Source of the DNA: Zoogloeaceae bacterium
GTDB lineage: Bacteria > Pseudomonadota > Gammaproteobacteria > Burkholderiales > Rhodocyclaceae
NCBI GenBank assembly: GCA_031290955.1
Contig: JAISLJ010000146.1
Span: 1-33,471, forward strand
Length of the DNA: 33,471 nucleotides
Direction of reading: 5' to 3'
Both the position numbers and the translations under genes were made by a program. The notes beneath the pieces are model-generated. The model saw nothing but the letters and a program-made list of their open reading frames with translations. It made no database searches and was not told the DNA's origin. How positions within the stretch are numbered: position 1 is the first letter of the stretch; each line of letters starts with the position of its first letter. Shown piece by piece: positions 1 to 33,471 of this stretch.

Positions 1-242
1 GTATATTCTGCGGTACCCCAGAACAGATTAGCAGCAATGTTGTTCGATTTTTTAACGCCTAAAGGCACCAAGTAACGCTTCCCCTCTTGGCTGGTGGTAA
101 TCCCCAGAGGACGTCCATCGCGGGACAGTTCGATAATGAAGGGAATTTCCTTCTTTTCCCAGCCAAAGACCGGCAGATGGCGGCTGGGATCGGGATCATC
201 CGCCTTGCGCTGGTAATAATCGTGGAGTGCTTGCAGGATCAT
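1..242 (-). CDS. cas8c: Cas8c/Csd1, type I-C Cascade large subunit (N-terminal part only, runs off the left edge)
   Basis: Minus-strand translation from ATG at 242: MILQALHDYYQRKADDPDPSRHLPVFGWEKKEIPFIIELSRDGRPLGITTSQEGKRYLVPLGVKKSNNIAANLFWGTAEY, typical of the Csd1 N-terminus; start overlaps the cas5 stop (ATGA). Confidence 0.93.
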   Translation of the reverse strand, partial: MILQALHDYYQRKADDPDPSRHLPVFGWEKKEIPFIIELSRDGRPLGITTSQEGKRYLVPLGVKKSNNIAANLFWGTAEY

Positions 243-892
243 TGCGCCACCTGTACCTGTGTCAGATCGATCACACCCTGGCGCATTTCGGCGCGGAAAA
301 AGCGCGGCGCGGGGGATTCCGGCGTTGAAAAATCCAGGTCGTAGAGCATCCAGCCCAAATCCCGATCTTCGGCAATGGCGGGCGCTTCCTGTTCAGGTTG
401 CGTGACCAGCCGGAAGCGGGCGGCAAATTCCCGGCAGCCCAGGTAAGGCTGATTGACGCATTGCCCTTTTTCCGCCCGGCGTTGAAACATTTCCCGGTAT
501 TTCGTCGGGTTTTGCAGCGCGTCCGCGCCGACCGCAACCAGGTCGGCATACAGTCGGTAAGCCACATCGCGCAGGAAAAGTCCGGCGCGTTGCTGGCGCT
601 CTTCCTCAATATAGATGCCCAGATTCCCCTGACCGACGCGCGCGGCACTCTGGACATTGCGCACGGAAGCCTTCGCGCCAAGCTCATTGCGCCGCACACT
701 GATCCAGCGGATGGGTTTCAGCACCTCGATGCGCCGTATCTCCCAGCGAATCGCGGGCTTCCAGAGGATAGCCTCGAATACGGAGCGCGCCGCTGATGGC
801 GTGATGACATCCGACGACACACGCTCCACTTTCATCTCAGGGCGCGTAAAACAGGCAAAGTCCCCGGAGACCTCCAGACAAAAACGGTTCAA
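239..892 (-). CDS. cas5: Cas5c/Cas5d, type I-C crRNA-processing endonuclease and Cascade subunit
   Basis: 217-aa ORF resembling the type I-C Cas5 family (…RRNELGAKASVRNVQSAARVGQGNLGIYIEEERQQRAGLFLRDVAYRL…). TTG start at 892 with GGAGG ribosome-binding site upstream; overlaps the cas8c start. Confidence 0.93.
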   Translation of the reverse strand: MNRFCLEVSGDFACFTRPEMKVERVSSDVITPSAARSVFEAILWKPAIRWEIRRIEVLKPIRWISVRRNELGAKASVRNVQSAARVGQGNLGIYIEEERQQRAGLFLRDVAYRLYADLVAVGADALQNPTKYREMFQRRAEKGQCVNQPYLGCREFAARFRLVTQPEQEAPAIAEDRDLGWMLYDLDFSTPESPAPRFFRAEMRQGVIDLTQVQVAQ

Positions 893-930
893 GACACACC
901 TCCTTTGAGGCTTCTACATAATGGCGTGGA

Positions 931-960
931 ATTCTAACATAGTGTTCCATATAGTGGTAA
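931..960 (-). promoter_or_regulatory. Predicted sigma70-like promoter for cas5-cas8c
   Basis: Minus strand TTACCA (955-960), 18 nt, TAGAAT (931-936); about 40 nt upstream of the cas5 TTG start. Confidence 0.55.
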
Positions 961-981
961 CGATTTTTCTGTTATAGGGTA
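945..981 (+). promoter_or_regulatory. Putative partial protospacer (PAM TTC 945-947, protospacer from 948) for the crRNA-like RNA
   Basis: TTC|CATATAGTGGTAACG versus pseudo-spacer CATATTGTGGTTGCC: positions 1-5 and 7-11 identical, mismatch at 6; 19/34 overall. Confidence 0.7.
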
Positions 982-988
982 ACATTCA

Positions 989-1020
989 GTTTCGCCGAAT
1001 ACACAGGCGTGGATTGAAAC
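989..1020 (+). CRISPR. Solitary type I-C-like CRISPR repeat (32 nt), 5' part of a putative CreR-type crRNA-like gene
   Basis: GTTTCGCCGAATACACAGGCGTGGATTGAAAC: 32 nt, CGCC/GGCG stem, and the conserved I-C 3' end GGCGTGGATTGAAAC, which would give an 11-nt TGGATTGAAAC handle after Cas5 cleavage. Confidence 0.85.
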
Positions 1021-1052
1021 CATATTGTGGTTGCCTTTGGCATGGTACAGAA

Positions 1053-1078
1053 CCAGAGCCGGATCCCTCCGGCTCTGG
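1053..1078. terminator. Perfect 11-bp hairpin between cas3 stop and crRNA-like element
   Basis: CCAGAGCCGGA TCCC TCCGGCTCTGG, 4 bp beyond the cas3 stop. No strong U tract on either strand, so terminator function is uncertain. Confidence 0.55.
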
Positions 1079-1082
1079 CCTG

Positions 1083-3518
1083 TCACAGCACCAATGCCCC
1101 CGGATCGCCCGGTACACCGTCCACATTGACGCCCAGCGCCTTGTCATAGAGCAGGTCGTTTGCTTCCGACTGCACATACAATCCGGGACAATCGCTGCCC
1201 AGCGGCTCGATGTCGCCTTGTTCGAGCAGGCGTTTGATGTCCCATCGGTAGAGCGTGACGCCATAGCGTTGCAGCTTGCGCATGAGCCAGCGCTCTGGGC
1301 CTTGTTGCTTCAGTCGCTGGAGCCACATGTCGATCCCGCCAGCGTTTTCTTCGCTGCCATCATCATTTTCATCGCGCTGGTAACGGACAAAGACCGTCGC
1401 GCCTTCCTCGTTGTCAATCAGATGAAAGGCTTCCGCCGCATCACGGAATCTGACTGCGCCTGTTCTCCGATCCACACGCAACATATCGCAAATCCCCTTT
1501 GCGTCCAAAATGGCATCGCCATAGAGCTTGCGAAAATACCCGGCGAAACGTTCGACGCCCACCGGGTCTTCCTCTGGATGCAAGCCTGCCCACAATTGGC
1601 GGGTCTTTTCAGCCGCCATGCGCAGCAATCCTGGTGGCGCGGGTTGGGGCGGCACGAACACGTAGACATCGCCCTTTTCCAGCCGCCCTTCCCGATTGCA
1701 GCGCCCGGCGGCCTGGACAAGGGAATCCAGCCCCGCCAGGGCGCGATAGACCACCGGGAAATCCAGATCCACGCCCGCCTCGACCAGTTGCGTGCTGATG
1801 ACCCGAATCGGCGCGGGAGTCTCTTCCGCCGCCAGCGCCTGTCGCCGCGCCGACAGGGCGGTCTTGAGCGTCCGAATCACGTCGCTGCGATGATGGGCGC
1901 ACATCAGGCCAGACAGATGCCACAGGTTGCGCGGATCGCGCCTTTTCATGCGCTGGTAGAGATCACGCGCGTCGGCGCGGCGACCCACAATGACCAGGAC
2001 GGCATCATGCCGCATGATCTCATCCGCCAGATTTTCCCAATCGCAAGGCTGTGCGCAATCGGCGGGAAGATGAAAGCGCACCCGTTCCAGCGCGGCATAG
2101 AGTCCGGGCACGTCATCCACGATTTCCCGCACCTCGCCCGGCGCGAACCCGCGCAATCCGCGTTCACCCGCCAGATCAAAACTGACGCGGGCTTCCAGCG
2201 TCGGTTGCGTTGCCGTGCACAACACCAGGCTGACGCCATAATCCCGCACCAACAGGCGCAGGACATCGATCACCGGCTGGAGGTAGGCCACGGGCAACAA
2301 TTGCGCCTCGTCCAGCACGATGACGCTCTCCGCCAGATTGTGCAGCTTGCGGCAGCGGGAAGTCTTGCGGGCAAACAGGCTTTCCAGCAACTGCACGTTG
2401 GTGGTGACGACCAGCGGAGCGTCCCAGTTTTCGCAGGCGAGCCGGGAACGCGCCGTTTCCTGCCGCTCGTCCATTTCCGCGTTGCTGTGATGCTCGATGA
2501 CGTTTTCCTTGCCAAGAATGGCGCTGAAGACATCCGCCGTCTGCTCGATGATGCTGGTATATGGAATGGCGTAGATGACCCGGCGCTTGCCGTGCAGCTG
2601 CGCGTGTCGCAGGGCAAACGCCAGACTGGAGAGCGTCTTGCCGCCGCCGGTGGGAACGGTGAGGCTGAAAACGCCCGGCGTCAGCGTGGCCTTGGCGCGG
2701 CAAGCCTGCAAGACTTCGGCGCGCTTCCGGTTGACAGGCTGTTCTGCTTCCCCGCGCTGGACAAGCTGCTGCGCCATATCCCCCAGATGCTTCGTCAACA
2801 GGTCTTCCATTTTTGACAGCGACAAGAATCCCTTGCGGGTATGCGCCTTGGGAGGCGACATGAAGGCTTCGGTATCCAGGAAATCCGCATCCACCAGACA
2901 GGAAAACAACATGCGCACCCAGAGCGCGAAACGACCGGGAATGACTTCGTTCTTCCTGATGTTGTCGGTCTTGATGCTGCCGACTTCCGGCCACGCCAGT
3001 CTGGGCCGGAGAATGGCATCGGGAATGTCGGCCGCCAGCGCGTCACGCGCCTCTCTTTGGGCGTCGTCGGTTTGAAAACGCGCTTCCAAGCCTTTATCGA
3101 ACCAATTATCCAGCCCGCTATGGTGTCCGGCGATCAAGTAGGAAAGGATGCAGGCAAAGGCGGCGCCCAGGCGAGGTTCCTGTTCGGGCAGATATTTTTG
3201 CGCCCACAACGCCCCGGCGGCCGAATGCGTTTTATCGGCCCCCGCCACCCGACCTTCGATGTGCGCGTCCGGGTCGCCGCATTGCCGGATGTAACGCTGG
3301 AATCCGGCGCGAAATTTGCCAAGGTCATGCCAGATGCCTGCCCATTCCGCCCAAATCCCGGCGCCAAACACGGCGGCAAACTTCGCCGCTTGCCGCGCGA
3401 CTGCCTGTTGATGATCCGCCAGGTCGTGGGGCAGGAGTTTTCCATTCTCCTGTCGCAGGTGGGCAAGGAAGCACACTGCAGAGGAACTCCCGCCCCAATT
3501 GGAAATGTTTTCTTCCAT
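1083..3518 (-). CDS. cas3: Cas3 HD nuclease/helicase, type I-C
   Basis: ORF 1083-3728; likely start [10 protein letters not shown] at 3518. HD-domain region (…[21 protein letters not shown]…), Walker [17 protein letters not shown], helicase C motifs ([25 protein letters not shown]). Confidence 0.95.
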
Positions 3519-3644
3519 CACGAAACTCCCCGATGTATTCGCTACAAGACACTGGGATTGTACGCCACGCCTGTCGGTTTTGGAGGACGATGCGAGGAGT
3601 CGTCTGAAATGGAATTTCCCGACTTCCCCGAAAATTTCCCAACA

Positions 3645-3674
3645 TTGCGGGGGAAGTCCTGATTTGCTTATAAT
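3645..3674 (+). promoter_or_regulatory. Predicted sigma70 promoter upstream of hldD
   Basis: TTGCGG (3645-3650), 18 nt, TATAAT (3669-3674) in the divergent cas3/hldD intergenic region. Confidence 0.6.
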
Positions 3675-3720
3675 GCCACGCTTCATGATTCCTCGCGCCC
3701 GCGCTCTGGCGCTCCTCTCC

Positions 3721-4722
3721 ATGCCCAATCATATCGTCATCACCGGCGCGGCCGGGTTCATTGGTTCCAATCTCATCCGGGCGCTGAACCGGCGCGGGGA
3801 GACGGAGATCATTGCCGTCGACCACCTTGCGCACTCGGAAAAATTCCGGAACCTGGTCGATTGTGACATCGCGGATTTCCTCGACAAGGAGGATTTCATC
3901 GAGCGCCTCCAGCACGGCTGGTTCGATGGCGCGGTGCGCGCCGTCCTGCACGAGGGAGCCTGTTCCAACACGATGGAAACCGATGGCCGCTACATGATGG
4001 AAAACAACTACCGCTATTCCGCCATCCTGCTGGATTGGTGCCTGGGGGAAGAAGTGCCCTTCCTCTACGCCTCCTCGGCGGCGGTCTATGGTGGAGGCAA
4101 GGTGTTCGTCGAGGCGCGCGAGCACGAGGCGCCGCTCAACATCTATGGCTATTCCAAGTTCCTGTTCGACCAGTTCGTGCGCCGACGCTTGCCGGAGGCT
4201 TCCAGCCAGATTGTGGGCCTGCGCTATTTCAACGTCTATGGCCCAAGGGAGCAGCACAAGGAGCGCATGGCCTCGGTGGCCTATCACCATTTCCGGGAAT
4301 TCATGGAACAGAAGAAGGTACGACTTTTCGCGGCTTCGCACGGCTATGCCGACGGCGCGCAATTGCGGGATTTCATCCATGTGGATGATGTGGCCCATGT
4401 CAATCTCTTCTTCCTGGATCACCCGGAACAATCCGGCATTTTCAACGTGGGCACCGGGCGGGCGCAGAGTTTCAACGATATCGCCCTCGCCGCGGTGAAC
4501 GGTTGCCGGGCGCTGGCTGGGGAAGCGGCCTTGACGCTGGAGGAAATCGTCGGGCGCGGCTTTCTGGAATACATTCCCTTGCCTGAATCCCTAGAAGGAA
4601 AATACCAGCCCTTTACCGAAGCCGACCTTGCCCGCCTGCGTTCGGCGGGCTACGAGCAAGCTTTCGCCTCGGTGGAAGAGGGCGTTGCCCGCTATGTAGC
4701 CTGGCTTGGGCAACACGCATGA
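3721..4722 (+). CDS. hldD: ADP-L-glycero-D-manno-heptose 6-epimerase
   Basis: [36 protein letters not shown]…, NAD-binding GxxGxx[10 protein letters not shown] catalytic motif; characteristic HldD/RfaD sequence. Internal start of ORF 3499-4722. Confidence 0.93.
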
Positions 4723-5633
4723 ATCCCGCCTTCCGTTTCCGGACGCTCGACGAATTCGTCGGCAACACGCCGCTTGTGCAGTTGAAACGCCTGCCGGGCG
4801 AGGAAAACCTGCGCCGCAACAATGTCATCCTCGTCAAGCTGGAGGGCAACAATCCCGCCGGTTCGGTCAAGGATCGGCCCGCGCTTTCCATGATTGCCCA
4901 CGCTGAGGCGCGGGGCGACATCCGGCCAGGGGATACCCTGATCGAAGCTACTTCCGGCAATACCGGCATCGCCCTGGCGATGGCCGCCGCCATGCGCGGC
5001 TACCGGATGATTCTGGTCATGCCGGAAAACCAGAGTCTGGAGCGGCGGCAGACCATGCGGGCCTACGGCGCGGAACTGGTGCTCACGCCCAAGGCGGGCG
5101 GCATGGAGTTGGCGCGAGACGTAGCCAACCGCATGCGCGACGAAGGCCAGGGCCACATCCTGGACCAGTTCGCCAACCCGGATAATCCGCTCGCCCATTT
5201 CGAGGGCACCGGCCCCGAAATCTGGCGGGATACGGCGGGTTCCATCTCGCATCTCGTTTCCGCTATGGGCACCACGGGCACCCTCATGGGCGTTTCCCGT
5301 TTCCTGAAGGCGCAGAATCCTGATATTCGCATCATTGGCTGCCAGCCGGAGGAGGGGAGCCAGATTCCCGGCATCCGCAAGTGGCCGGAAGCCTATCTGC
5401 CGCGCATCTATGAGCGCGAGCGGGTCGACCAGTTGGAATCCGTCTCCCAAACCGATGCAGAAGAAATCACCCGGCGTCTCGCCCGGGAGGAAGGCATCTT
5501 CGCGGGGATTTCCTCAGGCGGCGCGCTGGCGGTGGCGCTGCGCGTCGCGGCAAGCGTGGAAAATGCCGTGATCGTCTCCATCATCTGCGACCGCGGCGAC
5601 CGCTACCTCTCCACCGGAGTCTTCCCCGCGTAA
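4719..5633 (+). CDS. cysM: Cysteine synthase B
   Basis: PLP fold-type [61 protein letters not shown]; start overlaps hldD stop. Confidence 0.93.
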
Positions 5634-5645
5634 GAAGCGGGAGCG

Positions 5646-6329
5646 TCAGCTTCCGTCGTTTGGCGACAGGCGACAGGCAATATCAGAAGGAAGCTCGCGC
5701 CACTCATACCATTTGGAAGAATACAGTTTTCCATTTTCCCGGTAATAATATTCGACACGCTCGCATCTCCTGTAACGGTTGAAAATGAAAAACCGCCTGT
5801 CCTGCGTAACCCTTTCGCGCACGATAACGCGGTGGTCCTGATCCCTTCGGATGAGGACATAGGCATTGAGTTTTTCCGCTTCCTGCCGGGAAATACGCTC
5901 GCTGCCGTCGTCAAGGAACCACACTTTGTCAGCGCGGGGACGATGGTGCTCGGGATGCCCGCGCTCGTCGCGTCTTGCCATGACAATATTTTCTGGCGCA
6001 AAAATATACGGTCTGCAATTCTGGATGTTTTCAAAAGAAAGCAACTCCCCGTTTTTTGCGTAAACATACTCAAAATGAAAATGGCACTTGCCGCCGTGGT
6101 CAAAGAGGTTCTGGATGGTTGCAATCCTGCCTTTCTCATCCCTGCGCACGACCAGGAATGTTCCCTGGGCATCCGCCTCCGCTGTTTTCCTGTCGGCAAT
6201 TCTTTCCGTGACGCCATAGGGATGCCGGTAATTGGTGTAGAAAGAACGGTAATACTCAAGATTGTCCGCCGCCATGGCTGCGTCCCCCAGGAAAAACGCG
6301 AGCAGGAAAATTGCCTTGCCGAGTCGCAT
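5646..6329 (-). CDS. Secreted hypothetical protein
   Basis: Start MRLGKAIFLLAFFLGDAAMAADNL gives a plausible signal peptide; no family recognised. Confidence 0.7.
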   Translation of the reverse strand: MRLGKAIFLLAFFLGDAAMAADNLEYYRSFYTNYRHPYGVTERIADRKTAEADAQGTFLVVRRDEKGRIATIQNLFDHGGKCHFHFEYVYAKNGELLSFENIQNCRPYIFAPENIVMARRDERGHPEHHRPRADKVWFLDDGSERISRQEAEKLNAYVLIRRDQDHRVIVRERVTQDRRFFIFNRYRRCERVEYYYRENGKLYSSKWYEWRELPSDIACRLSPNDGS

Positions 6330-6481
6330 TTGTCGTCTCCCGCGCATGAAAAATATCGGCCAGCGTGAAAATTGAATCGAATCGTGAATCGTGCGCACTT
6401 GCCGGGGCGATTATACCAAAGTGCTTGGCAGGAAGACGGAGTTTCGGTATAAAGTGCGGCATTGTCCAATGGAGGCTGTGG

Positions 6482-8530
6482 ATGCGCTACCCGTATGGAG
6501 ATTCAGGATTCGTTCATCATCGGATGTGTTGCCGATTCTTCCGTTTCCCTTGTTTCTGCCTTCTTCTGTTCTTTTGCGCGACCCGTGCCTTGCCTGCCTT
6601 TCCGCTTCCGGAAATCTCGGGGGAACTCCGGTTGGGCGAGATTCGGCATCCGTATTTTTCGGCGCGGGATTTGCGTCTTTCCCTTGCCGGGGCGGGCGGA
6701 CAGCTTACGCTGGGGCAAGTGGAGATCGGCGGCCAGCATTGGCGTGCGCTGCGCCTTGTCTGCGCGCGGCTTGGGCGGGAGATCGAAGCGTTCCACTGCA
6801 CGGGCGGCACGCTCCATCTGCCCGGCGTATTGCCGCTGACGCTTGACCTGCGCCAGAAAGGAACTCGCTGGCGGCTTCAGCTTCGCACCAAAGAAGCAGA
6901 AGAACACTGGGATTTGCGCTATGAGCCTTCCGGCATGCGTCTGCTTGTCCGCAACGGCGCGCCGGACCTGCTCGTCCGCCTTGTGCCACAACTCGCGCCC
7001 TTGCAGGCGTGGAAGCTGTCCGGCCGGTTTTCCGGGGAGATTCACCTCGCAATGCGTCCGGAAGGCCAGGTTCTCAGCGGCAAGCTCGCGCTGGAGGAAG
7101 GCGGCTTCTCGGCTCCGGACGCCCTGCGCGCCGCAGAGAAACTCGCGGCGACGCTGGAGATTCAGGGCCGGGAACACCGTGGTCTCTGGCATCTGGAGGG
7201 CGGGCTGATCTGGCAAGGCGGGCTGGTGTATCACGATCCCTTGCTGATCCAGTCCGAAGGGCAATCCCTGCGTTTTTCCGGCACGCTGGCGGGGGAAACG
7301 TGGACGCTGCACGCCGCTCGTTTCGATTGGCCGCAGATCGGGCAGATCACCCTTGCCGCCCACGGCAACGGGAAGGGCATTCAGGAAGGCCGCCTCGACG
7401 CGGCGCTGGCCCTTGCGCCCTTGGGAGAGCGCCTGTTGCGCCCCGTGCTCGCCAGCCGGGATTTTCCTGTGGCGGAGCTTTCTGGAGAACTGACACTGCG
7501 GGCGGATTGGGAATCCGGTCGCCTTGCCCAACTGGAACTCCGCCCCCAGGAAGGCGGCTTTCGCCTGCAAAACGGACGCTTCGGCTTCGCGGGCCTGACG
7601 GGGCGGCTCCTCTGGCGGCAGGAAGGGGCGGGCGAGGGAGAGTTCACGGTCGGGGAACTGCGTCTGGGGCGCGTGGCAAGCAGTGCCTTCCCGCTCTCGC
7701 TGGCCGTGTGGCCCCGCGGCTTCGCGCTCGTGCGTCCGGTGACGATTCCCATCCTGGAAAGCAGACTCGTCATCCAGCATCTGGCGGCAGGAGTCAATGC
7801 GGAACTGGGGGAACTGGAAGGCGCATTGGGTCTTTCGCTCCATCCTGTGCCGCTGGAACGGCTCACGGAGGCGCTGGAACTCCCGCGCATGCAGGGGCTG
7901 CTTGCCGCCGAACTGCCGGCAATCCGCTACCGCAAGCACGAAGCGGCGCTGGATGGCGCGCTGGCGATCCAGGTCTTTGATGGCTACCTGTATTGCAATG
8001 AACTGCGCCTGATCGAACCGTTCGGCGAGCGTTCCCGCCTCATCGCGGATGTGGAAGCGCGGCACATCGATCTTGAACAACTGACGCGCACTTTCTCTTT
8101 TGGGCAAGTCAGCGGTTTTGTGGATGCGCACCTCACCGGGCTGGAACTCGCCGACAGACGGGCGCTGGCCTTCGATGCCCGGATCGAGAGCAGTCCCGGA
8201 AATTATCGGAAGCGCATCAGCCAGCGCGCCGTGGATCACATTGCCGCGCTGGGCGGAGGCGGCGCGGTGGCGGCGATCCAGGCCAGCGCGCTGCGCTTCT
8301 TCCAGGATTTCGGCTACCGACGCATCGGCCTTGCCTGCCGTCTCGAAAACGGCGTCTGCCAGATGCAGGGCATCGCGGGCATGGAACAGGGAACGCGCTA
8401 TACCATCATCGAAGGCGGCGGTATCCCGGCGCTGACGGTCCAGGGCTACAACCGCCGCATGGACTGGGAAGAATTCATCATCCGCCTGAAAGCGGCAATC
8501 AACAATCAGGAAGGGCCGCTAATCCGGTAG
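6482..8530 (+). CDS. YdbH/AsmA-like envelope protein (possible intermembrane lipid transport)
   Basis: Long beta-rich ORF with N-terminal hydrophobic signal (FFRFPCFCLLLFFCATRALPAF); C-terminal VDAHLTGLELADRRALAFDARIESSPGNYRKRISQRAVDHI… resembles YdbH-type proteins. Confidence 0.6.
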   Translation: MRYPYGDSGFVHHRMCCRFFRFPCFCLLLFFCATRALPAFPLPEISGELRLGEIRHPYFSARDLRLSLAGAGGQLTLGQVEIGGQHWRALRLVCARLGREIEAFHCTGGTLHLPGVLPLTLDLRQKGTRWRLQLRTKEAEEHWDLRYEPSGMRLLVRNGAPDLLVRLVPQLAPLQAWKLSGRFSGEIHLAMRPEGQVLSGKLALEEGGFSAPDALRAAEKLAATLEIQGREHRGLWHLEGGLIWQGGLVYHDPLLIQSEGQSLRFSGTLAGETWTLHAARFDWPQIGQITLAAHGNGKGIQEGRLDAALALAPLGERLLRPVLASRDFPVAELSGELTLRADWESGRLAQLELRPQEGGFRLQNGRFGFAGLTGRLLWRQEGAGEGEFTVGELRLGRVASSAFPLSLAVWPRGFALVRPVTIPILESRLVIQHLAAGVNAELGELEGALGLSLHPVPLERLTEALELPRMQGLLAAELPAIRYRKHEAALDGALAIQVFDGYLYCNELRLIEPFGERSRLIADVEARHIDLEQLTRTFSFGQVSGFVDAHLTGLELADRRALAFDARIESSPGNYRKRISQRAVDHIAALGGGGAVAAIQASALRFFQDFGYRRIGLACRLENGVCQMQGIAGMEQGTRYTIIEGGGIPALTVQGYNRRMDWEEFIIRLKAAINNQEGPLIR

Positions 8531-8564
8531 GCAGAAGACGAAACGGTTATAACGATAGGCGGTT

Positions 8565-8829
8565 TCATCGTTTTTTAACAAATTCTACGGCAGCGGCCAG
8601 ACCATTTCCGACAAAGTCCCCTGCCTCAGTAAAACGCGAAGGAATGACCAGTTCGCCTTTTCTATTGATATCGCCATAACCGCGCTTGCCCAAATGGATA
8701 CTGGACAAATCTGCGGGATTGTTTTTTTTCGTCACTGAAATTGCCGCAAGCCATCACCGGCACGACCGAGAGACGCAAGAACAGCAGGGATTTCAAGCGC
8801 AAGAGGAAGGGCATGATGATGTTCTCCAT
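8565..8829 (-). pseudogene. Degenerate short WG-repeat protein gene, frameshifted at an A8 tract
   Basis: Starts MENIIMPFLLRLKSLLFLRLSV, close to the intact paralog (MENIMPFLLPLKSLLFLSFAV). The frame breaks at A8 (8 T on plus, 8712-8719). The other frame reads NPADLSSIHLGKRGYGDINRKGELVIPSRFTEAGDFVGNGLAAAVEFVKKR*. Confidence 0.7.
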
Positions 8830-8913
8830 GATTCGTTGGGAAAGAAGGGCGCTTCCAGAAAACGGAAAGTGGAAGCGGCATCGCCGGAAGGCAGGAGGTT
8901 ATTTTTCATCTTT

Positions 8914-9936
8914 TTACTTTACGTCCTGTTCCGCGCAAATATGCTCGGCGGATTTTTGGGGCCAGACAATTTCATCTTTTGCGTTCTTCAAAACCATTGT
9001 TCCACAAACCAAAGTCTCCAGGAGCACAAACTGCATGTTTCGATCAATCATCCCGAGCCGTCCCTCCTCCTTGACCCAGGCCAGACCATTTTCGGCAAAG
9101 TTCCCTGCGTCGTCGAAGCGCAGGGGAATGACGAACTTGCCCCGTTTGTCAATATAACCCACCTTGCCATTTTCCATGACGCCAGCTAGGCCATTGTCGG
9201 TAAAGGTGTATGCGAAATCGAAGCGCGGTGGAATGGCGAATTTTCCCTGCTTGCTGATGAATCCCCATTTTCCTTTCGCTTCGACGGCAGCCAGGCCGTT
9301 ATCGGCAAAAGACCACGCATCGTCGAAACGCGGCGGGATGATGAACTTTCCCTGCTGGTCGATGTATCCCCATTTGCCTTTTTCCTTGACGGGCGCTAGA
9401 CCGTTGTCGGCAAAGGGCCTTGCGTCGTCGAAACGCGACGGGATAACGAACTTGCCTTGTTGGTCAATGTATCCGCATTTGCCTTTTTCCATGACAGGCG
9501 CCAGGCCGCCGTCGGCAAAGCCCCATGTGGCGGCGAAACGTGGCGGGATGATGAACTTGCCTCGCTGGTCAATGAATCCCCATCCGCTATTTTCCTTGAC
9601 GGGCGCCAGACCATTGTCGGCAAAGGGCAGCGCCAAGTCGAAACGCAGCGGGATGATGAACTTTCCCTGCTGGTCGATGTATCCCCATTTGCCTTTTTCC
9701 TTGACGGGCGCCAGACCATTGTTGGCAAAGGGGAATGCGTCATCAAAACGAAGCGGGATGCGCAGTTCGCCTTTCCCGTTGATGTAACCGTATTGGCCAT
9801 GAAAGGAGATCATGCGCAAGTCCGCAGGATTGCTTTCCACACAGGCAGCCTCGCCGCCAACCATCAGCAACAGTACCGCGAAGCTCAAGAACAGCAGAGA
9901 TTTCAAAGGCAAAAGGAAAGGCATGATGTTCTCCAT
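8914..9936 (-). CDS. Secreted WG-repeat protein
   Basis: Signal peptide MENIMPFLLPLKSLLFLSFAVLLLMVGGEAACVES, then about 7 repeats of type KWGYIDQQGKFIIPPRFDDAxxFADNGLAPVKEKG. Confidence 0.88.
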   Translation of the reverse strand: MENIMPFLLPLKSLLFLSFAVLLLMVGGEAACVESNPADLRMISFHGQYGYINGKGELRIPLRFDDAFPFANNGLAPVKEKGKWGYIDQQGKFIIPLRFDLALPFADNGLAPVKENSGWGFIDQRGKFIIPPRFAATWGFADGGLAPVMEKGKCGYIDQQGKFVIPSRFDDARPFADNGLAPVKEKGKWGYIDQQGKFIIPPRFDDAWSFADNGLAAVEAKGKWGFISKQGKFAIPPRFDFAYTFTDNGLAGVMENGKVGYIDKRGKFVIPLRFDDAGNFAENGLAWVKEEGRLGMIDRNMQFVLLETLVCGTMVLKNAKDEIVWPQKSAEHICAEQDVK

Positions 9937-10028
9937 GAATTCGTTGGGAAAGAAGGGGGGTTCCCGCAAACGAAAAGTGTTCTCGGCATTGCCGGAAGGC
10001 AGGGGTTATTCTTTTTCATCTTTTTACT

Positions 10029-13000
10029 TTACATCCTGTTCCGCGCAAATCTGCTCGGCGGATTTGGGGGCCAGACGATTTCGTTCCTGGCGTTTTTCAG
10101 AACCATCGTCCCGCCGACTGAATCCCTGAAGAGCACGATCTGGTCATTTCGGTCGATGTACTTCACTTTGCCGTTCTCGGCGACAAAAGCCAGACCGTTG
10201 GCGGCAAAGCCATGCGCCTCGTCGAAACGCGGCGAGATAACGAACTTGCCCTGCGCATCCATATATCCCCATTTGCCATTCTCTTCCCGGACGGGGGCCA
10301 GACCGTTATCGGCAAAACTCCCCGCCACATCCATGAAAAAATCCCCTGCATCGCCGATACGCAGGAGAATGACAAATTCGCCTTGCCGGTCAATGAATCC
10401 CGTTTTGTCATTGTCCTGCGCAACCGCCAGGCCGTTACTGGCAAAGCCCTCCGTGCCGATGAAACGCGGGGGAATAACGAACGCGCCCTGTTGGTCAATG
10501 AACCCGTATTTGTGATTTTCCACGGCCAGAGCCAGGCCGTTGTCGGAAAAAGACCAGGCGTTTTCAAAGCGCGGGGGAATCACGAATTCGCCCCGCTGGT
10601 CAATGTAGCCCCATTTTCCCTTTTCCATGACGCAAGCCAGACCGTTGGCGGCAAAATCCCATGCTCCATCAAAACGCGGGGGGATCACGAATTCGCCTTG
10701 CGTGTCAACATATCCCCATTTTTCTTTCTTCCACCATTTAGCACTCCTTTCCCGAACGCAAGCCAGACCGTTGGCGGCAAAACTCCACGCGAAGCCGAAA
10801 TGCGGTGAAATGGCGAACTTGCCCTGTTGGTCAATGAATCCCCATTTGCCATTCTCCTGGACAGCCGCCAGACCATTGGCGGCAAAATCCATTGCGTCGT
10901 CAAAACGTGGCGGAATGACCAGTTCGCCTTGCCCATTGAGGTAGGCAAACTTGTTGTCAAAATCAATTGGCGACAGGCGGGTGGAATTTGTTGCTTCAGC
11001 GGAATTTTCGCTGGCGACCGAAGGCGCAGCCACCTCACGCGGGAGAGAGAGATCAGGAATCCGATCAGCGAATCCGGGCGGCCAGAGGATTTCGTCCTTG
11101 GCGTTCTTCAGCACCTTTGTTTCGCCCACAAAATCCTCGAAGAGCACGATCTGGCCGTTTCGGTCAATGATGCTCCATTTTCCCTCCTCCTTGACTTCCG
11201 CCAGACCATTGTCGGCAAAGTCCTCTGCCTCGTCGAAACGTGGCGGGATCACGTATTTTCCCTGCTGGTCAATGTATCCCCATTTACCCTTCTCTTCCAC
11301 CAGCGCCAGATCGTTACGGGCAAAATTATCTGCGTTGTCAAAACGCAGGGGGATTGCGTACTTACCTTGTCGGTCAATAAATCCCCATTTGTCACCCTCC
11401 CTGACCAGAGCCAGACCATTGTCGGCAAAGTCCTCTACCGCGTCGAAACGTGGCAGAATCACGTATTTTCCCTGCTGGTCAATGTATCCCCATTTTCCAT
11501 TTCCGGCCAAAACACAAGCCAGACCGTTGTCGGCAAATAGCCATGCGCTGTCGAAACGCGAGGGGATCACGTACTCGCCCTGCTGGTCAATATATCCCCA
11601 TTGCCCATCCTCATCGGCAACATGAGCCAGACCGTTCTTGGCGAAGTTCCCTACGTTGTCAAAACGCGGGGGGATTGCGTACTTACCCTGTCGGTCAATA
11701 AATCCCCATTCGTCACCCTCCCTGACGGGAGCCAGACCACTGTCGGCAAAGTTCCCTACCGCGTCGAAACGTAGCGGGATCACGTACTTTCCCTGCTGGT
11801 CAATGTATCCCCATTTTCCATTCTCCTTGACGTAAGCCAGAGCGTTGTCGGCAAAGGGCCATGCGGAGTCGAAACGCGATGGGATGACGTACTTGCCCTG
11901 CTGGTCAATGAATCCCCATTTGCCATCCTCTTCGACAGGGGCCAGATCGTTGCCATCAAACCCACATGCGTTATCGAAATGCGGGGGGATAACGTACTTG
12001 CCCTGTTGGTCAATAAATCCCCATTTTTCCTTCTCTTCCACCAGCGCCAGACCGTTGCCATCAAACACCCATGCCTCGTCAAAATGCGGAGGAATGCACA
12101 ATTCTCCTCTTCCATTGATATAGCCGTATTTGCCATCAAACAGGATTCGCAACAAGTGCGCGGAATTTGTTGCCTCAGCAGCGGAATTATCGCTGGCGAC
12201 CGAAGGCGCAGCCACCTCACGCGAGAGAGATATATCAAGAATCCGATCAGCGAGCTTGAGCGGCCAGAGAATTTCGTCTTTGGCGTTCTTCAGCACCTTT
12301 GTTTCGCCAATGAAATCCTCGAAAAGTACCACCTCTCCCTTCCGGTCAATGACCATCCGCTTGCCATCTTCTTCGACACAGGCCAGACCGTTATCGGAAA
12401 ATTCGCCTGCCTTGTTGAAACGCCGTAGAATAACATACTTGCCCTGTTGGTCAATGTAGCCCCACTTTCCTTTCTCCCCCCATTTACCCTGGACTGGAGT
12501 CAGACCACTGGTGATAAATTTTTCGTCAACAAACCTGCCCTGTTGGTCAACGAACCTCCATTTGCCATCTTTCTTGACACGAGCCAGACCGTCGTCGGCA
12601 AAATGCCATGTGAAGTCAAAGCTAAATGTGTCGTCAAAACGCGGGGGAATGACAAACCTACCCCGCTGATCAATATATCCCCATTTTCCATTCTCTTTGA
12701 CGGAGGCCAGACCGTTGGCGGCAAAAGTTTCTGCTCTATCGAAACGCGGGGGGATGACAAACTCGCCCTGCTGATCGATGTATCCCCATTTGCCATTCTC
12801 CACCTCCCGGACCGGAGCCAGGCCATTCTTGGCAAAATCGTCTGCGTGGTCGAAACGCGGGGGGATGACGTACTCGCCTTGCCTGTTGATGTACCCGAAT
12901 TTTCCCATATCTTCTTCAGCATCTTCTACGACGGAAGCCAGACCATTATCGGCAAAGCTGCCTGCTATCGTGAAGCGCGGGGGAATTACGTACACACCCT

Positions 13001-14462
13001 GCCGGTCAATGTACCCGTATTTACCATTCTCCATGTCAATGACGCAAGCCAGACCGCTGTCGTCAAAGCCCAGAGTGTCTTCAAAATGCGGGGCAATGAC
13101 GATCTCGCCCTGCCGGTCAAGAAATCCCCATTTGCCATCCTTTTGGACAGGAATCCGATCCTTGTCAAAATCTTCTATGGAAACGTTTGTGCTGTCGAAA
13201 CGCGGCGGGATGCGCAATTCTCCCTTTCCATTGATATAGCCATATTTGCCATCAAACTGGATGGGTGACAGGCGGTCAGGATTTATTCCTTCGCAGGAGA
13301 TGGAATCCTCACCGATGGCCAGTGGTACAGCCGTATCGCAAATCCGGGTAGCGCGTTCGGAAGGCCAGACGATTTCGTTCCTGGCGTTTTTCAGAACCTT
13401 TGTCCTGCCGACAAAATCCTCGAAGAGCACAATTTGCCCCTTCCGGTTGATGACCATCCGCTTGCCCTTTTCTTCGACACAAGCCAGACAGTTGTCGACA
13501 AAATCCTCTGCTTCGTCGAGGCGCGGGGGAACGATGTATTTGCCCTGCTGGTCAATGTATCCCCATTTTCCTTTCTTCCACCATTTTCCCTTCTCTTTGA
13601 CCAAAGCCAGACCGTTGTCGGCAAAGATCCCTGCGTCGTCGAAACACGGATGGATACGGAATTTTCCCTGCTTGTCGATGTATCCCCATTTGCCACGCTC
13701 CTTGACGGGAGCCAGACCGTTATCGGCAAAATCCCATGCTTCGTCGAAACGCGGGGAAATCATGAATCTGCCCCGTTGATCAATGTACCCATATTTGCCC
13801 TTCTCCGCGACGGCAGCCCGACCGTTATCGGCAAAGAATCCTGCCTTGTCGAAGCGCGGCGGGATGGCGAATTTTCCCTGCGAATCAATGTATCCCCATT
13901 TGCCCTTCTCTTTGACCAGCGCCAGACCGTTATCAGAAAAACCCCATGTTTCGTCGAAACGCGGGGAGATGACGAACTCGCCTTGCGGGTCAATGAACCC
14001 ATATCTGCCTTTCTCTTTGGCCGGGGCCAGGCCATTGTCGGCAAAGCGCCCTGCGAAGTCGAAACGCGGCGGGATCACGTATTCGCCTTGCAGTCCAATG
14101 TACCCATCTTTGCCATTCTCTTCAACAGGAGCCAGACCATTATCGGAAAAAGCCCCTGCGTGATCAAAACGCAGCGGGATGACGTACTTGCCCTGCACAT
14201 CAATGTATCCCCATCTCTCCTTCTCCTGGACACCCGCCAGACCGTTGTTGGCAAAGTCCCCTACTTCGTCAAAACGTGGTGGAATGACCAATTCGCCTTT
14301 TTCATTGAGATAACCGTATTTTCCCTCAAACTGGATCGGGAACAAGCTTGCGGAATTTGTTTCTTCACAGGCGGAATCATCGTCGACAGCCAGCGGAATC
14401 GCCGCCCCATCCTGGAACCGCATGGATTGCAAACGACGGAAAATGGACATGGCAGTCTCCAT
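10029..14462 (-). CDS. Very large WG-repeat protein (1477 aa) made of four fused modules
   Basis: Dozens of WG repeats (KWGYIDQQGKYVIPPRFD…). Four module ends carry the cap (I/N)(D/R)…VLFEDFVGETKVLKNAKDEILWP, three of them followed by linkers that resemble the mature N-terminus of the standalone protein. Confidence 0.85.
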   Translation of the reverse strand: METAMSIFRRLQSMRFQDGAAIPLAVDDDSACEETNSASLFPIQFEGKYGYLNEKGELVIPPRFDEVGDFANNGLAGVQEKERWGYIDVQGKYVIPLRFDHAGAFSDNGLAPVEENGKDGYIGLQGEYVIPPRFDFAGRFADNGLAPAKEKGRYGFIDPQGEFVISPRFDETWGFSDNGLALVKEKGKWGYIDSQGKFAIPPRFDKAGFFADNGRAAVAEKGKYGYIDQRGRFMISPRFDEAWDFADNGLAPVKERGKWGYIDKQGKFRIHPCFDDAGIFADNGLALVKEKGKWWKKGKWGYIDQQGKYIVPPRLDEAEDFVDNCLACVEEKGKRMVINRKGQIVLFEDFVGRTKVLKNARNEIVWPSERATRICDTAVPLAIGEDSISCEGINPDRLSPIQFDGKYGYINGKGELRIPPRFDSTNVSIEDFDKDRIPVQKDGKWGFLDRQGEIVIAPHFEDTLGFDDSGLACVIDMENGKYGYIDRQGVYVIPPRFTIAGSFADNGLASVVEDAEEDMGKFGYINRQGEYVIPPRFDHADDFAKNGLAPVREVENGKWGYIDQQGEFVIPPRFDRAETFAANGLASVKENGKWGYIDQRGRFVIPPRFDDTFSFDFTWHFADDGLARVKKDGKWRFVDQQGRFVDEKFITSGLTPVQGKWGEKGKWGYIDQQGKYVILRRFNKAGEFSDNGLACVEEDGKRMVIDRKGEVVLFEDFIGETKVLKNAKDEILWPLKLADRILDISLSREVAAPSVASDNSAAEATNSAHLLRILFDGKYGYINGRGELCIPPHFDEAWVFDGNGLALVEEKEKWGFIDQQGKYVIPPHFDNACGFDGNDLAPVEEDGKWGFIDQQGKYVIPSRFDSAWPFADNALAYVKENGKWGYIDQQGKYVIPLRFDAVGNFADSGLAPVREGDEWGFIDRQGKYAIPPRFDNVGNFAKNGLAHVADEDGQWGYIDQQGEYVIPSRFDSAWLFADNGLACVLAGNGKWGYIDQQGKYVILPRFDAVEDFADNGLALVREGDKWGFIDRQGKYAIPLRFDNADNFARNDLALVEEKGKWGYIDQQGKYVIPPRFDEAEDFADNGLAEVKEEGKWSIIDRNGQIVLFEDFVGETKVLKNAKDEILWPPGFADRIPDLSLPREVAAPSVASENSAEATNSTRLSPIDFDNKFAYLNGQGELVIPPRFDDAMDFAANGLAAVQENGKWGFIDQQGKFAISPHFGFAWSFAANGLACVRERSAKWWKKEKWGYVDTQGEFVIPPRFDGAWDFAANGLACVMEKGKWGYIDQRGEFVIPPRFENAWSFSDNGLALAVENHKYGFIDQQGAFVIPPRFIGTEGFASNGLAVAQDNDKTGFIDRQGEFVILLRIGDAGDFFMDVAGSFADNGLAPVREENGKWGYMDAQGKFVISPRFDEAHGFAANGLAFVAENGKVKYIDRNDQIVLFRDSVGGTMVLKNARNEIVWPPNPPSRFARNRM

Positions 14463-14875
14463 GAATCAGGAAAGGCAAGAAAAATACACGAAATATGCAA
14501 GAAAAGCAATGCGGATACAGGCGCGGTTGTTTGCCTCTCTCCTGCATCCGGGCATTCTCTTCGTCATTGTGAAGGAATGTCTGAACAAGTCCCTTTTCCG
14601 AAAAACAAATCTAATAAAATCAATGATATAAACTGCTGGCCTGGGACTTTTTCAGCGTTTCCTGAACGGAGCGGCACTTCCGCAAGCAGCGATACTGCGA
14701 GCAGAAAGGGGAAATGGCGACACGATTTCTTTTTGTCGTCTGGCAGCGTGGTTCTTCGTTCCGCACAAATCTGCCCGAATCCTATTTCTCGGCTGGACTT
14801 CTGCTTCGTCGCGCCCGCCCCGACACCAATTCCACGCCTTGCGGCGAAAGTACTGGCGTCTTGCGGCAGTATCCC

Positions 14876-14914
14876 AAAAAGAAAACGCGGCGGGAAATGC
14901 GATTTCCCGCCGCG
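14876..14914 (-). terminator. Rho-independent terminator downstream of pilU
   Basis: Perfect 13-bp stem CGCGGCGGGAAAT-GCG-ATTTCCCGCCGCG (14886-14914), followed on the minus strand by TTTTCTTTTT. Confidence 0.75.
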
Positions 14915-14965
14915 ATCCCCCACAGTTTTTAAAGTTGCCGTCCGCCAAGACTCCGCCAGGACGAC

Positions 14966-16132
14966 TCAGAAGGTTTGTTCTGGTTCGCTTTCCTCTTCCG
15001 TGATACCCAAGTGGCCGATGTGCGACATCAGGTCGTGGTTGGCGGTGTGGCGGCTCTTCAGTTTGATTTGCAGGCGCAGGTCGTTTACCGCGTCCGCGTT
15101 GCGCAGGGCGTCCTCGTAGGTGATGAGGTCCGCTTCGTAGAGGTCGAAAAGCGCCTGGTCGAAAGTCTGCATGCCCTGTTCGCGGGATTTCTTCATGATT
15201 TCCTTGATGAACGGCACATCGCCCTTGAAGATCAGGTCGGCGATCAAAGGAGAGTTGAGCATCACCTCCACCGCCGCCACCCGGCCCTTGCTGTTCTTCA
15301 TGGGAATCAGGCGCTGGGAGACGAAGGCGCGCAGATTGAGGGACAAATCCATCAGGAACTGCTGCCGACGCTCCGCCGGGAAGAAGTTCACGATCCGGTC
15401 AATCGCCTGGTTGGCGTTGTTGGCGTGCAGGGTCGCCATGCACAGGTGGCCGGTTTCCGAGAAGGCAATGGCGTATTCCATGGTTTCCCGGTCACGGATT
15501 TCCCCCATCAGCACCACGTCCGGCGCTTGCCGCAGGGTGTTCTTGAGCGCGGTATCCCAGTTCTCGGTATCCAGCCCGATTTCGCGCTGGGTGATGATGC
15601 AGTTCTTGTGCTCGTGCACATACTCGATCGGGTTTTCGATGGTGATGATGTGGCCGTTGCTGTTCTCGTTGCGGTAATTGATGAGCGCCGCCAAGGACGA
15701 GGTCTTGCCGCTGCTGGTGCCCCCCACGAGAACCACGAGGCCGCGCTTGATGAGCGAGACATCCTTCAGGATGGGCGGCAAGCCCAGTTCCTCAATGGTC
15801 GGGATATGCGCGTTGATGGTGCGCAACACCAAACCCACCCGTCCTTGCTGGATGAAGGCATTGGCCCGGAAGCGCCCGATGCCCGTTGGCGAAATGGCGA
15901 AGTTGCATTCCTTGGTGGCCTCGAATTCGGCCGCCTGGCGATCATTCATAACGGAATGCGCCAATTCCGTGGTGTGCTGCGGCGTCAGCGCCTGGTTGGA
16001 AATCGGCATGACCCGACCGTCGATCTTGATGGCAGGGGGATAGCCGACGGTAATGAAAAGATCGGATGCCTTCTTGCTGACCATGAGGCGCAGAAGGTCA
16101 TAGACGAAATTGAGTGCCTGATCGCGTTCCAT
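14966..16132 (-). CDS. pilU: Type IV pilus retraction ATPase paralog PilU
   Basis: 388-aa PilT/PilU ATPase; Walker A GGTSSGKT, Asp box GEIRDRETM, ATLHANNANQAIDRI; PilU-like C-terminus, adjacent to pilT. Confidence 0.92.
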   Translation of the reverse strand: MERDQALNFVYDLLRLMVSKKASDLFITVGYPPAIKIDGRVMPISNQALTPQHTTELAHSVMNDRQAAEFEATKECNFAISPTGIGRFRANAFIQQGRVGLVLRTINAHIPTIEELGLPPILKDVSLIKRGLVVLVGGTSSGKTSSLAALINYRNENSNGHIITIENPIEYVHEHKNCIITQREIGLDTENWDTALKNTLRQAPDVVLMGEIRDRETMEYAIAFSETGHLCMATLHANNANQAIDRIVNFFPAERRQQFLMDLSLNLRAFVSQRLIPMKNSKGRVAAVEVMLNSPLIADLIFKGDVPFIKEIMKKSREQGMQTFDQALFDLYEADLITYEDALRNADAVNDLRLQIKLKSRHTANHDLMSHIGHLGITEEESEPEQTF

Positions 16133-16169
16133 GCTGATGTCTCCATGAATGAATGATTGGAAATGGCTG

Positions 16170-17216
16170 TCAGTCGCCCGCGAACGCTGACTTGTCCACC
16201 GCCCGGATGCGGGCTTCCGCCGCCGAAACGATATTGTTCTTCACGAGTTCCTTCAGGTTCTGGTCAAGCGTTTGCATGCCCAGGGATTGCCCGGTCTGGA
16301 TGGCGGAATACATCTGCGCCACCTTGTTTTCCCGGATAAGGTTGCGGATGGCGTGGGTGCCGATCATGATCTCGTAGGCCGCTACCCGACCGCTGCCGTC
16401 CTTCACTTTCAGGAGTGTCTGCGAGATGACCGCGCGCAATGATTCGGAAAGCATGGTGCGCAGCATATCCTTTTCTTCCGCCGGAAACACGTCGATGATC
16501 CGGTCTACCGTCTTGGCCGCCGAGGAGGTGTGCAGGGTGGCGAACACCAGGTGGCCCGTTTCCGCCGCCGTCATGGCGAGGCGGATGGTTTCCAGGTCGC
16601 GCATTTCGCCGACGAGGATCGTGTCCGGGTCTTCCCGCAGGGCGGAGCGCAGCGCGTTGGCGAATGACAGGGTGTGCGGCCCCACTTCCCGCTGGTTGAT
16701 CACGCATTTCCTTGGGACATGCACGAATTCGATCGGGTCTTCGATGGTGAGGACATGGTTGAATTCGTTGTCGTTGATGTAATCCACCATCGCCGCAAGC
16801 GTCGTGGATTTGCCGGAACCCGTCGCCCCGGTGACAAGCACGATCCCCCGTGGGGTGGAGGCAATGTCCCGGAAGATCTTCGGACAGTTGAGTTCATCGA
16901 ACGTGAGCACCTTGGAGGGAATGGTCCGGAAGACCGCCCCCGCACCACGATCCTGCACGAAGGCATTGACCCGGAAGCGGGCCAGGTTGGCGATGGCAAA
17001 GGAAAAGTCAATCTCCAGGTTTTCCTCGTATGCCTTGCGTTGCGAATCGCTCATGATCTCATAGATCATGTTGTGCACTTCCGTGTGCGTCATCACGGGC
17101 AGGTTGATCTTGCGGATGTCGCCATGCACGCGGATCATGGGAGGAAGGCCGGCGGAAAGGTGCAGGTCGGATGCCTGGTTCTTGACGCCGAATGCGAGAA
17201 GTTCAGTAATGTCCAT
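16170..17216 (-). CDS. pilT: Type IV pilus twitching motility ATPase PilT
   Basis: MDITELLAFGVKNQASDLHLSAGLPPMIRVHGDIRKINLP…, Walker A GATGSGKST, GEMRDLETIRLAMTAAETGHLVFATLHTSSAAKT. Confidence 0.95.
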   Translation of the reverse strand: MDITELLAFGVKNQASDLHLSAGLPPMIRVHGDIRKINLPVMTHTEVHNMIYEIMSDSQRKAYEENLEIDFSFAIANLARFRVNAFVQDRGAGAVFRTIPSKVLTFDELNCPKIFRDIASTPRGIVLVTGATGSGKSTTLAAMVDYINDNEFNHVLTIEDPIEFVHVPRKCVINQREVGPHTLSFANALRSALREDPDTILVGEMRDLETIRLAMTAAETGHLVFATLHTSSAAKTVDRIIDVFPAEEKDMLRTMLSESLRAVISQTLLKVKDGSGRVAAYEIMIGTHAIRNLIRENKVAQMYSAIQTGQSLGMQTLDQNLKELVKNNIVSAAEARIRAVDKSAFAGD

Positions 17217-17313
17217 AGTCGGGTTCCGGTAATTGGCTTTGTTGAATCGCCACACAGTATACTGCACGAGATGCACGAGCTGCGCATGAAGCACAACATC
17301 ATTCCAAGCGATT

Positions 17314-18024
17314 ATGAACGAAATTACCAGGAATCTGCAAGCGGTTCGGGAGAAAATCTGGAAAACCGCGTGCAGTGTGGCAAGAAAACCGGAAGGAATC
17401 CGTCTGTTGGCGGTGAGCAAGACGCATCCGGTTGCCAGCCTGCTGGAGGCGATTGCGGCTGGGCAGCGGGATTTTGGCGAAAACTACGTCCAGGAAGGCG
17501 TCGGCAAAATCCACGTGCTCCGCGAACGCTTGCCGGAAGTGCCGCTGGTTTGGCATTTCATCGGCCCCCTGCAAGGCAACAAGACCCGGCTGGTCGCCGA
17601 GCATTTCGACTGGGTGCACACCATCGACCGCATCCGGATCGCCGAGCGCCTTGCCGCCCAGCGCCCGGCCTCCCTGCCGCCGCTCCAGGTTTGTGTGCAG
17701 GTAAACATTTCCGGGGAGGCGACGAAAAGCGGCGTCCCGCCGACAGAGGTTCCCGAACTGTGCCGCGCTGTGGCAGAATTGCCACGCCTTGCCCTGCGCG
17801 GACTGATGAGCATCCCCGCGCCGGAAACGGATTTCGAGCGCCAGCGCCCTGCCCTGCGCGCCCTGCGGCAAATCTTCCTCGCCCTCAGGGACGAGGGGAT
17901 GGCGCTGGATACCCTCTCGATGGGCATGACTCACGATCTGGAAGCCGCCATCTTGGAGGGAAGCACGCTGGTGCGCGTGGGCACAGCCATCTTTGGAACG
18001 AGAGAAACGAGAACATCCACATGA
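17314..18024 (+). CDS. yggS: YggS family PLP homeostasis protein
   Basis: LLAVSKTHPV, DFGENYVQEGVGKI, WHFIGPLQGNKTRLV, LSMGMTHDLEAAILEGSTLVRVGTAIFGTR. Confidence 0.93.
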   Translation: MNEITRNLQAVREKIWKTACSVARKPEGIRLLAVSKTHPVASLLEAIAAGQRDFGENYVQEGVGKIHVLRERLPEVPLVWHFIGPLQGNKTRLVAEHFDWVHTIDRIRIAERLAAQRPASLPPLQVCVQVNISGEATKSGVPPTEVPELCRAVAELPRLALRGLMSIPAPETDFERQRPALRALRQIFLALRDEGMALDTLSMGMTHDLEAAILEGSTLVRVGTAIFGTRETRTST

Positions 18025-18845
18025 AGATTACCTTCATCGGCGGCGGCAACATGGCCTCCGCCCTGATTGGCGGCCTCCTCCGGCAGGCGGCGGCGCCTGC
18101 GGATATCCTGGTGGTGGAGCCGCAGGCGGCGCAGCGCGCCCGGCTCGCCGAAACCTTCGGCGTCACGCCCTTGGCCGCGCCCGAACCTGCGGCCCTCGCC
18201 TCCGAGGTGCTCGTCCTTGCCGTCAAGCCACAGCAAATGCGCGCGGCCATCGCCCCGCTCGCCGGGCAGTTGTGCCACCAGATCGTGGTGAGCATCGCTG
18301 CGGGCCTCACGCTCGGGACGCTCTCCGGCTGGCTGGAAGGCTACCGGCGCATCGTGCGGGTCATGCCCAACACGCCCGCCCTGATTGGCGCGGGCATGTC
18401 CGGCCTCTGCGCCCTGCCGGACGTTGCCCTGAGCGAGCGGCTGGTGGTCGAGCGCATTCTGGAGACTGCGGGCGCAATCCTGTGGGTTGAGGACGAAGCC
18501 CGGATGGATGCCATCACCGCCATTTCGGGGAGCGGCCCGGCCTATCTTTTCTTCTTCATCGAGGCGCTGGAAAAAGCCGCCGTCGAACTGGGCTTTCCGG
18601 CAGAGGCGGCGCGGCTCCTGGCAATCGAGACCACGCTGGGCGCGGCGCGGCTTGCCGCCGATTCCGGGGAAGCGCCCGCAATCCTGCGCGAGCGGGTTAC
18701 GTCCCCTAGCGGAACGACGGCGGCGGCGCTTGCCGTCCTGCGGGAGAACGGCGTTGCCGAAGGAATCATCGCGGGCGCGAAGGCCGCAGAAGCGCGGGGA
18801 CGGGAACTTTCCGCGCAACTGGCGGATCTGCGAGGGAATCCCTGA
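18021..18845 (+). CDS. proC: Pyrroline-5-carboxylate reductase
   Basis: MKITFIGGGNMASALIGGLLRQ, RVMPNTPALIGAGMSGL, AISGSGPAYLFFFIEAL, VTSPSGTTAAALAVL. Confidence 0.95.
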   Translation: MKITFIGGGNMASALIGGLLRQAAAPADILVVEPQAAQRARLAETFGVTPLAAPEPAALASEVLVLAVKPQQMRAAIAPLAGQLCHQIVVSIAAGLTLGTLSGWLEGYRRIVRVMPNTPALIGAGMSGLCALPDVALSERLVVERILETAGAILWVEDEARMDAITAISGSGPAYLFFFIEALEKAAVELGFPAEAARLLAIETTLGAARLAADSGEAPAILRERVTSPSGTTAAALAVLRENGVAEGIIAGAKAAEARGRELSAQLADLRGNP

Positions 18846-19390
18846 TGGGCGCGCCCTCCTCGTTGATCCTCGCCTGTGAACTCGTCCTGGGCACGCTCAC
18901 CAACTTTTTTTCCGCCCTGTTCCTCCTGCGGTTTTTCATGCAATGGCGGCGCATTTCCTTCCGGAACCAGATCGGCGCTTTCGTCATGAAGCTCACCGAC
19001 TGGGCCGTAAAACCCTTGCGCCGCGTCATTCCCGGCTTCCGGGGGCTGGATTGGTCGTGTCTCCTTGCTGTGTTTTTCCTGCAACTTGTCGATACCGCCC
19101 TGTATCTCCTGCTGTTCCAGATTCGTCCGCCCGTGGAATTCATCGCCCTGGTGGCGCTCCTCAAGTTTTTGAGCGCCATTGTCTATCTCGCCATGGCGCT
19201 GATCCTGCTGGAGGTTGTTTTTTCCTGGATCAATCCCCAGCACCCGCTGGCCTGGACTGTGCGCGAACTGACCGCGCCCCTGCTGCGCCCAATCCGGCGC
19301 CTCCTGCCGCCCATCGCCGGTTTCGACCTCTCGCCGCTCGTGGCCCTGCTCGGGTTTCAGGTGTTGCTCCTCTTCCTGCAACGACCATGA
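18845..19390 (+). CDS. yggT: YggT family integral membrane protein
   Basis: Hydrophobic 181-aa protein with two YggT-like halves (FFMQWRRISFRNQIGAFVMKLTDWAVKPLRRVIPG…; FSWINPQHPLAWTVRELTAPLLRPIRRLLP), located after proC. Confidence 0.9.
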   Translation: MGAPSSLILACELVLGTLTNFFSALFLLRFFMQWRRISFRNQIGAFVMKLTDWAVKPLRRVIPGFRGLDWSCLLAVFFLQLVDTALYLLLFQIRPPVEFIALVALLKFLSAIVYLAMALILLEVVFSWINPQHPLAWTVRELTAPLLRPIRRLLPPIAGFDLSPLVALLGFQVLLLFLQRP

Positions 19391-19758
19391 GCCGTCGCCG
19401 CGAGGAAGAAGACGCCAACGCACTCCTGCCGTGCCTCCAGCCGGAGGCGCGGCGCGAAAACCCTGCGGACTGGTGCCGCGAGGACGGGGAAGACGCCTGT
19501 GTGCTCCAGTTGCACATCCAGCCGGGCGCAAAGCGCAGCGAGATTGCCGGACGGCATGGCGAAGCCCTGAAGATTCGCCTGGCGGCCCCGCCCGTGGAAG
19601 GAAAAGCCAACGCCGCGCTCATCGCCTTCCTCGCCGACCGCCTGGGACTTCCCCGCGCTTCTATCCAACTGTGCGGCGGCGCAAGCTCCCGCCGCAAGAC
19701 CGTGCGGATCAAAGGCATCGACAAAACCCGCCTCCTCCTCCTCGCCCCCGCTCCCTGA
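19387..19758 (+). CDS. yggU: DUF167/YggU family protein
   Basis: LQLHIQPGAKRSEIAGRHGEALKIRLAAPPVEGKANAALIAFLADRLGLPRASIQLCGGASSRRKTVRIKG; translationally coupled to yggT. Confidence 0.9.
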   Translation: MSRRREEEDANALLPCLQPEARRENPADWCREDGEDACVLQLHIQPGAKRSEIAGRHGEALKIRLAAPPVEGKANAALIAFLADRLGLPRASIQLCGGASSRRKTVRIKGIDKTRLLLLAPAP

Positions 19759-19975
19759 CTGCCTGTGCCTCGATGCGGCAAGGCACGGGGGGATTGCCTT
19801 GCATGGGCGACAATCGCGGCGGCGTTGTTATTTTGGGAAACCCTGAACAACAAACCCCTTGCATCCTCTGGCGTGAAGCGACGCGGCAATCCACTGGCGT
19901 TTGTTTGCGCGATGCCCCCACCGTCCGCGCCGCCGTCTGCTTTCCCTTGGGCGTCCGTGTTGCGGAAAAGGTGTG

Positions 19976-20118
19976 TGGATTGCCACGGGCCTTCGGCCCT
20001 TGCAATGACGAGAGTTTGGAGGTTTGGAACATTTCTGTGGGTGCTGGTTCCGTCATGGCGCGAAAGGAAGCGCGAAACGTCCCAACTCTCGTCATTGCGA
20101 GCGAAGCGCGGCAATCCA
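19976..20118. repeat. 143-bp inverted-repeat element, copy 1
   Basis: TGGATTGCCACGGGCCTTCGGCCCTTGCAATGACGAGAGTTTGG … CCCAACTCTCGTCATTGCGAGCGAAGCGCGGCAATCCA; nearly identical to 30335-30477. Confidence 0.88.
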
Positions 20119-20289
20119 TCGGCCTTCACCTGCGCGATGTCCTTCCCGTCCGCGCCGCCGCTTGCTTCGCTCTCAGTCACGCTATTGCCCTTGGATTCCG
20201 GCATTTTTGCCTCCAGTTGGTTAAAAAGGACGACTCATCGGGAAAACGGGCCAGTATTACCCGTTTCTTCGGAAACTTCTTTGACCCTG

Positions 20290-21213
20290 AAACTCAGTAG
20301 CAGATCGCGCACGGAAGCTCGAATCTTCTGCCATTCCGGCAAAAGCGCACGCCGGAAAGACGCCTGGACAGAAATGTGCGCAACGGGTTCCAAGCTGAAA
20401 CTTAGGCCACATCTTGCAACTCCTCCCGGTACGCTGGGCCGGTTGCAGTCAATGTAGGCATCTACCTTACCCGCGGTGAATGTAAACATCAAGGGTATCC
20501 GTGCTCTCCCATCCAGGCTTCCCGGTACGTGGGTCCAAGTCTGCAACAACATAAACCTCCAAGCCATGAAAATCATCAGGCAGACGCTTATAATTATTCC
20601 ACCAGTATTCACCCGGTTTATAGATGTAGCTGGCCCGCCGATCCAGAAAGCCATCGCCAGCATAACTCTCGCCCGCCATAATTCCAACGGAAAGCCACAT
20701 ATTTTCATGAATAGATTGCTTCCGTTTTTCCGTTCTGATCTGGAAGTTTTCCAAACCTTTCATGTCGGGAAAGCGCACATCCATGCCGAAGCTGCGCAAG
20801 CGGGAATTGAAAGTACGTTCGGGTGTCGGCCCCTTGCGCTTCCCGCTGAACGCCGCTGGGTCTCCATCGTATTCAACATATTCAGCATAGTGCCGGGGAA
20901 TGACGACCTTCATGCCGCCCAAATCACCCACCACATCCTTCGGCGTGTACCTTGCCTGCGCCATTTCAAGGGGCTGGAAGCCCGTATACAGGACGAATCC
21001 CGTCCAGATCGTATAGATCATCGGGATCAACGCGCAGAGTATCAAGAGAAGCAGCCAGCGCAACCCAAACTTCTTCGGCTTCTGCGCCTTGCGTTTTCCT
21101 TCATCAAGCAGGTTTCCGTCCAATACCATGATTCTTCGCTCAAAACGACGCCAGTGACCACACCAGCGCAACAGTGGAAGAAAGCCGTGATTTTTCGCTG
21201 AAAGCTTGCCCAT
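20290..21213 (-). pseudogene. Membrane-anchored hypothetical protein, apparently frameshifted near 20470
   Basis: ORF 20467-21213 (N-terminal TM LRWLLLLILCALIPMIYTIWTGFVLY) ends …TDTLDVYIHRG*; the overlapping frame continues GKVDAYIDCNRPSVPGGVARCGLSFSLEPVAHISVQASFRRALLPEWQKIRASVRDLLLSF. Confidence 0.6.
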
Positions 21214-21243
21214 CGAATCGTTTCTTTTCAGCGTGACTGACTA

Positions 21244-22644
21244 CTAGTTCTCCCCGTCCTTCGTCTTCCCTTCCCCGTCCCTTGCTCCCCGCCAGCCGGA
21301 CCAGATCAGGGTGCGCAGGGGAAATTCCGGGATGATGGTGAAGATGTAGATCGCCACCAGGCCGTTGGTGACGGCGGCGAAGGCAAAGAGGGTGGGGATG
21401 CCGTAGCCGTGTTCGAGAAGGAGCGTGGCGGCGAGTGCGCCTGTGACCATGAAGAGCGCGTTCAGGATGTTGTTGGCGGCAATGATCCGGGCGCGGTGGG
21501 CATTTTCGCTGCGCGACTGGACGAGCGCATAGAGAGGCACACTGTAGAGGCCGCCGCTCATGCCCAGAAAAAGAAGATCGCCCAGAATGCGCCAGGCCGC
21601 CGGATCCCCCAGAAAAAGCGCAAGGTCGCGGACCTTCTCCGTGATGTCTCCACTCGCGATTTCCCCGACAGCGGGCGACGCCATGGCGAAATCCAGACCA
21701 AAGAGCGTCATGCCGACCGCACCCAGCGACACCAGGCCGGGTTCCACTGTCTTGCCGCTGCGCCGGGTCAGGCGCTCGCAGAAGAGCGATCCCGCGCCCA
21801 CCCCCACGGAAAAAACCACCAGAAGCAGCGTTACGAAGCGTTCATCACCATGCAGCACGGAACGCGCAAATTCCGGGAATTGCGTCAGAAACAGCGCGCC
21901 ATAGAGCCAGAACCAGGAAATGCCGAGAATGGAAAGAAAGACCGTCCGATCCTGCCGCGCAAAGCCGATGCAGCGCCAGGTTTCGCGCAGGATATTGGCA
22001 CGAATCTCCAGTTCAGGCGCAGAAGCGGGCGCGGCGGGAATGGCGCGGCTGGCAAGATAGCCCACGAGCGCCACGACAAAACAGACAGCGGTGATCCACG
22101 CGCCGCCATGCGCCATCCCGGCCAGCAGCGCCCCGGTCAGTGTGCCGATGAGGATGGAGACATAGGTGCCGCCCTCGACGAGGGCGTTGCCGCCAACGAG
22201 TTCCTGCGGCGCAAGATGCTGCGGCAGGATGGCGTACTTGACCGGACCGAAGAATGTGGATTGCAGGCCAAGGAGGAAAAGCGCACTCAGAAGCAGCGTG
22301 AGGCTCGTCAGCGCGAAACCCAGGCCGATGAAGAAGACGATGAGCATCTCCAGGATCTTCGTGGCGCGCGCCAGGCGGGCCTTGTCGAACTTGTCGGCCA
22401 GTTGCCCGGCGGTGGCGGAAAAAAGGAAGAAGGGGAGAATGAAAAGTCCCGCCGCCAGGTTGGCGAGTTCGCCCGGCGAGAGCGTTGTCCAGGCCGCAGC
22501 GTTGAAGGTGAGCAGTACCACGAGGGCGTTCTTGAACACGTTATCGTTGAACGCGCCCAGGAACTGCGTGACGAAGAGCGGCGCGAAACGGCGTTGGGCG
22601 AGCAACGCAAACTGGGAAGGGACGCGATTTTCGGGAAGATTCAT
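21244..22644 (-). CDS. lplT: MFS transporter, LplT-like lysophospholipid transporter
   Basis: 12-TM MFS protein: FAPLFVTQFLGAFNDNVFKNALVVLLTF…, typical of LplT and Aas-fused MFS domains; upstream partner is aas. Confidence 0.82.
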   Translation of the reverse strand: MNLPENRVPSQFALLAQRRFAPLFVTQFLGAFNDNVFKNALVVLLTFNAAAWTTLSPGELANLAAGLFILPFFLFSATAGQLADKFDKARLARATKILEMLIVFFIGLGFALTSLTLLLSALFLLGLQSTFFGPVKYAILPQHLAPQELVGGNALVEGGTYVSILIGTLTGALLAGMAHGGAWITAVCFVVALVGYLASRAIPAAPASAPELEIRANILRETWRCIGFARQDRTVFLSILGISWFWLYGALFLTQFPEFARSVLHGDERFVTLLLVVFSVGVGAGSLFCERLTRRSGKTVEPGLVSLGAVGMTLFGLDFAMASPAVGEIASGDITEKVRDLALFLGDPAAWRILGDLLFLGMSGGLYSVPLYALVQSRSENAHRARIIAANNILNALFMVTGALAATLLLEHGYGIPTLFAFAAVTNGLVAIYIFTIIPEFPLRTLIWSGWRGARDGEGKTKDGEN

Positions 22645-23906
22645 GGCGCGTTTCTCTCAAAGAAGGCGCGGGTCTGGAAGACCTGCGTGGAAAAGGTGCT
22701 CCCTTGCCAGCACAGGAGGCGCTTTACGGCGAGATCAAAATAGAGGGCGTTGTATTCGCGCAGCCGGAGAAGGTCCGCAAGGGCTTCCCAGGGCAGGAAA
22801 CCGTGGGCGGCGAGCGCGGCAGGCGAGACAATGGGCAGGATGCCCGGCAGGGGATAATCGGAGCCGTTCAGGAGGCGGGGATGCCAATCGCGGCGCTCCA
22901 GCAGCGTGCGGAGGATTCCCGGCTTGCGGTTCCGGAGCGTGAGGGCGGAGATATCCCCGAAGAGGCGGCCCCGCCATGCCTCTTCCTCCATGAGCCGGGC
23001 AAAGAGCGTGAAACTGGCGCAGCGTTTGCCGGGATGATCCAGGTCTTCATCCTTGCCCGTGCTGGCGCAATGCGCCACCACCACCCGCACTCCGGCTTCC
23101 AGGGCGCGGCGCAGGCGCAGGGGATTGCCGTAATGCTCGAAATGCGCCCCCTGCACGGCCCGCTCGCTGCCGCAGTGGCTGATGAGCGGCAGATCAAGTC
23201 GGGCAAGCGCCCGGTAGAAGGCGTCGCAGGCGGGCGCGGCGGGATCGATGTTCTGCGCCGCCGGGAGCCATTTGACGGCCTTTGCGCCCTGCGCGGCGGC
23301 GGCTTCCAGCCGGTCAAGGGCGTCGGGACGATGCGGGTGGATGGAAGCCGCCCACGCAAAACATTCCGGATGCACGGCGGCTACCTGGCGGGCGTAGTCG
23401 TCCGGCACGTAGAAGGTGCTGTGTTCCGGCTGCGGCGCGCCGTGCGCGTCGTGCGGCCAGTCAAAGGCAAAGAGGAGGAGCTTGGCCCCTTTCAGTTCCT
23501 GGGTGAGCGCGCGCAAGCGCCGGACATAGTTTTCATCCACCGAACCGGGCGAACCGCTGACGCAACCCGCGTTCAAATAAAACAGGCGCTGGAGATAGAG
23601 CACAGGATGCCAGGGCGACAGGAGTTTTTCACCCACCTGCGCGCCGCTATCGCCATCGCCGACACCCGCCAGATGCACGTGCATATCCCAGACTTCCTGC
23701 GGCTCCAGCCCCTGCCAAACCTGGGCAAGCCAGGGACTGTGCCGCAGATCCTCGGGCAAACCTTCCCGGCACGGGTTGCGCAGGAAGGGGCGGAAGCGGG
23801 AACGCGCAGGGGAAACCATCCCGTTTCCGTTGCCGCCACGGCTTGCGCACGCCGTCATGATCGGCAGGGAGAGAATGGCGGACTGGAGAAGGGAACGACG
23901 CTTCAT
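22641..23906 (-). CDS. Amidohydrolase-family lipoprotein (TIM-barrel metal-dependent hydrolase)
   Basis: Lipobox-like IMTAC near N-terminus; VWDMHVHLAG, GAKAVKWLPAAQNIDP, LPLISHCGSE, VVVAHCAS, LLNGSDYPLP. Overlaps both neighbours by 4 nt. Confidence 0.82.
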   Translation of the reverse strand: MKRRSLLQSAILSLPIMTACASRGGNGNGMVSPARSRFRPFLRNPCREGLPEDLRHSPWLAQVWQGLEPQEVWDMHVHLAGVGDGDSGAQVGEKLLSPWHPVLYLQRLFYLNAGCVSGSPGSVDENYVRRLRALTQELKGAKLLLFAFDWPHDAHGAPQPEHSTFYVPDDYARQVAAVHPECFAWAASIHPHRPDALDRLEAAAAQGAKAVKWLPAAQNIDPAAPACDAFYRALARLDLPLISHCGSERAVQGAHFEHYGNPLRLRRALEAGVRVVVAHCASTGKDEDLDHPGKRCASFTLFARLMEEEAWRGRLFGDISALTLRNRKPGILRTLLERRDWHPRLLNGSDYPLPGILPIVSPAALAAHGFLPWEALADLLRLREYNALYFDLAVKRLLCWQGSTFSTQVFQTRAFFERNAP

Positions 23907-26107
23907 GGCGCGATTTCCAGGCTGCGTTTCAGGGCGACGTAATCGGTCTTGCCCGTGCCCAGCAAGGGCAGCGCGGCGAGATGCACAATCTTGCGGGGGA
24001 CCATGAGTTCCGGCAAACCGGCGCGTCTGGCTTCGGTTTGCAGGTGTTCGCGTTTGAGGGCGGCGTTGGTGGTAAACAGTACCAGCGCCTCGCCGCGCCG
24101 GGAATCGGCCTGGCTCACCACTGCGTGTCCACCTTCCGGAACGGCGGCGCGGGCGAGGGCTTCCACGCTCTCCAGGCTCACCATTTCCCCGGCAATCTTG
24201 GCAAAGCGCCGCACCCGCCCGACCAGGCGCAAAAAGCCATCATCATCGATATCGGCGATGTCGCCGGTTGCGTACCAGCCCGGCCCGTTCTCTGTTTTCG
24301 GAGTTTCCAGCACACCGGGCCGTTCGTAGCGCAGATAGCCGTTCATGAGGTTGGGGCCGCGCACATGCAGCTCACCGCCCCGTTCAATGCCGGGCACTGC
24401 CTGCAAGCGCCATTCGATGCCGGGCAGCGGTTGTCCCACCGTGCCGCTGCGGAAGGCCATCGGCGTATTCACGGCGATGACCGGAGCGGTTTCCGTCGCG
24501 CCATAGCCTTCGAGGATACGCAGGCCGAATTTCTCGAACCACTGCTCGCGCACGGTATCCGCGAGTTTCTCCGCCCCCGCGACCACGTAGCGCAAGCGAT
24601 AGAAATCATAGGGATGGGCGAAGCGGGCATAGTTGCCCAGAAAGGTGCTGGTGCCGAAGAGCACCGTGCAGCCGCGCTCATAGGCAAGTTCGGGAATCAC
24701 CCGGTAGTGGAGGGGCGATGGATAGAGGAACAGCCCCGCGCCGGTAAGAAGCGGCAGGAAGGTTCCCGCCGTCAGGCCAAAGGAGTGGAAGATGGGCAGC
24801 ACGTTCAACACCCGGTCTTCAGGATTGAAATCGATCACGGCGCGAATCTGGGCGATGTTGGCGAGAATCGCCCGGTGTGAGAGCACGACGCCCTTGGGCT
24901 TCCCTTCGGAGCCGGAAGTAAAGAGCACAACGGCATCGTCCTCCGGCGCGGCGGCAATCTCTGCGTGGCGCGGAAAACACAAGGCGGCGAGAATCCAGAG
25001 GCGATCCAGAAAGCGCATTTCGTCGCGCAGGGTTTCCAGGTAGATGACTTGCTCAATTCCTTCGAGGGCGGCGACTTTTTCCGTGAGCCGCGCCTGCTCA
25101 AGGAAGGCGCGGGAAGTGACAAGGGTGCGAATCTGCGCCGCCGTGCAGGCCACCTGCATGCCTTCCGTGCCCGCGGTGTAGTTGAGCATGGCCGGGACAC
25201 GCCGCAGCGCGGTCAATCCCAGGAACAGCCCGACCGTGGGCGCGATGTTGGGCAGGAGGATGCCCACCCGCTCATCGGGCCGTGTCTTTTTGCTGACGAG
25301 CCGCCCCAGAGCCAGGGCCATCTTGAGGATATCCTGGTAACGCAGTTCCACCTGCTTCATGTCCTCCAACACGTGGCGACCGCGCCCGAACCGGGCGATG
25401 GCGTCACAGAAGTGGCTGTAGATCGTCTTCTCCGGCAAGGCGGAAAACAGCATTTCCTGCATCAGGCGGCGCAGGGCCTCGCCCGCCTTGCGTCGTCGGG
25501 CGCGCGCCGTGGGCGCGGCGGCAGGGGCAAGGCGCGTGAGGGGCAAAAGCGTGAGCGTGATGCGCGGAAACAGTCGCCGTGGTTGCCGGGCGGGCGAAAG
25601 GCGGGAAAAGTAACTGCGCGAAGGACCATCCAGCCGCACCGGCAGAAGCGTCGCTCCGGTGCGGGCAGCCACGAAGGCCGGACCTTCATAGACTTTCATC
25701 AGGCTGCCGGTGCGCGTGATTCGTCCTTCCGGGAAGATCACCACCGGGCGACCGGATTTCAAAAGGCGGATCACGGTCTTCATCGCCATCGGGTTGGAAG
25801 GATCAACGGTCAGATAATCGGCAAGACGCAGGAAGAGCCGGAACACCGGGTTCTTCACCGCTTCCGTGTGCACCACGAACACCGGGCGCGGAATGGGCAG
25901 GAAAAGCCCCAGGAGCAAGCCATCCAGAAAGGATTCGTGGTTGGCGATCACGAGCAGCGGCTGCACACGGTAATCCTCCCCGCCGCCCCGGACTTCGATG
26001 CGAAAAAGAAGACGAGCGAGAAACCGGAGCAGGACACAGAGGCCGGATTTGAAGGTTGACATCATAATCATGATCTTCGTTGTGTTGGTCGAAAAAAATT
26101 TCAGCAA
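23903..26107 (-). CDS. aas: Bifunctional acyl-ACP synthetase / 2-acylglycerophosphoethanolamine acyltransferase
   Basis: N-terminal PlsC domain (NHESFLDGLLLGLF; FPEGRITRTGSLMKVYEGPAFVA) fused to AMP-binding domain (VVLFTSGSEGKPKGVVLSHRA; LEGYGATETAPV; GWYATGDIADIDDDGFL). True start may be M at about 26059. Confidence 0.9.
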   Translation of the reverse strand: MLKFFSTNTTKIMIMMSTFKSGLCVLLRFLARLLFRIEVRGGGEDYRVQPLLVIANHESFLDGLLLGLFLPIPRPVFVVHTEAVKNPVFRLFLRLADYLTVDPSNPMAMKTVIRLLKSGRPVVIFPEGRITRTGSLMKVYEGPAFVAARTGATLLPVRLDGPSRSYFSRLSPARQPRRLFPRITLTLLPLTRLAPAAAPTARARRRKAGEALRRLMQEMLFSALPEKTIYSHFCDAIARFGRGRHVLEDMKQVELRYQDILKMALALGRLVSKKTRPDERVGILLPNIAPTVGLFLGLTALRRVPAMLNYTAGTEGMQVACTAAQIRTLVTSRAFLEQARLTEKVAALEGIEQVIYLETLRDEMRFLDRLWILAALCFPRHAEIAAAPEDDAVVLFTSGSEGKPKGVVLSHRAILANIAQIRAVIDFNPEDRVLNVLPIFHSFGLTAGTFLPLLTGAGLFLYPSPLHYRVIPELAYERGCTVLFGTSTFLGNYARFAHPYDFYRLRYVVAGAEKLADTVREQWFEKFGLRILEGYGATETAPVIAVNTPMAFRSGTVGQPLPGIEWRLQAVPGIERGGELHVRGPNLMNGYLRYERPGVLETPKTENGPGWYATGDIADIDDDGFLRLVGRVRRFAKIAGEMVSLESVEALARAAVPEGGHAVVSQADSRRGEALVLFTTNAALKREHLQTEARRAGLPELMVPRKIVHLAALPLLGTGKTDYVALKRSLEIAP

Positions 26108-26412
26108 TACTCGCGCAGGTAATCGAGCACGCTTGCGAGCGTGCTTTCAAGCCAATCGCGGTTGATCCAGAACCAGACTTCCTTGCCGATCTTCTCCGAT
26201 TGCAAGACGCCTGCCTCGCGCAAGATGGCGAGGTGATGGGAAACCGTGGAGCGAGTCAGCGTCGAAACGGCGGCGATCTGCCCCACATTGAGGCGCTCGC
26301 CGCGCTCGAACAAGAGCAGGATGCGCTGCCGATGCTCATCCCCCAAGGCCGTGAAGACTTGGGCAACAGGCTGCCAGGCAGGCGGAATGGCACGGGTATA
26401 GTCGGTTCTCAT
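26101..26412 (-). CDS. ArsR-family winged-helix regulator
   Basis: PVAQVFTALGDEHRQRILLLFERGERLNVGQIAAVSTLTRSTVSHHLAILREAGVLQSEKIGKEVWFWIN; start chosen at MRTDYTRAI. Confidence 0.88.
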   Translation of the reverse strand: MRTDYTRAIPPAWQPVAQVFTALGDEHRQRILLLFERGERLNVGQIAAVSTLTRSTVSHHLAILREAGVLQSEKIGKEVWFWINRDWLESTLASVLDYLREYC

Positions 26413-26414
26413 GT

Positions 26415-26434
26415 CGATAATCTTAGATATATCG
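26415..26434. promoter_or_regulatory. Candidate ArsR operator (imperfect palindrome)
   Basis: CGATAATCTTAGATATATCG with central ATCT-T-AGAT, immediately upstream of the arsR-type start codon. Confidence 0.45.
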
Positions 26435-26523
26435 TTGCGTTTTGTCAAGGGGGCAGGAGTCAGGAGACAGGGATCGGGAGGTAGGTGTTCCGTTCCTCTC
26501 CCCTTGTGCTGGTGTACCGCCCC

Positions 26524-26967
26524 TCAGCGATACACCAGCACCGGAATCTTTGAATGCGTGAGTACCTTGTTGGTTTCGCTGCCCAGCAAGAGGCCGCTGA
26601 TGCCGCGGCGACCGTGCGAGGCCATGAAGATGAGGTCACAGCCATTTTCCTCGGCGCTCTGGATGATGGCCTCGTAGGGTACGTCGCTGACCCGGCTCGT
26701 GGTCCGGCATTCCACGCCGGCCTCCTGGAATTCGGCTCGCGCGACCGCAAGGATGCGTTCGGATTCTTCCTCGCTTTTCCGGCGATGGATTTCCGGCGAG
26801 ATCGGGTCGATCAACGCGCCCTCGCCCATGAATTGCACCGGGTAATCCGCCCGGGCATAAAACACCGTGACGCGCGCGCCGCATTCCCGCGCGAACTGCG
26901 CGGCGCGGCGCACCGTGTCCCGGGAAAGCTGCGAGCCATCCGTGGGGACAAGAAGATGCTTGAACAT
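26524..26967 (-). CDS. Universal stress protein UspA family
   Basis: MFKHLLVPTDGSQLSRDTVRRAAQFA…, DLIFMASHGRRGISGLLLGSETNKVLTHSKIPVLVYR (ATP-binding Usp motif). Confidence 0.93.
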   Translation of the reverse strand: MFKHLLVPTDGSQLSRDTVRRAAQFARECGARVTVFYARADYPVQFMGEGALIDPISPEIHRRKSEEESERILAVARAEFQEAGVECRTTSRVSDVPYEAIIQSAEENGCDLIFMASHGRRGISGLLLGSETNKVLTHSKIPVLVYR

Positions 26968-27086
26968 GGTCCTTTGCCTCCTGTCTGTTGTACACCGTGC
27001 CATCCTACCCTAGCCTGCTCCGAAATCAAGCTGTTTGTCGTCCCCCGGCTGTGGTATAAAGGCGTTTTCCTCTGGGAGAAGTATCC

Positions 27087-28841
27087 ATGACCGCGAACAT
27101 CCCCTCCTCGAAAGACCATCAGGGCTTCGACCTTGATACGCCCACCCCCCTTGAATCCGTGTTCAAGAACGCGAGCAACAAGCTCGATCCCTTTGGCGTC
27201 ATGACCTCCATGATCAACGCCCATGTGGCGTGGATCATGCACCCGCAGGAACTGCGCCGCGCCATGGCTTCCCTTTCCGGCGACCTGCTCGCCCTGCAAA
27301 CGCACATCGCCCGCCGCGCCATCGGCATTCCTTCGGCAGATGTGATCCACCCTCACCCGGATGACGCCCGTTTCGCCGATGCAGCCTGGAGCGAATCGCC
27401 CACCTGGGACATCATCAAGGAATGGTATCTCGCCTTCACCCACCGTCTCCAGGACATGTACTTCGAGACACCCGGCCTCTCGGACAAGGAAAGACGCCGC
27501 GCCGCCTTCTGGCTGCGCAAATGGCTGAACGCCGTCGCCCCCACCAACTTCTTCTGGACGAACCCCGTCGCGTTGCGCAAATACGTGGAATCGAACGGCG
27601 AGAGCCTTGTGAATGGCTGGCGCAATTTCTTCCGCGATGCCGAGGCCAAGAACATCCTGATGGTGGATCCGGACGCCTTCCAGGTCGGCAAGGATCTCGC
27701 CACCACGCCGGGCAAGGTGGTCTTCAGGAACCGTCTCCTCGAAATCATCCACTACGAGCCGACAACCGCGCAGGTGCATGCCACCCCGATCCTCATCATT
27801 ACGCCCTGGATCAACAAGTACTACATTCTTGACCTGAACGCCAAGAAGAGCCTCGTGAAATACCTGGTCGACCAGGGCTTCTCCGTCTTCATCACAAGCT
27901 GGAAGAATCCCACGGCGGAAATGTCCAACGTCACCTTTGACGATTACCTGCGCGAAGGCGTTGCCCTGTCTGTGGATACGGTGCTGGATTTTGCCCAGGC
28001 GCCCAAGCTGCATCTGGTTGGCTACTGTATCGGCGGCACACTGGTTTCCGCCTACATGGCCTGGGCGAACAAGCGTTATGGCGCGGACAAGACGCCAGTG
28101 GCCGACTGGACGCTCTTCACCACCCTCACCAATTTCTCCAATCCGGGCGACATCGAAGTCTTCATTGACGAATTCAGCGTCAGCGCCCTGGAGGAATCCA
28201 TGGCGAAGAAGGGCTATCTGGATGGCAGCGAGATGGCTTCTTCCTTCCGCATGCTGCGCTCCAACAGCCTGATCTGGCACTACTGGGTGCACAGTTATCT
28301 CTATGGCGAATCCCTGCCGCCTTTCGATGTGTTGTTCTGGAACATGGACGCCACCCGTCTCCCCTACGCCATGCACAGTTTCTATCTGCGCGAGATGTAT
28401 CTCAAGAACAATCTCATCAAGCGCGACCACCTGACAATTGCGGGCGAACCCATCGACTTGCACCGGATCGTCCAGCCGCTCTACGCCGTCACGGCGAAAG
28501 ACGACCACATCGTTCCCTGGACGCAGAGCTACCGCATCCGCAAGTACCTGAGCGTGAAAGCGCCCGTGCGTTTCGTGCTCTCCACTTCCGGGCACATTCT
28601 GGGCATCGTCAATCCGCCGGTAAATCCGCCCAAGCGTTCGTTCTGGGCAGGCGACCCCCGCTACAACGAGCATTACGAGGATTGGCTGAAGCGCACCGAA
28701 AAAACTCCCGGCACCTGGTGGAGCGACTGGGTTTCCTGGCTCAAGTCCCGCGGCGACGAGCAAGTGAAAGCACTGCCCGCCGCAACCCAAAAATACCCGG
28801 CACTCGCAGACGCCCCCGGCATCTACGTCCTGGAAAAATAG
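27087..28841 (+). CDS. phaC: Poly(3-hydroxyalkanoate) synthase, class I
   Basis: GYCIGGTL lipase-like Cys box; ILIITPWINKYYILDLNAKKSLVKYLVDQGFSVFITSWKNP; TSGHILGIVNPP, characteristic of class I PhaC. Confidence 0.94.
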   Translation: MTANIPSSKDHQGFDLDTPTPLESVFKNASNKLDPFGVMTSMINAHVAWIMHPQELRRAMASLSGDLLALQTHIARRAIGIPSADVIHPHPDDARFADAAWSESPTWDIIKEWYLAFTHRLQDMYFETPGLSDKERRRAAFWLRKWLNAVAPTNFFWTNPVALRKYVESNGESLVNGWRNFFRDAEAKNILMVDPDAFQVGKDLATTPGKVVFRNRLLEIIHYEPTTAQVHATPILIITPWINKYYILDLNAKKSLVKYLVDQGFSVFITSWKNPTAEMSNVTFDDYLREGVALSVDTVLDFAQAPKLHLVGYCIGGTLVSAYMAWANKRYGADKTPVADWTLFTTLTNFSNPGDIEVFIDEFSVSALEESMAKKGYLDGSEMASSFRMLRSNSLIWHYWVHSYLYGESLPPFDVLFWNMDATRLPYAMHSFYLREMYLKNNLIKRDHLTIAGEPIDLHRIVQPLYAVTAKDDHIVPWTQSYRIRKYLSVKAPVRFVLSTSGHILGIVNPPVNPPKRSFWAGDPRYNEHYEDWLKRTEKTPGTWWSDWVSWLKSRGDEQVKALPAATQKYPALADAPGIYVLEK

Positions 28842-29038
28842 GTCTTGCAGACGGCGACTTTGCGGACGGCAATTTTCTCTTCCAACCGTTGATGCGCGCT
28901 TTCCCCTCGTCTCCTTGGGGAGGGCGGGCCTCTGCGCAGGGGCGGGAGAAGAGATTGTCTGCCGTCCGCAGGACCAGACTTGCTGTCCGCAGTACCTTAA
29001 TCTGTTATTCTTGTACGTCTTTCCTGATTTCCTTGCCG

Positions 29039-30232
29039 ATGCCTGTCTTGCCTCCCATTCTTTCTTCCCCGTTTCCCGCACTCAAAATCAAGGACAAATC
29101 CCTGTTGCCCATTGTTCAGGGTGGCATGGGCGTTGGCATTTCGGCGCACCGGCTGGCGGGGGCCGTGGCGGCGGAAAATGCCGTGGGCACTGTGGCGAGC
29201 ATCGATCTGCGCTGCCATCATCCCGATCTCATGGAAATGACCCGGCGTCTCAAGAACCGGGAAGCCAACAAGGCTGCCATCTGCAAGGCGAACAACATCG
29301 CGCTGGATCGGGAAATCAGGCAGGCGCGGCAAATCGCCCAGGGACGCGGGCTGGTCGCGGTAAATGTCATGCGCGCCATTTCCCAGTATCAGGAGCATGT
29401 TCGCCAATCCTGTGAATCCGGGGCTGAGGCCATCGTGGTGGGCGCGGGCCTGCCGCTGGATTTGCCGGATCTCACCACGGATTTTCCGCGCGTGGCGCTC
29501 CTGCCCATCCTCTCGGATGAGCGCGGCGTGCGTCTCATCCTGAAGAAGTGGATGCGCAAGGGCCGCCTGCCGGACGCCATTGTGATCGAACATCCCGCCT
29601 ACGCGGGCGGGCACTTGGGCGCGGCCCGGAAGGAAGATGTCGGCGACCACCGCTTCGATTTCGAGACCGTGATTCCCGGCGTCCTGCAAGCGTTCAAGGA
29701 TCTGGGGCTGGAATCGGAAAAGATTCCCCTGATTCCCGCAGGCGGACTGGGGCTGCACGACAAGGTGGCGCGAATGTTCGGGCTGGGCGCTGCCGCCGTC
29801 CAGGTGGGCACGGCCTTTGCCGTCACCGAGGAGGGGGATGCGCATCCGGAATTCAAGAAGGTGCTCATCGGCGCTGCCCGGGAAAAGATCGTCGAATTCA
29901 TGAGCTGCGCCGGCCTCCCTGCCCGCGCCGTGCTCACGCCCTGGCTCGAAAAATATCTTTCCCGCGAAAGCCATCTCATGAAGGCGGCGGAACAGCGGAG
30001 CCACCAATGCACGCTTGCCTGGGACTGCCTCGTTTCCTGCGGCCTGCGCGACGCAAACCCGAAGCACGGCCAATTCTGCATCGACAACCAACTCCTTGCC
30101 GCCGTGCGCGGCGACGTGGACAAGGGCCTCTTCTTCCGCGGCAAATCCGCCCTCCCTTTCGGCTCCGCCATCCGCCACGTCCGCGAACTGATCCAATACC
30201 TCCTCACAGGAGAAAAACCACAGCTTGCGTGA
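29039..30232 (+). CDS. NAD(P)H-dependent flavin oxidoreductase (nitronate monooxygenase/NPD family)
   Basis: LLPIVQGGMGVGISAHRLAGAVAAENAVGTVAS…, IVIEHPAYAGGHLGA, PAGGLGLHDKVARMFGLGAAAVQVGTAFAVTEE. Confidence 0.9.
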   Translation: MPVLPPILSSPFPALKIKDKSLLPIVQGGMGVGISAHRLAGAVAAENAVGTVASIDLRCHHPDLMEMTRRLKNREANKAAICKANNIALDREIRQARQIAQGRGLVAVNVMRAISQYQEHVRQSCESGAEAIVVGAGLPLDLPDLTTDFPRVALLPILSDERGVRLILKKWMRKGRLPDAIVIEHPAYAGGHLGAARKEDVGDHRFDFETVIPGVLQAFKDLGLESEKIPLIPAGGLGLHDKVARMFGLGAAAVQVGTAFAVTEEGDAHPEFKKVLIGAAREKIVEFMSCAGLPARAVLTPWLEKYLSRESHLMKAAEQRSHQCTLAWDCLVSCGLRDANPKHGQFCIDNQLLAAVRGDVDKGLFFRGKSALPFGSAIRHVRELIQYLLTGEKPQLA

Positions 30233-30334
30233 TCGGAAGAACGGAAGGTCGAAGAGAGAAGGTCAGCGGCGCTCCGCATGCTCTCCCCCAAGCGAGGGTA
30301 AGGATATGGGCGCGTTCGCGCCGAATGGTGGATG

Positions 30335-30477
30335 TGGATTGCCGCGGGCCTTCGGCCCTCGCAATGACGAGAGTTTGGAGGTTTGGGACATTTCTGTGGG
30401 CGCTGGTTCCGTCATGGCGCGAAAGGAAGCGCGAAACGTCCCAACTCTCGTCATTGCGAGCGAAGCGCGGCAATCCA
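30335..30477. repeat. 143-bp inverted-repeat element, copy 2
   Basis: Nearly identical to 19976-20118, same length; homology continues about 48 bp past the right end (TCGGCCTTCACCTGCGCGATG…CCGCCGCTTGC). Confidence 0.88.
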
Positions 30478-30769
30478 TCGGCCTTCACCTGCGCGATGCC
30501 CTTCCCGTCCACACCGCCGCTTGCCTTTCCCTCCCTCCGCTGTGTAGAACCCTATGCCTTCGGAGACAAGAGGATTGCGCGTAACAAAGGCGAACGGATC
30601 AATCATGGCGCGCCCAGCCCGCAGGCGCTCAACGAGAAAAAGTCACTGTCCGCCAGGACTGGATTTCCCACGAGGGCCTTGTCCCTCGCTTGCGGCGGAA
30701 CGGAACACCTCAGGGGGCGAGGGTTCCATTTGCGGTATTTTCCCGGAAGGCTCTCAGGGCTTCCTGCAT

Positions 30770-32926
30770 TTACGGGCGACCAGGTCGCTTCATACAAGTA
30801 CGGGCCTTGGCGACCAGATCGCAGATGACAGGTGAAGTGTCCTGGGCATAGCGGCGCTCAAATTCGACGAGGACGGCGAAGGATTCCTCAAGCTTGTACA
30901 GTTTCACCGCCAAGGCGATTCCTTTGGAAAAGAGCGCATTGGCGACCGACTCGCGCACGGCGGGCGAAGTGTCCTGACCATAGCGACGGTCGATCTCGTC
31001 ATAGACGGAGATGCAGTCCTGAGCCTTGTCTTGCCGTCCAAGGGCCATGCCTTTGCAGAAGAGCGCATCGGCGACGTGCTCGCGCACAGCGGACGAGGTG
31101 TCCTGACCATAACGACGGTCGATCTCGTCATAGACGGCAATGCTTTTCTCGATCTTGCCTTGCTGCTCAAAGGTATAACCTTTTCGGAAAAGTGTCCGGG
31201 CAACACATCCGCGCACAGCGGGCGAGGTATCCTGACCATAACGACGGTCGATCTCGTCATAGATGGCGATGCTCTCCTTGGCTTTGCCTTGCCGTCCAAG
31301 GGTAAACCCTTTCATGAAAAAAGCATTAACTCCCAGCTCGCGCAGGTCGGGCGAAGTGCTCTGAGCGCAATGGCGGACGATTTTGTCGAAAATAGCGAAG
31401 GCATCTTCCTGCCTGTCCTGCTGGAACAGGTTCACACCCTTGTCGTACAAGGCATGAAGGGCAGCCTCTTCCTTGCTCCAGCTCCGCTGTTTCTGGGTGA
31501 TGTCTTTGTAAGTAAGTGCCGTGGCGACCTGCTCGCGCACATCGGGCGATGTATCCTTTCCGTAGCGGCTTTCGACTTCACCAAAGGCAATGATGGCTTC
31601 TTCCTGCTTGCCCTGCTGTGTCAAGACTACGCCTTTGTTGAGCAGCGCCGCAGCAGCCTGATTGCGCACGGCGGGCAAGGAATCCTGCGCATAACGGCGT
31701 TCGATTTCATCGAAGATGGCAATGGCTTCTTCCAGCTTGCCCTGCTGGATGAAAGCCGCGCCTTTGTAGAGAAGCGTTGTGGCGACCTGCTCGCGCAGAT
31801 CAGGCGAGGGATCTTCCCCGTAACGGCGGACAATTTCGTCATAGACGGCGATCTGCTCCTCAACCTTGCCTAACTGCTTCAGAAGTGCGCTTTTTTTGTC
31901 GAACACTCTTCGCAGCACTTCCTGCAGGTCGGGAAGTGAATCCTCACCATAGCGGCGAATAATTTCGTCATAGACGGCGATGATTGACTCCGCAAATCTG
32001 TCCTGCTGCAGCATGGTCGAAGCCTTGTTGTAGAGTGCCGCGACAACGTGTCTGTGCGCATCGGGAGAGGTATCTTCCCCGTAACGGCGGACAATTTCGT
32101 CATAGACGGCGATTTGTTCCTCAACCTTGCCCAACTGCTTCAGAAGTGCGCTTTTTTTGTCGAACACTCTTCGCAGCACTTCCTGCAGGTCGGGAAATGA
32201 ATCCTCACCATAGCGGCGAATAATTTCGTCATAGACGGCGATGATTGGCTCTGCAACCCTGCCCTGTTGCAGCATGATCGAAGCCTTGTTATAGAGCGCC
32301 GTGGCAACGTGTGTGCGCACATCGGGAGAGGTATCTTTCCCGTAACGGCGATCAATCTCGTTAAAGATGGTGAAGGCTTCCCGGCGCGCCCGGGGACTTC
32401 CTCCGCATCGCTTGTCCTGTTGCAGCAGGGCCATACCTGCCTTGACAAGTTCCAAGACTTCATCCGCGCTTGTTGCCTGCGCTGCCTCCGGATCGAATTC
32501 CGATTGATAGCGCCGTCCCTCTTCCTCCGGCAACGGCGTACCCTTGGCCGGGAGATACACGTCCTGCATCGCATCGTAGGCATCCAGCCCGGATTGCCGC
32601 GCCAGCGGAAGCAGCACCATCAGGAATTCCCGTACACTTCTTGTGAATTCTTCTTCGCTTCCGGCTTCCAGCGTCGGTCGCCAGAGCGCCTGTTCCCAAT
32701 TCGCCAGTTCCGTTCGTGGATCGCGGGAGAGACGAAAACGTCCCGCGCCGAACGCTTGGGCTTCCGCAAGGCGTTCCCCCAACTGCGCGAACCGGGGATT
32801 GCTCCCCACCTCCAGCGCCCGCAGACTCCGCATCGCTGCCCGCACCACGCTGATTTCCTTCACGTTCTTCGGAAGCGCTCCCGTGTGCCGCGAGCGGTCG
32901 AACAGATAGATTTCATAGGTACTCAT
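30770..32926 (-). CDS. Large TPR-type repeat protein
   Basis: Repeats of the form DTSPxVREhVAxALxxKGxxLxQQGKxEEAIAxYDEIxRRYGQ; start MSTYEIYLFDRSRHTGALP at 32926. Confidence 0.85.
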   Translation of the reverse strand: MSTYEIYLFDRSRHTGALPKNVKEISVVRAAMRSLRALEVGSNPRFAQLGERLAEAQAFGAGRFRLSRDPRTELANWEQALWRPTLEAGSEEEFTRSVREFLMVLLPLARQSGLDAYDAMQDVYLPAKGTPLPEEEGRRYQSEFDPEAAQATSADEVLELVKAGMALLQQDKRCGGSPRARREAFTIFNEIDRRYGKDTSPDVRTHVATALYNKASIMLQQGRVAEPIIAVYDEIIRRYGEDSFPDLQEVLRRVFDKKSALLKQLGKVEEQIAVYDEIVRRYGEDTSPDAHRHVVAALYNKASTMLQQDRFAESIIAVYDEIIRRYGEDSLPDLQEVLRRVFDKKSALLKQLGKVEEQIAVYDEIVRRYGEDPSPDLREQVATTLLYKGAAFIQQGKLEEAIAIFDEIERRYAQDSLPAVRNQAAAALLNKGVVLTQQGKQEEAIIAFGEVESRYGKDTSPDVREQVATALTYKDITQKQRSWSKEEAALHALYDKGVNLFQQDRQEDAFAIFDKIVRHCAQSTSPDLRELGVNAFFMKGFTLGRQGKAKESIAIYDEIDRRYGQDTSPAVRGCVARTLFRKGYTFEQQGKIEKSIAVYDEIDRRYGQDTSSAVREHVADALFCKGMALGRQDKAQDCISVYDEIDRRYGQDTSPAVRESVANALFSKGIALAVKLYKLEESFAVLVEFERRYAQDTSPVICDLVAKARTCMKRPGRP

Positions 32927-33049
32927 TCCTGATCCCCAATATGCCAACCGCCAGATTCTATCATGGCATTGCTGATTTCCAGTGGGATGAAAGAATTCAG
33001 CAGGATAACCGCGCTCTATTCTTTTTTATTGCTTTTCCTCCTGCAATAT

Positions 33050-33471
33050 CGTCGTTCGCGGGACATTCCCGGATTTGCTGCGCCGTGCCCGCTTGTGGCG
33101 GGCAAGCGGCTATGCCCATGCCAAACAGTTTAGGCGGCTCAAACGGACGCTCAAACGGCAGCGGACGATCCTGGGCATCGTGCTGCGCGAGATTGGGCGC
33201 AAGCGACCGGAGGCGACGTTGGAGAATTCGGCGAGGATAAGCCATATGGATCATTTGTTGGCGCGCGCCGAACGGATTCGCAAGCAGCAACCCAAGGATA
33301 AAAACAAGCTCTACACCCTGCATGCGCCGGAGGTGGAATGCATCGGCAAGGGCAAGGCCAGGAAGCGCTATGAGTTTGGCGTCAAGGTAGGCATCGCGGT
33401 GACGCACAAACAAGGGTTAATCGTGGGCGCAAGAGCCTTTCCGGGCAATCCTTATGACGGACACATTCTAC
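33050..33471 (+). mobile_element. IS5-like DDE transposase fragment (runs off right edge, no 5' start visible)
   Basis: Plus-strand frame DLLRRARLWRASGYAHAKQFRRLKRTLKRQRTILGIVLREIGRK…KDKNKLYTLHAPEVECIGKGKARKRYEFGVKVGIAVTHKQGLIVGARAFPGNPYDGHIL; no ATG in this frame upstream. Confidence 0.8.

What the first reader, a model, noticed from the sequence alone, without database searches (positions are those of the whole stretch)
945..981. Pseudo-spacer seed matches a TTC-flanked site on the cas5 promoter: predicted Cascade autorepression
Seen: pseudo-spacer CATATTGTGGTTGCC (1021) versus CATATAGTGGTAACG (948): identity at 1-5 and 7-11, mismatch at 6 and 12, then only scattered matches (19/34 in total). 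The three bases before 948 are TTC (945-947). Established: 5'-TTC is the canonical I-C PAM; in type I R-loops every sixth guide base is flipped out, so mismatches at 6 and 12 are tolerated; seed-only pairing allows binding but not Cas3 cleavage. With uniform base composition, a match of at least 10/11 has probability about 34/4^11 per position, and an adjacent TTC multiplies this by about 1/64, so chance within about 100 bp is unlikely. The site spans the predicted -35 and spacer of the cas5 promoter (TTACCA-18-TAGAAT, minus strand), so bound Cascade should block cas5-cas8c-cas7 transcription.
Basis: partly seen in the sequence, partly recalled or inferred. Interest (0 to 1): 0.92.

Follow-up and report, generated by a model that had tools for sequence, protein, structure and literature searches.

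The report
CRISPR-guided self-repression of cas genes
A decayed CRISPR repeat-spacer unit next to the cas5 gene encodes a guide whose seed matches, beside a correct PAM, the promoter that drives the Cascade genes, so the immune complex very probably turns down its own production; related bacteria use the same device, each with its own guide sequence, mostly over a previously undescribed small membrane-protein gene placed next to cas5.

Summary
Window 989-1020 is a degenerate type I-C repeat with a hairpin and an 11-nt handle. It is followed by a 34-nt pseudo-spacer. The pseudo-spacer's positions 1-5 and 7-11 are identical to a TTC-flanked site (945-981) over the only promoter-like sequence upstream of cas5c. 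I surveyed 160 non-redundant I-C cas5 upstream regions. In 22 of them, a repeat-like handle is paired with its own TTC-flanked site (at least 9/10 seed matches). Swapped regions gave 4 TTC hits in 3975 pairs. Guides differ between loci but the pattern recurs: 1-5 paired, 6 free, 7-11 paired, 12 mismatched, 13-14 paired. The hairpin stem is kept through changed bases. A -10 box directly follows the PAM in most loci. This is the CreR kind of RNA-guided autorepression, reported in the reviews held here for I-B, I-E and V-A; I found no I-C report. In most relatives with the guide antisense to cas5, the repressed promoter first serves a conserved 40-55-aa single-span membrane peptide, a toxin candidate. 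The window lacks that gene, so its guide acts on cas5 directly. No expression or binding data exist.

The parts
989..1020 (+). degenerate type I-C repeat of the creR-like gene; stem CGCC (993-996) / GGCG (1006-1009), then an 11-nt handle TGGATTGAAAC (1010-1020)
   Evidence: Sub-threshold Rfam CRISPR-DR9 match over 989-1020, E 0.021; folds with z -3.4; stem at offset 11 in 19 of 26 elements against 4.6 in shuffles; exact GGCGTGGATTGAAAC occurs once in the assembly
1021..1054 (+). pseudo-spacer (34 nt) of the guide RNA; seed 1021-1031
   Evidence: seed identity 10/10 at positions 1-5 and 7-11 to 948-958; 19/34 overall
1053..1078 (.). strong 11-bp GC-rich hairpin between creR and the cas3 stop; likely 3' boundary of either transcript, no T-run
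   Evidence: -22.6 kcal/mol, z -6.3; no intrinsic terminator by the T-run criterion
945..947 (+). TTC PAM
   Evidence: sequence; TTC is an experimentally confirmed I-C PAM (PMC8406640)
948..981 (+). target site (protospacer) with the seed at 948-958
931..960 (-). predicted cas5 promoter: -35 TTACCA (960-955), extended -10 TGT-TAGAAT (936-931)
   Evidence: only promoter-like site in the region; a -10 box directly beyond the PAM recurs in 10 of 16 guide-antisense loci against 2.3 in shuffles
239..892 (-). cas5c (Cas5d), TTG start with SD AGGAGGT at 904-898
   Evidence: TIGR01876 E 1.7e-57; sequence
3..242 (-). start of cas8c/csd1, cut by the contig end
   Evidence: TIGR01863 E 2.6e-10
1083..3728 (-). 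cas3 (HD + helicase), upstream of the element and not targeted by the guide
   Evidence: TIGR01587 E 2.8e-33 and TIGR01596 E 1.7e-28; no second target site in the window

Best explanation
Window 989-1054 (up to about 1078) encodes a crRNA-like regulatory RNA of the CreR kind for the adjacent type I-C system. Cas5c is expected to cut it at the base of its small hairpin (after 1009), leaving an 11-nt handle and a guide whose seed pairs, next to a TTC PAM, with the promoter of the cas5-cas8c-cas7 operon at 945-981. Cascade loaded with this RNA sits on the -35 and spacer with its PAM side against the extended -10 and blocks initiation. Pairing is limited to about 10-11 seed bases plus scattered matches, so a full R-loop and Cas3 cutting should not follow. 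Cascade would thus hold its own level down, and the promoter would open when real crRNAs or anti-CRISPRs take Cascade away. Shown here: the sequence pattern, its recurrence with different guides, the kept hairpin and the promoter geometry. Inferred: transcription, processing, loading, binding, repression and its release.
For: The window site has an exact TTC + 10/10 seed and is unique in the assembly. 22 of 160 I-C regions have handle + TTC + seed >=9/10, 17 with guide and target on the same strand; swap control 4 TTC hits in 3975 pairs. The match profile over 23 elements (22 with a TTC PAM, one with TTT) is 1-5 and 7-11 nearly complete (selected for), 6: 10/23, 12: 4/23. Positions 13: 21/23 and 14: 20/23 were not used for selection (P 3e-8 and 4e-7 even at a 35% match rate). 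The stem is kept at offset 11 in 19/26 against 4.6 in shuffles, with different bases in most loci. The handle follows the cognate array repeat in three checked GAGG-type genomes. Loci L191 and L193, reached only by a peptide search, carry guide + TTC + 10/10 seed. A -10 box directly past the PAM in 10/16. I-C killing needs about 27 matched bases (PMC8406640), so 19/34 scattered matches should bind without cutting.
Against: No transcript, binding or repression data. The assembly is a 73%-complete MAG with no CRISPR array found, so the cognate repeat cannot be compared and the system's activity is unknown. The guide's own promoter is not evident. The closest Cas5 relatives (L009-L011, L013, L114) lack the element, and none of 199 other genomes of the family has this intergenic DNA, so the window element itself has no close orthologue to test. 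cas3 read-through could still feed cas5. The window matches position 14 but not 13.
Confidence: 0.85

Rival explanations
1. The element is the antitoxin half (CreA) of a CRISPR-repressed toxin pair: the guide keeps Cascade on a toxin promoter, and in the window the toxin gene was lost or is hidden, so repression of cas5 is a leftover or by-product.
For: In most relatives with the guide antisense to cas5, the target lies in front of a conserved 40-55-aa single-span peptide gene; peptide presence follows guide presence (14 of 15; Fisher P 6e-13). The peptide evolves under purifying selection.
Against: In the window the target is 55 nt from the cas5 start. The only frame there is 23 aa, non-membrane and without an SD. 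The peptide profile does not hit the window region or the assembly. Other loci (L079, L088) also have a guide and target over cas5 without a peptide.
Confidence: 0.08
2. It is a dead remnant of a CRISPR array with a self-derived spacer, now decaying, without function.
For: The repeat is degenerate and alone; the assembly shows no array.
Against: Seed, PAM, stem and promoter position are kept together across many loci with different guides; decay would not spare exactly positions 1-5, 7-11 and 13-14.
Confidence: 0.05
3. The seed match in the window is chance, even if relatives have real elements.
For: The closest Cas5 relatives lack the element.
Against: An exact TTC + 10-base match is expected far less than once in 33 kb, and it falls at the same place and orientation as in relatives.
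Confidence: 0.02

Closest known systems
CreR (cas-regulating RNA; 'Widespread RNA-based cas regulation', Cell Host Microbe 2023 from memory; described in PMC12737573 and PMC13131331)
   Same: crRNA-like RNA from a degenerate repeat unit beside cas genes; limited PAM-anchored pairing to the cas promoter; expected autorepression relieved by crRNAs and anti-CRISPRs
   Different: reported for I-B, I-E and V-A in the papers read; here type I-C, where Cas5c is expected to process the RNA, with the guide antisense between cas3 and cas5. The primary paper was not readable, so an I-C prediction in it cannot be excluded
CreTA (CRISPR-regulated toxin-antitoxin; PMC9458426, PMC12737573)
   Same: degenerate repeats, partial complementarity, Cascade as repressor
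   Different: CreT is a toxic RNA; the window has no toxin, and relatives carry a small membrane protein instead
CrePA (KilA-N protein toxin CreP + CreA; PMC12737573)
   Same: Cascade-repressed protein gene next to cas
   Different: the relatives' protein is a 40-55-aa single-span peptide without Pfam match; the window has none
Cas9 autorepression (mentioned in PMC13131331; long tracrRNA of Streptococcus pyogenes from memory)
   Same: natural guide with partial pairing represses cas promoters
   Different: class 2, tracr-derived guide

Membership tests
CreR | degenerate CRISPR repeat-guide unit outside an array, next to cas genes | tested here: met
   989-1054 between cas3 and cas5c; Rfam DR9 sub-threshold match; hairpin and handle
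CreR | limited complementarity to the cas promoter with the proper PAM | tested here: met
   TTC + 10/10 seed, 19/34 total, over TTACCA-18-TAGAAT
CreR | no toxin gene under the same site | tested here: met
   55 nt to the cas5 start, no peptide hit in window or assembly
CreR | RNA is made, processed and loaded in Cascade | not testable with these tools
   needs RNA-seq or pull-down
CreR | Cascade-dependent repression of cas genes | not testable with these tools
   needs a reporter or knockout
CreTA / CrePA | toxin gene or toxic RNA driven by the targeted promoter | tested here: not met
   no candidate peptide between target and cas5 in the window; a toxic RNA not excluded
CRISPR array | two or more near-identical repeats with spacers | tested here: not met
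   no direct-repeat family at this site; exact core occurs once in the assembly

The most novel reading that the evidence does not exclude
Type I-C systems of Proteobacteria carry a previously undescribed module: a crRNA-like guide that makes Cascade repress a promoter serving a 40-55-aa amphipathic, single-span membrane peptide placed next to cas5, often co-directional with the cas operon, so that loss or inhibition of Cascade releases both a toxic (or signalling) peptide and new Cascade. The window is a peptide-free form in which the former antitoxin guide now acts only as an autorepressor.
Probability: 0.45. Interest if true: 0.85.

Novelty: new variant of a known kind. Interest (0 to 1): 0.7.

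Why it matters
RNA-guided self-control of Cas expression is known in a few subtypes. Strong comparative evidence for it in I-C, one of the commonest bacterial types, suggests a general rule and gives a clean natural map of which guide positions matter for repression without cutting (1-5, 7-11, 13-14). The recurring small membrane peptide under the same control points to a further class of CRISPR-guarding module that could respond to anti-CRISPRs, and it is directly testable in laboratory strains.

Tried and rejected
Chance was rejected by swap controls and the positional profile. An array remnant was rejected by joint keeping of seed, PAM, stem and promoter. A second target at the cas3 promoter: none in the window. 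A toxin in the window: none by ORF scan or profile. A consensus promoter for the guide RNA: no enrichment over shuffles (5 of 23 against 4.6), so left open. Orthologues of the window element in its family: none in 199 other genomes. The primary CreR and CrePA papers were not found in the held library; only reviews could be read. The L135/L136 codon comparison was out of register and is disregarded. Peptide locus L190 has no guide and no array found and is not counted as support.

Full report
WHAT WAS CLAIMED.

CHECK. All stated details hold: identity at 1-5 and 7-11, mismatch at 6 and 12, 19/34 overall, TTC at 945-947. The genes are cas5c (TIGR01876 E 1.7e-57), the start of cas8c, and a Cas3 with HD and helicase parts. 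The promoter scan finds one candidate in 850-1130, TTACCA-18-TAGAAT on the minus strand, with an extended -10. The pattern TTCCATATNGTGGT is expected 0.24 times in the whole window with up to two mismatches allowed, yet occurs exactly, and the site is the only exact match in the 2.0 Mb assembly. Position 989-1020 gives a sub-threshold match to the Rfam family CRISPR-DR9 (E 0.021) and folds far better than shuffles (z -3.4).

RELATIVES. From 80 genome loci and further genomes of the order, class and phylum I took 160 non-redundant regions upstream of cas5c. I asked for a repeat-like handle (at least 6/8 of ATTGAAAC, with GAAA) whose following 11 bases match, at 9 or more of positions 1-5 and 7-11, a TTC-flanked site in the same region. 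22 regions qualify, 17 of them with guide and target on one strand. Among all seed matches regardless of PAM, TTC is by far the commonest PAM. Pairing each region's guides with other regions' DNA gave 4 TTC hits in 3975 pairs. The guides differ from locus to locus, so the agreement is between partners within a locus.

GUIDE RULE. Over 23 elements (the 22 TTC cases plus L086, whose PAM is TTT) the match counts are: 1-5 at 22-23, 6 at 10, 7-11 at 21-23, 12 at 4, 13 at 21, 14 at 20, falling to background by about 18. Positions 1-5 and 7-11 were selected for; 13 and 14 were not, and are far above chance. Free positions at 6 and 12 fit the flipped-out sixth bases of type I R-loops (established knowledge). 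An I-C system needs about 27 matched bases for killing (PMC8406640), so these sites should be bound, not cut.

RNA SIGNATURE. A stem of at least 4 bp ending exactly 11 nt before the guide is present in 19 of 26 elements, against a mean of 4.6 and maximum of 10 in 200 shuffles. Its bases differ between most loci. This fits Cas5c cutting at the stem base to leave an 11-nt handle (knowledge of I-C processing). Where the cognate array could be read, the handle follows it: genomes with GAGGATTGAAAC repeats (L177, L178, L181) have GAGG-type handles in their elements L100, L102 and L099.

PROMOTER GEOMETRY. On the strand opposite the guide, a TATAAT-like box (5/6 or better) lies within 18 nt past the PAM in 10 of 16 guide-antisense loci against 2.3 in shuffles (0 of 1000 reach it). 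L141 and L145 have TTGACA-16-TATACT there, with a perfect -35. The window has TAGAAT 8 nt past the PAM. The guide's own promoter is not evident by consensus. The target ends about 8 nt before the repeat, so a promoter close to the repeat would be covered too, which would make the guide limit itself; this is inference.

AN UNEXPECTED GENE. In most relatives with the guide antisense to cas5, about 170-230 nt separate target and cas5, and a conserved 40-55-aa frame lies there, of the form MDWxGxLRExRLLLxQLPxxRFYxxxxLxL: an amphipathic start and one hydrophobic span. A profile built from 11 of them finds 15 of 160 regions, including L022 and, on the opposite strand, L135 and L136. 14 of the 15 have a guide (Fisher P 6e-13). 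Codon changes are mostly synonymous (11 to 2, 19 to 6). Searching 399 genomes of the order, the hits below E 1e-3 lie beside cas5, except one orphan (L190); the two new ones, L191 and L193, again have guide + TTC + 10/10 seed. Five small proteins tested, four of them from this family, have no accepted Pfam family. L141, L145, L165 and L171 have other small hydrophobic frames under the target. So the same device guards a small membrane-protein gene in many lineages. A toxin is the natural guess by analogy with CreTA and CrePA (PMC12737573), but no toxicity has been shown.

THE WINDOW. The window has no such gene: the target is 55 nt from the cas5 start and the profile finds nothing in the window region or the assembly. 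It is therefore the CreR form, acting on cas5 directly. Whether it lost the peptide or never had it cannot be settled, because its closest Cas5 relatives have a short cas3-cas5 gap without any element and no family member shares its intergenic DNA.

KNOWN OR NEW. CreR RNAs are reported to autorepress type I-B, I-E and V-A systems (PMC13131331; PMC12737573). I found no held paper that reports it for I-C, but the primary paper could not be read. I file the window as an I-C variant of the CreR kind. The sequence-based membership features are met; expression and repression are untested.

VERDICT. Observation confirmed; interpretation supported at about 0.85. Interest 0.7, because the principle is known but the subtype, the clear natural guide rule and the linked membrane-peptide family appear new.

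Noticed in passing
L012, L016, L019, L022, L045, L060, L084, L085, L099, L100, L102, L115, L139, L191, L193 (just upstream of cas5); L135, L136 (opposite strand): Conserved 40-55-aa single-span membrane peptide family next to I-C cas5, almost always with a Cascade guide and target; toxin candidate without a Pfam family (four members tested).
   Followed up: partly
L141, L145, L165, L171, upstream of cas5: Other small basic or hydrophobic frames lie between an opposite-strand target and the guide, unlike the main peptide family; possibly other Cascade-repressed small proteins.
   Followed up: partly
L190:1456-1608: Orphan member of the peptide family in a stretch without recognised cas genes or a guide.
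   Followed up: partly
L022 upstream of cas5: Peptide gene present but no guide found; may have lost its repressor.
   Followed up: no
window 10029-14462 (-): 1477-aa protein with about 30 WG repeats (PF14903, 1124 bits).
   Followed up: no
window 14966-17420 (-): Two adjacent type II/IV secretion ATPase-like genes (T2SSE).
   Followed up: no
window 1053-1078: Very stable 11-bp GC hairpin without a T-run between the cas3 stop and the guide RNA; a hairpin of similar place is seen after cas3 in the Azonexus-like loci L009-L011.
   Followed up: no

Follow-up and report, generated by a model that had tools for sequence, protein, structure and literature searches.

A lone type I-C repeat between cas3 and cas5 as a probable CreR-type guide RNA directed at the cas5 promoter

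The DNA analysed here (hereafter the window, a 33,471-nt stretch from a Zoogloeaceae bacterium) carries a single crRNA-like unit in the cas3-cas5 gap of a type I-C system. Judged from its sequence, this element very probably encodes a CreR-type crRNA that would guide the type I-C Cascade to repress the cas5-cas8 operon. This reading is supported because the guide matches its own cas5 promoter in the pattern known from CreA (positions 1–5 and 7–11 after 5'-TTC), because a standalone repeat between cas3 and cas5 recurs in relatives with guide seed and target co-varying, and because the arrangement is also found in other families of the class. The same evidence upholds the original prediction, which had proposed a type I-C member of the CreR class. 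The features concerned are as follows.

3–242, minus strand: start of cas8c (TIGR01863), cut by the contig end
239–892, minus strand: cas5 (Cas5c; TIGR01876, E 1.7e-57), start at 892; encodes the predicted processing enzyme and heads the targeted operon
931–960, minus strand: predicted cas5 promoter TTACCA-18-TAGAAT, its -35 box within the protospacer
945–947, plus strand: TTC, the type I-C PAM of the self-target, from the guide scan
948–979, plus strand: protospacer, matching guide positions 1–5 and 7–11, with mismatches at 6 and 12
980–985, plus strand: TAACAT, a tentative -10 element of the guide RNA gene
989–1020, plus strand: standalone degenerate type I-C repeat GTTTCGCCGAATACACAGGCGTGGATTGAAAC, 32 nt, with a CGCC/GGCG Cas5 stem and an 11-nt handle TGGATTGAAAC
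1021–1052, plus strand: 32-nt pseudo-spacer (guide), seed CATATtGTGGT at 1021–1031
1053–1078, plus strand: 11-bp hairpin where a second repeat would otherwise lie, candidate terminator or RNA 3' stem
1083–3728, minus strand: cas3 open frame, stop near 1083, true start probably further in

The system is assigned to type I-C because curated models identify the flanking genes as Cas3, Cas5c and the start of Cas8c, and these matches bear out the predicted position of the repeat between cas3 and cas5. The genome bin of the window is a 2.0-Mb assembly, 73% complete. No type I-C array of its own was found in this incomplete bin, so that an active type I-C system is an assumption here. The sole Cas1 match in the bin adjoins an array whose repeats have the type I-E form; in the same bin, at about 1429–2364 of L117 (G000:C148), a cas1-like gene neighbours an array whose repeats, GCGTTCCCCGCACGAGCGGGGCTGAACC, have this form.

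A single 32-nt repeat on the strand opposite the cas genes had been described and was recovered at 989–1020 (+). GTTTCGCCGAATACACAGGCGTGGATTGAAAC is present once in the window, and shuffled sequences give an expectation of none at three or fewer mismatches. The window therefore holds one repeat and not the two or more near-identical, regularly spaced repeats of an ordinary CRISPR array. Across the assembly the exact 3' 15-mer of the repeat occurs once, and its few one-mismatch matches are scattered and not array-like. The degenerate 5' half does retain the CGCC/GGCG stem ascribed to it, directly abutting the 11-nt handle. The proposed match to the type I-C repeat class stands for the 3' end, which recurs in the arrays of many relatives, but not for the length, since those arrays have 37-nt repeats (3' end CGTGGATTGAAAC or similar) and the 32-nt window copy is shorter. 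Rfam returned only a sub-threshold CRISPR repeat match (21.1 bits against a cut-off of 45). The pseudo-spacer begins at 1021 as foreseen and runs for 32 nt, and the perfect hairpin expected at the second-repeat position is present, with 11 perfect pairs between arms at 1053–1063 and 1068–1078 (CCAGAGCCGGA-TCCC-TCCGGCTCTGG). Comparable hairpins are found in most relatives. The window hairpin has no T-run after it, and no canonical terminator for the guide RNA was found. By eye, a TAnnAT-like box lies at a place comparable to that of TAACAT in several relatives.

If the element is expressed, what would its guide recognise? A scan of both window strands gave, besides the guide itself, one outstanding site, CATATaGTGGT (948–958) against the guide CATATtGTGGT. 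Given the 11 TTC sites of the gap and its edges, TTC followed by a 10/10 seed match has a chance of about 1e-5, and the exact TTC-plus-seed site is unique to 945–958 across the 2.0-Mb assembly. This TTC-flanked match, the strongest evidence for a regulatory role, was overlooked when the element itself was correctly described. Within 860–1120 one sigma-70-like promoter was found; it faces cas5, is overlapped by the target site, and lies in a stretch where 53 bp separate target from cas5 start with no gene between. The window thus presents what characterises CreR loci: a degenerate repeat of the cognate class inside the cas locus and a guide partly complementary, with a PAM, to a predicted cas promoter.

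Of 399 genomes from the family of the window, 62 yielded a close type I-C cas5 in Cas5 searches, as did 23 of 369 sampled from the class. Among the 69 loci with both cas3 and cas5 located, the gap between them is at least 190 bp in 30 (window included) and shorter in the other 39; 26 of these 30 carry a standalone repeat, and other families of the class supply five further cases of the same arrangement. Two layouts are seen. Class A, like the window, has the repeat antisense to cas (window, L008, L014, L033, L034, L066, L069, L072, L074, L076, L079, L086 and L110), and class B has it in the cas direction (such as L040, L096, L107, L109 and L116). Taken by themselves, the figures for the repeat stem are modest, a stem of at least 4 bp being present in 14/27 against 36% in shuffles; class A does better, and several class B repeats are stemless. 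In the cas5 tree the window clusters with L008. Class A has a patchy distribution there, and well-supported branches force at least nine changes. A plasmid search returned mostly distant type I-C loci.

Guide and target change together across these loci. When each guide was searched against its own gap with no PAM rule, TTC preceded most of the best matches. With TTC required, 18 of 27 guides had a seed match of at least 9/10 within the gap of their own locus; among cross-locus guide-gap pairs, 1 of 666 did. In the 18 dereplicated pairs, which were selected on positions 1–5 and 7–11 with positions 6, 12 and later playing no part, the target matches the guide in all 18 at each of positions 1–5, in 3 at position 6, in 17, 18, 13, 16 and 14 at positions 7–11, in 6 at position 12, in 11 and 12 at positions 13 and 14, and mostly in fewer beyond. 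Guide position 6 corresponds to the base that is flipped out in Cascade. Of 24 loci, 14 have a protospacer overlapping a promoter-like site, against an expectation of 4.0. The original prediction was said to be refutable by related genomes in which repeat and pseudo-spacer seed are not conserved together, and the relatives do not refute it: guide-target pairing is maintained by covariation, with L008, L072 and L110 as exceptions.

In L008, the closest relative, the target CATGTGTGGTAGC follows TTC and is one base shorter at position 6 than the guide CATGTTGTAGTCGC. If a gap is allowed pairing is mostly restored, and otherwise it covers positions 1–5 only; the missing base may be a tolerated bulge or a sign of decay. 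L034 and L066 show a shift near position 9 similar to the L008 gap, and these two loci and L069 keep positions 1–5 and 7–8 with weaker pairing afterwards. No convincing target was found in the own gap of L072 or L110, and at L097 and L103 TTT stands in place of TTC.

The proposed mechanism begins with a short RNA made from the plus strand. Its lone repeat would provide the Cas5 stem and an 11-nt 5' handle and the hairpin would close its 3' end. Processed by Cas5, the guide RNA would enter the type I-C Cascade, and TTC with the 10-base seed match is predicted to bring the complex to 945–979, over the -35 box and part of the promoter spacer. There it would keep cas5, cas8 and the downstream genes from being transcribed. 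By analogy with CreA the pairing is probably too short for cutting by Cas3, and, as proposed for CreR, repression may be relieved and more Cas protein made when Cascade is drawn off by ordinary crRNAs or anti-CRISPR proteins.

Behind the targeted promoter, most class A relatives carry a small gene that ends just before cas5. Its product has 40–60 residues, with a strongly hydrophobic stretch and the consensus GLLRELRLLKDQ.P.HRFYA.WLL.L. A small hydrophobic gene of this kind (GLLRELRLL...RFYA.WLL) occupies the space from target to cas5 in L014, L034, L066, L069, L074, L076, L079, L086 and L120. It is missing in the window, L008 and L033, where the guide is predicted to govern cas5 directly. A Pfam scan of six of the small proteins gave no match above the cut-off. 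A profile search with the protein added a single strong copy, in G308 (L144); its remaining strong matches were the loci that had supplied the profile. The L144 module has its own standalone repeat and a TTC target with a 9/10 seed match, and it stands ahead of cas3 of a very divergent type I-C operon (Cas3 34% identical); the module therefore appears transferable.

The position of the class A gene behind the targeted promoter suggests a guard cassette of the CreTA/CrePA kind. A guide of this type may, in most class A relatives, also control this gene ahead of the operon, and the small membrane protein of such a cassette would be freed when Cascade is lost or blocked. The wider proposal, that the slot is a transferable guard cassette in which a Cascade-using crRNA-like RNA silences a small membrane protein that may act as toxin or alarm, with the window as a stripped form retaining control of cas only, is plausible though we consider it somewhat short of an even chance; it is put forward because class A relatives share a small-protein family, L144 holds an independent copy, a PhdYefM/PIN pair is found in L082 and the distribution on the cas5 tree is patchy.

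Other contents of the slot vary. L082 has the PhdYefM/PIN toxin-antitoxin pair with no standalone repeat, and L077 and L105 have a common frame of about 110 aa with neither a Pfam match nor a standalone repeat. In class B loci L040, L097, L103, L106, L107, L109 and L111 a different small hydrophobic frame ends inside the repeat or immediately ahead of it, and in several of them the last codons are the repeat itself (MWIET). Class B loci L096, L099, L100, L101 and L108 show conserved hairpins and no clear small membrane-protein frame; between target and guide they have a short frame after GGAGGG (such as ATGGCTAGAACCCATATGA). Their gaps possibly encode a structured or CreT-like RNA; Rfam families gave no match for L100 and L108.

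CreR RNAs regulate cas genes and have been reported for types I-B, I-E and V-A; the window resembles them in its crRNA-like element within the cas locus, its partial complementarity to a cas promoter and its lack of a toxin gene (PMC13131331, PMC12737573). It differs from them in belonging to type I-C, with predicted processing by Cas5 rather than Cas6 or Cas12a, and in its one repeat plus hairpin lying antisense between cas3 and cas5. The Shmakov 2023 survey of standalone repeats reportedly describes repeats conserved in cas loci with guides partly matching cas or cargo promoters. Among the sources consulted, the CreTA papers make no mention of type I-C and the reviews name I-B, I-E and V-A for CreR. 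The pairing rule of Halobacterium hubeiense CreA is TTC with pairing at 1–5 and 7–11 and with 6 and 12 free, and the CreA RNAs of CreTA in Haloarcula hispanica and H. hubeiense share this seed with the window; creA of H. hispanica is likewise a single repeat, followed by a terminator (PMC8501985).

Could the RNA then be an antitoxin (CreA) that silences a toxic gene as in CreTA or CrePA, with control of cas secondary? This would fit the small membrane-protein gene that immediately follows the targeted promoter in most class A relatives and the toxin-antitoxin genes filling the same slot in L082, and in those relatives the placing of a guide RNA over a small-protein-gene promoter recalls CrePA (PMC12737573). 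However, CreA targets a toxin promoter (PMC8501985), whereas the window promoter stands directly ahead of cas5 and leaves no room for a gene, as in L033 and L008; CreTA and CrePA were rejected for the window, which has no toxin gene between target and cas5. The relatives also depart from both models, since the toxin of CreTA is an RNA and theirs would be a small membrane protein (PMC8501985), and CreP typically has a KilA-N domain (PMC12737573) whereas their protein is short, hydrophobic and lacks a Pfam match. For the window we regard a guard module as unlikely.

Still less probable is a functionless remnant of a decaying CRISPR array. The repeat is single and shortened and the assembly has no array nearby, yet in diverged loci the seed and the TTC-flanked target are still paired, with drift at positions 6 and 12 and in the distal part. 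Decay is disfavoured because it would not preserve the seed-target match, and a remnant array was set aside for the window on this conservation. Least credible, and to be given almost no weight, is an RNA anti-CRISPR (Racr), a solitary mobile-element repeat that sequesters Cas proteins. Racrs do consist of a single repeat unit, and one has been demonstrated for type I-C, but they are phage-borne decoys with no conserved self-target (PMC10651486). The element considered here sits inside the cas operons of many lineages and its guide has a conserved self-target, a feature superfluous in a decoy; Racr was rejected for the window because the element is found within cas operons in many genomes and not carried on a mobile element.

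The CreR-type reading would add type I-C, a widespread subtype lacking Cas6, to the CRISPR systems with RNA-guided self-repression. The relatives offer many natural guide-target pairs for probing the minimal pairing at which Cascade represses without cutting, and the window packs guide, target and promoter into no more than 200 bp, which makes the prediction accessible to a small reporter. In the relatives, the presence of the linked membrane-protein gene points to a possible second layer in the form of a Cascade-coupled alarm.
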